Assembly (NCBI RefSeq): GCF_003344965.1
Contig: NZ_CP031194.1
Location: 1,736,001-1,800,000 of the forward strand
Source of the DNA: Streptomyces paludis
Lineage (GTDB): Bacteria; Actinomycetota; Actinomycetes; Streptomycetales; Streptomycetaceae
Reading direction: 5' to 3'
DNA length: 64,000 nt
Positions 1-64,000 of the stretch are shown piece by piece (the stretch's first letter is position 1; each line of letters opens with the position of its first letter). The translations under genes were made by a program, and so were the position numbers. The notes beneath the pieces were generated by a model. The model made no database searches. It was not told the DNA's origin and worked only from the letters and a program-made list of their open reading frames with translations.

Positions 1-12
1 CGTGCCGTATTC

Positions 13-52
13 AAGTGGGTTGGTGGGCGGGTGCCCGCCCACCAACCCGCTT
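13..52 (-). terminator. Stem-loop terminator after the RNase H/phosphatase gene
   Basis: Positions 13-31 and 34-52 are 19-nt arms that pair except for one G-U position, forming a very strong GC-rich hairpin. It lies 7 bases past the stop codon of the minus-strand gene ending at 59, so it is the likely end of that three-gene operon. Confidence 0.7.
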
Positions 53-58
53 GACCGC

Positions 59-1360
59 TCAGCGCAGTTGTGACGTCTCGTTCAGCAGCCTCAGCGACGC
101 GTTGCCGTCCGCGTAGTACGCCACCACCGACAGCGACGCCGCCGACAGTTCCATCCGGAACAGCGACTCCTGCGGCGCGCCCAGTGCCAGCCGTACCAGC
201 TCCTTCACCGGGGTGACATGCGTGACCAGCAGCACCGTACGGCCCCGGTAGCGCTCCAGCAGCCGGTCGCGGGCCGCCGAGACCCGGCGGCCGACGGTCG
301 CGAAGCTCTCGCCGCCGCCGGTCGGTGCCACATCGGTCGAGGCGAGCCAGGCGGTCAGGTCGTCGGGGTAGCGCTCGCGTACCTCGGCGAAGGACATGCC
401 CTCCCAGGCGCCGAAGTGCGTCTCCCGGAGCCCTTCCTCGACCGTCACCTCCAGGCCGAGCCGCGCCGCGACCGCCCCGGCCGTCTCGCGGCAGCGCCGC
501 AGCGGTGACGAGACGATGTCCTGGATGGTGCCGCGCGCGGCCAGCGACGCGGCGACGGCATCGGCCTGCCTGCGGCCGATCTCCGACAGCTCGGGGTCCG
601 TGCCGCCGCTGCCCGAGAAGCGCTTCGAGGGGGTCAGGGCCGTCTCGCCGTGCCGCAGCAGGACGAAGGTGGTCGGCGCGCCGAGGTCGGCGGACGAGCC
701 CCAGCCGGCCGACTCCGTCTCCGTGCCGCCCACACCCGTCGTGGCTGCCGTGGCTGCCGTGGTCGCCGTCAGCGTCGACGTCACCGGCGCGCGACCGCCC
801 GCCAGCGCCGCCCGCGCCCTCGCCGCGCCGGCCGTCGCGTCGCCGGGCGGGCCGGCCGCAGCCGCGGCAGCCGCCGAGCGCGCCGCGCTCGCGTCCAGCG
901 CCGCCGTGGACGACGACGGCTGCCACTGCTTGCCGCGCTTGCCCGCGTCCATCGCCTCGTTGGCCAGCCGGTCCGCGTGCTTGTTCTTCTCGCGCGGGAT
1001 CCACTCGTACGTGACCTGGCTCGCCGGGAGGATCCGGGCGGCCTCCGCCGCCAGCGGCTTCATGTCCGGGTGCTTGATCTTCCAGCGCCCGGACATCTGC
1101 TCGACCACGAGCTTGGAGTCCATCCGGACATGGACCGGCGCCGCCGGGTCCAGCGCCCGCGCGGCCTTGAGGCCGGCGATCAGGCCCTTGTACTCGGCGA
1201 CGTTGTTCGTGGCGACACCGATGTACTCGGCGGCCTCGGCCAGCGGTTCACCCGTCACCGGGTCGAGGACGACCGCACCGTAACCCGCCGGTCCCGGGTT
1301 GCCCCGGGAGCCGCCGTCGGCCTCGACCACGAACGTGGGCTGGGACGTGGGCATCGGCAT
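59..1360 (-). CDS. Bifunctional RNase H / acid phosphatase
   Basis: 433 aa. The N-terminal third is a type I RNase H domain that cleaves RNA in RNA-DNA hybrids. The acidic active-site set is visible: Asp in VEADGGSRGNPGPAGYGAVV, Glu in NNVAEYKGL, Asp in RMDSKLVVEQM and the late Asp in KHADRLANEAMD. An Ala/Gly/Thr-rich linker (about residues 145-225) leads to a histidine-phosphatase domain with the RHG motif (LLRHGETAL), SPLRRCRETA and a second catalytic His in VTHVTPVKEL. The same fusion is known in mycobacteria as an RNase H/CobC-like protein. It is the last gene of a minus-strand trio with the zinc-ribbon and Nif3-like genes, separated from the former by only 4 bases. An in-frame ATG at 1354 is an alternative start. 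Physiological substrate of the phosphatase half cannot be read from sequence. Confidence 0.93.
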   Translation of the reverse strand: MPMPTSQPTFVVEADGGSRGNPGPAGYGAVVLDPVTGEPLAEAAEYIGVATNNVAEYKGLIAGLKAARALDPAAPVHVRMDSKLVVEQMSGRWKIKHPDMKPLAAEAARILPASQVTYEWIPREKNKHADRLANEAMDAGKRGKQWQPSSSTAALDASAARSAAAAAAAGPPGDATAGAARARAALAGGRAPVTSTLTATTAATAATTGVGGTETESAGWGSSADLGAPTTFVLLRHGETALTPSKRFSGSGGTDPELSEIGRRQADAVAASLAARGTIQDIVSSPLRRCRETAGAVAARLGLEVTVEEGLRETHFGAWEGMSFAEVRERYPDDLTAWLASTDVAPTGGGESFATVGRRVSAARDRLLERYRGRTVLLVTHVTPVKELVRLALGAPQESLFRMELSAASLSVVAYYADGNASLRLLNETSQLR

Positions 1361-1364
1361 CCGC

Positions 1365-2108
1365 TCACAGACCCGAGTCGGCGGTACGGACCAGGATGCG
1401 GTGGCAGTTCTCGCACCGCAGGACCGCGTCGCGCGCGGCGGACCTGACGTCGTTCAGCTCGGTGACGTTCAGCTCCAGCCGGCAGCCCTCGCAACGGCGC
1501 TGGTACAGCCGGGCGGCGCCCACACCGCCTTCCTTGACGCGCAGCTTCTCGTACAGCTTGAGCAGGTCGGCCGGTACGGAATCGGCGACGAGCCCGCGCT
1601 CCTTGGTGACCGTCGCGCTCTCGCCGTCGAAGCCCGCGACGGCGGTGTCGCGGCGCGCCACCGCGTCGTCCGTCTTGGCCTGGACCGCGGAGACACGTTC
1701 CGTCAGCTCGGCCACCCGCTCCTGCGCGGACTCGCGGCGCTCCATGACTTCGAGGACGACGTCCTCCAGGTCGCCCTGGCGCTTGGCGAGGGAGACGATC
1801 TCGCGCTGGAGGTTCTCCAGGTCCTTGGGCGAGCTGACCGCGCCGGAGTCCAGCCGCTGCTGGTCGCGCACGGCGCGCTGACGGACCTGGTCGACGTCCT
1901 GCTCGGCCTTGATCTGCTCGCGTGCGGTGTCGCTCTCCTCGGTCTGCGCGGCGACCAGCAGGTCGCGCAGCTGGGCGAGGTCCTTGGTGAGGGACTCGAT
2001 CTCGGCGTGCTCGGGCAGCGAGGTGCGCTTGTGGTCGAGCTGCGACAGCCGTACGTCGAGGGCCTGGACGTCGAGAAGTCGGATCTGGTCGGCGGGCGCG
2101 GCGTTCAG
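1365..2108 (-). CDS. C4-type zinc-ribbon coiled-coil protein (DUF164 family)
   Basis: 247 aa. Residues about 10-170 are heptad-rich helices (QIRLLDVQALDVRLSQLD onward), expected to form a long antiparallel coiled coil. The C-terminus has two CxxC pairs (CEGC and CENC) that make a zinc ribbon. Such proteins are thought to be nucleic-acid-binding, without a firm biochemical role. No ATG or GTG lies near the conserved N-terminus. The best start is CTG at 2108, which overlaps the TGA of the Nif3-like gene in a CTGA overlap and has AGGAG about 8 bases upstream, so I infer a rare CTG start with translational coupling. The open frame extends further upstream but only as a shadow of the Nif3-like gene. 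Confidence 0.88.
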   Translation of the reverse strand: MNAAPADQIRLLDVQALDVRLSQLDHKRTSLPEHAEIESLTKDLAQLRDLLVAAQTEESDTAREQIKAEQDVDQVRQRAVRDQQRLDSGAVSSPKDLENLQREIVSLAKRQGDLEDVVLEVMERRESAQERVAELTERVSAVQAKTDDAVARRDTAVAGFDGESATVTKERGLVADSVPADLLKLYEKLRVKEGGVGAARLYQRRCEGCRLELNVTELNDVRSAARDAVLRCENCHRILVRTADSGL

Positions 2109-3067
2109 TTGGGGGCTCCTGAGGAGGATGAGGGAGAGGATGAGGACGAAGACGAAGGCGCGTCTGCCGTGGAGTACGTGGCGGACGGAGCGTACGGGAC
2201 CGTCGAAGCCTGGTGCGCCGACCACGGGTCGGTGACCGTCTTGGACACATGGACCCGCAGGTCCCAGCCGTGCCGGTCGGAGACCTCGTCGAGCTGGGCG
2301 GCGGCCTGCTCGCACCAGGGCCACTCGGTGGCCCAGTGCGCGGCGTCGATCAGCCCCAGCGGGGAGTGCTGGGTGGCCTCGGAGACCGGGTGGTGGCGCA
2401 GGTCGGCGGTGACGAACGCGTCCACGCCCGCCGCCCGTACCCGGTCGAAGAGGCTGTCGCCCGAGCCGCCGCTGACCGCGACCGTACGGACCAGGGCGTC
2501 CGGGTCGCCGGCGATCCGCACGCCCTGCGCGGTGGCCGGCAGCCGGTGCGCGACACGGGCGGCGAAGTCGCGGAGGGTGGCCGGGTGGTCGAGTTCGCAG
2601 ATCCGGCCGAGGCCACGCCGTCCGGCCGGATCGGTCGGATCCGGTACGAGGGGGCCGAGGATCCGCAGGTCGAGGGCGCCCGCGAGGGCGTCGGAGACAC
2701 CGGGGTCGGCGGAGTCGGCGTTGGTGTGCGCGACGTGCAGCGCGATGTCGTTCTTGATGAGCGTGTGCACGACACGGCCCTTGAACGTGCCGGCCGCGAC
2801 CGTCGTCGTACCGCGCAGATAGAGCGGATGGTGGGTGACGATCAGCTGGGCGCCGAGCCGCACGGCCTCTTCGGCGATGTCCTGGACAGGGTCGACGGCG
2901 AACAGGACGCGGTTCACCGGGGCGTCGGGGTCGCCGCAGACCGTACCGACGGCATCCCACTGTTCGGCCCGCTCGGGGGGCCAGAGGGCGTCGAGCGCGG
3001 CGAGGACTTCGGACAGCCGGGGCGCGGACGGGACCGGGGACGGGACGGGGGAAGGGACAGGGGGCAC
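2105..3067 (-). CDS. Nif3-like dinuclear metal-centre protein
   Basis: 320 aa. Nif3/YbgI-family proteins are ring-forming hexamers with a two-metal site; they are widely conserved, and roles as a GTP cyclohydrolase-like or regulatory protein have been proposed but not settled. Visible metal-site motifs are VTHHPLYLRG, HTNADSADPG and, near the C-terminus, LGLIDAAHWATEWPW, which supplies the late His and Glu. ADLRHHPVSEA is the conserved inner motif. The first 14 residues are a Pro/Ser/Val repeat (PVPSPVPSPVPS) of low complexity, and the last residues are a Ser-rich run. It starts with GTG and is the first gene of the minus-strand trio. Nif3, zinc-ribbon and RNase H neighbours occur together in other actinobacteria, which supports the calls. 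Confidence 0.9.
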   Translation of the reverse strand: MPPVPSPVPSPVPSAPRLSEVLAALDALWPPERAEQWDAVGTVCGDPDAPVNRVLFAVDPVQDIAEEAVRLGAQLIVTHHPLYLRGTTTVAAGTFKGRVVHTLIKNDIALHVAHTNADSADPGVSDALAGALDLRILGPLVPDPTDPAGRRGLGRICELDHPATLRDFAARVAHRLPATAQGVRIAGDPDALVRTVAVSGGSGDSLFDRVRAAGVDAFVTADLRHHPVSEATQHSPLGLIDAAHWATEWPWCEQAAAQLDEVSDRHGWDLRVHVSKTVTDPWSAHQASTVPYAPSATYSTADAPSSSSSSSPSSSSGAPN

Positions 3068-3365
3068 GCCACAAAGGCTACCTGCCCCCGTGCGGCGCCC
3101 GGTCGGTGTCCTCCCGGCCTTCTTGCCGGCCTCCCGTTCGCCTTGTTGCCCGGTTGTTGCCCGGCCTTCCGTTCACCTTCTTGCCGGGCCTCCTTCTCAG
3201 CCCTCCGGCCGGTCTCCCTTCCACGCTTCCCCGCCCCAGGAAGCACAGCCGCCCCGCACTTTCAGGCGAATCCCGCACCAACCACCCTTATGTGTGAAGA
3301 GGGGTGTCACTTGTTGTTCGGCAGCGAGTACGAAAACTAGCTTCGTCGCCGGAGGTGACAGACCG
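3068..3365. other. Divergent intergenic region with imperfect direct repeats
   Basis: This 298-base gap separates the minus-strand Nif3 operon from the plus-strand gene at 3366. It holds a pyrimidine-rich imperfect direct repeat: CCGTTCGCCTTGTTGCCCGG (3134-3153) and CCGTTCACCTTCTTGCCGGG (3169-3188), offset 35 bases. The stretch 3290-3350 is less GC-rich and probably carries the promoter of the downstream gene, but I cannot assign -35 and -10 boxes with confidence. No ORF in it looks real. Confidence 0.5.
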
Positions 3366-4598
3366 ATGACGGCCTGTGCTACGGAGTTCGCGATCACGGC
3401 GGACGGTGCCTATGCCGCCCGGCTCACCCTGGGCAACCCGGCCAGCCCGGGCATCCCCGTTGCCCCGGGCACCCCGGGATACGGCCTTCCCGGGAACGGT
3501 GACGCGTGGTACCCGGAGCGGTGGACCCTCGGCGGGCCCGAGCCCTACGCCGTATCGCTCCCCCTCGACCAGCCCGAGGAGCCCGAGACCGAGGTGCTGC
3601 CGCTGGCCGACGGGCGGGTGCTGATCAGCCGGCGGGTGGCGGACCGCAACGACTTCTCGCTGCTCTACCCGACGGGGCCGGGCACGGGGCAGGTCCCCAT
3701 GGGGGCCGTCGAGTGCCGGTCGCTGACGATACTGCCGCCCTCGCCCGACGGCCGGTGCGCGTACGCCCTGGTCGTCGGCGAACGGTCCACCACGCTCTGG
3801 CTGGTGGCGGGCGGCGCGTTCGGGCCCGAGTGGATCGCCGAGGTGCCGGGCCGCTGCTCCGGCGGCGTCTGGCTGGACCGTACAGGCCGGATGCTGGCCC
3901 TCGACCGGGAGCGGGACGGCGTGGTCAAGGCCGTCGCCGTGGATCTGGAACGCGGCGGCGAGGTGACGCCGCTCCTCCAGATCACCGACGAGAGCAACGA
4001 CCGGCTGCTGCTCGCGGACGCCGACAGCGGACTGCTGCTGATCCGCTCGGACGCGCCGGGCCACGACCGGCTGGGCTGGGGCGTGCTGGGCAGCCTGCGG
4101 CCGGTGCGGTTCCCCGAGTGCCTGCGGCCCGCGGACTGCGCGGTGACGCCCTTCGCCGTACAGCCGGGGCAGGTGCTGATGCCGGAGAGCTGCGCGGTGG
4201 CGCTGCGGATCGACGGCGCGGCGGGCAGCTGGCTGGGCGTGTGGCGGCCCGCCGACCGGCGGCTGGCGCAACTGCCCGCGCCCCAGGGGTGGCTGGCGGG
4301 GTCCGGGCTGTGGACCCGGGACGGTGTGCTGCGGCTGCCGTACGCGACGGAGGCGGTGCCGTGCGGGATGGCGACGGTGGTCCCGCGGCCCGAACCCGAG
4401 CACGAGTACGAGCCGGACCCGACGCGATTGCCGACGCAGACGCCTTACGCACCCGGGGCCGCGGAATCGGGAGCCGGACGATCACATGACCCGGATCGGG
4501 AACCGGACGCCGCCGCACACACTCCTGTGATGTGCAGGCCGGTGCCCTTGCAGCAGGCTCCACTCACCGGCCGCCTGGACAGCGCCGACAGGCCCTAG
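3366..4598 (+). CDS. Conserved hypothetical protein, propeller-like
   Basis: 410 aa. I do not recognise a named family. The body (residues about 1-340) has repeated short beta-rich segments with WxxxxG and DG turns (for example VWLDRTGRMLALDRE and GLLLIRSDAPGHDRLGWG), compatible with a beta-propeller-like or WD40-like fold. No signal peptide or membrane segment is seen, so it is probably cytosolic. A Pro/Glu-rich linker leads to a short C-terminal motif CRPVPLQQAPLTGRLD. GGAGGTG lies about 9 bases before the ATG at 3366, which decides the start; the frame stays open further upstream but without a comparable ribosome site. It stands alone between the Nif3 operon and the small His-rich gene. 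Confidence 0.75.
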   Translation: MTACATEFAITADGAYAARLTLGNPASPGIPVAPGTPGYGLPGNGDAWYPERWTLGGPEPYAVSLPLDQPEEPETEVLPLADGRVLISRRVADRNDFSLLYPTGPGTGQVPMGAVECRSLTILPPSPDGRCAYALVVGERSTTLWLVAGGAFGPEWIAEVPGRCSGGVWLDRTGRMLALDRERDGVVKAVAVDLERGGEVTPLLQITDESNDRLLLADADSGLLLIRSDAPGHDRLGWGVLGSLRPVRFPECLRPADCAVTPFAVQPGQVLMPESCAVALRIDGAAGSWLGVWRPADRRLAQLPAPQGWLAGSGLWTRDGVLRLPYATEAVPCGMATVVPRPEPEHEYEPDPTRLPTQTPYAPGAAESGAGRSHDPDREPDAAAHTPVMCRPVPLQQAPLTGRLDSADRP

Positions 4599-4650
4599 AA
4601 TCCCGGTCGGGGCCCCACAACCGTACTGACCTGCTCGTTCCGTCAGTACG
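4596..4650 (+). promoter_or_regulatory. Putative -10 box and 9-bp inverted repeat in leader of small gene
   Basis: TAGAAT (4596-4601) overlaps the stop codon of the upstream gene and fits a housekeeping -10 box, though no good -35 is evident. A perfect inverted repeat, CGTACTGAC (4622-4630) and GTCAGTACG (4642-4650) around an 11-nt loop, follows. If transcription starts near 4608 the hairpin sits in a 5' leader of about 155 nt ahead of the gene at 4764. It could be an operator or an RNA element. Confidence 0.35.
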
Positions 4651-4763
4651 TGCGAAGTGGACGGTGCCCGTGCCGCTGTCGGGCGGTACGGGGAAGGCCG
4701 GGCCCCGCGCCACAGCAGAACAGCAAGACAGCACGCAGCGATGACGACGGAGTGACTTCCCAC

Positions 4764-4940
4764 ATGTCCGAAACCCGAACCGACACGACCCAGAGCCATC
4801 CGCAGGGAGCGGTGGCCACGGACCGGGGCGACGTCGACAGCCACGGAAAACACCGAGGTGGCGCGGCACCGACGGAGGACTCCGCGTCCCCCGTCCACGG
4901 TCGCCACCGCCGCCCGGGGGACCGCGACAACGCGGCCTGA
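4764..4940 (+). CDS. Small His/Arg-rich hypothetical protein
   Basis: 58 aa. Hydrophilic, with no membrane segment or signal peptide. Two related motifs, HGKHRGG and VHGRHRRPG, lie in the C-terminal half. I recall similar small HGKHRG/HGRHRRP proteins in other Streptomyces but know no function. The ATG at 4764 has GGAG about 9 bases upstream; a longer frame opens at GTG 4650 but begins inside the leader hairpin and is less likely. The motif pair might bind nucleic acid or metal, which is a guess from composition only. Confidence 0.6.
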   Translation: MSETRTDTTQSHPQGAVATDRGDVDSHGKHRGGAAPTEDSASPVHGRHRRPGDRDNAA

Positions 4941-5085
4941 CGAGATACCGGGACCCCCGGATACCGGACAGGAGAGGCCGTCACGGCGGGCAAGGCAACG
5001 TCGTGGCGGCCTCTCGCCGTATCCGTCTCTCGCCGCGTGGGTCTCTCGCCTCGTCCGCCGCCCCACCCCTGCCTACGCTGGATCC

Positions 5086-5586
5086 GTGACGGAGATGCCG
5101 CGGGACCACAGGCCGGCGAAGTGTGTGCGGGTGCTGCTCGCCGAGGACCGGCGGACGGCGCACGGCGCGCTCGCCCATCTGCTCGGGATGGAGCCGGACA
5201 TCGAGGTCGTCGCCCAAGTGGGTCAGGGGGACATGATCGTCGACGCGGCGCTGGTGGCGCGGCCGGACGTGGCGCTGCTGGATGTCGAACTGCCGGGGCT
5301 GAGCGGGCTGGACGCGGCGGCGCTGCTCCGTACCGAGGTGCCCGACTGCCGGGTGCTGATCCTGACGACGTCCGGACGGTCCGGGTATCTGCGGCGGGCG
5401 ACGGAGGCGGGGGCGGCCGGTTTCCTGGTGAAGGACGGGCCGGTGGCGGAGCTGGCCGGGGCGATCCGCCGGGTGCTGACCGGCGAGACCGTGATCGATC
5501 CGGCGCTGGCCGCCGCCGCGGAACGCGAGCGGGACGCGCTGAACACGGCCGTGGACAGCGCGACCGTCGCCGATCTCGCGGAGTAG
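5086..5586 (+). CDS. DesR/NarL-type response regulator lacking its HTH (truncated)
   Basis: 166 aa. Residues about 10-135 form an intact receiver domain: acidic pocket in VLLAEDRR, phospho-acceptor Asp in VALLDVELPG, conserved Thr in LILTTSG and Lys in FLVKDGP. NarL/DesR-type proteins are normally 200-215 aa with a LuxR-type HTH. Here the reading frame stops at ATVADLAE, just where the HTH should begin. The codons after the stop read LRLTEPAV, resembling the start of the recognition region, then degenerate into Pro/Ala/Val/Glu repeats. The start is GTG 5086; TACGCT (5074-5079) sits 6 bases upstream, so the mRNA is probably leaderless. No histidine kinase lies beside it. It may be a receiver-only protein or a decaying gene. 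Confidence 0.75.
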   Translation: MTEMPRDHRPAKCVRVLLAEDRRTAHGALAHLLGMEPDIEVVAQVGQGDMIVDAALVARPDVALLDVELPGLSGLDAAALLRTEVPDCRVLILTTSGRSGYLRRATEAGAAGFLVKDGPVAELAGAIRRVLTGETVIDPALAAAAERERDALNTAVDSATVADLAE

Positions 5587-5671
5587 CTCCGGCTGACCGA
5601 ACCCGCCGTACCAGCCGTACCGGCCGAACCGACCGAACCGGCCGTACGGGACCGCCTCGCAGCCCCCGCTC

Positions 5672-6379
5672 TCAGGACTCCGCCGACTCCGCCGCCGCGA
5701 GCAGGATTCCCGCCAGCTCGCGCGGCCGGGAGAACATCGGCCAGTGCCCGGTGTCCAGTTCGACCAGCCGCCAGCGCTCGCCCGTCAGCAGTTTTGCCAC
5801 GTCGTCCGTCGGATCCGGGCCGTCGAGCAGGCACTTCACGTACGTCGCGGGGAGCGCGCCGAGCGAGCCGGTCAGCACGGCCGGTTCGGTGAGGGCGGCG
5901 CCGGGGTGCGGGGTCGCGCCGGCCACGATGCGGGCTATCTGCTCGTCGCTGAGCCCCTGGCCGGCGAAGTCGGCGGCGGGCAGGGGTGCCCAGAAGCCGC
6001 CGTTCGCGGCTATGACGGGCTCCAGCACACCGGGCCCCTGCCACCACGCGGAGGCGAACGACTCGCCGTCGGCCGGGACGTTGGAGTCGACGAAGACGAC
6101 CCGGGCCAGCCGGTCCCCGATGCGCTCGGCCGCCTGGCCGACCGGGATGCCCGCGTAGCTGTGCCCGACCAGCACGACATCGCGCAGATCGCGCCGTACC
6201 ACCTCGTCCACGATGTCCTGGACGTGCGTACGCTGCCCGGCAGGCGCGTCCCTCTTCTCGGCCAGGCCGGACAGCGTCAGCGCGTGCGCGCCGTGCCCGG
6301 CCGCGCGCAGCTCCGGCACCACCTCGTCCCACGCCCACGCACCGAGCCACGCCCCCGCCACCATCACGAATTCCGTCAT
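5672..6379 (-). CDS. Alpha/beta hydrolase
   Basis: 235 aa, single-domain alpha/beta hydrolase of the small-esterase type. The nucleophile elbow is GHSYAG (about residue 69), the oxyanion/N-terminal motif is MVAGAWLGAWAWDEV, and the catalytic His is in LDTGHWPMFSRP near the C-terminus. LDGPDPTDDV supplies a candidate catalytic Asp. There is no signal peptide, so it is cytosolic. It lies between the truncated response regulator (opposite strand) and the MFS gene (divergent), giving no pathway context. Substrate unknown; esterases and C-C hydrolases with this GHSYAG elbow act on diverse small molecules. Confidence 0.85.
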   Translation of the reverse strand: MTEFVMVAGAWLGAWAWDEVVPELRAAGHGAHALTLSGLAEKRDAPAGQRTHVQDIVDEVVRRDLRDVVLVGHSYAGIPVGQAAERIGDRLARVVFVDSNVPADGESFASAWWQGPGVLEPVIAANGGFWAPLPAADFAGQGLSDEQIARIVAGATPHPGAALTEPAVLTGSLGALPATYVKCLLDGPDPTDDVAKLLTGERWRLVELDTGHWPMFSRPRELAGILLAAAESAES

Positions 6380-6569
6380 GCCAGCAACGTAGCGCGTGGG
6401 TCTGACAATGACGGAAACAGGAGAACGAGCGGAATAGCTCGGCTCGGCAGCGGGTTGAGCCAGATGGTTTCATAGGGCAACGAATTCGCGTCGGCCCCCG
6501 CCACCCCGACCACCCCACCCATCCCCGCATCCCCGCATCCCCACTCGCCCCACCCGGAGGCCGCACGTA

Positions 6570-8432
6570 ATGCCGCAGACGACGACCGATCAGCTCCCCG
6601 GGACGCTGCCCCCGGATCCGCGGAGCCGCGCCGCCGGGGCCATCGTCCCCGTACTCGCCTTCGCGGGCATCACCGTCGCCGTGATGCAGACCCTGCTCGT
6701 GCCCGTCATCAAGGACCTGCCGGCCCTGCTCCACACGGCGCCCGCGAACGCCACCTGGGTCATGACCGCGACCCTGCTCGCCGGCGCCGTCGCCACCCCG
6801 ATCATGGGGCGGCTCGGCGATCTCTTCGGCAAGCGGCGGCTGCTGCTCGCCAGCCTCGCCGTCATGGTGGTCGGGTCGATTATCTGCGGATTCACCGACA
6901 ACCTGATCATCATGATCATCGGCAGGGCGCTCCAGGGCTTCGCCATGGGCGCGATACCCCTCGGCATCGGCATCATGCGCGACGAGCTGCCGCGCGAGAA
7001 GCTCGGCTCCGCGATGGCGCTGATGAGTTCGTCCATCGGCGTGGGCGGCGGGCTCGCGCTGCCCGTCGCCGGGCTGATCGCCCAGAACACCGACTGGCAC
7101 GCGCTGTTCTTCGGCGCCGCCGCACTCGGTGTGCTGGCGATGGCGCTCACCTACTTCCTCGTGCCCGAGTCGTCCGTACGGGCCGCCGGGACCTTCGACT
7201 GGGCCGGCGCGCTCGGTCTCTCCGCCGGGCTGGTCGCCCTGCTCCTGCCCATCACCAAGGGCGGCGACTGGGGCTGGTCCTCGCCCACCACGCTCGGGCT
7301 GTTCACGCTCGCCGTGGTCATCCTGCTGCTGTGGGGCCTGATGGAGCTGCGCAGCGCCGCCCCGCTGGTCAATCTGCGCACCACCGCCCGGCGCGAGGTG
7401 CTGCTCACCAACCTCGCCTCGATCATGGTCGGTGTCGCCTTCTACGCGATCTCGCTCGTCCTGCCGCAGCTGCTCCAGCTCCCCGAGTCCACGGGCTACG
7501 GCCTCGGCCGGTCCATGGTGGTGGCGGGGCTGTGCGTGGCGCCGCTCGGGCTGACGATGATGTTCACCGCCCCCATCTACGCGCGGATCGCGGCCCGTTA
7601 CGGCCCCAAGTTCTCGCTGATGCTCGGGATGCTGATCATCGGCATCGGGTACGGGGCCGGTCTCGGTCTGATGAGCGAGGTCTGGCAGACGGTCCTCGTC
7701 TCGGTGATCGTGGGCGCGGGCATCGGTCTCGCGTACTCCTCGCTGCCCGCGCTGATCATCGGCGCGGTCGACCCGTCGGAGACGGGCGCGGCCAACGGGC
7801 TGAACACACTGATGCGGTCGATCGGCACCTCGGTGTCGAGCGCGGTCATCGGCATGGTGCTGGCGCACACCTCCATCGTGTCGGGCGGGGTGGCGATGCC
7901 GTCCCTGCACGGCTTCCGGATCTCGTTCGGAATCGCGGCGGGCGCGGTAGCCATCGGTCTGGTCCTGGCGGCGTTCTTGCCGTCGCGTCGCACGGCGAAC
8001 ACGAGCGCCGATGCGGGTGCGGGTGTCTCCGGAACCGCGACCGCCGCCACCATCCCCGTACCCGACCCCGGGCCGTCGCGGACGCTGATCGCCGGGTCGG
8101 GCGGGTTCCACGGGCGGGTACGGGACGCGGACGGTGCGCCGGTCGCGCGCGCGAACGTCACCCTGATCGACCACCGGGGCCGGCAGGCCGGTCTCACCAC
8201 CGCCGACGAGGACGGCCGCTTCGCGCTGCTGCCCCCGAGCGCCGGCGCGTACGTACTGGCGGGCTCGGCGACCGGCCACGCGCCACACGCGTGCCCGGCG
8301 CGGTACGCGGGCGACGGGGTGCCGGTCGAGGTGGATCTGACGCTGCCGGAGCTGGACGCGCCGCAGACGCGGGAGCACAGCAACAGCAGCAGCGGCGGCA
8401 GCAGCAGCAGCAGCGGTACGGTCGCGGGCTGA
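6570..8432 (+). CDS. MFS drug transporter with C-terminal carboxypeptidase-regulatory-like domain
   Basis: 620 aa. Residues about 20-475 carry 14 hydrophobic segments typical of DHA2-family proton-driven drug exporters, with motif A GRLGDLFGKRRLLL after the second segment. Residues about 510-600 form a soluble beta-sandwich resembling the CarboxypepD regulatory-like fold (GFHGRVRDADGAPVARANV, then DEDGRFALLPPSAGAYVL). The tail ends in a Ser/Gly run encoded by AGC repeats (about 8385-8420). GGAGG lies about 9 bases before ATG 6570. The extra domain is absent from classic QacA/EmrB proteins; it could sense a ligand or bind the envelope. Substrate cannot be deduced. Confidence 0.88.
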   Translation: MPQTTTDQLPGTLPPDPRSRAAGAIVPVLAFAGITVAVMQTLLVPVIKDLPALLHTAPANATWVMTATLLAGAVATPIMGRLGDLFGKRRLLLASLAVMVVGSIICGFTDNLIIMIIGRALQGFAMGAIPLGIGIMRDELPREKLGSAMALMSSSIGVGGGLALPVAGLIAQNTDWHALFFGAAALGVLAMALTYFLVPESSVRAAGTFDWAGALGLSAGLVALLLPITKGGDWGWSSPTTLGLFTLAVVILLLWGLMELRSAAPLVNLRTTARREVLLTNLASIMVGVAFYAISLVLPQLLQLPESTGYGLGRSMVVAGLCVAPLGLTMMFTAPIYARIAARYGPKFSLMLGMLIIGIGYGAGLGLMSEVWQTVLVSVIVGAGIGLAYSSLPALIIGAVDPSETGAANGLNTLMRSIGTSVSSAVIGMVLAHTSIVSGGVAMPSLHGFRISFGIAAGAVAIGLVLAAFLPSRRTANTSADAGAGVSGTATAATIPVPDPGPSRTLIAGSGGFHGRVRDADGAPVARANVTLIDHRGRQAGLTTADEDGRFALLPPSAGAYVLAGSATGHAPHACPARYAGDGVPVEVDLTLPELDAPQTREHSNSSSGGSSSSSGTVAG

Positions 8433-8512
8433 CGCAGGCGGAAACACCCCGGCGCCCGCGCCACGCGGGACGTACGGCAGCATGGGCGGGCCCGTCCCGT
8501 ACCAGCGGGTAG

Positions 8513-9226
<714 letters not shown>

Positions 9227-9249
9227 CCCGGCCCACTACCATCGCGACG

Positions 9250-10218
9250 GTGTCGTACGACGAGAGTCCGCAGCCCGTCCGCAGCCGCTTCGGCCGGAAC
9301 CGCCTCACCGTCACGGTCGCCGCGCTGGTGCCGACCGCGCTGGCCGGAGCGCTCGTGTGGCAGGGGGTGAGCGGCGCCGGGGAGAACGACGGCGGACCCC
9401 CGACGGCGAGGGCGGCGGTCTCCCCCGCCGTGCCGACGCCCCCACAGTCCCCGGCCGACGACCTCCCCGGTGGCGGCGACCCGACGGCACCCACGAGCCC
9501 TCCCGCCACACCCGACACTTCCACCGCGCCCACCGCTCCCACCGGACCGCTCGCGGGCAAGGTCGTCGTCCTCGATCCCGGCCACAATCCGCGCAATCGC
9601 GAACACACCGCCGAGATCAACAAAAAGGTCGACATCGGGACCACCACCAAGGAATGCGACACCACCGGCACCTCCACCAACGCCGGTTACCAGGAAGCCG
9701 AGTTCACCCTCGACGTCACCCACCGGCTGCGCGATCTGCTGGTGGCGGAGGGCGCGACGGTCACCCTCACATACGACAATGACCGCCCCTTCGGCCCCTG
9801 CATCGACGAGCGGGCCCGTATCGGCAACAACGCGAAGGCGGACGCCGTCCTCTCCGTGCACGCGGACGGTTCCGCGGCCGGGAATCGCGGATTCCATGTG
9901 ATTCTCCCCGCCCTGGTCAAAGGCGGTGGGGCGGATACTTCCGCAATCGTGGGGCCCTCGCGTGAACTTGGTGAACGTATCGTGGGGAATTTCGCGCGCG
10001 AGACCGGCAGCGCGCCCGCCAACTACCTCGGCGGTGGAACCGGTTTGGATGTCCGCTCGGATCTCGGCGGCCTGAATCTTTCGACCGTTCCGAAGGTGTT
10101 CATCGAATGCGGCAACATGCGCGATTCGAAGGACGCCGCTCTCCTTACCAACGCGGAATGGCGGCAGAAAGCGGCGCGGGGCCTGGCAAGCGGCATCAGC
10201 GGTTTCCTGAAGAAGTGA
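9250..10218 (+). CDS. N-acetylmuramoyl-L-alanine amidase (Amidase_3)
   Basis: 322 aa. A single N-terminal membrane anchor or signal segment (TVTVAALVPTALAGALVW) is followed by a Pro/Thr/Ala-rich linker to about residue 95. The rest is a zinc amidase domain that cleaves the lactyl-amide bond between glycan and stem peptide in cell-wall peptidoglycan. Zinc-ligand motifs are VVVLDPGHN (His), a Glu in GYQEAEFTLDV and SVHADGS (His); IECGNMRDSKDA is the C-terminal catalytic-Glu motif. The start is GTG 9250 without a ribosome site; TACCAT (9237-9242) 7 bases upstream suggests a leaderless mRNA. It acts outside the membrane. Confidence 0.9.
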   Translation: MSYDESPQPVRSRFGRNRLTVTVAALVPTALAGALVWQGVSGAGENDGGPPTARAAVSPAVPTPPQSPADDLPGGGDPTAPTSPPATPDTSTAPTAPTGPLAGKVVVLDPGHNPRNREHTAEINKKVDIGTTTKECDTTGTSTNAGYQEAEFTLDVTHRLRDLLVAEGATVTLTYDNDRPFGPCIDERARIGNNAKADAVLSVHADGSAAGNRGFHVILPALVKGGGADTSAIVGPSRELGERIVGNFARETGSAPANYLGGGTGLDVRSDLGGLNLSTVPKVFIECGNMRDSKDAALLTNAEWRQKAARGLASGISGFLKK

Positions 10219-10552
10219 CCGCGTAAACCGGCCGGAAGAAGGCCCGCAGGGCACTTACGCGCACAGCCCACGGACAGCGGCAGGACAGCCTTCGGACAGG
10301 TACGGGGCAGGTACGAGGCAGGTACGGGACGGGCGCGGGACAGGCACGGGACAGGTGTGACCCGAGTAACGGCCGGATAACCAGGCGTGATACCGGGCAG
10401 ACGCCCCCATCGGACAGGCGTTACATTCATCCGTACGATAGGGAGCCGCCCCCGAGCTTCGCACCGTGCACCGCCTGGGTCCCGTACGGAAAGGGCCCAG
10501 CAGCGGCAGCGACGACCGCCCCGACGAGACGACTGACCGAAGGACTTTTCAC
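10219..10552. repeat. Intergenic region with degenerate GGACAGGTACGG repeats
   Basis: From about 10273 to 10358 the sequence is a degenerate tandem array of units such as GGACAGGTACGG, GGCAGGTACGAG and GGACAGGCACGG, about 11-14 bases each. Beyond it, TACGAT (10433-10438), 17 bases after CGGACA, is a weak promoter candidate for the gene at 10553. No convincing ORF is present. Confidence 0.45.
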
Positions 10553-11395
10553 GTGAACATCCGCTCCCTCACTAGAGGCGACGGCGTGGTGATCGGAGCA
10601 GCGGTGTTGCTGTTCATCGCCTCGTTCCTCAATTTCTACGACTCGTCCTACACCAATGGTGTGAAGGCATGGGACCTGCTGGGTGTGGTGATGAGCATCC
10701 ATCTGGCCGGGGTCATCGCGGCGGCGCTGATCGTGACCGCTCGCGCGCTGCCGCAGCCGCGGAAGTTCGCGGGGCTCGACCTCGGTCAGCTCGGCACGGC
10801 GCTGGCGATCTTCGCCGCGTGGACGGCGCTCTGGTACCTGCTCGGTGACGGCAAGGCGGGCAGCGGTCAGATCCTCGGCTTCCTGGGTGCCGCGGTGCTC
10901 GCGGGCGCCGCGGTGGCGACGCCGCTGCTGCCGCCGCTGAAGGTCGCGCTGATCGGCGCGCCGAAGCCGGCCGCCCCGCAGCCGTACGGCGCCCAGCCGG
11001 GCGGACCGGCCGGTCCGGGGTACGGCTACCCGGGCGGCCAGCAGACCTTCGGCGCGCAGGGCCAGCCCCAGCCGTACGGCGCGCAGGCCGGCGCCGGTGC
11101 GGGCGCGGGACAGCCGGCCGGCGGCCAGCCGTCGCCCTTCGGCGGCGCGCAGTCCGGCCAGCCGGCGGCCCAGGCGGACGCCGCCGCCCCGGCGGGCGAC
11201 TTCGCGCCGTTCTGGTTCGCCGTCCCGGTGGCCCGCCCGCTGTTCGGCGAGGACGGCTCCCCGTCGCCCATCGCCGAACTCGCCCCGGGTACGTGGTACC
11301 TCGCGGTGGAACAGCGCGGCGCCGCGCTGATCGCCCAGACCCAGGACGGCCGCCGCGGCGTCCTCCAGGACACCTCGGGCATACAGCGAGGCTGA
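10553..11395 (+). CDS. Membrane protein with Pro/Gly/Ala-rich C-terminal region
   Basis: 280 aa. Four hydrophobic segments occur in the first 135 residues (VVIGAAVLLFIASFLNFY, LLGVVMSIHLAGVIAAALIV, LGTALAIFAAWTALWYLL and ILGFLGAAVLAGAAVATPLL). They are followed by a low-complexity region with repeated QPYGAQ motifs (three copies) and then a short conserved tail with FWFAVPVARPLFGEDG and GTWYLAVEQRGAALIAQT. The layout resembles actinobacterial DUF5336-type proteins, of unknown function. GTG 10553 is chosen as start because AAGGAC lies about 7 bases upstream and the membrane segment begins soon after; the frame is open from 10466. A strong hairpin follows the stop. Confidence 0.75.
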   Translation: MNIRSLTRGDGVVIGAAVLLFIASFLNFYDSSYTNGVKAWDLLGVVMSIHLAGVIAAALIVTARALPQPRKFAGLDLGQLGTALAIFAAWTALWYLLGDGKAGSGQILGFLGAAVLAGAAVATPLLPPLKVALIGAPKPAAPQPYGAQPGGPAGPGYGYPGGQQTFGAQGQPQPYGAQAGAGAGAGQPAGGQPSPFGGAQSGQPAAQADAAAPAGDFAPFWFAVPVARPLFGEDGSPSPIAELAPGTWYLAVEQRGAALIAQTQDGRRGVLQDTSGIQRG

Positions 11396-11421
11396 ACAGC
11401 CCGTGCCGCAACCGCACATGA

Positions 11422-11464
11422 CGTCGGCCTCCAAGAGCCTGCTCACAGCTCTTGGAGGCCGACG
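11422..11464. terminator. Bidirectional terminator, perfect 17-bp stem
   Basis: CGTCGGCCTCCAAGAGC (11422-11438) pairs perfectly with 11448-11464 around a 9-nt loop. It lies between the 3' ends of the convergent genes ending at 11395 (plus) and 11481 (minus), so it can stop transcription from both sides. Confidence 0.88.
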
Positions 11465-11480
11465 CGTTCTGTGGGGGAGG

Positions 11481-12161
11481 TCAGCCCTTGTTGAGCTGGG
11501 AGAGCGAGGGCACCTTGTCCTTCACCGGTGCGCCCGCGCTGCTGCCCGCGTCCTTGACCTTGTTGATGATGTCGTTGAAGCTGCCGACGTCGCTGCTGCT
11601 CGCGTCGCCCTTGCGGAGCTTCGTGCCGAGGCCCTTGAGCGAGTCGATGCCGGCGGTGAGAGGGGCCAGCGCCTTGGAGAGGAGCGGGTCGCCCTTGGCG
11701 TTCTTGGTGGCCGCCTTGAGGCGGTTGTACGTGAAGGCGCCCGCGAGGCCCGCCTTGACCAGGGCGAGCTTGCGGCCCTTGGCGTCCTTCTTGAACTTGC
11801 CCTTCTTGTAGGGCTTGATGATCCACTGGTACGCGGCGCCGGCCGCGAGCGCGGCGTCGGCCACGAAGCGGGTCTTGGCGAACTTCCGCTTCTCGAAGGT
11901 GGAGGTGGGGGTGGGGTCCGCCGCCATGAGGTCGGCGGCGTCCTGGACCTCCTGAAGCTGCTGGAGCTCCTGCGCCTGGCCGGATGTGCCGGCGGCGTTC
12001 TTGCTACCGCTGCCGCACGCCGCCGAAGTGAACAGCAGCGCGCAGGACAGCATGACCGCCAGCACGGCACGCCGGAGCGTCACGTGGGGCGGCCTGCTGC
12101 GTATGTGCGGGGTCTCGGTCCCCGGTATGTGCGGGGTCTCGGTGCGCGGTGTGTCGGACAT
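11481..12161 (-). CDS. Putative lipoprotein, unknown function
   Basis: 226 aa. After a hydrophilic 30-residue leader the hydrophobic stretch AVLAVMLSCALLFTSAAC ends in a Cys with Ala-Ala before it; this resembles a lipobox, although Ser at -3 is atypical. The mature protein is rich in Lys and Ala, largely helical (QAQELQQLQEVQDAADLMA) and has a basic KPYKKGKFKKDAKGRK stretch. I do not recognise a family. ATG 12161 has GGGAGG about 7 bases upstream, which decides the start over the in-frame start at 12197. It would be anchored on the outer face of the membrane. Confidence 0.7.
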   Translation of the reverse strand: MSDTPRTETPHIPGTETPHIRSRPPHVTLRRAVLAVMLSCALLFTSAACGSGSKNAAGTSGQAQELQQLQEVQDAADLMAADPTPTSTFEKRKFAKTRFVADAALAAGAAYQWIIKPYKKGKFKKDAKGRKLALVKAGLAGAFTYNRLKAATKNAKGDPLLSKALAPLTAGIDSLKGLGTKLRKGDASSSDVGSFNDIINKVKDAGSSAGAPVKDKVPSLSQLNKG

Positions 12162-12284
12162 GGGAAACCTCCCTGGCAGACTGCCTGTAAGCCTCACCGC
12201 GGCCCGGTCCCGCCGCCATGCGGGCTGGTCCGTTCGGGTGGCGGCCCCAGGTCACCGAGGACAGGTCAGCGCGCCCTGCCGACC

Positions 12285-12329
12285 GCGCCCCGGTCAGCAG
12301 TCGCAGCGCGCCCCGGTCAGCAGTCGCAG
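12285..12329. repeat. 23-bp tandem duplication over a stop codon
   Basis: The 22-base string at 12285-12306 recurs at 12308-12329 (period 23). The second copy contains the last codons and stop of the minus-strand toroid gene; the first copy lies just downstream. It duplicates the CDC-stop end of the gene and probably arose by slippage. Confidence 0.75.
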
Positions 12330-13435
12330 TCCGGTTCCAGGCCCAGCGGCAGGCGCTCGCCGCCGAACACCGCGGTGGTCGCCTCGTCGCCCCCCAGCGC
12401 GGCGACGGCCAGCAGCAGCGAGCCCGCCGTCCAGCTGGTGCGCTCGTCCGGCCAGAACGCGATGTTCCCCTCGAAGACGAACCCCGTCCAGTACAGCCCG
12501 TCCTCGGCGCGCAGATGCTGGATGGACTGGAGGACCTCCAGCGCCCGGTCGGACTGGCCCATCACCCAGAGCGTCAGGGCGAGTTCACAGCTCTCGCCGC
12601 CTGTGACCCACGGGTTCGGCAGTACGCAGCGCACCCCGAGCCCCGGTACGACGAAGCGGTCCCAGCCCTCCGCGATCCGGGCCGTGGCCCGCTCCCCGGT
12701 CAGTGCGCCGCCGAGCACGGGGTAGTACCAGTCCATCGAGTAGTGGCTCTTGTCGAGGAACCGCTCGGGGTGGTGGGTGATGGCGTGCGCGAGCGCGCCG
12801 GCCGCCAGCTCCCAGTCCGGCTGCGGCTCCTCGCGCTCCTCGGCGATCGCCAGGGCGCAGCGCAGCGCCTGGTACACGGAGGAGCAGCCGGTCAGCAGGG
12901 CGTCCTCGACGGGGGTGCCGTCGGCCTCGCGCTTCCAGCCGATCTGGCCGCCGGGCTGCTGGAGTTCGAGGACGAACTCGATCGCGGCGTGCACGACGGG
13001 CCACATCCGGTCGAGAAAGCCGTCGTCCCCGGTGGCGAGATAGTGGTGCCAGACGCCGACGGCCACGTACGCGCAGAAGTTGGTCTCGCGCGCCGCGTCG
13101 GTCGGTACGGCGGTGCTGGTAAAAGCACCGTCGCCAGCGCCGCCGCTGCCGCTGTCGGCGTACGCCGCGTACCAGGACCCGTCCTCGTTCTGGTTCCGCG
13201 CCAGCCACTCGTACGCGCGCGCCGCCGCCCCGTCCTCGCCCGCGGCGTCCAGCGCCATGGCCGCCTCGGTGTGGTCCCAGGGGTCGAGGTGGTGGCCGTG
13301 GAACCACGGTATCGAGCCGTCGGGCCGCTGGAGGGCCAGGACGGCCGCCACCGTTCCCGCCGCCTCCTCGGCGGTGAGCACACCGGGCAGGACCAGGTGT
13401 TCCGTGGCGTCGGGGCCGCGTCGGGGCAAGGTCAC
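12317..13435 (-). CDS. Alpha/alpha-toroid protein annotated in relatives as prenyltransferase-like
   Basis: 372 aa. Repeated helical units with QxxxG-W signatures (VLALQRPDGSIPWFHG, EWLARNQNEDGSWYAAY, FVLELQQPGGQIGWKRE) are typical of terpenoid-cyclase/prenyltransferase toroids, and HGHHLDPWDHTEAAMAL is a distinctive motif. There is no DxDD cyclase motif or signal peptide. It starts at GTG 13435, overlapping the methyltransferase stop by 4 bases (GTGA), so the two are translationally coupled. With the GT4 gene upstream it forms a three-gene operon that may make or modify a glycosylated lipid or small molecule. The exact reaction is not known to me. The last residues are CDC and the end is duplicated downstream. 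Confidence 0.75.
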   Translation of the reverse strand: MTLPRRGPDATEHLVLPGVLTAEEAAGTVAAVLALQRPDGSIPWFHGHHLDPWDHTEAAMALDAAGEDGAAARAYEWLARNQNEDGSWYAAYADSGSGGAGDGAFTSTAVPTDAARETNFCAYVAVGVWHHYLATGDDGFLDRMWPVVHAAIEFVLELQQPGGQIGWKREADGTPVEDALLTGCSSVYQALRCALAIAEEREEPQPDWELAAGALAHAITHHPERFLDKSHYSMDWYYPVLGGALTGERATARIAEGWDRFVVPGLGVRCVLPNPWVTGGESCELALTLWVMGQSDRALEVLQSIQHLRAEDGLYWTGFVFEGNIAFWPDERTSWTAGSLLLAVAALGGDEATTAVFGGERLPLGLEPDCDC

Positions 13436-14163
13436 TTGGCGGCCACCGGCAGGTGCGGCTTCGTCGCGTACGCCACGAAGCTCTTGCCCACGACGGGGTT
13501 GAGGAGCTGCTCGGTGAACCGGGTCGCGAGGGGCTTCTTCATGATGTCCCAGACGAGCAGCTTGTGGTACGCGCGGACGGGCAGCGCCTTGTCGTTGTCG
13601 ACGCCGAAGGCGCACTTCAGCCACCAGTACGGGGAGTGCAGCGCGTGCGCGTGGTGGGTGCCGTACGGCTTGAGTCCGGCCTCCCGCATCCGGCGGAGGA
13701 GTTCATCGGCCTTGTAGATACGGATATGGCCGCCCTCGACCTCGTGGTACGCGTCGGAGAGCGCCCAGCAGACCTTCTCGGGGCCGTACCTCGGTACGGT
13801 GACCGCGATCCGGCCGCCGGGCCGCAGGACGCGGACCATCTCGGCGAGCACGCCCTTGTCGTCCGGGATGTGCTCCATGACCTCGGAGATGATCACGACG
13901 TCGAAGGACGCGTCGGGGAAGGGCAGATGGAGCGCGTCGCCCTCCATCGCGGTGGCGGTGGCGCCCGCCGGGGCCTCGCCCTCCGCCTTCATCGCGGCGA
14001 ACCACTTGGCCACTTCGCGGATCTCCTCGCCGTTCCGGTCGAGGGCCACGACCTGGGCACCGCGCCGGTAGCACTCGAAGGCGTGCCGGCCCGCGCCGCA
14101 CCCCAGATCGAGCACGCGGTCGCCCGCGGCGAGCGGGAAGCGGGTGAAGTCCACGGTCAGCAC
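13432..14163 (-). CDS. Class I SAM-dependent methyltransferase (operon with GT4)
   Basis: 243 aa. Motif I is VLDLGCGAGRHAFECYRRG, motif II follows as VVALDRNGEE, and later motifs are FDVVIISEVMEHIPDD and EMVRVLRPGGRIAVTVPR, typical of ubiquinone-biosynthesis-like methyltransferases. The C-terminal third (HSPYWWLKCAFGVDND, YHKLLVWDIMKKP) is specific and may bind a lipid-like or prenylated substrate. GTG 14163 is the likely start, with CAGGAC about 7 bases upstream; the open frame continues upstream only as a shadow of the GT4 gene. Its stop overlaps the start of the toroid gene. Confidence 0.88.
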   Translation of the reverse strand: MLTVDFTRFPLAAGDRVLDLGCGAGRHAFECYRRGAQVVALDRNGEEIREVAKWFAAMKAEGEAPAGATATAMEGDALHLPFPDASFDVVIISEVMEHIPDDKGVLAEMVRVLRPGGRIAVTVPRYGPEKVCWALSDAYHEVEGGHIRIYKADELLRRMREAGLKPYGTHHAHALHSPYWWLKCAFGVDNDKALPVRAYHKLLVWDIMKKPLATRFTEQLLNPVVGKSFVAYATKPHLPVAAK

Positions 14164-14269
14164 TGGGTCGTCCTGCTTTCGCGGTCGAGGAGGGAGAGGG
14201 GTGGAGAGGAGCTGATGGGTGGAGAGAGGTGGAGAGGAGACAGAGGCAGGAGGAACGACGCGTACGGCA

Positions 14270-15661
14270 TCAGCCCGCGCCGCCGGCCACCGCACCGGCC
14301 CGGCGGCCCCGCCGCTCCGCCGCCGCGATCGCCTCCCGGTACCGCTCGGCGGTCTGCCGCGCCGCGCCGGCCCAGGTGAAGCGGGCCAGCACCCGCGCAC
14401 GCCCCGCCGCGCCCAGCCGGGTGCGCAGCTCCGGGTCGTCGAGCAGCCGGCCGAGGGCGGCGGCCAGCGCGCCCGCGTCACCCGGCGGTACGGCAAGACA
14501 GGTCTCGCCGTCCGGGCCCGCGACCTCCGGGATGGCGCCGCCGGTGGTGGCCACGAGCGGGGTGCCGGTGGCCATCGCCTCGGCGGCGGGCAGCGAGAAC
14601 CCCTCGTACAGGGACGGTACGCACGCGATCTGCGCGCCGCGCACCAGGTCGACGAGTTCGGCGTCGGAGATCCCCTTGACGAACTCGACGGCGTCCGCCA
14701 GCCCGTACCGCTCGATGGCCCGCGCGACCGGCCCGTCCTCGGCGCGTCGGCCGACGACGACGAGATGGGCGGCGGGGTGTTCCGTACGGAGCTTGGCAAG
14801 GGCCTCGACCAGATGGATCAGGCCCTTCAGCGGGACGTCCGCGCTGGAGGTCGTGACGATCCGGCCGGGGGTCTCGGGCACGGCCGGATCCGGCGAGAAC
14901 AGCTCGGTGTCCGCGCCGATGTGGACGACGTCGATACGGCCGGCCGGCACCCCGAGGTGCTCGGTGATCTCCTGCTTCGAGGAGCCGGAGACGGTCAGGA
15001 CGGACGGCAGCCGGCGCGCCACGCGCTTCTGCATCCGGGTGAAGCCGTACCAGCGCCGGACGGACGCCTTCTTGCTCCAGGTGGGCGCGGCGTCGAGATC
15101 CAGCCGCCGGTCGACGGTTATCGGGTGGTGGATGGTGGTGACCAGGGGCGCGCCGAGGTCGCCGAGCAGTCCGTAACCGAGCGTCTGGTTGTCGTGGATG
15201 ACATCGAACTCGCCCGCGCGGGCAGCGAGATGGCGCCGGGCGCGGAGGGAGAAGGTGAGCGGTTCGGGGAAGCCGCCGGTCCACATGGTGGAGACTTCGA
15301 GGGCGTCGATCCAGTCACGGAACTCGGCGGCCTTCGGGGTGCGGAAGGGATCGGGCTGGCGGTAGAGGTCGAGGCTGGGCAGCTCGGTGAGGCGTACGCC
15401 CTCGTCCAGTACGGGGTAGGGCTGGGCGCCGATGACCTCGACGTGGTGGCCCAGGCGGGCGAGTTCGCGGGAGAGGTGGCGGACGTAGACGCCCTGGCCG
15501 CCGCAGAACGGGTTCCCTTTGTAGCTGAGGAGAGCGATACGGAGGGGCCTCTCACCGCCCGTGGAGTCGTCCGCCTCGGGGTCGCCTGCCTCGGCGTCGC
15601 GGTCGTCCTCGTCGTTCCGGGACCCTGACCCGGTGCCCGCTTCAACAGCCTCAGCGGTCAC
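14270..15661 (-). CDS. Glycosyltransferase family 4
   Basis: 463 aa, GT-B fold retaining glycosyltransferase. After a 38-residue acidic, disordered start comes the N-terminal Rossmann motif RIALLSYKGNPFCGGQGVYV, with GGxG for the donor phosphate. The C-terminal domain has IVTTSSADVPLKGLIHLVEA and the E-x7-E motif region PSLYEGFSLPAAEAMATGTP. It is cytosolic or peripherally bound and would move a sugar from a nucleotide donor to a lipid or small acceptor. GTG 15661 has AAGGGG about 7 bases upstream and is preferred over GTG 15688 nine codons earlier. It is first in the operon with the methyltransferase and toroid genes. Confidence 0.9.
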   Translation of the reverse strand: MTAEAVEAGTGSGSRNDEDDRDAEAGDPEADDSTGGERPLRIALLSYKGNPFCGGQGVYVRHLSRELARLGHHVEVIGAQPYPVLDEGVRLTELPSLDLYRQPDPFRTPKAAEFRDWIDALEVSTMWTGGFPEPLTFSLRARRHLAARAGEFDVIHDNQTLGYGLLGDLGAPLVTTIHHPITVDRRLDLDAAPTWSKKASVRRWYGFTRMQKRVARRLPSVLTVSGSSKQEITEHLGVPAGRIDVVHIGADTELFSPDPAVPETPGRIVTTSSADVPLKGLIHLVEALAKLRTEHPAAHLVVVGRRAEDGPVARAIERYGLADAVEFVKGISDAELVDLVRGAQIACVPSLYEGFSLPAAEAMATGTPLVATTGGAIPEVAGPDGETCLAVPPGDAGALAAALGRLLDDPELRTRLGAAGRARVLARFTWAGAARQTAERYREAIAAAERRGRRAGAVAGGAG

Positions 15662-15711
15662 TCGCGGTCCCCTTCTCGCTGCTTTCACTGTGCTCTCAGG
15701 TTGTTCAACGG

Positions 15712-15746
15712 AGCGTAACCGCTGCCGTCGAGCTAGAACAAGTTCT
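15712..15746 (-). promoter_or_regulatory. Putative promoter of the GT4 operon with overlapping palindrome
   Basis: On the minus strand TTGTTC (15741-15736), an 18-base spacer and TACGCT (15717-15712) make a plausible housekeeping promoter ending about 50 bases before the GT4 start. The -35 box is inside the palindrome AGAAC-AA-GTTCT (15735-15746), a possible operator. Confidence 0.45.
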
Positions 15747-16004
15747 CGTACACCGCACCGAATCTACCGGCAGGTAGCCTCGCCGCACCCGTCGGATCAG
15801 GTGATTCACACCACCTCGCGCGTGGTACGGGCGCACCTCGGGCCCTTCCCGGACAGCGCATCCGCGCCGCGCACGACACGCGGGCGAGTGGCCGAAATGA
15901 CCGGGCTGCGCGACGGCGCGCCCTTCCTGACACCTCGTCATGGGATCGCACGGTGTAGCGTTCCCCGGTCGTCGCCCGCACAGGGCCTTTCACCGGATAC
16001 CGGA
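15747..16004. other. Intergenic region upstream of the STAS gene
   Basis: About 260 bases between the GT4 promoter and the STAS gene. Apart from the promoter elements at its left end I see no RNA gene or repeat; the promoter of the STAS gene cannot be assigned with confidence. Confidence 0.4.
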
Positions 16005-16352
16005 ATGAGTGAACTCCCCATCTCTCTGCCGCCCTCGTACGAGCCCCTCCGCGTGGAAATCGTCTCCCGGCCCGACCGCCGTGTGCTGGTCCAGGTCGGG
16101 GGCGAACTCGACTGCGACACCGGGCCCGATCTGTTCGCCACGCTGGCGCCGCTGGCGCACCGTTACGTCGAGCTGGATTTCAGCCAGGTGCACTTCATGG
16201 ACTCCACGGGGCTCAACATCCTGCGCAGCCAGCGCCGGGCGAGCAGGCGCGCGGGCGGCGATCTGTGCCTGCTGCGCTACACGCCTCCCGTACGGCGCGT
16301 ACTGGACGTCACGCGGAGTTTTGACTATCTGACGGCGCCCTGCGACGCGTGA
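16005..16352 (+). CDS. STAS-domain anti-sigma-factor antagonist
   Basis: 115 aa, a single STAS domain. The strand-helix pattern of SpoIIAA/RsbV proteins is present: VLVQVGGELDCDTGPDLF, then VELDFSQVHFMDSTGLNIL with the Ser of DSTG as the likely phosphorylation site. Such proteins sequester an anti-sigma kinase when unphosphorylated. No anti-sigma kinase or sigma factor lies next to it, so its partner is elsewhere, as is common in Streptomyces. ATG 16005 is chosen because the domain starts soon after; the ribosome site is weak. Its 3' end overlaps the convergent LysR gene by 28 bases. Confidence 0.88.
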   Translation: MSELPISLPPSYEPLRVEIVSRPDRRVLVQVGGELDCDTGPDLFATLAPLAHRYVELDFSQVHFMDSTGLNILRSQRRASRRAGGDLCLLRYTPPVRRVLDVTRSFDYLTAPCDA

Positions 16353-17233
16353 GCCGGTACTGAAGCCGGTGCTGGAGCCGCGCCGGGGCGGGCCAGCAGC
16401 TCGCCCATGGCGGCGACCGCGCCCGCGACCATCGCCGGGTCGGCGCCCCGCCGCGCGTGGGCGCTCATCCGGATGGCCGGTACGGGCGGCAGGTCGTGCC
16501 GCGCGCTCAGCCCTTCGGGGGCGTCGCCGAGCCCGGCCAGCAGCGCGGCGCCGAGCCCGGTGCGGGCGGCGTCGAGGACGCCCGCGAGATAGCCGGCGTC
16601 GCAGACGACGGTGGCGGGGATGTCGCGCTCGGCCAGCACGCCCAGGGCACGGCGACGGATCGCGCAGGGGTCCTCGATGGCCACGAGCGGGAGCGGCGCC
16701 GGGGCCTGCGGCGGGGTCCAGCCGGGGGCCGCGTACCAGTTCAGGGGCAGTCCGCCGACCGGCGTCCCCTCCGTACCGCCCGCCTCGGTGACATAGACGG
16801 CCAGGTCGACCGTGCCCCGGTCCACGGCCTCCACCAGCCGGGCGGAGCGGTCGATGCGGAACCGTACGCGGCACTGCGGGCGCACTTCGCGGACGGCGGC
16901 GGTCAGCAGGGGCAGGATCTGGTCGGCCGCGTGTTCGGTGGAGCCGATGACGACGGCCTCCCCGTCGTCGCCGAGCAGGGTACGGACCGCCTCGTCGTGC
17001 ACGGCGACGATCCGGCGCGCCTGTTCCAGCAGCCGGGCGCCGTCGGCCGTGAAGCGGGTGCCGCGGCCCTGGCGCTCGACGACCGGGCGGCCGAGGGTCT
17101 TCTCCAGCCGCCGTACGTGCTGGCTGACCGCGGACTGGCTGAGCGCCAGCGCCTCGGCGGCGCGGTGGAAGCCGCCGCGGTCCGCGACCGCGAGGAGGCT
17201 GCGCAGCGCCGTAATGTCCAGTACGTGTGCCAT
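16325..17233 (-). CDS. LysR-family regulator, divergent from sulfonate operon
   Basis: 302 aa. N-terminal winged HTH (LRSLLAVADRGGFHRAAEAL, LSQSAVSQHVRRLEKTLGRP) followed by a periplasmic-binding-protein-like co-inducer domain. It faces the sulfonate operon across 104 bases, the usual arrangement of a LysR regulator with its target, in the manner of CysB/Cbl in other bacteria. TAGCGT lies 6 bases before the ATG, so its mRNA is probably leaderless. The palindrome TGATCGATCA (17259-17268) overlaps the expected -35 position and is a candidate autoregulatory site. The signal molecule cannot be deduced; a sulfur metabolite is reasonable from context. Confidence 0.9.
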   Translation of the reverse strand: MAHVLDITALRSLLAVADRGGFHRAAEALALSQSAVSQHVRRLEKTLGRPVVERQGRGTRFTADGARLLEQARRIVAVHDEAVRTLLGDDGEAVVIGSTEHAADQILPLLTAAVREVRPQCRVRFRIDRSARLVEAVDRGTVDLAVYVTEAGGTEGTPVGGLPLNWYAAPGWTPPQAPAPLPLVAIEDPCAIRRRALGVLAERDIPATVVCDAGYLAGVLDAARTGLGAALLAGLGDAPEGLSARHDLPPVPAIRMSAHARRGADPAMVAGAVAAMGELLARPGAAPAPASVPAHASQGAVR

Positions 17234-17258
17234 GCGCGCACGCTAGCACCGGAAACCT

Positions 17259-17268
17259 TGATCGATCA
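17259..17268. promoter_or_regulatory. Palindromic TGATCGATCA, candidate LysR operator
   Basis: A perfect 10-base palindrome in the 104-base region between the divergent LysR gene and the leader ORF; a related GTGATCGAT follows at 17276-17284. Its place over the LysR -35 region and upstream of the sulfonate operon fits a LysR binding site. TGATCA recurs in the attenuator-like repeats at 17593-17626. Confidence 0.4.
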
Positions 17269-17301
17269 GAAAACGTGATCGATTATGAGTCCGAATCGTC
17301 G

Positions 17302-17331
17302 TTGGACGTGGGGTGCCGGGTCGGTCATCCT
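17302..17331 (+). promoter_or_regulatory. Putative promoter for leaderless cysteine leader
   Basis: TTGGAC (17302-17307), 18-base spacer and CATCCT (17326-17331), followed 6 bases later by the ATG at 17338. The spacing predicts transcription starting at or next to the ATG, so the leader ORF would be translated from a leaderless mRNA. Confidence 0.45.
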
Positions 17332-17337
17332 GGTGCC

Positions 17338-17472
17338 ATGTTGCAGACAGCGAATGAGGCGGCCACCGCGCCGAAGCCCCTCGACGCCGGGCGGTACGCC
17401 GCCGTGGGCGTGCCGCTGACGCAGCGCCGCGTGGTCGATTTCGGCCTCGTCAACAGCGCCTGTTGTCGCTGA
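17338..17472 (+). CDS. Cysteine leader peptide of sulfonate operon
   Basis: 44 aa. The C-terminus PLTQRRVVDFGLVNSACCR matches the recurring actinobacterial leader-peptide pattern LTxRRxVDxxxVxSAxCR found before sulfur genes. The two Cys codons are both TGT (17461-17466), rare in this high-GC genome, directly before Arg and the stop. Cys-rich leaderless short ORFs act as cysteine-responsive attenuators in mycobacteria (established knowledge). ATG 17338 is chosen because of the promoter spacing; GTG 17404 or 17410 would give a 20-22 residue form. A GCGGG/CCCGC hairpin follows the stop. Confidence 0.72.
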   Translation: MLQTANEAATAPKPLDAGRYAAVGVPLTQRRVVDFGLVNSACCR

Positions 17473-17589
17473 CCCCGTCGCCGTGGTCGCGGGTGCCCGC
17501 GCCCTCTTCCTGCGCCTCTTCCTGGGCTTGCTCCTGTGCCCGCGCCTGTGCCTCTGCCGCGCTTCCGCGCATCGCGCACCGATTCATCT

Positions 17590-17631
17590 CGCTGATCAGT
17601 GACCGCTGATCAGTGACCGCTGATCAGTGAC
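17590..17631 (+). repeat. Three 14-bp repeats forming alternative hairpins
   Basis: CGCTGATCAGTGAC occurs three times in perfect tandem (17590-17603, 17604-17617, 17618-17631). Each unit carries palindromic TGATCA. TGATCAG of one copy pairs with CTGATCA of the next over a 6-nt loop, so copies 1+2 or copies 2+3 can form 7-bp stems but not both. It lies between the cysteine leader and the permease gene, where an attenuator or a regulator array is expected. Confidence 0.75.
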
Positions 17632-17773
17632 CGCTGACCGCTGACCACGGTCGTTGTCGCCTTCCCCCCCCACCTCATCACCTCATCGCGCCGCCCGGCC
17701 CGGATCCGCGCCGGAGTGCGCCACTGCCTGCCCTCACCGCGCCGGACGCGACCGCATGACGAGAGGAACCCCG

Positions 17774-18649
17774 ATGCCCGTCCAGGAGCACACGGCCCCC
17801 GGGACCGCACCACCGGAACCGTCGCCCCGTACGCTCACCATCCGTCCCGCACGGCAGAGCGCCGGCGGCCGGAGCGGGCCGCGTGTGCCGCGCTGGGCCC
17901 GGCGGGCCAGCGGTCCCGTCGGGGTGCTGCTCGCCTGGTACCTCGCCAGTACGACCGGGGTGCTCCCGGAGAACATCCTCGCCTCGCCGGTCGATGTCGT
18001 ACGCCAGGCATGGGATCTGACCGTCAGCGGTGAACTCCCCAGCGCCATCGCCGCGTCCGGCCGCCGGGCCGCGACCGGCTTTGTGATCGGCGCGGCGATC
18101 GCGCTCGCGCTCTCCCTCGCCGCCGGGCTCTTCCGGCTGGGCGAGGACGTCATCGACTCCTCGATGGGCATGTTCCGCGCGATCCCCTGGGTCGGGCTGA
18201 TCCCGCTCTTCATCGTCTGGTTCGGCATCGACGAGACCCCGAAGATCGCGCTGGTGGCGCTCGGGGTGACGTACCCCCTCTACTTCAACATCTACGGCGG
18301 GATCCGCTCCGCCGACTCCCAGCTCATCGAGGCCGCGCGGATGCTGGGTCTCGGCCGGTTCGGGCTGATCCGCCATGTCATCCTGCCGTCCGCGCTGCCC
18401 GGCGCGCTGGTCGGGCTGCGGTACGCGCTGTCCACCGCCTGGCTGGCGCTGGTCTTCGCCGAGCAGGTCAACGCCAGCAACGGCATCGGCTATCTGATGA
18501 GCAACGCGCAGCAGTACTTCCGTACGGACGTGATCGTGCTCTGCCTCGCCGTCTACGCGGTCCTCGGGCTGCTCTGCGACTTCGTCGTACGGCTGCTCTC
18601 CAAGCGCCTGCTGACCTGGCGGGCCTCCTTCGACGGCGACGGGGCGTGA
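17774..18649 (+). CDS. ssuC: Sulfonate ABC transporter permease (SsuC-like)
   Basis: 291 aa. Membrane permease of a nitrate/taurine/sulfonate-type importer with about six hydrophobic segments. The ATPase-contact EAA-type loop is IEAARMLGLGRFGLIRHVILPSALPGAL. It opens the structural part of the operon. ATG 17774 has GAGAGGAA about 6-10 bases upstream; an in-frame ATG at 17756 lacks this. The first 45 residues are a Pro/Arg-rich cytosolic extension longer than in enterobacterial SsuC. It partners with the ATPase and the binding protein(s) that follow. Confidence 0.88.
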   Translation: MPVQEHTAPGTAPPEPSPRTLTIRPARQSAGGRSGPRVPRWARRASGPVGVLLAWYLASTTGVLPENILASPVDVVRQAWDLTVSGELPSAIAASGRRAATGFVIGAAIALALSLAAGLFRLGEDVIDSSMGMFRAIPWVGLIPLFIVWFGIDETPKIALVALGVTYPLYFNIYGGIRSADSQLIEAARMLGLGRFGLIRHVILPSALPGALVGLRYALSTAWLALVFAEQVNASNGIGYLMSNAQQYFRTDVIVLCLAVYAVLGLLCDFVVRLLSKRLLTWRASFDGDGA

Positions 18650-18656
18650 CACGCGT

Positions 18657-19470
18657 ATGAGTACCGACACCGACCGCACCAGTGTGGAGATCCGGTCGCT
18701 GACCCGGACCTTCGACGGCAGAACCGTGCTCGACGATCTCGATCTCACCATCGAGCGGGGCGAGTTCGTCGCGCTGCTCGGCCAGAGCGGCTGCGGCAAG
18801 AGCACCCTGCTGCGGATCCTCGCCGGGCTGGACGACGAGATCAGCGGCGAGGTGACCGTACCGGCCCGGCGCGCCGCCGCCTTCCAGTCGCCCCGGCTGA
18901 TGCCCTGGCTGAAGGTCTGGCGCAATGTGGTGCTCGGTCTGCCCGGCAGACCCGACCGGGAGCTGGCCACCCGCTATCTCGCGGAGGTCGGCATCGAGCA
19001 GCGCGCGGCGGTGTGGCCCAAGACGCTGTCGGGCGGCGAGGCACAGCGGGTGTCGCTGGCCCGCGCTCTGGTGCGAGAGCCCGAACTGCTGCTGCTGGAC
19101 GAGCCGTTCGGCGCGCTGGACGCGCTGACCCGGGTCAAGGCGCAGCGTCTGGTGGGTGAGGTTGTGGCAGCGGCACGGCTGCTCGATTCTGCTGGTCACC
19201 CATGACGTGGAGGAGTCGCTGCTGCTGGCCGACCGGGTCCTGGTAATGGACGCGGGCGGTATCGCGCACGAGGTGACCGTGGATCTGCCCCGGCCGCGCT
19301 CGCTCGGTTCGCCCGAATTCGTCGCGCTGCGCGGCCAGTTGCTGGCCTGGCTGGGCGTGCACGACGACGCTCCGGCCGAAGGCGCCGCGCGGGCCGCCTC
19401 CTCTCCCCCCGCTCTGTCTTCCCTTCCCTCTGTGTCTTCTCTGCCCTCTCTCGAAAGGTCTCCGTCATGA
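18657..19470 (+). pseudogene. ssuB: Sulfonate ABC transporter ATPase (SsuB-like), frameshifted
   Basis: Reading from ATG 18657 gives Walker A (LLGQSGCGKST), Q-loop, signature LSGGEAQRVSLARAL, Walker B and D-loop (LLLLDEPFGALDALTR), then the frame shifts near 19160. The first frame ends at 19205 as a 182-aa product without the H-loop. The correct continuation (LWQRHGCSILLVTHDVEESLLLADR) lies in the next frame and ends at 19470. Removing one G of the GG at 19160-19161 restores VGELWQRHG and a normal protein of about 270 aa. The 3' frame ends in an ATGA overlap with the binding-protein gene, showing the longer form was the functional unit. Sequencing error, recent mutation or recoding are all possible. 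Confidence 0.85.
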
Positions 19471-20495
19471 TGCGCGGAACAGCTGTCCGCGTGCGCACCG
19501 CCGCCGCGCTCCTCGCCCTCTCCGCCCTCGCGTTCGGCGCGGCCGGGTGCGGTACGAGCAGCGGCGCGACATCCAAGTCGGGGGCGGACGCGGCGTCGGG
19601 TGCGGCCGGATCCGGGTCGTCCGGCGTCACCCTCACCCTCGGCGACCAGGCGAAGAACCTCCAGACGCTGGTGAACGCCTCGGGTGCCTTCAAGGGCGCG
19701 CCGTACGGGGTGAAATGGGCCGAGTTCGAGGGCGCCGCCCCGCTCTTCCAGGCGGCCCAGGCGGGCGCGGTGGACACCACGTACGCCGCCGATCTGCCGA
19801 CCCTCCAGGCGCTCAGCGGCGGGGTGCCGGTGAAGGCGGTCGCCGGGCTGCGCAACGACGGTACGGCGGTCGGGATCGTCGTCCGGAAGGACTCGAAGAT
19901 CAAGAAGGTGGCCGACCTCAAGGGGCGGACGGTCGTGGTGTCGTCGGCCAAGGGCAGTATCTCCGAGTATCTGCTGGCCAACGCCCTTCAGCAGGCGGGC
20001 CTGGCGTACTCCGACGTCAAGGTCAAGTATCTGCTGCCCACCGACGCGCAGGCCGCGTTCAGCGCCGGGCGGATCGAGGTCTGGGCGATCTTCGGGGTCT
20101 ACAAGGCGGTGGCCACCCAGCAGGGCGGCCGGGAGATCGTCAACGGCGCGGACGGCCGGGTCAGCGGGTACGGGTTCATCGGCGCGTCCGACAAGGCGCT
20201 CGCCGACAGCGCGAAGAAGCCGGCGCTGAGCGACGCGCTCCAGCGCATCGGCAAGGCGCTGGAGTGGGCCAGGTCGCATCCGGCTGAGTACGCCGCCGCC
20301 ATCAGCAAGAACAACGGGGCGTCCGCCGAGGTCGCGAAGACCATCGTGAGCCAGAGCTACGGCCGGCTCGTGCCGATCACCCCCGAGGTGACGAAGGCGG
20401 TGCAGAAGGTCGCCGACACGATGCACTCGATCAAGGTGCTGGACCCGAACGTCTCGGTCGCCGACTCCGTCGACGCCGGCCTCTACACCGAGTAG
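19467..20495 (+). CDS. ssuA: Aliphatic sulfonate ABC substrate-binding lipoprotein (SsuA-like)
   Basis: 342 aa. Lipoprotein signal LLALSALAFGAAGCG with Cys at about residue 29, then a Ser/Gly/Ala linker. The mature part is a two-lobed binding protein of the NMT1/SsuA type (VTLTLGDQAKNLQTLVNASG, then DLPTLQALSGGVPVKAVAGL). It would capture alkanesulfonates outside the membrane and deliver them to the permease. ATG 19467 overlaps the TGA of the frameshifted ATPase by 4 bases, with AAAGG upstream. The enzyme genes that follow support a sulfonate rather than a nitrate substrate. Confidence 0.88.
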   Translation: MMRGTAVRVRTAAALLALSALAFGAAGCGTSSGATSKSGADAASGAAGSGSSGVTLTLGDQAKNLQTLVNASGAFKGAPYGVKWAEFEGAAPLFQAAQAGAVDTTYAADLPTLQALSGGVPVKAVAGLRNDGTAVGIVVRKDSKIKKVADLKGRTVVVSSAKGSISEYLLANALQQAGLAYSDVKVKYLLPTDAQAAFSAGRIEVWAIFGVYKAVATQQGGREIVNGADGRVSGYGFIGASDKALADSAKKPALSDALQRIGKALEWARSHPAEYAAAISKNNGASAEVAKTIVSQSYGRLVPITPEVTKAVQKVADTMHSIKVLDPNVSVADSVDAGLYTE

Positions 20496-20546
20496 CCACC
20501 GCACTGTCCACGCAACTCACCTGTCACACAAAGGAGTTGGTCCGTC

Positions 20547-21665
20547 ATGCCCGTCGAGTTCATCAGCGCCATCCATCCCAATCCCGCCTTCGACGGCACC
20601 TCCACCTTCGGCCGGGGCATCGACCCCGACCACACCCGCCGCTACGCCCGGGCCCTGGACGACGGCGGCTTCGACTACACCCTCGTCGCGTACCACTCCT
20701 CGTCCGCCGACGCGCTCCAGCTCGCGCAGTTCGTCGTGAACCACACCGAGCGGCTCAAGCCGATGCTCGCCCACCGCCCCGGGGTGATCTTCCCGACGCA
20801 CGCGGCGCGCGCCTTCGCCACACTGGACCGGATCAGCGGCGGCAGGCTCGCCGTACACATCATCTCGGGCGGCAGCGACCAGGAGCAGCGCCGGGAGGGC
20901 GACTACCTCTCCAAGTCGGAGCGGTACGAGCGGTCCGACGAGTACATCCGGATCCTGCGCGAGGTGTGGTCGGCCGAGGGGCCCGTCTCGCACGAGGGCA
21001 CGTACTACCGCTTCGAGGACTTCGTCTCCGATGTGGCGCCGGTGCACGGCACGATCCCGGTGTCGGTGGGCGGTTCGTCGGCCGACGCGTACCGGGTGGG
21101 CGGGCAGCAGGGCGATATCTTCGGTCTCTGGGGCGAGCCGCTGAAGGAGACCGCCGAGCAGATCGCCTCGGTCAACGCCGTGGCCGACGCGGCGGGGCGG
21201 CCACGGCCGCGTATCTGGGTGTCGTTCCGGCCGATCATCGCGCCGACCGACGAGCTGGCCTGGGAGAAGGCACACCGGATACTCGGCAAGGTCGAGAAGG
21301 GCGCGGCCACCCGCCTCAAGGACGACCACGCCAACCACTACCCGGCCCCGGGCACCGGCCGGCCGGCGAACGTCGGCTCGCAGCGGCTGCTCGACATCGC
21401 CGCGCGCGGCGATCTGCACGACCGGGCGTTGTGGACCCCGCTGGCCACGGCCACCAACGCGGCGGGTTCGTCGACCGCGCTCGTCGGCTCCCCGGAGACC
21501 GTCGCCGCCGCGCTGCTGGACTACGTGGACATCGGCTGCGAGCTGCTGTCGATCCGTGGCTACGACCCGCTCAACGACGCGATCGACTACGCCCGTTACG
21601 TGTTGCCGCTGGTACGGCAGGAGCTTGCCTCGCGGGCCTCCGCCGGGGCGAGGCCGGCCGCGTAA
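20547..21665 (+). CDS. ssuD: FMNH2-dependent alkanesulfonate monooxygenase-like LLM enzyme
   Basis: 372 aa, luciferase-like TIM-barrel of the SsuD group. Typical segments are TRRYARALDDGGFDYTLVAY, MLAHRPGVIFPTHAARAFAT, LDRISGGRLAVHIISGGSDQ and YYRFEDFVSDVAPVHGTIPV. SsuD enzymes use reduced flavin and O2 to split the C-S bond of sulfonates, releasing sulfite and an aldehyde. Reduced flavin must come from a reductase; none is encoded in the operon. AAGGAG lies about 9 bases before the ATG. It is close to 380 aa SsuD proteins in length. Confidence 0.88.
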   Translation: MPVEFISAIHPNPAFDGTSTFGRGIDPDHTRRYARALDDGGFDYTLVAYHSSSADALQLAQFVVNHTERLKPMLAHRPGVIFPTHAARAFATLDRISGGRLAVHIISGGSDQEQRREGDYLSKSERYERSDEYIRILREVWSAEGPVSHEGTYYRFEDFVSDVAPVHGTIPVSVGGSSADAYRVGGQQGDIFGLWGEPLKETAEQIASVNAVADAAGRPRPRIWVSFRPIIAPTDELAWEKAHRILGKVEKGAATRLKDDHANHYPAPGTGRPANVGSQRLLDIAARGDLHDRALWTPLATATNAAGSSTALVGSPETVAAALLDYVDIGCELLSIRGYDPLNDAIDYARYVLPLVRQELASRASAGARPAA

Positions 21666-21745
21666 CACGTACGCCGCGCACCACGTACGCCGCGTCACAC
21701 GTACGTCGCGCGAGGTGCGGCGTCACACGTACGTCGCGCACCACC
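21666..21745. repeat. CACGTACGYCGCG repeats inside the sulfonate operon
   Basis: Four copies of the core CACGTACG followed by C/T and CGCG occupy the gap between the LLM gene and the second binding protein. A 20-base string at 21692-21711 is repeated exactly at 21720-21739. ACGTACGT is self-complementary, so the region can fold or bind a dimeric protein. Function unknown. Confidence 0.7.
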
Positions 21746-21771
21746 CACCACACACCCCCCGAGGAACCCCC

Positions 21772-22860
21772 ATGCCCCGTGTCCGCAGAACCGCCGCGCT
21801 CGCGCTCGCCCTCACCGCCCTGCTGTTCCCGCTGGCCGCCTGCGGCGGTTCCGCCGACGCCACGTCCACGTCCACTTCCACTTCCACTTCCAGCGACGGC
21901 GCGGACGCGGCGAAGGCCGGCCGGGAGACGGACCTGTCGTCCGTGACCCTCGCTGTCGGGGACACCGGCTGGGCCCGCCAGGAGTCCATCCTCAAACTCG
22001 CCGGGCTCGACAAGACCCCGTACAGAATCAAGTGGAGTGTGTTCCAGGGCGGTGATCTCCAGCTCCAGGCGATGCGGGCGGGCGCGCTCGACGTGGCGCA
22101 GTCCAGCGAGATCCCGCCGGTGTTCGCCGCCGCCGACGGCAAGGCCAACTTCAAGGTCGTGGCGGTGCAGCGGGCCAGCACCCTGCTCCAGGAGGTCGTG
22201 GCGCCCAAGGGCTCCCCGCTCACCGGGATCGCGCAGCTCAAGGGCAAAAAGGTCGGCTACGTCAAGAACACCACCGCCCAGTACTTCCTGTACGAGCTGC
22301 TCAAGCAGGCCGGGCTGGAGTGGAGCGACATAGAGGCGGTGCCGCTGCTGCCGGACGCCGGGCTCGCGGCGCTGACCGGCGGGTCGGTCGACGCGCTCGC
22401 CTCGTACGGCAACGCGATCATCGCCGCGCACGCGCAGGGCGCCACCACGATCGGCTCCGGCGCCGACATCCTCTCCGGCAACTTCAACTGGGAGGCATCG
22501 GACAAGACGATCGCCGACCCGGCGAAGCGCGCGGCGGCCGCCGATCTCATCGCCCGGATCGGCAAGGGCTGGGACTACATCCGCGACGGCCACGAGAAGG
22601 ACTTCGCGAAGGTGACGGCCGCCGCCACCCACCAGCCGCTGGAGCAGGCGCTCAGCCAGCTGCGGGACGGTGAGAAGCAGCGGCCGAACAAGGTCGGCCC
22701 GACGACGCCGGAGGCCATCGCGTCCGCGCAGAAGGTCGCTGACGCGTTCCACGCGCTGGGCGCGCTGCAAAAGCCGCTCACGGTCTCCGACTTCTGGACG
22801 GACGCGCTCAACGCCGATCTGGCGAAGGCGCGGAGCGGCGAGGGGGACACCACCTCATGA
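21772..22860 (+). CDS. Second sulfonate/taurine-type ABC substrate-binding lipoprotein
   Basis: 362 aa. Signal LALALTALLFPLAACG with a clear LAAC lipobox (Cys about residue 24), followed by a Thr/Ser repeat (STSTSTSTS). The mature domain is the same fold as the first binding protein (VTLAVGDTGWARQESILKLA, RAGALDVAQSSEIPPVFAAA). Two binding proteins for one permease suggest different sulfonate substrates. GAGGAA lies about 7 bases before ATG 21772. Its stop overlaps the next start in ATGA. Confidence 0.87.
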   Translation: MPRVRRTAALALALTALLFPLAACGGSADATSTSTSTSTSSDGADAAKAGRETDLSSVTLAVGDTGWARQESILKLAGLDKTPYRIKWSVFQGGDLQLQAMRAGALDVAQSSEIPPVFAAADGKANFKVVAVQRASTLLQEVVAPKGSPLTGIAQLKGKKVGYVKNTTAQYFLYELLKQAGLEWSDIEAVPLLPDAGLAALTGGSVDALASYGNAIIAAHAQGATTIGSGADILSGNFNWEASDKTIADPAKRAAAADLIARIGKGWDYIRDGHEKDFAKVTAAATHQPLEQALSQLRDGEKQRPNKVGPTTPEAIASAQKVADAFHALGALQKPLTVSDFWTDALNADLAKARSGEGDTTS

Positions 22861-24094
22861 CCGCGCCGAACCTCCGCACCGCGCCACCGGCCACACCACC
22901 GACCACACTCCCGACACCACTTTCGCCCGCGCTCCGGCCCGTCGCTCTCGACCGGCTCCCGGACGTCACTCGCCAACTCGCCCGCCACGCCGGGGAGTAC
23001 GACCGTACGGGCGCGTTCCCCGCCGAGGGGATCCGCGCCGTCCACGAGGCGGGGCTGCTCACCGCGACCGTCGCGCCCCGGTACGGCGGGGCCGGTCTCG
23101 GTGTCGAGGACACCGCGCGGATCTTCGCCGCCCTCGGGGAGGGCGATCCGGCCACCGCGCTGATCGCCGCCATGACCCTCAACGCGCACACCGTGCAGGC
23201 GCGCCGCCCGCACTGGCCCGAGGAGCTGTACGCGCGGGTGCTGGCCGACTCCGCCGAGCGGCCCGTCCTGCTCAACAACGCGCGGGTGGAACCCGATCTG
23301 GGCTCGCCGGCCCGGGGCGGGCTGCCCGCCACCACCGCGCGCCGTACGGCCGGCGGCTGGGCGATCAGCGGCGCCAAGCGCTTCGTGACCGGCGCCGAGG
23401 GGCTCAGCTGGTATCTGGTGTGGGCGACCACGGACGAACCGGAGCCGCGCGTGGGCACGTTCGCCGTGCCCGGGGACGCGCCCGGTATCGAGATCACCCA
23501 CCGCTGGAACCATCTCGGGCTGCGCGCCAGCGGCAGCCACGACATCGCGTTCCACGAGGTGGCGGTCCCCGCCGGGAACCTGGTGAGCGTGGCCGCGCAC
23601 GGCCCGGCCGCCGAGCAGGACAACCGGGCCGGCGCACCGCTCCATCTCCCGCTCGCCGCGCTGTACTTGGGCGTGGGCCGGGCGGCGCAGCGGTACTTCC
23701 ACCGGTTCGCCCATGAGCGGGTGCCCGCCAACCTCGGCCGTCCGGTCGCGACGACGGAGCGCTTCCGGCAGGCCGCCGGGGAGATCGAGGTGCTGCTCGG
23801 CAGCGCGGAGCAGCTCGTGTACGGGGGCGCCCGGCGTGTCGACCTCGGGGACGGCACGTACGCGCCGGAGCAGGCCCTCGGTACGAAGGTGCTGGCCACC
23901 CGGCACGCCACCACCGCCGTGGGGACCGCGCTGCGGCTGCTCGGCAATCCGGGGCTCACCCGGGACAACCCGCTGGAGCGGCACTTCCGGGACATCCAGT
24001 GCGCTCCGGTGCACGCCCCGCAGGAGGACACCGCGCTGCTGGCCATCGGCGCTTCGGCGCTGGGCGCGTGGGCGCGGAGCAAGAGGGAGGGCTC

Positions 24095-24098
<4 letters not shown>
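22857..24098 (+). CDS. Acyl-CoA-dehydrogenase-like flavin monooxygenase (SfnB/DszC-type)
   Basis: 413 aa. The fold is that of acyl-CoA dehydrogenases: AGLLTATVAPRYGGAGLGVE, EGDPATALIAAMTLNAHTVQ, GWAISGAKRFVTGAEGLSWY and WNHLGLRASGSHDIAFHEVA. In sulfonate clusters such proteins belong to the SfnB or DszC branch, flavin-dependent oxygenases acting on organosulfur compounds rather than on CoA esters. It overlaps the genes before and after by 4 bases each, so it is translated in series with them. The substrate is not deducible; a role in desulfurisation is inferred from context. Confidence 0.85.
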
Positions 24099-25507
<1,409 letters not shown>

Positions 25508-25577
25508 GATCCAAGCCCGGAACGGCAAATGGAAACTGACTTCCGTTCACATGCAACAGCCTTGAAATCATCGCCCG

Positions 25578-25606
25578 TTGGCACGTATCGCTCCCTGTCC
25601 TAGAGT
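25578..25606 (+). promoter_or_regulatory. Promoter of the GH9 gene
   Basis: TTGGCA (25578-25583), a 17-base spacer and TAGAGT (25601-25606) form the clearest housekeeping-type promoter in the window. Transcription would start near 25613, about 38 bases before the ATG at 25651. I see no perfect CebR-type operator (palindromic GAGCGCTC) around it. Confidence 0.65.
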
Positions 25607-25650
25607 GAGCCGCCGACCGACCGCCCTCCCTCCGGAAGGATCGTTTCGCG

Positions 25651-28600
25651 ATGAATTCCAGACGTTATCTACCTTTACCAGTGGCCACATACCTGCCGCT
25701 CGCCCTCATGGCGGTGGTGACAGCCCTCTCGCTCCTGCTCGGGGTCGGCGCGCAGCCGGCACAGGCCCGCGCGGCAGCGACCGACCTCGTCGTCGAAGTC
25801 GACTTCGCCAGACCGGACCTCGCAGACCGGATACGCACCTTTTTCGACCAACTGGCGCGCGACCAGACACGGTTCAGCGATGGATACAAGGCGCTACTCA
25901 AAGAATCCGGCGCTGACGTCGATCCGAGCATCCCCGATTTCAGAGCCCAGGTGCAGGTAAGAGACACCCTGGTGATCTTCACCATTCCGGCGGGCGATGT
26001 GGAGGCGTCGACAACTTGGAAGCAGGGCATACTCGCCGGCACCATCGGTGCGGTTTCCTATGCCCTGCTCAACACTGTCTGCCTCATATATTTTCCGGCG
26101 GCGGGACTCCTGTGCGGGATGGGCGCCGGAGCCGTCGGCGAATTGCTCAACGGCACCATCTCGCAGGCGTTCGACGGGCTGATCAAGGATCCCGAAGCGT
26201 GGAAGAACACCATTGCGCGCACCTTGGTCGCCGGTTTGCTCACCGGAGCCCTGGGAAAGCTCATTCAACCCCATTTCCCGGAAATGTTCGACAGCGTCAT
26301 GACTGCTCTCGAAAGGACCATCGAGAGGATCAAGGGCTGGTGGTGGAACGCCGGGGAGGTCCTCGCGATCTGCGTCTGGCCGCTGCGCGCGGGTGCGAAG
26401 CTGGCCATGGATCTCGTACGCGGCGGGACCATGGCCTGGATCACCCTTGAGGAAATCGCGAGCAAAAGCAAAGGCTTGCAGGCCCAATTCCCCGACCTCA
26501 ACGGCGACGGGGCCGCCGATCGCGTCGAGGTCGGCGCCGACGGCCGTATCAGCGGGTGGCGCAACGACGCACGGCTGCGGTGGACCGCGCTGGGCGACAT
26601 CACTCCCCCCGGCGCCGTACGCGCGGGGCTGGACCCGAACTCGGTGTTCTTCGGCGATGTCGACGGGGACGACCGCGACGACTACATCCAGATCCTCAAC
26701 GCGAGCGAGTCCCCGACCGGGGTCCCCGCCATGATGGTCTGGCGCAACGAGTCCAGCGGCGGCACGATCAAGTGGGCGGCACAGCCCGTCAGGGTCGCGA
26801 ACAACCTGGGCTACACCAAGGACGTGTTCTTCGCGGACATCGACGGTGACGGGGACGACGACGTTCTCATCGTCGGCAGGAACAACTACGTCACCGCCTG
26901 GGAGAACACCGCGACCGGGCTTCCCTCGCCCGGCGACTGGAAGCTGATCTCCGGCTTCGACCATCCGGCGACGGGGCCGACCGGACAGCTGTCCTTCGCC
27001 GACATCACCGGGGACGGCCGCGCCGATGCCGTGCTCGTCCAGCACATGACGGGCGATGTGGCCGCCTGGGAGAACACCGGCCGGCCGTGGACCATGACCA
27101 CCGGCTGGAAGTCGCTCGGCACCATCCGCAGCGGCAGTCCGTTCCCGGGCGACTTCGGGGTCTTCGCCGACCTGAACAACGACCAGGTGGCGGACTACCT
27201 GATGTACAACGCGAGGACCGGAGGCGTCGACGGCTGGCTGCTGCCCCGGTACGGCAGCGGCCAGCAGGGCCCCGGCCAGCCGACCCCGCCGGACACCGGC
27301 GGGCTTCCGGCCGGCACCCTCCCCCCGTACACCGGCGGACAGCCCGAGCCCCAGGTCAGCGGGAGGCTGCTCCAGAACAGCACCTTCACCGGGACGGACA
27401 AGCCGTGGTGGGTGAACGCGGGAATGACACCGAAGGTGGACGGCGGAGTGTTCTGCGTCAACGCCCCGGCGTCGGAGAAGCCGTGGGACGTGCTGGTCGG
27501 GCACAACAGCATCTATCTGCCCACCGGGGGTTCGTACACCCTGAAGTTCAAGGTGCGCACGAGCGCGACCGCGAATCTCGTCGTACAGGTGGCGCCCTTC
27601 GACAACCCCACCAACGCCACGTATCTCGTCAAGTACCCCAGCGTGACCGGCGGGGCGTGGAAGGAATACGAATACACCTTCAACACGGCGTTCAGTGACG
27701 AGTATGTGCTCGCACAATTGCAGTTCCGGCTCGGGGGAGCCGCCAAGGCGTACGAGTTCTGCATGGACGACGTCACACTCAACGGAAAGCAGTACGCCTA
27801 CCGGGCGAAGACGGGCCCGGCGGTGAAGGTGAACCAGCACGGCTATCTGCCGAACGGCCCGAAGAACGCGACGGTGCTCACGAACGCGACCGCCGCGACG
27901 GCATGGACGCTCACCCGGGTCGACGGCAGCGGTGTGGCCTTCGGCCTGACCAAGCCCGGGGGCTACGACGGCTCCGCCGGTGCGTCGGTCCACACCATCG
28001 ACTTCAGCGCCGTCAAGGCCACCGGACGGTTCAGGCTCACGGTCGGCGGTGTGCAGAGCCATCCCTTCGACATCAGACAGGACCTGTACACCTCGCTGCG
28101 GTCCGACTCGATGCGGTTCTTCTACACCAACCGCAGTGGCATCGCGATCGACGGCGGCATCGCGGGCGCCGCGTACGCCCGCCCGGCCGGGCATGTCGCC
28201 TCCTCGCCGGGCGGCGGTGACACCAAGGTGCCGTGCCAGTCACCGAAGCACTACGTCGACAACTGGACGTGTGACTACACACTGGATGTGACCGGCGGCT
28301 GGTACGACGCGGGCGACCACGGCAAGTACGTCGTCAACGGCGGTATCGCCACCTACCAGTTGCTCAACGCCTGGGAGCGCGCCGTGGCCGAAGGCAGCGA
28401 AGCCGCCCTCGGTGACTCCACCCTCGCCATCCCCGAGCGCGGCAACGGCGTCCCCGACATCCTCGACGAGGCCCGCTGGAACCTGGAGTTCATGCTCAAA
28501 ATGCAGGTGCCCAGCGGCAAACCCGACGCGGGCATGGTCCACCACAAAGTCCACGACGAGACCTGGACCGGCCCGCCGACCCTCCCGCACCTCGACAAGA

Positions 28601-29538
28601 AGAAGCGCGAACTGCACCGCCCCTCCACCGCGGCCACCCTCAACCTCGCCGCCGTCGCCGCCCAGGGCGCCCGCGTCTACAAGCGCTTCGACCCGGCCTT
28701 CGCCGACCGGCTCAGCCTCGCCGCCGTACGCGCCTACAACGCTGCGGAGATGAACCAGAGGCAGTACGCGCCACAGGCGGACCGCATCGGCGGCGGCCCG
28801 TACGCGGACAACGACGTCTCGGACGAGATCTACTGGGCCTCCGCGCAGCTCTACCTCACCACCAAGAGCCAGCGCTACCTCGACGCCGTACGCGTCAGCC
28901 GCTTCCACAAAGCAGGAGAGGCGTTCAACCAGAACGGCTTCTACTGGGGCTCGGTAGCCGCGATCGCCCAGCTCGACCTGGCACGCTTCGGAACGGACCT
29001 CTCCGAACGGAACCAGATACGGGGCTGGGTCACCGCCGCCGCGGACCGGCTCATCTCGTTCCAGCGGGCGGAGCGGTTCGGACAGACGTACACACCGACG
29101 AACGGGAAGTACGACTGGGGGTCGAACGCGTCGATCCTGAACAACCAGGTCGTTCTGGCGACCGCGTACGACCTCACCCGCGACAAGAAGTACGCCGACT
29201 CCGTGTTCGAAGCCTTCGACTACCTCATGGGCCGTAACGCCCTGGGACAGTCGTACATCACCGGCTACGGCACGAACGACGCCAAGAACCAGCACCACCG
29301 CTGGTACGCGAAGTCCCTCGACGCGACCCTGCCCAACCCGCCGGCCGGGTCGGTCTCGGGAGGCCCGAACTCCAGCCTCCAGGATCCGCTGGCGGCGTCG
29401 TGGCTGCACGGCTGTGCTCCGCAGCTGTGCTACGTCGACAACATCGAGGCGTGGTCGGTCAACGAGATCACCATCAACTGGAACTCGGCGCTCGCGTGGG
29501 TGAGCGCGTTCGCGGCCGATGTGGCGGGCCGTGCATGA
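25651..29538 (+). CDS. Secreted multidomain GH9 cellulase with FG-GAP repeats and novel N-terminus
   Basis: 1295 aa. Signal peptide to about residue 39. Residues 40-280 are an unrecognised module with hydrophobic stretches (IGAVSYALLNTVCLIYFPAA, GMGAGAVGELLNG). Residues about 283-535 hold five FG-GAP/VCBS-type blades with Ca-binding loops DLNGDGAAD, DVDGDDRDD, DIDGDGDDD, DITGDGRAD and DLNNDQVAD. A Pro/Gly linker is followed by a CBM4/9-like carbohydrate-binding domain (about 570-713), a CelD_N Ig-like domain (725-810) and the GH9 barrel. Catalytic Asps lie in GGWYDAGDHGKYV (about 884), the His motif is HHRWY and the catalytic Glu is in VNEITINWN (about 1272). It hydrolyses beta-1,4-glucan outside the cell. 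Codon 9 is TTA (25675-25677), so translation should need the bldA tRNA. The first 0.8 kb is less GC-biased than the rest. Confidence 0.9.
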   Translation: MNSRRYLPLPVATYLPLALMAVVTALSLLLGVGAQPAQARAAATDLVVEVDFARPDLADRIRTFFDQLARDQTRFSDGYKALLKESGADVDPSIPDFRAQVQVRDTLVIFTIPAGDVEASTTWKQGILAGTIGAVSYALLNTVCLIYFPAAGLLCGMGAGAVGELLNGTISQAFDGLIKDPEAWKNTIARTLVAGLLTGALGKLIQPHFPEMFDSVMTALERTIERIKGWWWNAGEVLAICVWPLRAGAKLAMDLVRGGTMAWITLEEIASKSKGLQAQFPDLNGDGAADRVEVGADGRISGWRNDARLRWTALGDITPPGAVRAGLDPNSVFFGDVDGDDRDDYIQILNASESPTGVPAMMVWRNESSGGTIKWAAQPVRVANNLGYTKDVFFADIDGDGDDDVLIVGRNNYVTAWENTATGLPSPGDWKLISGFDHPATGPTGQLSFADITGDGRADAVLVQHMTGDVAAWENTGRPWTMTTGWKSLGTIRSGSPFPGDFGVFADLNNDQVADYLMYNARTGGVDGWLLPRYGSGQQGPGQPTPPDTGGLPAGTLPPYTGGQPEPQVSGRLLQNSTFTGTDKPWWVNAGMTPKVDGGVFCVNAPASEKPWDVLVGHNSIYLPTGGSYTLKFKVRTSATANLVVQVAPFDNPTNATYLVKYPSVTGGAWKEYEYTFNTAFSDEYVLAQLQFRLGGAAKAYEFCMDDVTLNGKQYAYRAKTGPAVKVNQHGYLPNGPKNATVLTNATAATAWTLTRVDGSGVAFGLTKPGGYDGSAGASVHTIDFSAVKATGRFRLTVGGVQSHPFDIRQDLYTSLRSDSMRFFYTNRSGIAIDGGIAGAAYARPAGHVASSPGGGDTKVPCQSPKHYVDNWTCDYTLDVTGGWYDAGDHGKYVVNGGIATYQLLNAWERAVAEGSEAALGDSTLAIPERGNGVPDILDEARWNLEFMLKMQVPSGKPDAGMVHHKVHDETWTGPPTLPHLDKKKRELHRPSTAATLNLAAVAAQGARVYKRFDPAFADRLSLAAVRAYNAAEMNQRQYAPQADRIGGGPYADNDVSDEIYWASAQLYLTTKSQRYLDAVRVSRFHKAGEAFNQNGFYWGSVAAIAQLDLARFGTDLSERNQIRGWVTAAADRLISFQRAERFGQTYTPTNGKYDWGSNASILNNQVVLATAYDLTRDKKYADSVFEAFDYLMGRNALGQSYITGYGTNDAKNQHHRWYAKSLDATLPNPPAGSVSGGPNSSLQDPLAASWLHGCAPQLCYVDNIEAWSVNEITINWNSALAWVSAFAADVAGRA

Positions 29539-29542
29539 AAGA

Positions 29543-29581
29543 GGCCGGTGACAGTGGTGTGAGCAGCCACTGTCACCGGCC
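29543..29581. terminator. Bidirectional terminator, perfect 15-bp stem
   Basis: GGCCGGTGACAGTGG (29543-29557) pairs perfectly with 29567-29581 over a 9-nt loop, between the convergent cellulase and nuclease genes. Confidence 0.88.
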
Positions 29582-29619
29582 GGCCCTGCTTGACGCGGGG
29601 AACTCCCTGACGCAGGGAA

Positions 29620-32097
29620 CTACTTGATGCGGACGACCTGCGGGTCGTGGTCGCTCGCCTGGTCGGCGAACTCCGCGTTGATGTGGACGACCTCGTAGCC
29701 GGGCTTCTTGATCGCCGGGCTGACCAGGATGTGGTCCAGGGTCTGCGAGTTGCCGTCGTAGACGTAGCTGTAGCGCTCGTTCTTCGGCAGTGTGTCGATC
29801 AGGTCGGTGAGGACCTTGCCCTTGGTCAGGGTGTCCAGCGGCTTGGAGAACGGGTAGTCGTTCAGGTCACCGAGGACGACGATCTTGGCCTGCTTGTCCT
29901 TGGCGAGCAGGTCCGAGACAAAGGCGTGGACCTCCTTGGACTGCGCCACCCGCTGGGTCTCGGAGCTGAGGACCGGCGGCTGGTTGGCGCTGTGCAGCGG
30001 CTGGTCGCCGCCCTTGGAGTTGAAGTGGTTGCCGACGACGAAGACCTGCTGGCCACGGAAGGTGAACTCACCGACGAGCGGCTTGCGGCTGCTGTTCCAG
30101 GCGGTGGACGTCGGGTTGATACGGGCCGGGGAGGCGGACAGGGAGACCTCGGTCTTGACGACCTTGCCCTTCTTGTCCTTCGTCGTGGTGGTGACGACCT
30201 TCACGGGGGTGGTCGCGTCGCCGCCCGGACGGTCGACGAAGCTCACGCGCTGCGGGTTGAAGAGGAAGACGTTACGGATGTTGCCGCCGGGCTGGCCGCC
30301 GTCCTTGCCGTCCTCGGGGTCGATCGAGCGCCACTCGTAGGAGGGGCCGCCCTTCGCCTTGATGGCGGCGATGAACTTGGCGAGGGTCTTGTCGGCCGCG
30401 ACCGTACCGTCGTTCGTGGCGCCGCTGTTGTCCTGGATCTCCTCCAGGCTCACGACGTCGGGGGCGGCGAGGTTGGTGACGATGCCCTCGGCGAGCCGGT
30501 CGAACTTGCTCTGCGCGTTGGCAGGGGCGAGGTTCTCGACGTTGTACGTGGCGACGGACAGCTCGTCGCTCTTGCCCTTCTTCGCCACCTCGGCCTTGAG
30601 ACCGGCCGACTTGACCTTGCCGAGGGTGGTGGTCTGGAGGACGTAACCGCCGTAGTTGGAGTAGTCCAGTACGCCGGTGCTGGTGCCGGTCAGTGTGTCG
30701 CCCACGTTGGCGGTGATCTGGTCGCCGGTCAGCGAGATGAGCTTGAGGCGGCCGGAGTTGACGTCGTCGTACGACTTGTAGATCGTGCCGCCGCGCGGGG
30801 TCGCGTTCTGCTTGGGCTTGGTGGTGACCCAGGTCTCGCCGTACGAGTTGGAGGCGCCCACGACACGGCTGTCACCGATCTGGAGGCGCATACCCTCGTG
30901 CGCCTCGAACCAGTCGAGGGCGTACTTGGTGGGCTTGAGCGGCAGCGCTTCGATGTTGCCGCCGCCCTTGACCTTCGGGGCGTACTTGTCTGGCACCGTC
31001 TTGGCGGTGATGACCACCGGCGCGGGCAGCTCGTTGCCGGAGGACAGCACGACGGTGGTCGCGCCCGACAGCTCGGTGAGGGACTGTACGCCGCTGGCCT
31101 GGCCGCCGGGGTAGTACTCGACGACCCTGGCGGAGACGAGGACGGAGTCACCGACCTTGACCTGCGGGGTGGTGGTGCCGGTGAAGACGAACACGGCCTC
31201 GCTGGTGGCGGGGTCGTTGTCCGGCTTGGTGTCCTGGATCCAGAAGCCGCGCGAGGTGCCGGTGGAGCGGACGGCGGTGACCACACCGGGGACGTTGGTG
31301 ACGCTCTGGCCCACGTACGGCGAGATGCGCGTCTTGCCCTGGATGTCGTGGATGCGTACATCGCCGGGGGTGGTGTTGGTCGGCGACGGGGTCGGGGACG
31401 GGTCGCCGTCGCCCGGGGCCGTGCCGCCGCCCTCACCGGCGCTGTTGCGCGGGCTGGGCGTGGCGCCGCTGAGGTCCACGGAGTTGTTGTCCGTGTCGGT
31501 GAGCTTGGCGTCGCGGGTGACCGAGTGCGTGTTGTCGGCGCCGGTCGCGGGCGAGGTCTCGCGGACCACGGCCGTACCGAACCCGACCAGGTCCTTGATA
31601 CCGGCGTCGGCCGCGCAGTCGTCGGCGGTCAGGCAGGTCAGCGCGGTGGTGGAGTGGACCAGCGCGACCGTACCGCTGCTCGCGGACATCGCGATGGTGC
31701 CGGTGGCGTCGGGGGTGGGCAGGGCGTCGGTGCCGCCGGTGCCCTTGGCCTGCTGGATGAGGTAGCTGCCGCCGGCCGGGATGGCGCCGGAGAGCGGGGT
31801 GACCGACCACTTGGTGGTGGCGCCGGGCGAACCGCTCAGGTACTGGACGGACCAGCCGGTGAGGTCGAAGGCCGCGCCGCCGGCGTTGCCCAGCTCGATG
31901 AAGTCATGGGTGAGGGTGGCACCGGAGTTGCCGCCGCCGCCGTACACCTCGGCGATGACCGCGTCGGCGGACGGGGTCGCCTGGGCCGTGAGCGGAAGGG
32001 CCACGAGCGATCCGGCGATGCCCACGGGAAGGGCGACGGAGAGGGCGATCAGGCGGGCGCGCCTGCCGCGCAGGGCCGGGGGAATGTATGAGGTCAC
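29620..32097 (-). CDS. Secreted ExeM/NucH-type endonuclease
   Basis: 825 aa. Signal peptide (LIALSVALPVGIAGSLVALP, cleavage near ATP). A lamin-tail domain follows (VIAEVYGGGGNSGATLTHDF, LTGWSVQYLS), then an OB-fold region (IQGKTRISPYVGQSVTNVPG). The C-terminal endonuclease/exonuclease/phosphatase domain shows VATYNVENL, VSLEEIQDNSG, VVGNHFNSKGGD, VLGDLNDYPF and QASDHDPQVVRI, which supply the metal and catalytic residues. This is a complete extracellular DNase, probably for nutrient or phosphate scavenging or matrix degradation. It starts at GTG 32097 with AGAGAG upstream. It ends 82 bases from the convergent cellulase. Confidence 0.92.
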   Translation of the reverse strand: MTSYIPPALRGRRARLIALSVALPVGIAGSLVALPLTAQATPSADAVIAEVYGGGGNSGATLTHDFIELGNAGGAAFDLTGWSVQYLSGSPGATTKWSVTPLSGAIPAGGSYLIQQAKGTGGTDALPTPDATGTIAMSASSGTVALVHSTTALTCLTADDCAADAGIKDLVGFGTAVVRETSPATGADNTHSVTRDAKLTDTDNNSVDLSGATPSPRNSAGEGGGTAPGDGDPSPTPSPTNTTPGDVRIHDIQGKTRISPYVGQSVTNVPGVVTAVRSTGTSRGFWIQDTKPDNDPATSEAVFVFTGTTTPQVKVGDSVLVSARVVEYYPGGQASGVQSLTELSGATTVVLSSGNELPAPVVITAKTVPDKYAPKVKGGGNIEALPLKPTKYALDWFEAHEGMRLQIGDSRVVGASNSYGETWVTTKPKQNATPRGGTIYKSYDDVNSGRLKLISLTGDQITANVGDTLTGTSTGVLDYSNYGGYVLQTTTLGKVKSAGLKAEVAKKGKSDELSVATYNVENLAPANAQSKFDRLAEGIVTNLAAPDVVSLEEIQDNSGATNDGTVAADKTLAKFIAAIKAKGGPSYEWRSIDPEDGKDGGQPGGNIRNVFLFNPQRVSFVDRPGGDATTPVKVVTTTTKDKKGKVVKTEVSLSASPARINPTSTAWNSSRKPLVGEFTFRGQQVFVVGNHFNSKGGDQPLHSANQPPVLSSETQRVAQSKEVHAFVSDLLAKDKQAKIVVLGDLNDYPFSKPLDTLTKGKVLTDLIDTLPKNERYSYVYDGNSQTLDHILVSPAIKKPGYEVVHINAEFADQASDHDPQVVRIK

Positions 32098-32577
32098 GGT
32101 GACTCTCTCTGTTGCGTGTTCTTCTACGGCGTGTTCCTGCGCACGTGGTGTGGGGGCGGCCGGTGCGGCAAGGGCTGGGGCTCGGGGGTGACGCGGGTGA
32201 CTCAGGTTCGGGTGACTCGGGTGACTCGTAATGACGCGAAAGTCGGCTCAAGATACGCGCGTAGATCTGCCGTCTACAAGGGGGTGGTCGCGTCAAGGGG
32301 GCAATGTTTCCCGACTGTTCGCCGGATTTAACCTGGTTGTCGGGAAGCGTGGGCGTCGGTACGCGCGTAAGTGCGGGCGTCTGTACGGTCGCCGGACGGG
32401 GCGCCGGTACGGGCCTCAGCGCGGGCGTCGGTACGGGCCCGGGTGGCCGTCCGGCAGGGGCCGGTAGAGTGGGCGAGGTCGCCTTCACCCCCGTATCGCC
32501 CGCATCGCATCACATCGCGGCAAACCGGTACGGACCGGCACTGAACCGCAGCTCCCGCAGGAGAGGCTCCGCCCGCC
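32098..32577. other. Divergent regulatory region with GGGTGAC repeats
   Basis: 480 bases between the nuclease (minus) and a secreted toroid protein (plus). It contains an 18-base unit, GGGTGACGCGGGTGACTC (32186-32203) and GGGTGACTCGGGTGACTC (32210-32227), repeated with a 24-base period, so GGGTGAC occurs four times at 9, 15 and 9 base spacing. The spacing does not match the 11-base units of Streptomyces PHO boxes. The part 32240-32345 is AT-richer and probably carries the nuclease promoter; 32345-32470 has a degenerate repeat of GTACGGGC-like units. Confidence 0.5.
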
Positions 32578-34080
32578 ATGACCACCGTTCGCCGCTGCAC
32601 CGCGGCGCTCGCCGCAACCGCCGTGCTCTGCGTGGCGTTCGCTCCGGCCGCCAGCGCGGGGGGTGACACGGCTCCGGCCGCGGAGCCGACTCCGGTCACC
32701 GGAGCGTCTCCTATGCAGGCGGAACCGACAAGGGAGTCCATCGGTACGACAACGGCTTCCGGAGCCTCGGGCACGACGTCCGGAACCTCCACTGCTTCCG
32801 GCACGTCCGGCACGTCGACCATAGTGATTCCGCCCGGCGTGTACGGAGACAAGGATCCGACGCAGGACGGAGTGTGGCGACAGTCGCTGGCCATGCTGGG
32901 GCAGGCCGCGGCCCAGGTGCGCCCGGGCGACCAGGCCGTGATCTGGCTCAAGTCGCAGCAGTGCGCCAGCGGCGCCTTCCCCTCCTTCCGCGCGGACCCG
33001 TCCGTACCGTGCGACGAGAGCACGGCCGTCGACTCCCGGTCCACGGCCGCCGCCATACAGGCGCTCTCGTCGCTCGGCGAGCAGCGGCTCCCGATGGATC
33101 ACGCGATCAGCTGGCTCCGTTCCGTACAGAACGAGGACGGCGGCTGGGGCTACCGCCCCGGGCAGCCCAGCGACGCGAACTCCACCTCCGTGGTGATCGG
33201 CGCGCTGACGGCGGCGGGGGTACGGCCCAGCTCCGTCCGTACGCGGAACAACGCCCCCTCCCCCGAGGGCAAGCACGCCTACGACGCGCTCGTGGGCCTC
33301 TCCGTCCCGTGCGGCGCGGACTCGGGCGCGGACGCCGGGGCCTTCGCGTACCAGCCGGACGCCGACAACCGGCTGACCGCCGACGACGGCGCCACGGCCG
33401 CCGCCGTACTGGCCGGCATCGGCAAGCGGATGGTGACCATGCCGGTGATCCCGGGTCCGGCGCCGAGCTGCGAGAACGTGGCGGGCACGGAGACGGACCC
33501 GAAGGCGGACCTGCCGCCCGAGCGGGCCGCCCGCAACGGCGCCGCCTATCTCTCCACCACCCTCGCCGCGACCGGCCACCTCGACCAGCCGCGGCGGCCC
33601 GGCGCCAAGGAAGGCGCGCCGCTGCCCGATTACGCGAGCACGGCGGCGGCCGTGGTCGCGCTGACCACCGCCGGATACGGAAACCAGGCGATCGTCGCCC
33701 TGGAGTGGCTGAAGCAAAACTGCGGCGCCTGGGCCCAGGCCAACGGCCCGGCCGCCTACGCCCAGTTGATCTTCGCCGCCCACGCGACGGGCACGGACCC
33801 GCGCAACTTCGGCGGCATCGACCTGGTCCAGCGCCTGAACGAGACGGGCCCGGCCCCGAAGTTCATCGCCCCCACCCCCACCCCAGGCACCCCGGGCGCC
33901 CCCGGCACCACTCCCGGCACCACCCCCGCGACCACCACGACAGCAGCGCAAAACGCCCTGAGCGGCGCCGACGGACGCGGCGTGCTGTGGCTGGTCGGCA
34001 TCGCCCTGGCCTTCGGCACAGGAATCGGCTACCTCCTGGGAAGCCGCAGAAGGCCCAGCCGCCCTACGACAACGCACTGA
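32578..34080 (+). CDS. Secreted toroid-repeat protein with C-terminal membrane anchor
   Basis: 500 aa. Signal peptide ends near AASAGG. A Thr/Ser/Gly-rich spacer precedes helical toroid repeats of the prenyltransferase/squalene-oxidase type (AVIWLKSQQCASGAFPSF, SWLRSVQNEDGGWGYRPGQP, IVALEWLKQNCGAWAQ). A Pro/Thr linker, a hydrophobic segment (GVLWLVGIALAFGTGIGYLL) and a basic tail (SRRRPSRP) follow, so the protein is held on the outer face of the membrane. Pairs of Cys may form disulfides. I recall similar proteins beside ECF-type vitamin transporters in other Streptomyces, resembling intrinsic-factor-like binders; no transporter is adjacent here. ATG 32578 has CAGGAG about 13 bases upstream. 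Confidence 0.8.
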   Translation: MTTVRRCTAALAATAVLCVAFAPAASAGGDTAPAAEPTPVTGASPMQAEPTRESIGTTTASGASGTTSGTSTASGTSGTSTIVIPPGVYGDKDPTQDGVWRQSLAMLGQAAAQVRPGDQAVIWLKSQQCASGAFPSFRADPSVPCDESTAVDSRSTAAAIQALSSLGEQRLPMDHAISWLRSVQNEDGGWGYRPGQPSDANSTSVVIGALTAAGVRPSSVRTRNNAPSPEGKHAYDALVGLSVPCGADSGADAGAFAYQPDADNRLTADDGATAAAVLAGIGKRMVTMPVIPGPAPSCENVAGTETDPKADLPPERAARNGAAYLSTTLAATGHLDQPRRPGAKEGAPLPDYASTAAAVVALTTAGYGNQAIVALEWLKQNCGAWAQANGPAAYAQLIFAAHATGTDPRNFGGIDLVQRLNETGPAPKFIAPTPTPGTPGAPGTTPGTTPATTTTAAQNALSGADGRGVLWLVGIALAFGTGIGYLLGSRRRPSRPTTTH

Positions 34081-34564
34081 GCGGGGGGACGGGTTCGCCG
34101 GGACTCGGTGGGATTGCCGGGTGCGGGTCAGTACCAAGAGGTAAACCGGGGTGTACGGGAGCAAGCGTGCAGCGCTGGGCCGCCCCTCCTCCTGTCAGTG
34201 TCGCGCCTCTGGTGGAGGAGTAAAGGGCGCTCCTACGTCGCGTCGGCTGCGCCGACTCCGCTGCGCTCCGCCCTTGACACCTCCCCCGGAGTCGCAAGTG
34301 CGGATGAGGGGGGGCGGCCGGGGGGAGGGGGCCCAAAGGGTGGCGCCCTACTGCCGCTCGGCTCAGGGTCCGGCGGCCCGGTGGGCCCTGCGGGGCTGCG
34401 CGGCAGAGGAATGGGGTGACTCGGCACCGGCTCAGCGGCCAACCGCCCGCTGCTGGTTGCGACTCAAGCCCCGCTGGTCACCGATGCGCTGTGGTGCCCG
34501 GAAGGCGGACGGGTTCCGCTGCCCGACCGGGTCTGCAGGCCGGACACCCCACCCACCTGCCCCA

Positions 34565-34640
34565 TATGGGTCGATTTGGTGGCCCGTTGGGAGTCTTCTC
34601 GGGCGGCACATGTGTCCTCAGGTGCACAAGCGGCACTCCA
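34565..34640. repeat. Direct repeat copy 1 inside the island
   Basis: This 76-base block begins TATGGG and is repeated at 34771-34846 (offset 206). The last 42 bases, beginning TCGGGCGGCACATGTGTCCT, are identical in both copies; the first 34 differ at several positions. Confidence 0.85.
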
Positions 34641-34770
34641 CGGCACATAGGCGACCCCCAGGGGCCCACTCCCCCTCGCCCGCGCCCCAGCAGGCACTTC
34701 CCCACACCACCGGGCGGACCCTACTCCCCGGCCGAACCCTCAGGCCGCCCACTCCCGCCCCTATGTCCTA

Positions 34771-34846
34771 TATGGGCAGGTTTGGCAACCCGTTGGAAGT
34801 CCCCTCGGGCGGCACATGTGTCCTCAGGTGCACAAGCGGCACTCCA
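34771..34846. repeat. Direct repeat copy 2 inside the island
   Basis: Second copy of the block at 34565-34640, also starting TATGGG and ending with the identical 42-base core that includes CAGGTGCACAAGCGGCACTC. Confidence 0.85.
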
Positions 34847-35319
34847 GGACGCATGGACAGCCTTCTGGGACCCACTTGCCGCCACCCACGTCCCAGTAAC
34901 CCCACAACCCACACCACGGTGACCAGCGGGGCATGTGTCTGAGGAACAGACGGCCGTCAGCCGCTGAGACCAGCCGGGCAGCCCCATTCCTCTACCGCGC
35001 AGCCCCGCAGGGCCCACCCGCCCGCCGGACCCTGAACCTAGTGGCAGAACAGCGGACCCCCCGGGCCCCCTCCCCCCGGCCGCCCCCCCTCTCCCGTACA
35101 CGCGCCGGAAGGGGAGGTGTCAAGGGCGGAGCGCAGCGGAGTCGGCGCAGCCGACGCGACGAAGGAGCGCCCTTTACACCTCCCCTGGAGGCGCGACACT
35201 GGCAAAAGGAGGGGCGGCCCGGCAGGCACCCGGCGTCCAGCACCTCGCCCCCGGCCCGCCCCGGTTACCTCTTGGTACTAACTCGCAGACAGCGACAAGC
35301 CGCTGGCCCCCCCTCGCGG

Positions 35320-36078
35320 TCAGAGCAACGGCCGCTGGAGCAGGGTCGTCCAGAGGAAGGGTTCGCCGAAGTGTGGTGAGTCGGCTGGCTCGTTGTGCAT
35401 GTGGCGCAGTTCTACTTCCGTCAGGTCCGAGAAGATCCTGCGCAGGGACTCCGGTGTGTAGGCCAGGCCGCCGTGGAGGCGGGGGTCGCCCGCGCGGTAG
35501 AAGTCGGCGTCCGGGAGTTCGGAGCCCATGCGGCCGGACGCGAAGCAGGTGAGGGCGAGGTGGCCGCCGGGGGCTAGGGTCCGGGTGAGCAGGTCGCGGT
35601 AGCTGACGCGGCGGTGGGGCGGCAGGTGGTGGAAGCAGCCGGAGTCGTAGATGAGGTCGTACGGGCCGCCCAGCTCCGCCGGCTCCGTGGCGGAGAGGGC
35701 GAAGGCGTCGCCGCAGTGGAACCGGATGTCCGCGCCGGCTTCCCGGGCGCGTTCCCCGGCCCAGCCGATGGCCGCCGGGGAGAGGTCCACGGCGTCCACC
35801 TGGAAGCCCATGGACGCCAAGTACAGGGCGTTGCGGCCCGGTCCGCATCCCAGGTCCAGTGCCCGGCCGCGCGGGATCAGCCCCCGGTCGAGGTACGAGA
35901 CCAGATTCTCGTCCGGCTTCGCCACGAAGAACGGCACCGGCTTCGACCGGTCCGCGTAGAACCCGTCCCACCACGTCGCCGCCTCACTCGTCCAGCGGTC
36001 GGCCTCCGGCGCGAACAGCGTGTCCATGAGCTTCAGCACATCGTCGACCGTGCGTATGTTCCGGTGTTCCGTTTCCAT
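35320..36078 (-). CDS. SAM-dependent methyltransferase (METTL-like)
   Basis: 252 aa. N-terminal WDGFYADRSKPVPFFVAKPD is typical of a thiol/thiopurine-like methyltransferase group. Motif I is ALDLGCGPGRNALYLASMG, followed by VDAVDLSPAAIGWA, FHCGDAFAL, YDLIYDSGCFHHLPP and LLTRTLAPGGHLALTCFA. It is cytosolic. ATG 36078 has GAGGG about 8 bases upstream; the frame is open further upstream to 36246 without support. It borders the repeat island on its 3' side, and the divergence of arm sequence does not intrude into the coding region. Confidence 0.87.
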   Translation of the reverse strand: METEHRNIRTVDDVLKLMDTLFAPEADRWTSEAATWWDGFYADRSKPVPFFVAKPDENLVSYLDRGLIPRGRALDLGCGPGRNALYLASMGFQVDAVDLSPAAIGWAGERAREAGADIRFHCGDAFALSATEPAELGGPYDLIYDSGCFHHLPPHRRVSYRDLLTRTLAPGGHLALTCFASGRMGSELPDADFYRAGDPRLHGGLAYTPESLRRIFSDLTEVELRHMHNEPADSPHFGEPFLWTTLLQRPLL

Positions 36079-36344
36079 CCGTTCGCCCTCTCGCGGTGGG
36101 ACATGAAGAGGAGCAGCACGGTACGGACGGACGCGGAGAAAGCCCAGTTCGGAGCGGGTCACGGCAGAGTCCGGACGGCCACCGGCGCCGGACGGCCGCC
36201 CCCGCAACGACCGTCCGGCCCCGTCACCCGCGCCCCGGCGCGACATACCGCCGGCGCCCCCTCCGGCGGCCGTCCCGGGGGCTTCTGGCGAGGCGTTCAG
36301 GCACGTATCTCCACGTGTTCGCGCATCGCCGTCACCCGCTCCGG

Positions 36345-38471
36345 CTACAACCTGTCCGGCTCCGGCTCCCGTTCACGTACCGGCTCGCGCTCGCGCTCCC
36401 GTACCACCGGCTCGTCCCCCTTCGTCGGCGACGGGAGTTTCACCCGTACGTCCACGGAGGCGGAGGCAGAGGCAGAGGCAGAGGCAGAGGCAGAGGCGGC
36501 CGGCACCGGGCCGCCCAGCAGCTCCCGGCGGCCCGCCAGCAGATACGTCAGCCCGAAGCCCGCCGCGACGACCGTCGCGCCGCCGACCGCGTCCAGGATC
36601 CAGTGGTTGGCGGTGGCGACGATGGCGCAGACCGTGAAGAGGGGGTGGAGCAGGCCGAGGAGCTTCATCCACAGCTTGGGGGCGAGCACCACGATCACCA
36701 CACCGCACCACAGCGACCACCCGAAGTGCAGCGACGGCATCGCCGCGTACTGGTTGGTGAGGGCCGTCAGGGCGCCGTAGTCCGGGTTCGTCAGATCCTG
36801 CGGGCCGTGCACGGTGTCGATGAAGCCGAGGTCCGGCATCAGCCGCGGCGGGGCCAGCGGGTAGAACCAGAAGCCGACCAGCGCCAGCACCGTGGCGAAG
36901 CCGAGTGACGAGCGGGCCCAGCGGTAGTCGGCGGGACGGCGTACGTACAGCACGCCGAGGACCGCCAGCGGGACCACGAAGTGGAACGACGTGTAGTAGA
37001 AGTTGAAGAAGCTCTCCAACCACCCGGTCCGTACGGTCGCGTGGTTGACCCAGTGCTCGATGTCGATCCCGAGCGCCCGCTCGATCGAGTGGATCTGGTG
37101 CGCGTGCTTCTCGGCGGTCTCGCGACCGCCCGTCGCCGCCAGCCGGATGTGCGAGTACGCCGAGTAGCCGACGCGGATGACAAGCAGTTCGAGCAGCAGG
37201 TTCGGCCGGCTCACCAGCCGTTTCCAGAAGGGCGCCAGCGGCACCCGGCCCCAGCGCGAGGGCGCGGGCCGCGCGTACTCCGTCGGGACCGGCTTGTCGA
37301 AGTACGGCGAGGTACGCAGCAGGAACGGCACCGCGCACGCCGCCGCGAGCGCGGCGATCAGCGGTACGTTCTCCCGCAGCGGGGCGAGCACCTTCATGTT
37401 CGGCAGCATCATCTTGCCCGGCAGCGTCATCACCAGGATCACCACCGCCGGCCACACCAGCCGGTCGCGCGCCCGGGAGCCGACCCGTCCCACCAGCGCC
37501 AGCAGTACCCACAGCAGCTGGTGCTGCCAGGCGGCCGGCGATACGGCGATCGCGGCGCAGCCGGTCAGCGCGACGGCCAGCAGCAGCTGCCCGTCCCGGG
37601 CGTACCTCGCGGCCCGGCGGAGCGCGAGGAAGACCACGCCCGCCGCCAGGACGACGAAGAGCGCGACCTCCAGCGGCCCTTCCAGGCCGAAGCGGAGCAG
37701 CGCGCCGTGCAGGGACTGGTTGGCGAGGCTGTCGGCGCGCTCGCCGAGCCCGGCGCCCGCCACATGGTGCACCCAGTACGCCCACGAGTCGCCCGGCATG
37801 GCGGCCCAGGCCAGCGCCGTCCCGGCGGCGAAGGTCCCGGCCGAGGTGACGGCCGCCCGCTTCCGCCCGGCCAGCCACAGCAGCGGCGCGAAGAGGAGGA
37901 CGGCGGGCTGGAGCGCCGCGCCGACGCCGACGAGGATCCCGGCGCCGCGTTCGTTCCGTACGGCGAGTGTGCCGAGCAGCACCAGCAGGACGGGGATGAT
38001 GCTCGTCTGCCCGAGCGAGAAGCTGTTGCGCACCGGCAGGGACAGCATCAGCAGGCTGATCGCGACCGGCGCGGCCAGCAGTCCGGTACGGCGCGACACC
38101 TGCCCCGGCAGCGCCCGCGCCACGACCAGGCCGAGGGCGACGACCAGCAGCAGGGTCCCCAGGGTCCAGACGACGCCGAGGCTCTCCTCCGCCGAGCGGG
38201 CCAGTGGCTTCAGTACGAGACCGGCGAACGGCGTTCCGGTGAACTGCCCTGTGTCGTACAGTGATCCCGGCACATGCAGGACGCCGTTCTCACCGATCCA
38301 GGTCTCCAGATCGGTGAGCCGTTCCCCGGGCGGCTGCCGGAGCACCGCCGCCGCCTGTCTTACCGCCAGCACCGCGGCGACCAGCCAGAGCACTGCGCGG
38401 GCCCTCCCGAGCCCACTTCCCGCAGCACCCGCCGCCGCACCGCCGTGCGCGCTGTGCTCTGCATTCGCCAC
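36345..38471 (-). CDS. Fused GT87-type mannosyltransferase and PAP2 phosphatase membrane protein
   Basis: 708 aa. The first about 400 residues form a polytopic GT87 (DUF2029) domain, related to polyprenyl-phosphate-dependent mannosyltransferases, with the acidic LTDLETWIGENG after the first segment. Residues about 430-640 are a second polytopic PAP2/Aur1-like domain with MPSLHFGWSLWCG and ANHWILDAVGG, the His-containing phosphatase motifs. The C-terminus is cytosolic low complexity: an Ala-Ser repeat coded by seven GAGGCA-type hexamers (36457-36498) and an Arg/Glu-rich REREREPVREREPEP tail. It may build or release a polyprenyl-linked or inositol-phosphate glycolipid; that is inferred from the two domains. 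Confidence 0.85.
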   Translation of the reverse strand: MANAEHSAHGGAAAGAAGSGLGRARAVLWLVAAVLAVRQAAAVLRQPPGERLTDLETWIGENGVLHVPGSLYDTGQFTGTPFAGLVLKPLARSAEESLGVVWTLGTLLLVVALGLVVARALPGQVSRRTGLLAAPVAISLLMLSLPVRNSFSLGQTSIIPVLLVLLGTLAVRNERGAGILVGVGAALQPAVLLFAPLLWLAGRKRAAVTSAGTFAAGTALAWAAMPGDSWAYWVHHVAGAGLGERADSLANQSLHGALLRFGLEGPLEVALFVVLAAGVVFLALRRAARYARDGQLLLAVALTGCAAIAVSPAAWQHQLLWVLLALVGRVGSRARDRLVWPAVVILVMTLPGKMMLPNMKVLAPLRENVPLIAALAAACAVPFLLRTSPYFDKPVPTEYARPAPSRWGRVPLAPFWKRLVSRPNLLLELLVIRVGYSAYSHIRLAATGGRETAEKHAHQIHSIERALGIDIEHWVNHATVRTGWLESFFNFYYTSFHFVVPLAVLGVLYVRRPADYRWARSSLGFATVLALVGFWFYPLAPPRLMPDLGFIDTVHGPQDLTNPDYGALTALTNQYAAMPSLHFGWSLWCGVVIVVLAPKLWMKLLGLLHPLFTVCAIVATANHWILDAVGGATVVAAGFGLTYLLAGRRELLGGPVPAASASASASASASASVDVRVKLPSPTKGDEPVVREREREPVREREPEPDRL
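36457..36498. repeat. Hexanucleotide repeat coding Ala-Ser
   Basis: Seven units of GAGGCA/GAGGCG (five perfect GAGGCA at 36463-36492) inside the GT87-PAP2 gene. Slippage here would lengthen or shorten the Ala-Ser linker without shifting the frame. Confidence 0.85.
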
Positions 38472-38686
38472 GCCGCGCCGACCCTCCGTCCCGAATTACG
38501 CCCGTCCTGGGCATAGAGCCTCGCACTGTCTTGCTGAAGAGACTCAGGCAACCCCCTCTTCGCCTGACTGTCACCCTTGTTTTGGCCGAATGCCCCTGAC
38601 TTCCGCGATATGTTCCCGCCGGAAACTAATTCCCGCCCAGAGACTCAACGACAGAGACAACACCCCGACCGTCACGGAGAGACCCC

Positions 38687-39355
38687 ATGTCACAGGAGCA
38701 GTGGAACACCGTCGACCGTTACTTCACCGACCGGCTCTCGCCGGACGACGAGGCGCTCTCCGCCGCCCTCGCCGCCGCCGACGCGGCCGGCCTGCCCGCC
38801 ATCGGCGTGGCCCCGAACCAGGGCAAGCTGCTGCATCTGCTGGCCCTCACCCAGGGGGCCCGTACGGTACTGGAGATCGGCACGCTCGCGGGCTACAGCA
38901 CCATCTGGCTGGGGCGCGCGCTGCCCGACGACGGCCGGCTGATCTCGCTGGAGTACGACCCGGCGCACGCCGAGGTCGCGCGCGCCAATCTCGCGCACGC
39001 CGGGCTCGACAAGATCGCCGAGGTACGGACCGGGGCGGCGCTGGACTCGCTGCCGGCGCTGGCCGCGGAGGGCGCGGGCCCGTTCGACCTGGTGTTCATC
39101 GACGCCGACAAGCGCAACAACCCGCATTACCTGGAGTGGGCGCTGAAGCTCACCCGGCCGGGCAGCCTGATCATCGTGGACAACGTCGTACGCGGCGGCG
39201 GAGTGGCCGACCCGGACACCACCGATCCGTCCATGCGCGGCGTCCAGCTCATGATCGAGCAGATCGCCGCGAACCCGAAGCTCTCCGCGACGGCCGTGCA
39301 GACGGTCGGGAGCAAGGGATACGACGGGTTCGCGCTGATCCGCGTGCTCGCCTGA
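38687..39355 (+). CDS. O-methyltransferase (catechol/caffeoyl-CoA type)
   Basis: 222 aa. Cation-dependent O-methyltransferase of the Methyltransf_3 family: VLEIGTLAGYSTIWLGRALP, LISLEYDPAHAEVARAN, FDLVFIDADKRNNPHYLEWA (metal-binding Asp) and SLIIVDNVVRGGGVADPDT. These enzymes methylate catechols or similar phenols using SAM and Mg. It is cytosolic and stands alone. ATG 38687 has GAGAGACC upstream. A perfect 19-bp hairpin follows its stop. Confidence 0.9.
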   Translation: MSQEQWNTVDRYFTDRLSPDDEALSAALAAADAAGLPAIGVAPNQGKLLHLLALTQGARTVLEIGTLAGYSTIWLGRALPDDGRLISLEYDPAHAEVARANLAHAGLDKIAEVRTGAALDSLPALAAEGAGPFDLVFIDADKRNNPHYLEWALKLTRPGSLIIVDNVVRGGGVADPDTTDPSMRGVQLMIEQIAANPKLSATAVQTVGSKGYDGFALIRVLA

Positions 39356-39360
39356 CGGGT

Positions 39361-39407
39361 GCGCGTACGTATGTACGTACGCCTGGCATACGTACATACG
39401 TACGCGC
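39361..39407. terminator. Bidirectional terminator, perfect 19-bp stem of GTAC-rich sequence
   Basis: GCGCGTACGTATGTACGTA (39361-39379) pairs perfectly with 39389-39407 over a 9-nt loop, between the convergent O-methyltransferase and MFS genes. The stem is built of alternating GTAC steps, unusually AT-containing for this genome. Confidence 0.85.
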
Positions 39408-39467
39408 TAACGGGGGGATCGCATGCGTGGGCAGTCCCCCGGCCCCCCGTCAGCACGTACGTACCGT

Positions 39468-41582
39468 TCACTCCCTCACCCGCGCCACATGGTCCCCCGG
39501 CGGCTCCTCCCGTCTCCTCGGCCGCTCGCTCTCCGAACCGCACAGTTCGCTGTTCAGGTCGTGTACGAGCCGCACCAGATCGGTCGGCCGCTCCGGCCCC
39601 CACCAGTCCCCCAGCAGCTCCGCGAGCGACTCCTCGCGCGCCGCCGCCAGCTCCCGCGCCACCTCCGCGCCCCGCTCGGTGAGCACCAGCTCCACCCCCA
39701 CGCGCCGGACGAGCCCGCGCTCCTCCAGCTGCCGGGACGCCTCGGTGACGGACGCGAGGGGTACGGGTGTGGTCTGCGCCAGGGCGGCGGGCCGGACCAC
39801 GCCGTGGCGCCGGACGCGCAGCAGCAGCCAACTGGCCGCCGGGAGCAGGTCGTACCCCGCCCTGGCCGTGATCTTCTCGTAGATCCGCCGGCGCCCCTCG
39901 CGGGTGCCGAGCACCGACAGGGCGCGGGCCACCTCGTCGTGCGAGGAGCGGACGACCGGGTTGGACGCCAGGGTCTCGCTGGCCTCCGGGGCGGTCACCG
40001 AGCCGCGCAGCTTGTCCTCCTTGAGGAACCAGGCCACCACGAACCCCACCAGCACCACCGGCACCCCGTACAGAAAAACGTCGGTGATGGACGTCGCGTA
40101 CGCGTGCAGGACCGGCGCCCGCAGCGCGTCCGGCAGCCGGGCGAGGGACTGCGGGTCGGCGGCCAGCTCGCCCGCGCTGGCGCCCGGCGGCAGCGGCTTG
40201 CCCGTCAGCGCGGTGGCGAGCTTCTCCCGGAGGAGGTGGGTGAAGATCGTGCCGAAGACGGCGACGCCGAAGGACGCGCCGATGGAGCGGAAGAAGGTCG
40301 CGCCCGAGGTGGCGACGCCGAGGTCCTGGTAGCTGACGGCGTTCTGCACGACCAGCACCAGGACCTGCATGACCAGCCCGAGACCGGCGCCGAAGACGAA
40401 GAAGTAGGCGCTCATCCGCCACGTACCGCTGAACTCGGTGAGCTGGTGGAGGAGCAGCAGCCCGACGGCGGTCACCCCGGTGCCCAGGATGGGGAACACC
40501 TTCCAGCGGCCCGTACGGCTGACGATCTGCCCGGAGAGCGTGGAGGTGAGCAGCAGCCCGAGCACCATCGGCAGCAGATGCACCCCCGACATGGTGGGGG
40601 TGACCCCCTGCACGACCTGGAGGAACGTCGGCAGATAGGTCATCGTCCCGAACATCGCGAAGCCGACGATAAAGCTGATGCACGCGACCATCGTGAACGT
40701 CCTGAGCCGGAACAGCCGCAGCGGCAGTACGGGTTCGGCGGCGCGCCGCTCGACACGGATGAAAACCGCGAGGAGTACGAGTCCGAGCAGCCCGAGGCCG
40801 ATGATCCGGGCGGAGTCCCAGGGCCAGGTGGTGCCGCCGAGCGAGGCGACGAGCACGAAACAGACGGCGACGGACGCGATCAGGAAGGTGCCGAGGTAGT
40901 CGATGGTGTGCTTCGTCCGGTGCACGGGGATGTGCAGGACGGTCGCAATGACGAGCAGCGCGAGGGCGCCGAGCGGCAGATTGACGTAGAAGACCCAGCG
41001 CCAGCTGAGGTGCTGGGTGAAGAAGCCGCCGAGCAGCGGCCCGAGGACGCTCGTCGCGCCGAACACGGCGCCGAACAGGCCCTGGTACTTGCCGCGTTCG
41101 CGCGGCGGGACCAGATCGCCGACGATCGCCATCGACAGCACGATCAGCCCGCCGCCGCCGAGGCCCTGGAGCGCGCGGAAGCCGATGAGCTGCGGCATGT
41201 TCTGGGCGATGCCGCAGAGGGCGGAGCCGATGAGGAAGATGACGATGGCGGTCTGGAAGAGCCTCTTGCGGCCGTACTGGTCACCGAGCTTGCCCCAGAG
41301 GGGGGTGGCGGCGGTGGAGGCGAGCAGATACGCGGTGACGACCCAGGAGAGGTGTTCGAGGCCGCCGAGGTCGCTGACGATGGTCGGCAGGGCCGTGGAC
41401 ACGATCGTCTGGTCGAGGGCGGCGAGCAGCATGCCCATGAGGAGCGCGCCGATGGCGACGAGTACGGTGCGCGGCTTCCGGCCGTTGCCGGGGTCAGGGG
41501 CAGGGGTCGGGGCTGGATCCGGGGCAGGGGATGCGGCCGGATCCGGGGGCGGATCCGCCGGGGGGCTCGCTTCCTGGGCCAT
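39468..41582 (-). CDS. DHA2-type MFS drug exporter fused to a MarR-like winged helix
   Basis: 704 aa. Residues about 35-535 carry 14 hydrophobic segments of an EmrB/QacA-type exporter. Motif A is GKLGDQYGRKRLFQ; the motif C-like region includes GFRALQGLGGGGLIVLSMAI. The N-terminus is Pro/Ala/Asp repeats. Residues about 555-690 look like a MarR-type winged helix (SWLLLRVRRHGVVRPAALAQ, ASVTEASRQLEERGLVRRVG, LVLTERGAEVARELAAAREE), so the transporter carries a cytosolic DNA-binding-like or drug-sensing domain. It would export hydrophobic drugs by proton antiport. Whether the C-terminal domain binds DNA while membrane-bound is unknown. Confidence 0.88.
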   Translation of the reverse strand: MAQEASPPADPPPDPAASPAPDPAPTPAPDPGNGRKPRTVLVAIGALLMGMLLAALDQTIVSTALPTIVSDLGGLEHLSWVVTAYLLASTAATPLWGKLGDQYGRKRLFQTAIVIFLIGSALCGIAQNMPQLIGFRALQGLGGGGLIVLSMAIVGDLVPPRERGKYQGLFGAVFGATSVLGPLLGGFFTQHLSWRWVFYVNLPLGALALLVIATVLHIPVHRTKHTIDYLGTFLIASVAVCFVLVASLGGTTWPWDSARIIGLGLLGLVLLAVFIRVERRAAEPVLPLRLFRLRTFTMVACISFIVGFAMFGTMTYLPTFLQVVQGVTPTMSGVHLLPMVLGLLLTSTLSGQIVSRTGRWKVFPILGTGVTAVGLLLLHQLTEFSGTWRMSAYFFVFGAGLGLVMQVLVLVVQNAVSYQDLGVATSGATFFRSIGASFGVAVFGTIFTHLLREKLATALTGKPLPPGASAGELAADPQSLARLPDALRAPVLHAYATSITDVFLYGVPVVLVGFVVAWFLKEDKLRGSVTAPEASETLASNPVVRSSHDEVARALSVLGTREGRRRIYEKITARAGYDLLPAASWLLLRVRRHGVVRPAALAQTTPVPLASVTEASRQLEERGLVRRVGVELVLTERGAEVARELAAAREESLAELLGDWWGPERPTDLVRLVHDLNSELCGSESERPRRREEPPGDHVARVRE

Positions 41583-41724
41583 GCGGTGTCGCTCGCTCTC
41601 TGCTCCGGGCGCCTCAGATGTCCATCCTGACCGCTCCGTCCCGTTATGGCCTGCCGGGATCGCCCCCGCCGCTCAGGGCGGCACTGCATAATCAGCGGCA
41701 GTTCAAGGGGAGGGGACCCAAACA

Positions 41725-42978
41725 GTGAGCGGACAGCTCTGTCCCGAATGCGGTACGCCGCGGGCCGCGCTGGGCAGACCCGGCTGCGGCTGCGCGGAAC
41801 GCGCCGTACAAGCCGTGCAGGCCGGACGTTCGGAGGAGATAGCGGCGTCGGAGGACTTCCATCCGATGCGCATCAGGCCGTACGTGCCGGTGCCGCCGGG
41901 GGGCGAGGACGAGGCGGACGCGGGCGCGGGCGCGGCGGGCGTGGAGGCAGGCGCCGGCGGAGACGCGGCCGAGGTGGCCGCTCCACCACTACCCGAACCG
42001 GCCGCCGCACCGGCCGTCGAGGACGACCGGCCGACCACCGCGCTACGGGTGATCCCGTCCCCAGCGGCGGCCACGACGGCGGCCACAACGGCATCCGCGG
42101 CGGCGGCCGAGACGGCCGTCCTGCCCGTCATCGCGCCCGGGCCGCCCGCCGCCACCGGGGCCCCGCCCGGACCCCCGCCCGGGTACGGGTACGGGCCCGC
42201 ACCCGTACCCACCCCGGAGCCCGCCGCCGAGCCCGAGCCCGCGCGCGGGCGACGCAGATCCCTCCGGGTCGCGGCGATCGCGGCGGCGACCGTGGCGGTG
42301 GTCGGTACGGCGGCGTTCGCGGGCGGGCTGTTCCAGGGGGACGGGGAGCGGGACACGGCGCTCAAGGACAGTACGTACGCGGGCCGGCCGGACCCGAAGG
42401 CGACCGGCGCGGACACGTCCGCGTCACCGTCCGCCACATCGTCGCCGTCGGACTCCGGGGGTACGGGGACCGCCGCGGCCACGGGGTCGGCGCCGACGGA
42501 CACGGCGTCGTCCACCGCGTCTCCGGAGACGTCGGCGTCAGCATCCGACGCGGCGGCGGCCGGGGCGGGTACGGACACAGGCGCGGGCACGGGCGGCACG
42601 GGCACGTCCTCGTCCGAGGAGCCGGACACCTCCAAGTCCACCAAATCCGCGGGGACTTCGGGCCCTTCCGGATCGACGGGCTCCCCGAAGGGCCCAACGG
42701 CGTCGGCCGACCCCGATCCCGATCCGGCGGGCGCGACACTGCGGGTCGGTGACTCCGGGCCCGAGGTCGTGGAACTCCAGCAGCGGCTTAAGCAGCTCTG
42801 GCTGTTCCCGGGGGCGGCGAACGGGCAGTTCGACGCGAGCGTCGAGGAGGCCGTCAAGGTCTTCCAGTGGTCCCGGAACGCCCTGACGGACCCGCTCGGG
42901 GTGTACGGGCCGGACACCCGGCGCGCACTGGAGGCGGAGACCAAGCAGGGACAGGGGCCCGGACGGGGACGCGGCTAG
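41725..42978 (+). CDS. Zinc-ribbon, single-pass membrane protein with peptidoglycan-binding domain
   Basis: 417 aa. Cytosolic N-terminus has a short Cys cluster (LCPECGTPRAALGRPGCGCA), a likely zinc ribbon, then an acidic/Pro-rich stretch with HPMRIRPYVPVP. One membrane helix (RVAAIAAATVAVVGTAAFAG, about residues 178-197) is followed by a Ser/Thr/Gly-rich extracellular spacer. The C-terminal PG_binding_1 domain reads LRVGDSGPEVVELQQRLKQL and DASVEEAVKVFQWSRNALTD. It links the cytosol to the cell wall, in the manner of a wall-state sensor or anchor; function inferred. GTG 41725 has AAGGGGAGGGG about 9 bases upstream. Confidence 0.85.
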   Translation: MSGQLCPECGTPRAALGRPGCGCAERAVQAVQAGRSEEIAASEDFHPMRIRPYVPVPPGGEDEADAGAGAAGVEAGAGGDAAEVAAPPLPEPAAAPAVEDDRPTTALRVIPSPAAATTAATTASAAAAETAVLPVIAPGPPAATGAPPGPPPGYGYGPAPVPTPEPAAEPEPARGRRRSLRVAAIAAATVAVVGTAAFAGGLFQGDGERDTALKDSTYAGRPDPKATGADTSASPSATSSPSDSGGTGTAAATGSAPTDTASSTASPETSASASDAAAAGAGTDTGAGTGGTGTSSSEEPDTSKSTKSAGTSGPSGSTGSPKGPTASADPDPDPAGATLRVGDSGPEVVELQQRLKQLWLFPGAANGQFDASVEEAVKVFQWSRNALTDPLGVYGPDTRRALEAETKQGQGPGRGRG

Positions 42979-43027
42979 CAGGTCCTGGGCGGGAACGGAC
43001 GGGGTCGCGCGTGCGGCGATCGACCCG

Positions 43028-43091
43028 CTTTGTATAATGACGAAACAAAGTGGCCCCGTCCGTTCACCCTGACCGGCGGGCGGGGCCACTT
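43028..43091 (+). terminator. Hairpin terminator preceded by an AT-rich stem and TATAAT
   Basis: AAGTGGCCCCG (43048-43058) pairs perfectly with CGGGGCCACTT (43081-43091), a likely terminator for the gene ending at 42978. Just before it, CTTTGT and ACAAAG form a smaller stem around a perfect TATAAT (43033-43038). The TATAAT has no good -35 partner, but a promoter for the HAD gene at 43168 cannot be excluded. Confidence 0.55.
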
Positions 43092-43167
43092 GTCTTTGTT
43101 CCTCCCGTTCCCCCCCCCAGTTCTCCCAGCTCCCCCGCAGCTCCCGCTCCCGCCCTGGAGTACGCCC

Positions 43168-43854
43168 ATGACGCCCGCCGCCCCCGTCCTCACCGCCCGC
43201 GCCCTGCTGCTGGACATGGACGGCACGCTCGTCAACTCGGACGCCGCCGTGGAGCGCTCCTGGGGTGTCTGGGCCGACGAGAACGGCTTCACCCTCGACG
43301 AGGTCATGAAGGTCTCGCACGGCCGTCAGGCGCACGCCACCATGGCCGTACTCCTCCCGGACCGTCCGGCCGAGCGGAACCTCGCCGACAACCGCGCCAT
43401 GCTCGCCAGGGAGACCGCCGACACGGACGGGGTGGTGCCGGTCCCCGGCGCTCCCGCCTTCCTGGCCGCCCTCGCCGGTCTGCCGCACGCCCTGGTCACC
43501 TCGGCCGACGCGGCTCTCGCCGGGGCCCGGATGGCGGCGGCGGACCTGCCGGTGCCGGCGGTCCGCGTCACCGCCGAGGACGTCACGGCGAGCAAGCCCG
43601 ACCCGGAGGGCTTCCTCCTCGGCGCGGCCACCCTGGGCATCGCCCCGGCGGACTGCGTGGTCTTTGAAGACTCCGAGGCCGGCATCCTGGCGGCGCGCGC
43701 GGCGGGCATGCGCGTGGTCGGCGTGGGCCCGCGGGCGGCGGACCTGGGCCCGGACGCGCACGTCGAGGACCTCACGCGGCTGCGGGTGACGGCCGCGCCG
43801 TCGGGCGGCATCGCCCTGTACTTGACCGAGCCGGCCCCCGTACCCACCGCCTGA
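43168..43854 (+). CDS. HAD-superfamily phosphatase (sugar-phosphatase like)
   Basis: 228 aa. HAD subfamily I with motif I LLLDMDGTLVNSDAAV (nucleophile Asp and second Asp), motif II ALVTSADAALA, motif III Lys in TASKPDPEGFLLGA and motif IV VVFEDSEAGILAARAAGM. The helical cap between motifs I and II (WGVWADENGFTLDEVMKVSH) places it with sugar-phosphate and glycerol-3-phosphate phosphatases of the YfbT/GPP type. GGAG lies about 7 bases before ATG 43168. The exact substrate is uncertain. Confidence 0.9.
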   Translation: MTPAAPVLTARALLLDMDGTLVNSDAAVERSWGVWADENGFTLDEVMKVSHGRQAHATMAVLLPDRPAERNLADNRAMLARETADTDGVVPVPGAPAFLAALAGLPHALVTSADAALAGARMAAADLPVPAVRVTAEDVTASKPDPEGFLLGAATLGIAPADCVVFEDSEAGILAARAAGMRVVGVGPRAADLGPDAHVEDLTRLRVTAAPSGGIALYLTEPAPVPTA

Positions 43855-43907
43855 CAACGACCGCCATCATCTGACGGACCGCCCGGCCGACCGACCGGCG
43901 CGCCGTC

Positions 43908-44756
43908 TCACCCCCGCGCGCCCTCCTCCCCGTACCGCCGCATGAACTCCGTCATGCGCTCCACCGCGCCCGCCGGCTCACCGAAGTGGATGCCGAGCTG
44001 CTCGGCCCCGGCGGCCTCCCACCGGCGCGCGTAGCGCGCGAGCGCCGCGATCTCCCGGTCGGAGTCGGTCAGCGAGATCACGGTCCCGGCCCGGACCCGC
44101 CGCCCGGCGGCAAGCGTGCGCAGCGTCTCCTTCCGGGCCGTGAACTCGTCCGGCGTGAGCCCGAACGCCTGCCACATGTCACCGACGCGCGCCGCCCTGC
44201 GCAGCGCCGCGTCCGACGTTCCGCCGATCATCAGCGGTACGGGGGCGGTCGGCCGGGGCTCGAACACACCGGACTCCGCCGCGTAGAAACGCCCCCGGAA
44301 GCCCGTACCGTCCGCTCCCCCGACGCCGCCCGTGCGGTGCAGCCGCTGGATCAGCTCGATGGCCTCGTCCGTACGGGCGCCCCGGTCGCCGAACTCCACC
44401 CGCAGCGCGTCGAACTCCGACCGCTCCCAGCCGACCCCGACCCCCAGCACGACCCGCCCCGGCGCGAGCCGTTCCAGCGTGGCGGTCTGCTTGGCGAGCA
44501 GGAACGGATCCCGGAGCGGCAGGATGAGCACGGAGGTGCCGAGGGTGATCCGGTCCGTGACCGCCGCGATGTGCGCGAGCAGCGTGAGCGGCTCGAAGAC
44601 GCCGCCGTAGACGGGACCGTACGGCGCCGGCGGCAGCGGATGGTCCGGCAGCCATACGGCGGCGTAGCCGAGCGCCTCGGCGTGCCGCGCGAGGGCGACG
44701 ACGGTGCGGGGGTCGGCCCCCGGCGCCCCGTCCGGCAGGACGACGCCCAGACGCAT
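43908..44756 (-). CDS. LLM-class F420-dependent oxidoreductase
   Basis: 282 aa, luciferase-like barrel. Segments MRLGVVLPDGAPGADPRTVV, HAEALGYAAVWLPDHPL, TDRITLGTSVLILPLRDPFL, ATLERLAPGRVVLGVGVGWE and PVPLMIGGTSDAALRRAARV match actinobacterial F420-dependent members. Such enzymes pass hydride between F420 and varied substrates. ATG 44756 is chosen because the conserved start MRLGVVLPD begins there; a GTG-rich extension reaches 44834. It is convergent with the HAD gene, 53 bases away. Substrate unknown. Confidence 0.87.
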   Translation of the reverse strand: MRLGVVLPDGAPGADPRTVVALARHAEALGYAAVWLPDHPLPPAPYGPVYGGVFEPLTLLAHIAAVTDRITLGTSVLILPLRDPFLLAKQTATLERLAPGRVVLGVGVGWERSEFDALRVEFGDRGARTDEAIELIQRLHRTGGVGGADGTGFRGRFYAAESGVFEPRPTAPVPLMIGGTSDAALRRAARVGDMWQAFGLTPDEFTARKETLRTLAAGRRVRAGTVISLTDSDREIAALARYARRWEAAGAEQLGIHFGEPAGAVERMTEFMRRYGEEGARG

Positions 44757-44876
44757 GGTCTCTTCTGCTGTCCTCGACAGTCGGGATGACTCCATACGAC
44801 GGACGCTAAGGCGTGACACCGGTGTCACGGTCAAGGCGCACGCAGGACCGATGCCGGCCCTCGTACCCGTACCACC

Positions 44877-45614
44877 TCACTCGTCCCGGTTCAGCCGTCC
44901 CCTGGTCACCAGCTCCAGCACCACGCTCACCGCCACCGCCTGCACCGCCATCAGCGCCACCAGCACGAAGAGCTGCACCGCGCCCGCCAGCACCGGCGAC
45001 GCCCCGCCCAGCAGCATGCCCACGAACGCCCCGGGCAGCGTCACGATCCCCACCGTCCGCGTCTGGTCGAGCCCCGGCAGCAGCGCGTCCCCCGCGGCCG
45101 GCCGCGCGACCTCCATCCGGGCGTCGCGGTCGAGCAGCCCCAGCGCGAGCCCCGCCTCGACCTCGCCCTTGCGCGTGTGCAGTTCGTCCAGGGCGCGGCG
45201 CCCGCTCAGTACGGTCGCGGTGAGCGCGCCGCCGATGAGGATGCCGGTGGTCGGGATCACCGCGATGCCCTTGGCCGGGACGACCCCGGTGAGCAGCAGT
45301 ACGGCCATCACCGGCGCGACCCCCGCCCCGATCGGCAGGGCCGCCCACCACCACGTCCGGTTCGGGGTGACCCGCCGCCCGGCGGTCCGTACGGCGACCG
45401 CGTACATCAGCGCGACGAACCCGGCCAGCGGCGGTACGGAGCCGACGACCCAGCCGATCGCCAGCGAGACCGCGCCGAGTTGGAGCGCGGCGCGCACCCC
45501 GGCGACGGCCATCTCCCGGCCCCGGCCCAGATGCGCGAGCGCGGCGACGGTCACGGCCGCGACCAGGAGCAGGCCGAGCACGACCCCGAACGTGAAATCG
45601 ACCCGCAGCAGCAC
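44877..45614 (-). CDS. FetB-like (UPF0014) ABC permease
   Basis: 245 aa from GTG 45614. Seven hydrophobic segments, with EMAVAGVRAALQLGAVSLAI, TGILIGGALTATVLSGRRAL and the LPGAFVGMLLGGASPVLAGA segment of the UPF0014 family. E. coli FetB exports iron together with the ATPase FetA; no ATPase gene lies beside this one. TACAGT occurs 6 bases before GTG 45614, suggesting a leaderless mRNA and deciding the start over GTG 45668, which would add 18 hydrophilic residues. Confidence 0.82.
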   Translation of the reverse strand: MLLRVDFTFGVVLGLLLVAAVTVAALAHLGRGREMAVAGVRAALQLGAVSLAIGWVVGSVPPLAGFVALMYAVAVRTAGRRVTPNRTWWWAALPIGAGVAPVMAVLLLTGVVPAKGIAVIPTTGILIGGALTATVLSGRRALDELHTRKGEVEAGLALGLLDRDARMEVARPAAGDALLPGLDQTRTVGIVTLPGAFVGMLLGGASPVLAGAVQLFVLVALMAVQAVAVSVVLELVTRGRLNRDE

Positions 45615-45669
45615 GGGCCCACTGTAGGTGGTGCGGTGTCCGTGAACATCCGGTACGCCCGGAGACATC

Positions 45670-46041
45670 CCGGGGTGCCCCGGGAGGCACTGGGGCGCGC
45701 AGGGCCGCGCCCCCGCTCGCGTTGGCGCGCCACCGCGCCAACCTTGCCCGGTTAAGCGCCAATTGCCCGTCCGTCAGGAAAGCCGGACACCCGCGACCCC
45801 TTGATGTGACGTGAACATGTCGCCACGCTGTTACCTGGCGCCCACCCCCCGGAAACCCACCGCCCCCACGATGGCGGCCGGGCCACGGCACCGCGCGGCC
45901 CGCACGGCCGCGAGCAACGCACCACCGAATCCCCGCACATCGCACCGCCGCATATCCCCGCACACCGCAGCACACCGCACCGCCGCAGAATCCCCGCACC
46001 ACACCGCCATGTCAGGTTCCCCCCACTTCACGGGAGTTCGC
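45670..46041. other. Divergent intergenic region with degenerate CCGCAC repeats
   Basis: About 370 bases between the FetB-like gene and the secreted nuclease. The right half (45920-46015) is a degenerate array of CCGCA, CACACCGC and CCCCGCA motifs, purine-poor on the plus strand and probably unstructured. No RNA gene or strong promoter is recognised. Confidence 0.4.
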
Positions 46042-46695
46042 ATGTCACGTGTCTACGCGCGTCAAATGCCGCGCTTCGTCATCCTCCTGCTCACGGCGGC
46101 CCTCGCGCTCGTCGCCACCCTGGTCACCGCGCCCGCCGCCGTGGCGGCCATGCCGACCCCGGTGTCCGCCGCCACCGCCCGTACCTACCTCGGCACGCTC
46201 ACCGTGGCGGCGGAAGGTTCCACCAGCGGTTACAGCCGCGACCTGTTCCCGCACTGGATCACCCAGTCGGGCACCTGCAACACCCGTGAGGTCGTGCTCA
46301 AGCGCGACGGCACGAACGTCGTCCAGGACGCCGCCTGCGCCGCCGTCAGCGGCAACTGGTACTCCGAGTACGACGGCGCCACCACGACCACCTCGTCCAG
46401 CTTCGACATCGACCACATGGTGCCGCTCGCCGAGGCATGGCGCTCCGGCGCCAGCAGCTGGACCACCGCCCAGCGCCAGGCGTTCGCCAACGACCTGACC
46501 CGCCCCCAGCTCATCGCCGTGTCGGCCAGCTCCAACCGGTCCAAGGGCGACAGCGACCCGGCCAAGTGGCTGCCGACGCGTACCGCCTACCAGTGCACAT
46601 ACGTCCGCGCCTGGGTGCAGGTGAAGTACTACTACAACCTCACCGTCGACTCGGCCGAGAAGACCAAGCTCACCAGCGTCCTCAGCGGCTGCTGA
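46042..46695 (+). CDS. Secreted HNH-family nuclease (DUF1524-like)
   Basis: 217 aa. Signal peptide (FVILLLTAALALVATLVTAP, cleavage near AVAAMP). The mature domain has GYSRDLFPHWITQSGTCNTR with the catalytic Asp-His type motif DIDHMVPLAEAWRSGASSW and the Asn/Asp-rich finish SSNRSKGDSDPAKWLP, as in DUF1524/GmrSD C-terminal HNH nucleases exported by actinobacteria. Paired Cys residues fit an extracellular protein. GGGAG lies about 6 bases before ATG 46042; the upstream frame is open but has no signal. Probably degrades external nucleic acid, together with the nuclease at 29620 in the same window. Confidence 0.88.
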   Translation: MSRVYARQMPRFVILLLTAALALVATLVTAPAAVAAMPTPVSAATARTYLGTLTVAAEGSTSGYSRDLFPHWITQSGTCNTREVVLKRDGTNVVQDAACAAVSGNWYSEYDGATTTTSSSFDIDHMVPLAEAWRSGASSWTTAQRQAFANDLTRPQLIAVSASSNRSKGDSDPAKWLPTRTAYQCTYVRAWVQVKYYYNLTVDSAEKTKLTSVLSGC

Positions 46696-46765
46696 CCCGC
46701 CGCTGACCCGCCACTGACCAGCCGCTGACAGACCGTTCCCCGGGTCCCCCACCCCGCGTACACAG

Positions 46766-46820
46766 CCCTCCGGGAGTTGTCCCGCCCCGTGCACGTACGG
46801 TGCGGAACACCCCCGGAGGG
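46766..46820 (+). terminator. Hairpin terminator after HNH nuclease
   Basis: CCCTCCGGG (46766-46774) pairs with CCCGGAGGG (46812-46820); the 37-base interior adds partly paired GC-rich arms. It lies 70 bases after the nuclease stop, downstream of tandem CCGCTGAC-like repeats (46693-46730). Confidence 0.55.
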
Positions 46821-47014
46821 CACCGAGCGTACCGAGCGCGACGAAACCGGGCACCGTACAGCAGAGCGCCCCGGTGCCCGGGCCACTCCCTCCCCGGGTG
46901 ATCATTCCCACACCACGTGATCCTTCCCCCAAGGGTTCGAACTCCTGGTGCACCAACGGCATGATGAGCGGACCATCCGCATCCCGTCACGCCCATGCCC
47001 CGGGAGTCACCGCT

Positions 47015-49072
47015 TTGTCCGACGTACGGCAGCCTCCGTCCCATTCGATCGCCGTCGTCGGCGCCGGTCCCCGCGGCACCTCGGTCCTGGAGAGACTCTG
47101 CGCTTCCGTCCCCGAGCTGGCGCCCGACATACCCCTGACGGTGCATCTGATAGATCCGGCACCCCCGGGGGCGGGCCGCGTCTGGCGCACGGACCAGTCC
47201 GCCGAGCTGCTGATGAACACGGTCGCCTCGCAGGTCACCGTCTTCACCGACGAGAGCGTCACCTGCGAGGGGCCGATACGGCCGGGGCCGAGCCTGTACG
47301 AGTGGGCGCGGACCCGCCCGGGGGAGCGGCTGGGCCCCGACGACTATCCGAACCGGGCCGCGTACGGCCGTTACTTGCAGTGGGCCTTCGACCGGACGGT
47401 GGCGGAGGCCCCGGAGAACGTGACGGTCGTGGTGCACCGGGCGCTGGCGGTACGCCTGGACGACGAGGCGGACACGAGCGCGAAGAATCCGGCCGAGGAC
47501 CGCAACCTCTCTCCCGCCGACACCCCTTCCTCCCACACTCCCGCCGAACCCCCTCCCCCCGCCCCCACCCAGACCCTGACCCTCGACAACGGCACGACCC
47601 TCTCCGGTCTCCGTGCCGTCGTTCTCGCCCAGGGCCATCTCCCGGTGGTGTCCGGCCAGACCGAGGCGGCCCTCGCCGAGTACGCGACGCGCCACCGGCT
47701 GCGCTATCTGCCGCCGGCCAACCCCGCCGATGTCGATCTCTCCGGGGTCGCCGCGGGGGAACCGGTGCTGCTGCGCGGGCTCGGGCTGAACTTCTTCGAC
47801 CACATGGCGCTCCTGACGGCGGGCCGCGGCGGTCTGTTCACCCGGGACGCCGAAGGGGTGCTCGTCTACCACCCGTCGGGCCGCGAGCCGCAGCTGTACG
47901 CGGGGTCCCGGCGCGGGGTGCCGTACCAGGCGCGGGGCGACAACGAGAAGGGGCCGTCGGGGCGGCACGAACCGCTCGTACTGACGCCGGAGGTGATCGC
48001 GGCGTTCCGTGAGCGCGCGGACGGCGGCGATCCGCCGGACTTCCTGCGCGAGATCTGGCCGCTGGTCGCGAAGGAGGTGGAGGCGGTCTACTACGGCGCG
48101 ACGCTGCGCGCGCGGAAGTCCACCCCCGACACCCGGCCCCCGGAGCGCTATCTCGCCGATTTCCTCGCCGGTTACCTCGCGACGCCCCACGGCGGCGCCG
48201 CCGAGTCGGACCTCCTCGACGGCGCGGGCTTCGGCCCGGCCGACCGCTGGTCGTGGGAGCTGGTCTCCCGGCCGTACGGTACGGAGACCTTCCGCGACCC
48301 GGCCGACCATCGCGCCTGGCTGCTGGACCATCTGCGGGCGGACGCGGCCGAGGCCGTGCTGGGCAATGTGGCGGGCCCGGTCAAGGCGGCGCTCGACGTC
48401 CTGCGGGACCTCCGTAACGAACTGCGGCAGATCGTGGACCACTCCGGGATCTCCGGTGTCTCCCGGCGCGACCATCTGGACCGCTGGTACACGCCGTTGA
48501 ACGCCTTTCTGTCGATCGGGCCGCCGCGCCGCCGGGTCGAGGAGATGGCGGCGCTGGTCGAGGCCGGGGTGCTGGACGTCATCGGCCCGCGGACGGCCGT
48601 ACGCGCGCAGGACGGCGCGTTCGCCGCCGAGTCGCCCGACGTACCGGGGTCGCTGGTGCTGGCGACGACGCTGGTGGAGGCGCGGCTGCCGGAACCGGAC
48701 CTTCGGCGCAACTGCGATCCGTTGCTGTCGCGACTGCTGAAGACGGGTCAGTGCCGGCCGCACACGGTGGGCGGTTACGAGACCGGCGGGCTGGATGTCA
48801 CCCAGCGCCCGTACCTCCTGATTGACCGTCAGGGACGGCCACACCCAAGGCGATTCGCCATCGGCGTGCCCACGGAGGGGGTGCACTGGGTGACGGCGGC
48901 GGGCGCCCGGCCGGGGGTCGACTCGGTGATGCTGTCGGACACGGACGCGGTGGCGCGTGCCGGTTTGCGAACGCGGGCGGGGGACAATCCGGAACGTACG
49001 GCCCGAAACAGCCCCCCACCCGGCCCCGAACGTGACAGCCAACACAAAGTTGAACTTGCAAGCATTGATTAG
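47015..49072 (+). CDS. Large FAD/NAD(P)-binding protein (NAD_binding_9 type)
   Basis: 685 aa from TTG 47015. N-terminal Rossmann motif IAVVGAGPRGTSVLERLCAS binds FAD; SAELLMNTVASQVTVFTD and GPIRPGPSLYEWARTRPG are typical of actinobacterial FAD-NAD(P)-binding proteins. A second region (VVLAQGHLPVVSG, LLRGLGLNFFDHMALLTAGR) continues the nucleotide-binding fold, and a helical C-terminal half follows (DHLDRWYTPLNAFLSIGPPR). TTG 47015 has GGGAG 8 bases upstream; ATG 46961 is an alternative with no ribosome site. Such proteins may be monooxygenases or reductases; reaction unknown. Confidence 0.8.
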   Translation: MSDVRQPPSHSIAVVGAGPRGTSVLERLCASVPELAPDIPLTVHLIDPAPPGAGRVWRTDQSAELLMNTVASQVTVFTDESVTCEGPIRPGPSLYEWARTRPGERLGPDDYPNRAAYGRYLQWAFDRTVAEAPENVTVVVHRALAVRLDDEADTSAKNPAEDRNLSPADTPSSHTPAEPPPPAPTQTLTLDNGTTLSGLRAVVLAQGHLPVVSGQTEAALAEYATRHRLRYLPPANPADVDLSGVAAGEPVLLRGLGLNFFDHMALLTAGRGGLFTRDAEGVLVYHPSGREPQLYAGSRRGVPYQARGDNEKGPSGRHEPLVLTPEVIAAFRERADGGDPPDFLREIWPLVAKEVEAVYYGATLRARKSTPDTRPPERYLADFLAGYLATPHGGAAESDLLDGAGFGPADRWSWELVSRPYGTETFRDPADHRAWLLDHLRADAAEAVLGNVAGPVKAALDVLRDLRNELRQIVDHSGISGVSRRDHLDRWYTPLNAFLSIGPPRRRVEEMAALVEAGVLDVIGPRTAVRAQDGAFAAESPDVPGSLVLATTLVEARLPEPDLRRNCDPLLSRLLKTGQCRPHTVGGYETGGLDVTQRPYLLIDRQGRPHPRRFAIGVPTEGVHWVTAAGARPGVDSVMLSDTDAVARAGLRTRAGDNPERTARNSPPPGPERDSQHKVELASID

Positions 49073-49142
49073 CACTGCCTAACGTGGGGGGCGGAGCTTC
49101 TTGTCGGTCCGCCCTTTGATCGAACGGAGTACGACCCCCCAC

Positions 49143-49652
49143 ATGAGCACCCCCATGAACTCCTCCCCCACGCCCTCCTCCGCTTCCGGTGCCGCTTCCG
49201 GCGCCACCCTCAACGCGCGTCTCCAGCAGGCGCAGCCGTACGCGCTCGGGCTGTTCCGTATCGTCACCGGCCTCCTCTTCACCTGCCACGGCGCCGGTTC
49301 GCTCTTCGGCGCCTTCGGCAGGGAGACGGCCGCCGCCGGGAGCTGGCCGGGCTGGTACGCGGCGGTCATCGAACTGGTCGGCGGCGCGCTGGTGCTGCTC
49401 GGGCTCGGCACCCGGGTGGCCGCGCTGATCGCCTCCGGGGCCATGGCGTACGCCTACTTCAGCGTGCACCAGGAAGGCGGCCTCTTCCCCATCCAGAACG
49501 GCGGCGAGCTGTCGGCCATGTTCAGCTGGGCGTTCCTGCTGCTCGTCTTCACCGGCCCGGGCGCGTTCGCGCTTGACCACCTGTTCGGTTCGCGTGGACC
49601 GGGCCAGTCGGTACGGGACGACGGGAACGACCGCACGTCGGTCTCCGCGTAA
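49143..49652 (+). CDS. DoxX-family membrane protein
   Basis: 169 aa with four hydrophobic segments. LGLFRIVTGLLFTCHGAGSL is the conserved first helix with its His-Gly pair; VIELVGGALVLLGLGTRVAA and YAYFSVHQEGGLFPIQNGG are typical of DoxX proteins. These are implicated in oxidative-stress or thiol-related membrane complexes in mycobacteria, with no settled enzymatic role. ATG 49143 is likely; the ribosome site GGAG is rather distant and ATG 49155 is possible. It stands alone. Confidence 0.87.
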   Translation: MSTPMNSSPTPSSASGAASGATLNARLQQAQPYALGLFRIVTGLLFTCHGAGSLFGAFGRETAAAGSWPGWYAAVIELVGGALVLLGLGTRVAALIASGAMAYAYFSVHQEGGLFPIQNGGELSAMFSWAFLLLVFTGPGAFALDHLFGSRGPGQSVRDDGNDRTSVSA

Positions 49653-49842
49653 CCTCCTGACCTGCCCGTACGCTCTCCCGGCCCGCCTCCGTGGCGGGCC
49701 GGGATCAGCCATGTCCGGCCACGCTTGGCCCCGCCCGAAAGTCTGGTACCGCACACGCGTACGCTGTATGGTTGCAGCCGCCGCTGCCGCTCCCTGTGAT
49801 GCCGAGGCGCTGCAAACGGGCGACGGGCGGGGAGTGTTGAAG

Positions 49843-50493
49843 GTGTTGGAGAGTCTGGGCATGCTGACCGGCAGCCCATGGATCTACGCCGTCGTCGCTC
49901 TCTCCGTGCTCCTCGACGTCTTTCTCCCCCTGCTGCCCAGCGGCGTTCTGGTGATCACCGCGGCCACGGCCGCGGCGGCCGGTTCAACAACGGTCGTGGG
50001 CGCGGCCGGGAAGGTCGCCGTCGCGCAGGCGCAGGAGGTGCCGTCGCTGCTGCTGCTGATGCTGTGCGCGTTCACGGCGTCCGTGCTCGGCGATCTGGTC
50101 GCCTTCCGGCTGGCGCGCCGCCGCGACGGCCGGGTCGCGCGTACGATCGCCCGCTCCCGCCGGCTGACGACCGCTCAGGAACGCCTGGGCGGCGCGCTCA
50201 GCGCGGGCGGCGGCGCCCTGGTCGTGGTCGCCCGCTTCGCCCCGGCGGGCCGCTCGGTGGTCTCCCTGAGCGCGGGCGTGGCACACCGCCGCCTCAAGGA
50301 GTTCCTGCCCTGGTCGGTACTGGCGGCCGTGGCCTGGACGGGGTACAGCGCGGGCCTCGGCTACCTCGGCGGCCAGTGGCTCGGCGCGAGCTGGTTCGGC
50401 GCGGCGATCTCGGTGCTGGCGCTCTTCGCGGCGGGTTCTCTGGCGGCGTACTTCATCCGCAGGCCGGGCCCGGGGACGGCATCGCCGGCGTAG
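49843..50493 (+). CDS. DedA-family membrane protein
   Basis: 216 aa. DedA/VTT-type membrane protein with re-entrant loops: YAVVALSVLLDVFLPLLPSG is the first loop and VVARFAPAGRSVVSLSAGVA holds the conserved Arg of the FxRxxPxxR-like motif in modified form. DedA proteins are proposed lipid flippases or scramblases. Start is uncertain among GTG 49843, ATG 49861 (GGAG 8 bases upstream) and an upstream ATG 49768. It overlaps the convergent DUF2277 gene by 41 bases. Confidence 0.85.
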   Translation: MLESLGMLTGSPWIYAVVALSVLLDVFLPLLPSGVLVITAATAAAAGSTTVVGAAGKVAVAQAQEVPSLLLLMLCAFTASVLGDLVAFRLARRRDGRVARTIARSRRLTTAQERLGGALSAGGGALVVVARFAPAGRSVVSLSAGVAHRRLKEFLPWSVLAAVAWTGYSAGLGYLGGQWLGASWFGAAISVLALFAAGSLAAYFIRRPGPGTASPA

Positions 50494-50728
50494 GAGGGCG
50501 TACGCCCCGATCCGCCCCCCGCCCCCGCACCTCGATCCCGTCGAGGAGCCGGGCGGTGGCGGCCGTGATCTCCTCGACGGCCCGCTCGAACACCTCCTGA
50601 TTGTGCGCGGCGGGCGCCCGGAAGCCGGACACCTTGCGTACGTACTGAAGCGCGGCGGCCCGCATGTCGTCCTCGGTGGCCTCACCGGGGAGCACGGGTG
50701 GACGGAGGGTCTTGATACTGCGGCACAT
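50453..50728 (-). CDS. DUF2277 family protein
   Basis: 91 aa. MCRSIKTLRPP and the helical ATEDDMRAAALQYVRKVSGF, NQEVFERAVEEITAATARLL match DUF2277, small actinobacterial proteins of unknown function with an N-terminal Cys. The last 25 residues are Pro/Gly/Arg-rich and lie over the 3' end of the DedA gene on the other strand. The position next to DedA and the GntR module gives no clear role. Confidence 0.82.
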   Translation of the reverse strand: MCRSIKTLRPPVLPGEATEDDMRAAALQYVRKVSGFRAPAAHNQEVFERAVEEITAATARLLDGIEVRGRGADRGVRPPTPAMPSPGPACG

Positions 50729-50760
50729 ACGTCCAGTGTCGCGCTCCGCACCACCACGGG

Positions 50761-51285
50761 CTACGCGTCGAAGCCGTACTCCAGCACATAGGCGGCGGAG
50801 TCGAGGACCATCTCATTGACCTCGACGGCCCGGCCCCCGTCGGCGAACGCGGTCCGGCAGACCAGCACGACGGGCGTCCCGCCCGGAAGCCCCAGCTCCC
50901 GGGCCTCCTCCGGCAACGGCATCCGCGACCGTACCTCCTCCCGGAAGCGCACGGGCGCGCACCCGATCTCCGCCAGCCGCGCGTAGATCCCACCGGCCCC
51001 GGTATCGATCTCGGCCACCGCCGTCTCGGCGACGAGCGCGGCCGGCAGATAGCTGGCGGCCAGCATCACGGGCTTCCCCTCCAGCACATACCTCCGCCGC
51101 CGCACGCACACGGCGTCACCACCGGCCACATCAAGCACCCGCGCGACCCGCTCCGGCGCGGGCTCCTCCCCCACCCGCACCCGATCCACGACCGGCGCCC
51201 GCCCCGGATCATCCACCTCCCACACGGACCGACCGTCCGCCCACCCGCCTTGGGCCAGCCGCTCCACCGCGCGCCGCCGCCGCAT
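50761..51285 (-). CDS. Stand-alone UTRA-domain protein
   Basis: 174 aa. Residues about 30-170 form a UTRA ligand-binding domain as in GntR/HutC regulators (VDRVRVGEEPAPERVARVLD, VCVRRRRYVLEGKPVMLAAS, GGIYARLAEIG, ELGLPGGTPVVLVCRTAFAD). There is no winged helix; the N-terminus is only MRRRRAVERLAQGGWADG. Its ATG (51285) overlaps the stop of the upstream full GntR regulator by one base (TGATG), so they are coupled. It may be a partner or antagonist of that regulator, or the remnant of a duplicated regulator. Confidence 0.78.
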   Translation of the reverse strand: MRRRRAVERLAQGGWADGRSVWEVDDPGRAPVVDRVRVGEEPAPERVARVLDVAGGDAVCVRRRRYVLEGKPVMLAASYLPAALVAETAVAEIDTGAGGIYARLAEIGCAPVRFREEVRSRMPLPEEARELGLPGGTPVVLVCRTAFADGGRAVEVNEMVLDSAAYVLEYGFDA

Positions 51286-52022
51286 CAGGACACGTCGTAT
51301 TCGGCCGAGAGGTGGCGGCCGGGGCCGAGCAGGTCGATGGCGTACTCCGTCACCGAACCGTCCTGGTCCCAGTAGCAATTGGCCATCATCAGAACGGCGA
51401 CTCCCGGCTCGACCCCCAACAGGGCGGCGTCCTCGCGCCCGACCGGCTCCAGCGACACGACATCCCGCCGCCGGACCGTACGCCGCCCGGTGCGCTCCTC
51501 CACCAGGCCGAACGTCATCCTCGGCAGCGGCTCCGCCGCGATCAGCTCGGGCGCGTCGCCCGCCAGCTCCCCCGGCAGCCAGGAGGTGGACAGCGCCACC
51601 ACGCCGCCCTCGTCCTCGTACCGCCGCCGACGCCGCACCACCGGAGCACCCTCCGCCAGCCCCAGCACCCCTGCCACATCGGACGGCGCAGGAACCACCT
51701 CCGCGCCGATGATCTCCACCCGCTCCCCGGCCCGCAGCCCGCTTCCCCCGACCCGCAACATCCGCACCCGGTCCGCCCCGGTCGTCTGCCGCGCCCCCAG
51801 GTCCACGAAGGTCCCCTGAGTCGACGACCGTACGTATCCCTCGGCCTGAAGCTGCTTGATCCCCTTGGCCGCCGTGGCCGTGGCCACGCCCCACTCCTCG
51901 GAAATCGCGGCGATGGACGGCAGCTTCGCGTCCGGCGCGAGTTCCCCGTCAACGATCCGCTGTCGAAAGTGATCCGCGATCTGAACGAACGGCGGCGGCT
52001 CGCGCCGCACTCGTGGCGCCAT
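51285..52022 (-). CDS. GntR/HutC-family regulator (KorSA-like)
   Basis: 245 aa. N-terminal winged helix (FVQIADHFRQRIVDGELAPD, LPSIAAISEEWGVATATAAK, GIKQLQAEGYVRSSTQGTF) followed by a UTRA ligand domain (VVRRRRRYEDEGGVVALSTS). The family includes KorSA, the repressor of the integrative element pSAM2, but also chromosomal sugar regulators. ATG 52022 has GGGAGGGG 3-10 bases upstream and is preferred over 52037. It is divergent from the Cys-rich protein gene, with a CTAGC-motif control region between. The UTRA-only gene follows in the same unit. Confidence 0.87.
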   Translation of the reverse strand: MAPRVRREPPPFVQIADHFRQRIVDGELAPDAKLPSIAAISEEWGVATATAAKGIKQLQAEGYVRSSTQGTFVDLGARQTTGADRVRMLRVGGSGLRAGERVEIIGAEVVPAPSDVAGVLGLAEGAPVVRRRRRYEDEGGVVALSTSWLPGELAGDAPELIAAEPLPRMTFGLVEERTGRRTVRRRDVVSLEPVGREDAALLGVEPGVAVLMMANCYWDQDGSVTEYAIDLLGPGRHLSAEYDVS

Positions 52023-52043
52023 GTCCCCTCCCGGCATCGTTGG

Positions 52044-52119
52044 CTAGCTCACAGAAACACTACTCCCGCATGGACTTGGCGAGCGCGTACTAGCACACGT
52101 ATATTCATCGCAAGCTAGC
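52044..52119. promoter_or_regulatory. Divergent promoter region with CTAGC operator motifs
   Basis: CTAGC occurs at 52044-52048, 52090-52094 and 52115-52119. For the plus-strand gene, TTGGCG (52076-52081), an 18-base spacer and TATATT (52100-52105) make a good promoter, with one CTAGC between the boxes and one just past the start site (25 bases apart). The third lies upstream of the GntR start. This is the layout of an autoregulated divergent repressor. Confidence 0.6.
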
Positions 52120-52148
52120 ATGCACTCTTCGGGAGAGTAGGTCGCCAC

Positions 52149-52751
52149 ATGCCGGACCATCCAGTGCCTTACATCACCCAGTGGAGCGCGGAACAGGCCC
52201 CCCACCTGCGCGTTGTCGCGAAGGGACGGGGCATCGGCTACGCGGACGAGCGGCCCTACGACCGGGACAGCGGCGGCGTGCTGTGGACCCGGGTCCCCTC
52301 ACTCCCCGGCAAGGGCCGGCCCGAGTTCGGCCGGGTCCATGCGCTGCGGCAGCAGCGGGCCATGCGGGAGCTGCTCTGTCAGGTCTGCGGCTGTCCCGCC
52401 GACCGCGACAGCGACGGCGTGCTCTGGCTGATGGGCGAGGACCCCCGCGATCCCGGCTTCTGGGCCACCGATCTCAGCACGACGCACCCGCCGCTGTGCA
52501 TGCCATGCGCCGCGACGTCCGTCCGCACCTGTCCGCACCTGCGTGAGCGCTACGTACCCCTTCGGGCCCGCGCCTTCGAACTGGCCGGAGTCCGGGGCGC
52601 GTTCTACCGACCGGGATATCCGCAGCCCGTTGCCACCGAGGTGACCGAAGTCGCTTTCGGCGACCCCCGGATCCACTGGCTCCGGGCCGGACAACTGATC
52701 ATGCGGCTGAGCGAGTTCACGGTCACCAGCCTGGAGTCCCGCGCCGCGTAA
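52149..52751 (+). CDS. Cys-rich hypothetical protein divergent from the GntR gene
   Basis: 200 aa. Two Cys groups, LLCQVCGCPADRD (about residues 77-89) and LCMPCAATSVRTCPHLRERY (about 117-136), look like a zinc-binding site. The N-terminus is PVPYITQWSAE, and the phrase DRDSGGVLW / DRDSDGVLW occurs twice. No signal peptide or membrane helix. I recall similar proteins beside GntR genes in Streptomyces, in both chromosomal and integrative-element settings, but know no function. A ribosome site AGGTCG lies before ATG 52149. It is probably the main target of the GntR regulator. Confidence 0.75.
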   Translation: MPDHPVPYITQWSAEQAPHLRVVAKGRGIGYADERPYDRDSGGVLWTRVPSLPGKGRPEFGRVHALRQQRAMRELLCQVCGCPADRDSDGVLWLMGEDPRDPGFWATDLSTTHPPLCMPCAATSVRTCPHLRERYVPLRARAFELAGVRGAFYRPGYPQPVATEVTEVAFGDPRIHWLRAGQLIMRLSEFTVTSLESRAA

Positions 52752-52769
52752 GCGACCGGCCCCCGGTCG

Positions 52770-53840
52770 CTACGCGCCCGGCGGTGGGGCCGTGCTGTCG
52801 CGTACGACCAGGCGGGTGCCGAATTCGATGCGGGTGTCGGCCTGGTCGGCGCCTGAGGGCTGGGGCGGGGATCCCGGGCGGTCCGTGCGGTCGGAGCGGC
52901 GGAGGCGGAGGAGCATGCGGGCGGCTTCCTCGGCCATTTCGACCAGGGGCTGGTGGACCGTGGTGAGGGCGGGGCTGGACCACTGGGCCGGGGGAATGTC
53001 GTCGTAGCCGACGACCGAGAGGTCCTCCGGGATGCGCAGGCCCAGCACGCGGGCCGCCTCCAGGACGCCCAGGGCCTGGAGGTCGCTGCCCGCGAAGATC
53101 GCGGTGGGGCGGGTGCCGGCCGGGGCGCCGAGGAGGTCCAGCGCGTGGGCGTGGCCCGACCGTACGTGGAAGTCGCCGAAGCGCGTCAGCGCCGGGTCCG
53201 GGGTCAGGCCGGCCATGCCCATCGCCGAGCGGAAGCCGTCCAGCCGGGCCAGCGAGCAGAGCATGTCCTCGGGCCCGGTGATGACGGCGATCCGGCGGTG
53301 GCCGAGTTCGATGAGATGGCGGGTCGCGGCCAGGCCGCCCGCCCAGTTCGCCGAGCCCACGGACGGTACGTCGGGTTCCGGATCGCCCGCCGGGTCGATG
53401 ATCACGAACGGGATGGCCCGGGACCAGAGCTTCTTCTTGAGGTCGTCGGGGAGCGTGGAGAAGACGAGGACCACCCCCAGCGGACGGCGGCGCAGCACGC
53501 CCTCGACCCAGTCCGCGCCCGGCGAGTGGCGGGTGCCGGTCTCGGTGAGGACGACGCTCACCCCCGTCTCCTTCGCGACGTTCTGGACGCCCCTGATCAG
53601 CGCCATCGACCAGGTGCTGTCCAGCTCGTGGAAGACGACCTCGATGAGCGGCGCCTCGGGCGCGGTGGGGGTGGAGCGCCGGTAGCCGTGGTTGTCGAGC
53701 AGCTCCTCGACCTTGACCCGGGTGGGTGCGGAGACATCGGGGCGCCCGTTGAGGACTTTCGAAACTGTCGAAAGAGATACCCCGGCTTGCGAAGCCACCT
53801 GAGCCAGGGTGACCCGGCCTGCACTCGTCTCATCACGCAT
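52770..53840 (-). CDS. LacI-family repressor of the sugar import operon (BxlR-like)
   Basis: 356 aa. LacI-type HTH VTLAQVASQAGVSLSTVSKV with hinge LNGRPDVSAPTRVKVEEL, then a two-lobed sugar-binding domain (VVLVFSTLPDDLKKKLWSRA, RHLIELGHRRIAVITGPEDM, YDDIPPAQWSSPALTTVHQP). It is divergent from an ABC sugar importer and GH3 enzyme, which matches BxlR of the xylobiose system. ATG 53840 is preferred: TATCCT (53854-53849) is 7 bases upstream, so the mRNA looks leaderless; GTG 53879 would add 13 residues. Direct repeats in the intergenic region are candidate operators. Confidence 0.88.
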   Translation of the reverse strand: MRDETSAGRVTLAQVASQAGVSLSTVSKVLNGRPDVSAPTRVKVEELLDNHGYRRSTPTAPEAPLIEVVFHELDSTWSMALIRGVQNVAKETGVSVVLTETGTRHSPGADWVEGVLRRRPLGVVLVFSTLPDDLKKKLWSRAIPFVIIDPAGDPEPDVPSVGSANWAGGLAATRHLIELGHRRIAVITGPEDMLCSLARLDGFRSAMGMAGLTPDPALTRFGDFHVRSGHAHALDLLGAPAGTRPTAIFAGSDLQALGVLEAARVLGLRIPEDLSVVGYDDIPPAQWSSPALTTVHQPLVEMAEEAARMLLRLRRSDRTDRPGSPPQPSGADQADTRIEFGTRLVVRDSTAPPPGA

Positions 53841-53919
53841 GGACTGAAGGATAACGGTTTGGCTGCGCGACGACCGCACTGTTGACCGCCCCGGAGGAGA
53901 GTCCTACGGTCACTCGCCA

Positions 53920-53950
53920 GATACTTTCGGCAATGCAGCCGATACTTTCG
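53920..53950. promoter_or_regulatory. Direct repeats GATACTTTCG, candidate LacI operator
   Basis: GATACTTTCG occurs at 53920-53929 and 53941-53950, 21 bases (two helical turns) apart, just before the binding-protein gene at 53962. A related palindrome CTTTCG-AAACTGT-CGAAAG lies within the LacI coding region near 53756-53774. BxlR in Streptomyces is reported to bind CGAA-n-TTCG-type repeats, so these are plausible sites. Confidence 0.55.
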
Positions 53951-53961
53951 AGGGGTGGACG

Positions 53962-55272
53962 ATGGCAACGCTGACACATCGCGCACGGTTTTCTCGAACC
54001 ACGACGGCAACGCTGGTGCTCGCGCTCGGGCTGGGCCTCGCCGCCTGCGGTGGCGGCAGCGGATCGTCCGGCGGCGCCAAGGAGTTCCACGTACTCGTCT
54101 ACGGCGACGCCGCCAACAAGGTCGAGAAGCGGATCGTCGCGACGTTCAACAAGACCTCCGACGTCAAGGCCGTCCTGGACACCGTCCCCGGCGCCGACTA
54201 CCAGCAGAAGCTCCAGACCGTCATCAACACCCCCCAGGCCCCCGACGTCTTCTTCAACTGGGGCGGCGGCTCCATCCAGCCCTTCGTCAAGGCCGATCTG
54301 CTGCTGCCGCTCGACGGCATGGTCGCCGAGGAACCGAAGCTGGCGTCCAGCTTCCTGCCGTCCGTCTTCGACACCGCCAAGGTCGACGGCAAGGCGTACG
54401 GCGTCCCCATGCGCGGGACCCAGCCGGTGCTGCTGTTCAACAACGCCAAGGTACTCGCCGACGCGGGCACGCAGCCGCCCGGCACCTGGGCCGAACTCCT
54501 CGACTCCGTAAAGAAGTTGAAGGCCAAGGGCGTCACCCCCATCGCCCTCGGCGGTGGCGACCAGTGGCCCACCCTGATGTGGTTCGAGTATCTGTACGAC
54601 CGGGTCGCGGGCCCCGAGCTGTTCAAGAAGGCGCTGGCCGGCGACAAGGAGGCATGGGCGAGCGAGGACAGCCGCAAGGCGCTCTCCATGCTGCGCGAGC
54701 TGGTCGACGCGGGCGCGTTCGGCACCAACTACGACTCGGTGAAGTTCACCGACGGCGGCTCCCCCGCGCTCCTCGCCACCGGAAAGGCCGGCTTCGAGCT
54801 GATGGGCTCCTGGGCGTTCTCGACCCAGCAGGAGACCAGCCCCGAGTTCGCCAAGAACGGCCTCGGCTACACCGCGTTCCCCACCATCGAGGGCGGCAAG
54901 GGCGACCCCGCCAACCTCGTCGGCAACACCAACAACTTCTACTCCGTGCTGAAGAAGACCAAGCACGCCGACGCCATCGCCGACTTCCTCAAGCTCATGT
55001 ACTCCGACGAGTTCGTGAAGGAGCAGCTGGCCATCGGCAATCTGCCCACCACCACGAACACCGCCAAGTTCCTGGACTCGGCCGACAACTCGGCCTATCT
55101 CAAGTACCAGTTCGACCTGGTCGACAAGGCGCCCGCCTTCCAGCTGTCGTGGGACCAGGCGTACCTCCAGACGAACGCCACGCCGATGCACCAGGCCATC
55201 CAGCAGTTCTTCAACGGCCGGCTCGACGCCGACGGCTTCATCAAGGCCATGCAGGCCCTGAGCACGGAGTGA
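53962..55272 (+). CDS. Sugar ABC transporter substrate-binding lipoprotein (BxlE-like)
   Basis: 436 aa. Lipoprotein signal TTTATLVLALGLGLAACGG with an LAAC box (Cys about 31). The mature part is a family 1 extracellular solute-binding protein (VINTPQAPDVFFNWGGGSIQ, ADLLLPLDGMVAEEPKLASS, GTWAELLDSVKKLKAKGVTP). It would bind an oligosaccharide, xylobiose or a beta-glucoside from context, outside the membrane. AGGGGTGG lies about 4-11 bases before the ATG. It begins the four-gene import and hydrolysis operon. Confidence 0.9.
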   Translation: MATLTHRARFSRTTTATLVLALGLGLAACGGGSGSSGGAKEFHVLVYGDAANKVEKRIVATFNKTSDVKAVLDTVPGADYQQKLQTVINTPQAPDVFFNWGGGSIQPFVKADLLLPLDGMVAEEPKLASSFLPSVFDTAKVDGKAYGVPMRGTQPVLLFNNAKVLADAGTQPPGTWAELLDSVKKLKAKGVTPIALGGGDQWPTLMWFEYLYDRVAGPELFKKALAGDKEAWASEDSRKALSMLRELVDAGAFGTNYDSVKFTDGGSPALLATGKAGFELMGSWAFSTQQETSPEFAKNGLGYTAFPTIEGGKGDPANLVGNTNNFYSVLKKTKHADAIADFLKLMYSDEFVKEQLAIGNLPTTTNTAKFLDSADNSAYLKYQFDLVDKAPAFQLSWDQAYLQTNATPMHQAIQQFFNGRLDADGFIKAMQALSTE

Positions 55273-55279
55273 CGGAACG

Positions 55280-56299
55280 GTGACCTCGGATACGGACACA
55301 GACCTGGATATGGGTACGGGTACGGGTACGGGTACGGGGGCAAGCACGGGCGCGCGCGCCTCCCAGGACGCCGGGCGCCGCCCCGCCCGCGCCCGCCGCC
55401 GTACCCGCGCCCCCGCCACCCCCAGCAGCACCGTCGCCCGGCCCGGTGTCGGCTGGGCCCTGCCCGCCACCTTGTTCTTCGGCCTCTTCGCCCTCGTCCC
55501 GCTCGTGCTCGTCGCCGTCCTGTCCTTCGCCTCCTGGGACGGGCTCGGCGCCCCGCAGTTCGCCGGCACGGACAACTGGGCCAAGCTGCTGGACGACCCG
55601 GTGATGATCAGGAGCCTCTGGCTGAGTCTGCTGCTCACCGTGCTCGGCGTGGTCACCCAGACCCCGCTGGCCATCCTGCTCGGCGTCTGGGCCGCCGGGC
55701 CGCAGCGCAACCGGGCCGTGCTCTCGGCGGTCTTCTTCGTCCCGCTGCTGCTGTCCGCCACCGCCATCTCCGTACTCTGGCGGGCGCTGCTCGACCCCAA
55801 CTTCGGGGTGCCCGCGCAGGCGCGCTGGCTCTTCGGGGACGGCAATCTGCTGGGCTCGCGCGACGGCGCCATCGCCGTGCTCGTCCTCGTCGCCGCCTGG
55901 CAGTTCACACCGCTGCACGCGCTGATCTACCAGGGTGCGGCCCGCGCCGTCCCGGAGGTCCTCTACCAGGCGGCGTCGATCGACGGCGCCGGGACCGTAC
56001 GGCAGTTCTTCCACATCACCTTGCCGCAGCTGCGCAACTCCATCATCACGTCCGTGATCCTCATGGTGGTCGGCGGGCTCACCACCTTCGACACCGTGCT
56101 GATCCTGACCCAGGGCGGCCCCGGCACCGACACCACCATCACCGCCTTCTACATGTACCAAAAGGCGTTCAAGGGCTTCGAGTTCGGCATCGGCTCGGCC
56201 ATCGCGCTGCTGCTGGTCGTCGTCGCGACGCTGATCTCGCTGGTCGTCGTACGGATGTCGGGCTACGACCGGATGGCCGGCACGAAGGAGGGGATGTGA
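55280..56299 (+). CDS. Sugar ABC transporter permease (MalF/BxlF-like)
   Basis: 339 aa with six membrane segments. The N-terminal 55 residues are cytosolic low complexity including MGTGTGTGTG, encoded by four GGGTAC hexamers (55312-55335), and an Arg-rich stretch. The EAA loop that contacts the ATPase is YQAASIDGAGTVRQFFHITL. LTQGGPGTDTTITAFYMYQK is typical of MalF-type sugar permeases. It starts with GTG 55280, 8 bases after the binding-protein stop. No ATPase gene is in the operon; such systems share the general MsiK ATPase in Streptomyces (established knowledge). Confidence 0.9.
   Translation: MTSDTDTDLDMGTGTGTGTGASTGARASQDAGRRPARARRRTRAPATPSSTVARPGVGWALPATLFFGLFALVPLVLVAVLSFASWDGLGAPQFAGTDNWAKLLDDPVMIRSLWLSLLLTVLGVVTQTPLAILLGVWAAGPQRNRAVLSAVFFVPLLLSATAISVLWRALLDPNFGVPAQARWLFGDGNLLGSRDGAIAVLVLVAAWQFTPLHALIYQGAARAVPEVLYQAASIDGAGTVRQFFHITLPQLRNSIITSVILMVVGGLTTFDTVLILTQGGPGTDTTITAFYMYQKAFKGFEFGIGSAIALLLVVVATLISLVVVRMSGYDRMAGTKEGM
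55312..55338. repeat. GGGTAC hexanucleotide repeat
   Basis: Four perfect GGGTAC units (55312-55335) plus GGG, in frame within the permease gene, coding Gly-Thr repeats. Slippage would change length without a frameshift. Confidence 0.85.
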
Positions 56300-57168
56300 C
56301 GACCAACACCACGCACACGAACCACTCAAAGGGCAGGAACCGCTCCGTCACCCGTGGCCGCCCCAACTACGCCGCCGGATTCGGGGCGTTGCTCTGGCTC
56401 TGCGTCGTCGCGCTCCCCCTGTACGTGATGATCGGCGCGACCCTCCAGTCCCGCCCCGACTACACCGCCGGCGGCCCGCTCTCGCTGCCGCGCAATCTCA
56501 CCCTCTCCAACTACACCCAGGACTTCTCCAGCGGCTTCGGCCGCTACTTCCTCAACACCGTCGTGGTCACCGCGAGCGTCGTCGGGCTCGTGTGTCTGCT
56601 CGTGCCGCCGCTGGCCTTCGCCATCGTCCGCAACCGGGGCCTCGCCACCTCCCGGATCTTCCGGATCTTCCTGCTGGGGCTCGCCATCCCCGCGCAGGCG
56701 GTGATCGTGCCGATGTTCTACGTGATCAGCAAGGCCGGGCTGTACGACAACCTCATCGGTGTCATCCTGCCCACCGCCGCGTTCTGTCTGCCCGTCTGTG
56801 TGCTCATCCTCACCGGCACCATGCGCGACATCACGAGCGACCTGTTCGAGGCCATGGCCATCGACGGCGCGACCACCCGGCGGGTCTTCTTCCAGCTCGT
56901 CGTCCCGCTCTCCAAGGGCGGTCTCGCGACCATCGTGGTGTTCTCCGCGCTCCAGGCGTGGAACGGCTTCCTCTTCCCGCTCGTGCTGACCCAGTCCGAG
57001 GAGACGAAGGTGCTCACCCTCGGTCTGTACGACTTCCAGACCCAGCACGGGGTGGACATCCCCGGTCTGCTGGCGGCCGTGGTCCTCTCCACACTGCCCG
57101 TCCTGTTCGTCTATCTGTTTGCCCGCAGAGCCCTGGTCCAGGGGCTGATGGGCGTCGGAGGAAAGTGA
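56296..57168 (+). CDS. Sugar ABC transporter permease (MalG/BxlG-like)
   Basis: 290 aa, six membrane segments. The EAA loop is LFEAMAIDGATTRRVFFQLVVPL and LPRNLTLSNYTQDFSSGFGR is typical of MalG-type sugar permeases. It starts at GTG 56296, overlapping the stop of the first permease by 4 bases (GTGA). The pair forms the channel for the sugar bound by the lipoprotein. Its own stop overlaps the GH3 start in the same way. Confidence 0.9.
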   Translation: MTTNTTHTNHSKGRNRSVTRGRPNYAAGFGALLWLCVVALPLYVMIGATLQSRPDYTAGGPLSLPRNLTLSNYTQDFSSGFGRYFLNTVVVTASVVGLVCLLVPPLAFAIVRNRGLATSRIFRIFLLGLAIPAQAVIVPMFYVISKAGLYDNLIGVILPTAAFCLPVCVLILTGTMRDITSDLFEAMAIDGATTRRVFFQLVVPLSKGGLATIVVFSALQAWNGFLFPLVLTQSEETKVLTLGLYDFQTQHGVDIPGLLAAVVLSTLPVLFVYLFARRALVQGLMGVGGK

Positions 57169-59717
57169 CCCACAACGTGAGCGACACACTCAACGGCGGC
57201 ACACTCAACAGCGACGCACTCGACGCCGACACACTCGACGGCAGTACGGAACGCACCGCCCTCGACGTACGCGCCGACGTACGCGCCGACGCGCGGGCCA
57301 CCGCCCGGGCCGAGCGCGTCGAGGCCCTCGTCGCCGCCATGACCCTCGACGAGAAACTCGCCCAGCTCTACGGCCTGTGGGCCGGCGCGTCCGCCGACGG
57401 CGCCGAAGTCGCCCCGTACCAGCACGACATGGAGACCCCGCCGACGCTGGACGAGCTACTGCCGCACGGGCTGGGGCAGTTGACCCGGCCGTTCGGTACG
57501 GTCCCGGTCGATCCGGCGCTGGGCGCGCTCTCCCTGATGCGCACCCAGGAACGTATCGTCGCCGCCGGCCGCTTCGGCATCCCGGCGATGGCGCACGACG
57601 AGTGCCTCGCCGGCTTCGCCGCGTGGGGCGCCACCACGTACCCCGTCCCGCTCTCCTGGGGGGCGTCCTTCGATCCCGCGTTGGTACGGGAGATGGCGGG
57701 CGCGATCGGCCGCGACATGCGCTCGGTGGGGCTGCACCAGGGGCTGGCCCCGGTGCTCGACGTGGTGCGCGACGCGCGCTGGGGGCGGGTCGAGGAGACC
57801 ATCGGCGAGGATCCGTACCTGGTCGGGACGGTCGCCACGGCCTACGTACAGGGCCTGGAGTCCGCCGGGATCGTCGCGACGCTCAAGCACTTCGCCGGAT
57901 ACGCGGCCTCGCGCGCCGGGCGCAATCTCGCGCCGGTGAGCATGGGCGCCCGGGAGCTGGCGGATGTGGTGCTGCCACCGTTCGAGATGGCGGTACGGGA
58001 GAGCGGCGTACGGTCCGTGATGCACGCGTACAACGACATCGACGGGGTGCCCTGCGCGGCGGACGGCGAGCTGCTGACCGAACTGCTGCGCGGGACCTGG
58101 GGGTTCGAGGGTACGGTCGTCGCCGACTACTTCGGCGTCGGCTTCCTCAGAACACTGCACGGGGTGGCGGCCGACTGGGGCGAGGCGGCCACGATGGCGC
58201 TCGGCGCGGGGGTCGATGTGGAGCTGCCGACCGTCAAGACCTTCCGCGAACCCCTGCGGGCGGCGATCGCCGCCGGGCGGCTGCCGGAGGAGACGGTCGA
58301 CCGCGCGCTGCGCCGCGTCCTGACACAGAAGGCGGGGCTGGGCCTGCTGGACCCGGACTGGACGCCACGCCCCACCGCGCTCACGGACCGGGGCCCCGGC
58401 ACCCACCGTCATCGCGACGATCCGGACACACTGCGCGGCAGTGTCACCCTGGACTCCCCCGCACACCGGGACATCTCCCGCCGGCTCGCGGAACGGTCGG
58501 TGATCCTGCTCCGCAATGACGGCACACTGCCGCTGGGCGGCGGCCCGGTGACGATCGCGGTCATCGGCCCGCAGGCGGAGTCACCGACGGCCGTGCTCGG
58601 CTGCTACTCGTTCCCGGTCCATGTCGGCTCCCAGCACCCGGACACCCCGGCGGGCATCGAACTTCCCACACTGCGCGAGGCGTTGGCGGCCGAGTTCCCG
58701 GGCGCGGAGATCGTCACGGCGCTGGGCACGGACATCTCCGATGACAACGATGCCGCCGGTTCGGGGGGTTCCTCCGGCGCGGACGGGATCGCCGAGGCCG
58801 TACGGCTGGCGCGCGGCGCGGATGTCGTCATCGCGGCCCTGGGCGACCGCGCCGGGCTCTTCGGACGCGGTACGAGCGGCGAGGGCTGCGACGCCGAGAG
58901 CCTCGAACTGCCCGGACGGCAGCGCCAGTTGCTGGACGCGCTGCTGGACGCCTGCCAGGAGACCGGGACCCCGCTGGTGGTCACCCTGCTGGCCGGCCGG
59001 CCGTACGCGCTGGGCCGGGCGGCCACCGGGGCCGCGGCCGTCGTGCAGTCCTTCTTCCCCGGCCAGGAGGGCACACCGGCGCTCGCCGGGGTGCTCAGCG
59101 GCCGGATCGAACCGTCGGGCCGGCTCCCGGTGAGTGTGCCGCGGCTGACGGGCGCCCAGCCGTCCACGTATCTGGCCGCGCCGCTGGCCCGGCTCACCGA
59201 GGTCTCGAACATCGACCCGACGCCCGACTTCGCCTTCGGCCACGGGCTGTCGTACACCTCCTTCGACTGGTCGGAGCTGACGGTGGAGGCGGCCGGGACC
59301 GCCCGTACGGACGGCACGCTGGAGCTGTCCTTCACCGTCCGCAACACGGGCGACCGGGCCGGCACCGAGGTCGTCCAGCTGTATCTGCACGATCCCGTCG
59401 CGTCGGTCGTCCAGCCGGTACAGCGGCTGATCGGCTACGCGCGCGTACCGCTGGGGCCGGACGAGCGGGCCCGCGTCGCGGTGCGCGTACCTGCCGACCT
59501 CGCCTCGTTCACCGGACGCGACGGGCGCCGGCGCGTCGAACCGGGGGCGCTGGAAATGCGGTTGGCGGCCTCCAGCGCGGATGTACGGCTCACCGCCGCC
59601 GTGACGCTGACCGGTCCCGTACGGCAGGTGGACCACACGAGGGAGCTGCACACGGTATTCACCATCACGCACGACACACCGCGCGACGCCACCCCGAAGG
59701 TCCGGCGGCGCGACTGA
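57165..59717 (+). CDS. Cytosolic GH3 beta-glucosidase/beta-xylosidase (BxlA-like)
   Basis: 850 aa. Three-domain GH3 enzyme: an (alpha/beta)8 N-domain with DARWGRVEETIGEDPYLVG, the substrate-binding LKHFAGYAASRAGRN, HAYNDIDGVPCAADGELLT and catalytic nucleophile Asp in TVVADYFGVGFL. It continues with the alpha/beta sandwich (ALGDRAGLFGRGTSGEGCD) and a C-terminal fibronectin-like domain (LSFTVRNTGDRAGTEVVQLY). No signal peptide, so it acts on imported disaccharide in the cytosol. GTG 57165 overlaps the permease stop (GTGA) with GGAGG 3 bases upstream; GTG 57177 is an alternative. The N-terminal 55 residues include Asp/Thr/Leu and Ala/Arg/Asp repeats. BxlA-type enzymes cleave xylobiose; glucoside activity is equally possible by sequence. 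Confidence 0.9.
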   Translation: MTHNVSDTLNGGTLNSDALDADTLDGSTERTALDVRADVRADARATARAERVEALVAAMTLDEKLAQLYGLWAGASADGAEVAPYQHDMETPPTLDELLPHGLGQLTRPFGTVPVDPALGALSLMRTQERIVAAGRFGIPAMAHDECLAGFAAWGATTYPVPLSWGASFDPALVREMAGAIGRDMRSVGLHQGLAPVLDVVRDARWGRVEETIGEDPYLVGTVATAYVQGLESAGIVATLKHFAGYAASRAGRNLAPVSMGARELADVVLPPFEMAVRESGVRSVMHAYNDIDGVPCAADGELLTELLRGTWGFEGTVVADYFGVGFLRTLHGVAADWGEAATMALGAGVDVELPTVKTFREPLRAAIAAGRLPEETVDRALRRVLTQKAGLGLLDPDWTPRPTALTDRGPGTHRHRDDPDTLRGSVTLDSPAHRDISRRLAERSVILLRNDGTLPLGGGPVTIAVIGPQAESPTAVLGCYSFPVHVGSQHPDTPAGIELPTLREALAAEFPGAEIVTALGTDISDDNDAAGSGGSSGADGIAEAVRLARGADVVIAALGDRAGLFGRGTSGEGCDAESLELPGRQRQLLDALLDACQETGTPLVVTLLAGRPYALGRAATGAAAVVQSFFPGQEGTPALAGVLSGRIEPSGRLPVSVPRLTGAQPSTYLAAPLARLTEVSNIDPTPDFAFGHGLSYTSFDWSELTVEAAGTARTDGTLELSFTVRNTGDRAGTEVVQLYLHDPVASVVQPVQRLIGYARVPLGPDERARVAVRVPADLASFTGRDGRRRVEPGALEMRLAASSADVRLTAAVTLTGPVRQVDHTRELHTVFTITHDTPRDATPKVRRRD

Positions 59718-59780
59718 CCCCACCGCCGAGTGCGCCCCCCGCACGCCACCAAGTGCCCCCGTGCGCTCCACTGTTGGTCG

Positions 59781-59799
59781 TTTTCGGACTGTCCGAAAA
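59781..59799. promoter_or_regulatory. Perfect palindrome TTTTCGGA-CTG-TCCGAAAA
   Basis: Eight-base arms around three bases, 73 bases before the start of the next gene and 64 bases after the GH3 stop. It could be an operator for the gene at 59854 or a terminator of the GH3 operon; the AT-rich ends and short loop fit either. Confidence 0.5.
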
Positions 59800-59853
59800 G
59801 TCGTTGTCCCGTCACAGTACGAGGAGGATCCACAGAGAGATCACGGGGACACC

Positions 59854-61695
59854 ATGACCGTACCGTCACAACCGAATCACCCACCCCAGCAACCACACAG
59901 ACCTCCCGTTCAGCCACCGCTCCAGCGACCGCTTCAGCCGCCGCGTCAGCCACCGGGCGCGGCGGCCGACCGGCAGAACTCCGCCACCCGCTACCTGTGC
60001 ACCGGCGTACGCCTCTACGAGGACTTCGCCCGCACCGTCGTCGCCGAGACCCGTTTCGAGCGGATCAAGGCCCGCGCCCCCTCGTACGGGGTCGATCTCG
60101 ACGAGGTCGCCCGGCACGCCGAGGCGGCGCTGCGCGATCTGCGGCTGCGGGACCGGTGGGTGGGCGCGGCGTTCGTGTTCTCTCTGCTCCTCGCGCCCTG
60201 GGTGACGATCCTCTACGCCCTGATCTCCGCCCTGCTGGGCTCCGGCACCCGGCGGAGAATCCGCGTACGGAAGGGGGAGTCGGCGGGCGAGTCGGCCGGC
60301 CCCGCGCATCTGAGGAAGCCGCAGGGATCCCAGATCGGCGCCATCGCCCGGCCGCTGATCACCCAGGCCCTGGTGCTGCTCGCCGCCTGCTGGTTCGGCC
60401 CGCTCTTCCTCTGGTCGCCGCCGGCCTTCGCGACGTACGTAATGACGATGGCGCTGCTGATCGGCTGCCCCTGGTACTTCACCTGGCGCCAGCGCTCGGC
60501 CGCGTGGGCCGTCGTACGGCAGGAGCTGCGCCCCGGTCCTCAGGTGCCCGCGCAGGGGGGACCGCCGGCCGCGGCAAGCGACGCGAAGGCCGATGCGACG
60601 GGCAACGCGACGACGGGCGACGACTCGACGGGCGACGCGACGACGGGCGACGACGCAAATCTGATCGCCTACAGCGGCTACACGCCGTTCGTGGGAGCGG
60701 GGGTGCGCTTCAGCTCCTGGTCGTTCGCGAACCGGCTGGTGCCGGAGGGCTGGAAGCCGGGCACCGGCGAGCGTCCGCCGCCGGTGGCGTTCACCACGTC
60801 CGATCTGGTGGACCGGCTCGGCGCCGACCTCGCGGAGCTGTCCGCGCGGACGCCGGGCTCGACGGACGGGATCGTCGGGCTGGAGGTCGGCGAGAAGGTC
60901 TTCGTGCACGGCTCCGCGCTGCTCAGCACACCGCTGATCCCCCCTGCCGAGATCTGGCCGGGCGGCGAGTGGGCGGCGCCGGGCCTGAAGCGCCCCACCG
61001 ACCGGCTGCCGCGGCACCGGATCACGGCGGCGCGCGGGCTGATCGACGGGCCGCTGCGGCACTGCCTGTGCGTGCAGATCCGCAGTTGGGACACCGATCT
61101 GGTGCTGACGGTGTTCGTCCAGGTCGCGCTCAACGGGGGCACGCTCTACCTCCAGTCCGACACCCGGGTGCTGGCGCCGGTCAGGGAGGAGTACCGGGTG
61201 GCCGACTCGCTCCACGCCACCGAGAGCGCCGAGGAGGGCGCGCGCCGCGCGGCCGAATCCGTGCTGGCGGCGGGCCCGGTGCTGCTCGCCTCCGTACCGA
61301 ACGTGCTGTCCGAGCTGGGCGCGGCCGGGCGGCTGCGGCGCTGGGAGGAGGAGGAACGCTGGGCCATCGAACGGGACAAGCGGTACGACTTCGGCGCGCA
61401 TCTCAGCCTCCGCGAGGCGGCGGCGTCACCGAACTACCGCAACTTCTTCCAGTTCGTCGACGCGACGAGAACGGGCAAGCAGGTCGAGTTGCAGGTGCTC
61501 GGCTCCGTCCTGAACTTCCTCGCGGAACACGGTCTGGACGTCAGCGACCTGGACGCGCGCAGGACGACGATCCTGAACAACGGCGTGATGATGTACGGCG
61601 GTTCCGTGAACGGCAGCATCGCCGCCGGTACGGGCGCGACGGCCACGACGAACGGCCCCGGCGGGGCGGGCCCGGCCCCGAGCGCCGCCAAGTGA
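59854..61695 (+). CDS. Membrane protein of unknown function with C-terminal Gly/Asn motif
   Basis: 613 aa. Residues 1-40 are Pro/Gln-rich. A helical region (YLCTGVRLYEDFARTVVAET) precedes three hydrophobic segments, about residues 102-128, 168-188 and 192-210. The remainder is a large soluble, probably cytosolic part with YSGYTPFVGAGVRFSSWSFA and VEYRVADSLHATE-like regions. Residues 575-595 form a Gly/Asn-rich motif (begins NNGVMMYGGSV, continues NGSIAAGTGA) matching the N-terminus of the next protein. ATG 59854 has GGGGA about 7 bases upstream. I do not recognise a named family. It and the next gene form a two-gene unit separated by 41 bases. Confidence 0.75.
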   Translation: MTVPSQPNHPPQQPHRPPVQPPLQRPLQPPRQPPGAAADRQNSATRYLCTGVRLYEDFARTVVAETRFERIKARAPSYGVDLDEVARHAEAALRDLRLRDRWVGAAFVFSLLLAPWVTILYALISALLGSGTRRRIRVRKGESAGESAGPAHLRKPQGSQIGAIARPLITQALVLLAACWFGPLFLWSPPAFATYVMTMALLIGCPWYFTWRQRSAAWAVVRQELRPGPQVPAQGGPPAAASDAKADATGNATTGDDSTGDATTGDDANLIAYSGYTPFVGAGVRFSSWSFANRLVPEGWKPGTGERPPPVAFTTSDLVDRLGADLAELSARTPGSTDGIVGLEVGEKVFVHGSALLSTPLIPPAEIWPGGEWAAPGLKRPTDRLPRHRITAARGLIDGPLRHCLCVQIRSWDTDLVLTVFVQVALNGGTLYLQSDTRVLAPVREEYRVADSLHATESAEEGARRAAESVLAAGPVLLASVPNVLSELGAAGRLRRWEEEERWAIERDKRYDFGAHLSLREAAASPNYRNFFQFVDATRTGKQVELQVLGSVLNFLAEHGLDVSDLDARRTTILNNGVMMYGGSVNGSIAAGTGATATTNGPGGAGPAPSAAK

Positions 61696-61736
61696 CGTAC
61701 AGGCAGCCACACTTCGACGAGCGAGAGGACCCCGCC

Positions 61737-62123
61737 ATGAGCGTGAACGACGGGCCGCAGATGAACGAAGGCATTGTGATCGGTGGAAACGCGCAGGTCA
61801 GCGGCGGCTCCATGGCGGCGGGCCGCAACGCGCGGGCGGTCTCGTACCAACTGCCCGGCGGCGCCGCGGACCCCGAGGCGCTGCGTGCCGCGCTGGAGAG
61901 CATCGCCGAGCTGAGGCGCGCGCTGGCGGCGGAGACCGCCACCCCTTCGGAAGCCCTGGCGGAGGCCGAGGCGGCCGAAGTTGACCTCGCCGCCACCACG
62001 CCGGACCCGGACCGCGTCCTGGGCCGTCTGGAGCGGCTGCGCGCGCTGCTGGGGAGCGGGACGGCGCTGCTGGCGCTGGTGGCGTCGGCGCAGGAGAGCG
62101 TACGAGCGATCGTAAGCGGCTGA
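61737..62123 (+). CDS. Small helical protein with matching N-terminal Gly/Asn motif
   Basis: 128 aa. Residues 10-32 read NEGIVIGGNAQVSGGS then MAAGRNA, matching the C-terminal motif of the upstream membrane protein at N-x-G-hydrophobic, GG, V, GS and AAG. The rest (residues about 45-128) is helical (LRAALESIAELRRALAAE, DRVLGRLERLRALLGSGT). No signal or membrane segment. GAGAGG lies about 8 bases before the ATG. The layout, a short repeat-like motif plus a helical domain beside a partner carrying the same motif, suggests motif-mediated assembly between the two proteins. Function unknown. Confidence 0.75.
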   Translation: MSVNDGPQMNEGIVIGGNAQVSGGSMAAGRNARAVSYQLPGGAADPEALRAALESIAELRRALAAETATPSEALAEAEAAEVDLAATTPDPDRVLGRLERLRALLGSGTALLALVASAQESVRAIVSG

Positions 62124-62145
62124 ACACCTGAGCACCCGAGCACCC

Positions 62146-62192
62146 CGAACTCCCCTTCCCCGCCGTACGGTTCACCCGGGAAGGGGAGTTCG
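62146..62192 (+). terminator. Hairpin terminator with T-rich tail
   Basis: CGAACTCCCCTTCCC (62146-62160) pairs perfectly with 62178-62192 over a 17-nt loop and is followed by ATGTTTGT. It ends the two-gene unit at 59854-62123. Confidence 0.85.
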
Positions 62193-62286
62193 ATGTTTGT
62201 CCGTCCGGACTCTACCCATCAGTAACCTGTAACTGTCACGATGCGGTCGACCCTTCAGCCCCCGCCCCTCACCCAAGGAGCCCGGC

Positions 62287-62922
62287 ATGGCGGCATTCGG
62301 CCGACTCAGCAGCATCGCCACAACAGCGGCGCTCACCGCGGCACTGGCCGCGGGCACCGCCCTCCCCGCCCTGGCAGCGGCGCCCACAGCGACCCCCGCC
62401 GCCACCACCGCAGCGGCGGCGGCGGCGAAACCGGACTACGCCACATGGCAGGCCGATATCGCCGTCGTCCTGGACGAGGCCGACGCCTACGTCGCCGCCC
62501 GTATCGCCGCCGCACCGGCCGGCGAGAAGCCCGCGATCGTCCTGGACATCGACAACACGTCACTGGAGACCGACTACTCCTCGGCCATCCCGACCCCTGC
62601 CATCCGCCGCACCCTCGCCCTGGCCAACTTCGCCCACGCCCGGGGCGTCAAGATCTTCTTCGTCTCGGCCCGCCCCGACCTCATCCAGCCGATCACCGAG
62701 TACAACCTGAAGAAGGTCGGCTATCCGGTGGACGGCCTCTACAGCCGCTCGTTCCTCGACCTGTTCACCGAGGTCAGCAAGTTCAAGACGGCCCAGCGGG
62801 TGAAGATCGAGAAGAACGGCTACACGATCATCGCCAACATCGGCAACAACACCACAGACCTGACCGGCGGCCACGCCGAACGCACCTTCAAGCTCCCCGA
62901 CTACGACGGCCAGCTCTCCTGA
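62287..62922 (+). CDS. Secreted HAD acid phosphatase (class B-like)
   Basis: 211 aa. Signal peptide (TAALTAALAAGTALPALAAA) then an Ala/Thr-rich spacer. The HAD domain shows motif I VLDIDNTSLETDY (nucleophile and second Asp), motif II KIFFVSARPDL, a Lys near KFKTAQRVKIEKNG and an Asn/Asp motif IIANIGNNTTDLTGGH. It resembles secreted acid phosphatases of the HAD class B/SurE-neighbour type that release phosphate outside the cell. CAAGGAG lies about 8 bases before the ATG. GTAAC and TGTAAC words occur at 62223-62235 but do not make a clear PHO box. Confidence 0.85.
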   Translation: MAAFGRLSSIATTAALTAALAAGTALPALAAAPTATPAATTAAAAAAKPDYATWQADIAVVLDEADAYVAARIAAAPAGEKPAIVLDIDNTSLETDYSSAIPTPAIRRTLALANFAHARGVKIFFVSARPDLIQPITEYNLKKVGYPVDGLYSRSFLDLFTEVSKFKTAQRVKIEKNGYTIIANIGNNTTDLTGGHAERTFKLPDYDGQLS

Positions 62923-63245
62923 CCCGAGTCGCCACCCCGGGCACTCCGCCGTACGCCTGCCGTCCACCAAAACCGACCTGAACGCCAATTACCTGCGTCC
63001 AGACCGCCGAACAGGGCGCCGAGTCCACCGTCCGCATGGCACTCGTCATACCCGACGGCCCCAGCGCCCGCTTTTTCGACGCCGAAGGCCCGCTCCCCTG
63101 GTAGAACCCCAAGGAAGCGGGCCCGCAGCGGCCGGGGTGGCCCGTCGGGCACCCCACCATCACACGGTTCCACCCGGTGGTTGGCCGCGAGGGCCGCACT
63201 GCCGGAGGGACGCTTCTCCACCTGCCCCGCCCTAGGCTTCCGCCC
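62923..63245. other. Intergenic region holding an SDR gene relic
   Basis: 323 bases between the acid phosphatase and the HAD gene. It contains the 3' end of a lost dehydrogenase gene (listed separately) and then the promoter of the next gene: TAGGCT (63233-63238) lies 7 bases before ATG 63246, so that mRNA is probably leaderless. Confidence 0.6.
62982..63104 (+). pseudogene. C-terminal relic of a short-chain dehydrogenase/reductase
   Basis: In frame from 62982, VQTAEQGAESTVRMALVIP (from 62997), then DGPSARFFDAEGPLPW and a TAG at 63102-63104. This matches the usual C-terminus of SDR enzymes (a T-xEEGA-xxxV...PDGPTG-xF...LPW pattern). A stop at 62979 and the missing Rossmann fold and YxxxK catalytic site show that only about the last 40 residues remain, so it is a deletion relic. 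Confidence 0.7.
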
Positions 63246-63881
63246 ATGATTCGTACGGTGGTCTTCGATGTCGGCGAGACGCTGGTCCGGGACGACCGGT
63301 ACTGGGCGTCCTGGGCGGACTGGCTGGGGGCGCCGCGACATACGGTCGCGGCGCTCGTCGGCGCGGTCGTCGCGCAGGGCCACGACAACGGGGACGCGCT
63401 GAGGCTGATCCGCCCGGGGATCGACATCGCCGTGGAGTATGCGGCGCGGGAGGCCGCCGGGCGCGGCGAGCAACTGGACGAGGCCGACCTGTATCCGGAC
63501 GTCCGGCCCGCGCTCGCTGCTCTCCAGGAGCGCGGTGTTCGTGTGGTGATCGCGGGCAATCAGACGGTCAAGGCCGGGCAGCTGCTGCGCGGGCTCGATC
63601 TGCCCGCCGATCTCATCGCGACCTCAGGGGAGTGGGGCGTCGCCAAGCCGTCGCGCGAGTTCTTCGATCGCACCTTGGACGCCGCCGACGCGCTGTCGCA
63701 CGAGACGCTGTACGTGGGCGACCACCCGCAGAACGACATCGCACCGGCGCGGGCAGCGGGACTCCAGACCGCTCATCTGCGCCGTGGCCCTTGGGGATAC
63801 CTCTGGGCAGACACCCCGGAGGCTGCCGAGGCCGACTGGCGTATCGACGGCCTGCTCCAGCTCCTGGAGATCGTGAGCTGA
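63246..63881 (+). CDS. HAD-superfamily hydrolase
   Basis: 211 aa. Motif I VVFDVGETLVRDDRYWASW (nucleophile Asp; the second acidic residue is replaced by a Glu-containing VGET, as in some HAD subfamilies), motif II VVIAGNQTVKAGQLL, motif III Lys in WGVAKPSREFFDRTL and motif IV ETLYVGDHPQNDIAPARAAG. The helical cap lies between motifs I and II. ATG 63246 has no ribosome site; TAGGCT 7 bases upstream implies a leaderless mRNA. The GET variant is seen in phosphatases and dehalogenase-like proteins; the substrate is unknown. Confidence 0.88.
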   Translation: MIRTVVFDVGETLVRDDRYWASWADWLGAPRHTVAALVGAVVAQGHDNGDALRLIRPGIDIAVEYAAREAAGRGEQLDEADLYPDVRPALAALQERGVRVVIAGNQTVKAGQLLRGLDLPADLIATSGEWGVAKPSREFFDRTLDAADALSHETLYVGDHPQNDIAPARAAGLQTAHLRRGPWGYLWADTPEAAEADWRIDGLLQLLEIVS

Positions 63882-64000
63882 CCCGTCCGGGGACGCGAGT
63901 GACGTTCTCGGCACCGGGCGCCGGTCGCGCGGGTACGGTGCGAGCAGCCGTCCCGAGGGCGAACCGGCTCCAGTATGCGCACCTCTGCTCTCCGCCGGGA
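63882..64000. other. Window end, no gene recognised
   Basis: The last 119 bases contain no convincing coding start, RNA gene or terminator. Confidence 0.5.

Follow-up and report, generated by a model that had tools for sequence, protein, structure and literature searches.

The window analysed here, a stretch of 64,000 nucleotides of Streptomyces paludis DNA, carries two consecutive plus-strand genes that we designate M and E. M (59854..61695) encodes a membrane protein of 613 aa. E (61737..62123), read from the ATG at 61737, encodes a partner protein of 128 aa, and the two ORFs, as called, are 41 bases apart. A plus-strand hairpin of 15 pairs at about 62146-62192 is the likely end of this two-gene unit; the 92-base stretch 62124-62215 folds at -39.4 kcal/mol with a z value of -3.8. 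The first-pass annotation had assigned the pair a terminator of its own, and the strong hairpin after E bears this out in part; on the other hand, a good T-run after the hairpin was absent and a consensus terminator scan gave no listing.

Translations of the upstream region (55280-59717) pointed to sugar ABC permeases and a GH3-type glucosidase, and those of the downstream region (62287-62922) to a HAD-type acid phosphatase. An M/E-type pair with the same upstream neighbours, in the same order, was found in Streptomyces corynorhini (L040). Such surroundings (sugar transport, glucosidase, phosphatase) look metabolic and count against a defence reading.

The M protein, delineated by ORF call, hydropathy and an AF2 model (31 sequences, pTM 0.77), had zero matches to Pfam or NCBIfam families. 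Its layout comprises an N-terminal helical part, two to four transmembrane helices (about residues 97-210), an alpha/beta C-terminal domain (about 270-576) and a disordered tail with the motif described below. The description of M as a three-segment membrane protein held with regard to the membrane; the number of segments is better given as two to four, since hydropathy shows two clear segments (106-124 and 161-179) and AF2 models four helices (82-113, 115-141, 160-185 and 189-225), with hydrophobic segments within 82-141 and 160-225. Averaged over 31 M proteins, the net charge was positive in three regions: ahead of the first hydrophobic segment (positive in 22 of the proteins), in the linker (in 20) and behind the last segment (in 22); in the turn between TM2 and TM3 it was negative, being positive there in 2 of the 31. 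From this charge pattern we infer that the M termini, including the C-terminal domain and the motif tail, are probably cytoplasmic.

A structure search with residues 283-562 of M ranked helix-grip folds of the START/Bet v1/PYL type at the top, below significance, and on this ranking the modelled C-terminal domain is a possible small-molecule or lipid sensor. No Pfam NTPase domain was detected at an E-value of 0.05 in the 31 M proteins, and no NLR domain was found by Pfam in M of the window; nor is there a TIR domain in this pair, as the first-pass annotation had stated. One of the 31 M proteins (L015:721-2493) carries an FHA domain (PF00498, E 2e-13), and one M relative (P0017) is named a zinc ribbon protein; both are variation on the sensor side.

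E likewise had zero Pfam or NCBIfam family matches. In its AF2 model (59 sequences) the motif head is followed by a four-helix bundle, predicted for residues 46-127, in which the helices 46-65, 71-85, 91-105 and 109-127 were modelled with confidence (pLDDT of 89-97 in 10-residue blocks from residue 51 onward). A structure search with E returned no significant fold match, so that any mode of action proposed for E is a guess. The pLDDT was below 50 for residues 8-40 of E, which hold its motif, as well as for residues 578-613 of M, which hold most of the motif tail. Since the motif regions had low pLDDT in both AF2 models, the motif appears to be a disordered appendage on an otherwise folded body, in M as in E.

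The M motif, defined by the sequence and by alignment with the E head, has the core NNGVMMYGGSVNGSIAAG at residues 575-592 (61576-61629) and extends to residue 599 (61576..61650, plus strand). The E motif, defined by the sequence, alignments and a motif profile, has the core NEGIVIGGNAQVSGGSMAAG at residues 10-29 (61764-61823) and extends to residue 37 (61764..61847, plus strand). Both motifs quoted in the first-pass annotation are thus present. That of M lies near the C-terminus and not at it: it begins 39 residues from the end and leaves 21 residues after the core, while that of E falls inside the first 37 residues.

With 17 of 38 aligned residues identical, the likeness between the M tail and the E head is modest on its own. 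The local score of the window pair was 56 (z 5.8) and exceeded the scores of all 500 shuffled heads. The 55 other adjacent pairs of called same-strand ORFs averaged 25.2 and did not exceed 44. In all-by-all comparisons of tails and heads of the ORFs called in the window, however, 6 of 2070 reached 56. Therefore the window pair is not decisive by itself and the family evidence decides; what gives this pair its standing is membership of the family, together with the fact that close orthologues of M and E retain both motifs. A motif profile containing both motifs, run against the 8.45 Mb genome with 150 of the 209 candidates scored, gave strong scores to M and E only, the next E-value being 0.09.

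A search with the single M protein matched 32 of 41 genomes, its own included. Seven of the eight E matches outside its own genome directly adjoin an M match by position. P0004 and P0010 have the locus tags ACFYYH_21560 and ACFYYH_21565, which suggests that their genes are adjacent. The M profile matched all 61 genomes of the genus, a count to which a tailless core paralogue contributes; 43 of the 61 had one match or more with an E-value no higher than 1e-50, which is approximately where the tailed clade lies. When the draw was widened, matches at 1e-8 were present in 10 of 198 genomes of the phylum, and matches at 1e-50 in 12 of 118 genomes of the class (6 of 72 genera); because the profile includes the motif columns, the profile searches favour tailed members.

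The tailless M paralogue occurs in the Streptomyces genomes searched, in most of them as judged by profile range (for example, L052 and L113 at G000:C1:810527-812083; also L049, L050, L053 and L055-L058). The eight tailless-paralogue loci that we read by eye end without a motif and adjoin no matching head. Several assemblies have M genes interrupted by a frame change or stop (L108, L099, L090/L009 and L023), with intact pairs in relatives; at L023 the partner position holds an apparent transposase (TnpB) fragment. At L021:367-2187 the motif of M looks intact, and the protein that comes next, of 354 aa, is a different one that lacks the motif; the partner of this M may lie elsewhere in the genome. 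In total, 6 of the 79 M rows (L021, L023, L043, L047, L051 and L087) had no matched partner in the stretch examined; an adjacent partner is therefore not obligatory.

The within-pair matching was assessed in 72 diverged M/partner pairs, which form 28 clusters at 50% identity of M. The motif letters differ greatly between pairs and agree within pairs, as illustrated by the M end IEGDNNQVNTGNMGGGMQQ and the start of the next gene VTGSGNQVNTGRVGGDMRQ at L027, by NNGVINTGEMSNVQNQPGA and NSGIQNSGSMQNVQNQPGA at L029, and by HHGSGHISSRNSGTQTQGDQSPVNA and HHGTGNISVGNSGTLSQGDHSPVNA at L017. The mean score over the 28 clusters was 76.7 for the own partner, compared to 33.5 for non-cognate ones. For 20 M tails and 23 partner heads the own partner ranked first among 28, and for 25 tails it was in the top three; 8 of the 28 tails preferred the head of another cluster. 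The own scores added up to 2148, compared to a permuted mean of 981 (sd 67, maximum 1365 in 20,000 permutations). The own match of the window pair ranked 5 of 28, because similar motifs occur in other clusters. For 20 of 25 clusters (65 pairs), the M motif was closer to the head of its unrelated partner than to any homologous M tail of another cluster. Gly, Asn and Ser are more frequent in the motif segments than in the M body, and Leu and Arg less frequent. Two motif copies were seen by eye in seven partners (L084, L086, L089, L091, L092, L121 and L123).

The selection of partners has to be kept in mind in reading these counts. A motif-blind pass over 72 M rows, 69 of which had a same-strand ORF downstream (28 of 31 clusters tested), gave an own mean of 70.2 compared to 32.5 for non-cognate partners, and the own partner was best for 19 of the 28 representatives. 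Of the nine non-best cases, four are accounted for: L106 was a wrong ORF, one L099 row was a frame artefact, and L021 and L051 lacked a motif-bearing partner. After this pass the L106 partner was set by hand, and the L099 row and the six rows without a matched partner were dropped, leaving 65 pairs. The seven further partners, from the class-wide draw, were picked from the listed ORFs with the motif known; a matching pair was present at all seven loci, with scores of 53-127. Thus 72 of the 79 M rows entered the pair test; the L099 row left out is a frame artefact of a retained locus. L108, whose interrupted M gene is accompanied by a PNP partner with a matching motif, stands outside the 72. 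In the set used for the control of neighbouring pairs, 16 of the 18 M-to-next pairs scored 56 or more; the low scores of L117 and L090 came from wrong ORFs, and both loci matched in the test of 72 pairs.

These observations support the reading of M and E as a signalling pair. The refuting case set out in the first-pass annotation, loss of the likeness in orthologues or a motif in one of the two genes alone, did not arise: the similarity was retained in close orthologues, and 72 diverged pairs carried matched motifs of their own on both sides. We consider pairing of M with E through the motif very probable.

The partners in the 72 pairs fall into four classes: 61 small proteins placed with E, six TIR proteins, four PNP_UDP proteins and one EAD1 protein. 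The E-type placement rests on an alignment of 55 relatives with the window E, the latter being the one protein folded. The TIR partners are of the CAP12-PCTIR_TIR type (five of the six were scanned, with E 7e-21 or better; L085 is a near copy of L016). The PNP_UDP_1-type partners were assigned by scan at L107 and L126 and by likeness at L109 and L127, with L108 as a further case outside the count. The single EAD1 partner matched with E 1e-13. A quick tree of M, with long branches, placed the TIR-linked M proteins in one clade and the PNP-linked ones in another, and it requires no fewer than three switches between partner classes.

According to PMC7159879 and PMC8195603, TIR, PNPase and EAD domains serve bacterial conflict systems as effectors or adaptors, so that a signal running from M to the partner is likely. 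Association of M relatives with such proteins strengthens the signalling reading. As the tails of these relatives couple to CAP12/PCTIR TIR proteins, PNP_UDP phosphorylases or an EAD1 adaptor, the partner of M is very probably the effector.

Could the two ends simply be look-alike Gly/Asn/Ala-rich linkers that converged on low complexity? The six window comparisons that reached the score of the true pair would agree with this, as would the three of 72 pairs (L075, L013 and L125) that failed to beat all their own shuffles. Yet heads shuffled at constant composition scored lower, all 500 of them, in 69 of the 72 pairs and for 27 of the 28 representatives, non-cognate motifs of similar composition fell far below the own ones, and none of the 55 other neighbouring ORF pairs exceeded 44. 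These three controls refute the explanation at the level of the family, and we regard it as the least credible of those considered. Hardly more credible is that the likeness is a functionless by-product of DNA events, in which the M end and the beginning of the following gene would have come to share sequence by gene conversion or a short duplication. A few pairs do share nearly the same codons (22 of 25 at L127, 13 of 14 at L054 and 11 of 12 at L105), and gene conversion may help to keep some pairs matched. Still, 190 of 455 identical motif residues (42%) in the 28 representatives have different codons, as do 11 of 17 in the window pair, so that the likeness is not a recent DNA duplication; with synonymous differences so common in the shared residues, the matching is maintained at the protein level. 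Besides, many lineages show the pattern, again at these two ends, with motif letters of their own and partners of four classes. Codon differences and recurrence together largely refute this explanation as well.

A different matter is an explanation that accepts the pairing and dispenses with amyloid: the motif would serve as an interaction tag, holding M and its partner in a static complex via a small paired beta-arch or beta-roll, with M acting as an anchor at the membrane or as an inhibitor whose release is the signal. We consider this explanation, with its variants taken together, unlikely. Any self-complementary interface would yield the same sequence data, and the close spacing of the genes fits a stoichiometric complex: intergenic gaps ranged from -59 to +92 bases with overlap in 39 of 65 pairs, counted from automated, most upstream starts, by which the window pair was scored as overlapping though read at +41 and the L106 gap reflects a wrong ORF. 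However, a fixed hetero-interface does not need sides that are near copies of each other, and the mutual likeness fits homotypic stacking better; the duplicated motifs in some partners and the modelled disorder of both ends also fit stacking.

The reading that we prefer, and hold to be probable, is that M is the sensor and E the effector of a pair that is coupled through a short homotypic motif and works by stacking of the tails. M in the membrane would sense a ligand, membrane damage or infection; the M molecules would then cluster and their tails would order into a beta-rich stack. This stack would serve as a template on which the N-terminal heads of E adopt a like fold, and would so gather E molecules, leading to their activation, and E might act via its four-helix bundle, perhaps on the membrane. 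The sequence of sensing, clustering and nucleation of a partner-recruiting stack is drawn by analogy with the NLR/BASS and RHIM systems. Amyloid-type templating between the M tail and the E head seems rather likely by the same analogy; the likeness within pairs, the enrichment in Gly, Asn and Ser, the duplication of the motif and the large divergence between pairs (insulation) fit it. Since the partners in related pairs include TIR, phosphorylase-type and EAD1 proteins, an output in stress, defence or cell death is suggested, and we hold a defence or cell-death output to be somewhat likely. Overall, the paired motifs are confirmed as an observation, the pairing is strongly supported and the amyloid mechanism, argued from analogy, is likely.

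A 2021 review raises the question whether signalling amyloids also act in NLR-independent pathways of fungi and bacteria (PMC7889193). The M/E family is a direct and testable candidate for such amyloids. It offers two short peptides per pair, many motif variants for the study of cognate specificity, and assayable effectors (TIR and phosphorylase). If the proposal is true, bacteria have a membrane sensor upstream of amyloid signalling, and proteins without a family name acquire a function. The balance tips slightly toward a broader statement: that Actinobacteria hold a large unnamed class of NLR-independent amyloid signalosomes, with a membrane sensor whose cytoplasmic domain possibly binds a ligand, a pair-specific C-terminal amyloid motif that templates one of several exchangeable effectors (four-helix bundle, TIR, PNP_UDP and EAD1) and dozens of mutually insulated specificities.

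We found no description of a membrane pair of this kind in the open-access literature searched. Among named families, DUF5955 (PF19380) was matched by 19 of 59 E-type proteins at an E-value of 0.05 or better (best 1.2e-11), while E of the window had no match to it up to E 1; the name DUF5955 itself was found in none of the open-access texts searched.

PGRP-LC of Drosophila is a membrane receptor. Its signalling with Imd belongs to the RHIM or PP motif systems, for which a RHIM core G-(I,V)-Q-(I,V)-G is given in the part of PMC7885112 used, and it offers a precedent for a membrane receptor that employs a short RHIM-like motif. A RHIM-like pattern [VILF]x[VILF]GxxN was present on both sides in 9 of the 72 M/partner pairs, compared to 0.02 in shuffles. 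The exact core occurred in none of the 72, and no RHIM family was among the Pfam matches listed for M and E-type proteins. As far as that source describes them, the RHIM receptor and effector are unrelated to M and E, and the exact core marks a further difference.

EADs are folded domains, whereas the M/E family uses disordered motifs of about 30 residues. One partner in the M family carries EAD1 itself. The excerpted text of PMC7159879 describes EAD-coupled systems and EACC1 membrane two-gene conflict systems in multicellular bacteria; there, too, related terminal adaptors link neighbouring gene products to TIR, PNPase and other effectors. No EACC1 match was found in the M proteins scanned and no caspase among the partners scanned (E-type, TIR, PNP_UDP and EAD1), so the pairs differ from the EACC1 two-gene arrangement; three E-type proteins had weak EACC1 scores, 0.0016 at best.

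The PNP_UDP partners recall the fungal NLR/PNP_UDP pairs that share the PUASM motif, as given in the part of PMC9815663 used: in both, a PNP_UDP protein has a terminal amyloid motif in common with a receptor. The fungal system differs, on that description, in its NLR receptor, in the C-terminal position of the effector motif and in the motif pattern.

The closest comparison is with the pairs of filamentous bacteria that use bacterial amyloid signalling sequences (BASS), which, according to PMC7889193, PMC8086366 and PMC12261475, carry the motif N-terminally on an NLR and C-terminally on a Bell effector. The M/E pairs likewise consist of adjacent genes whose products each bear a short motif at one terminus. 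Further likenesses, on the same descriptions, are the many motif families, the helical effector as the commonest type, TIR effectors (reported in BASS too) and actinobacteria among the hosts. The differences, as far as these sources go, are that the M receptor is a membrane protein without a detectable NLR (NB-ARC/NACHT) domain, that the order of motifs is reversed, with the receptor motif C-terminal and the effector motif N-terminal, that the E motif precedes a predicted four-helix bundle not assigned to Bell, and that PNP_UDP and EAD1 partners occur in the M family. Given a receptor without an NLR domain and the reversed motif order, we describe the M/E pairs as a system that would work like BASS and do not file them as BASS.
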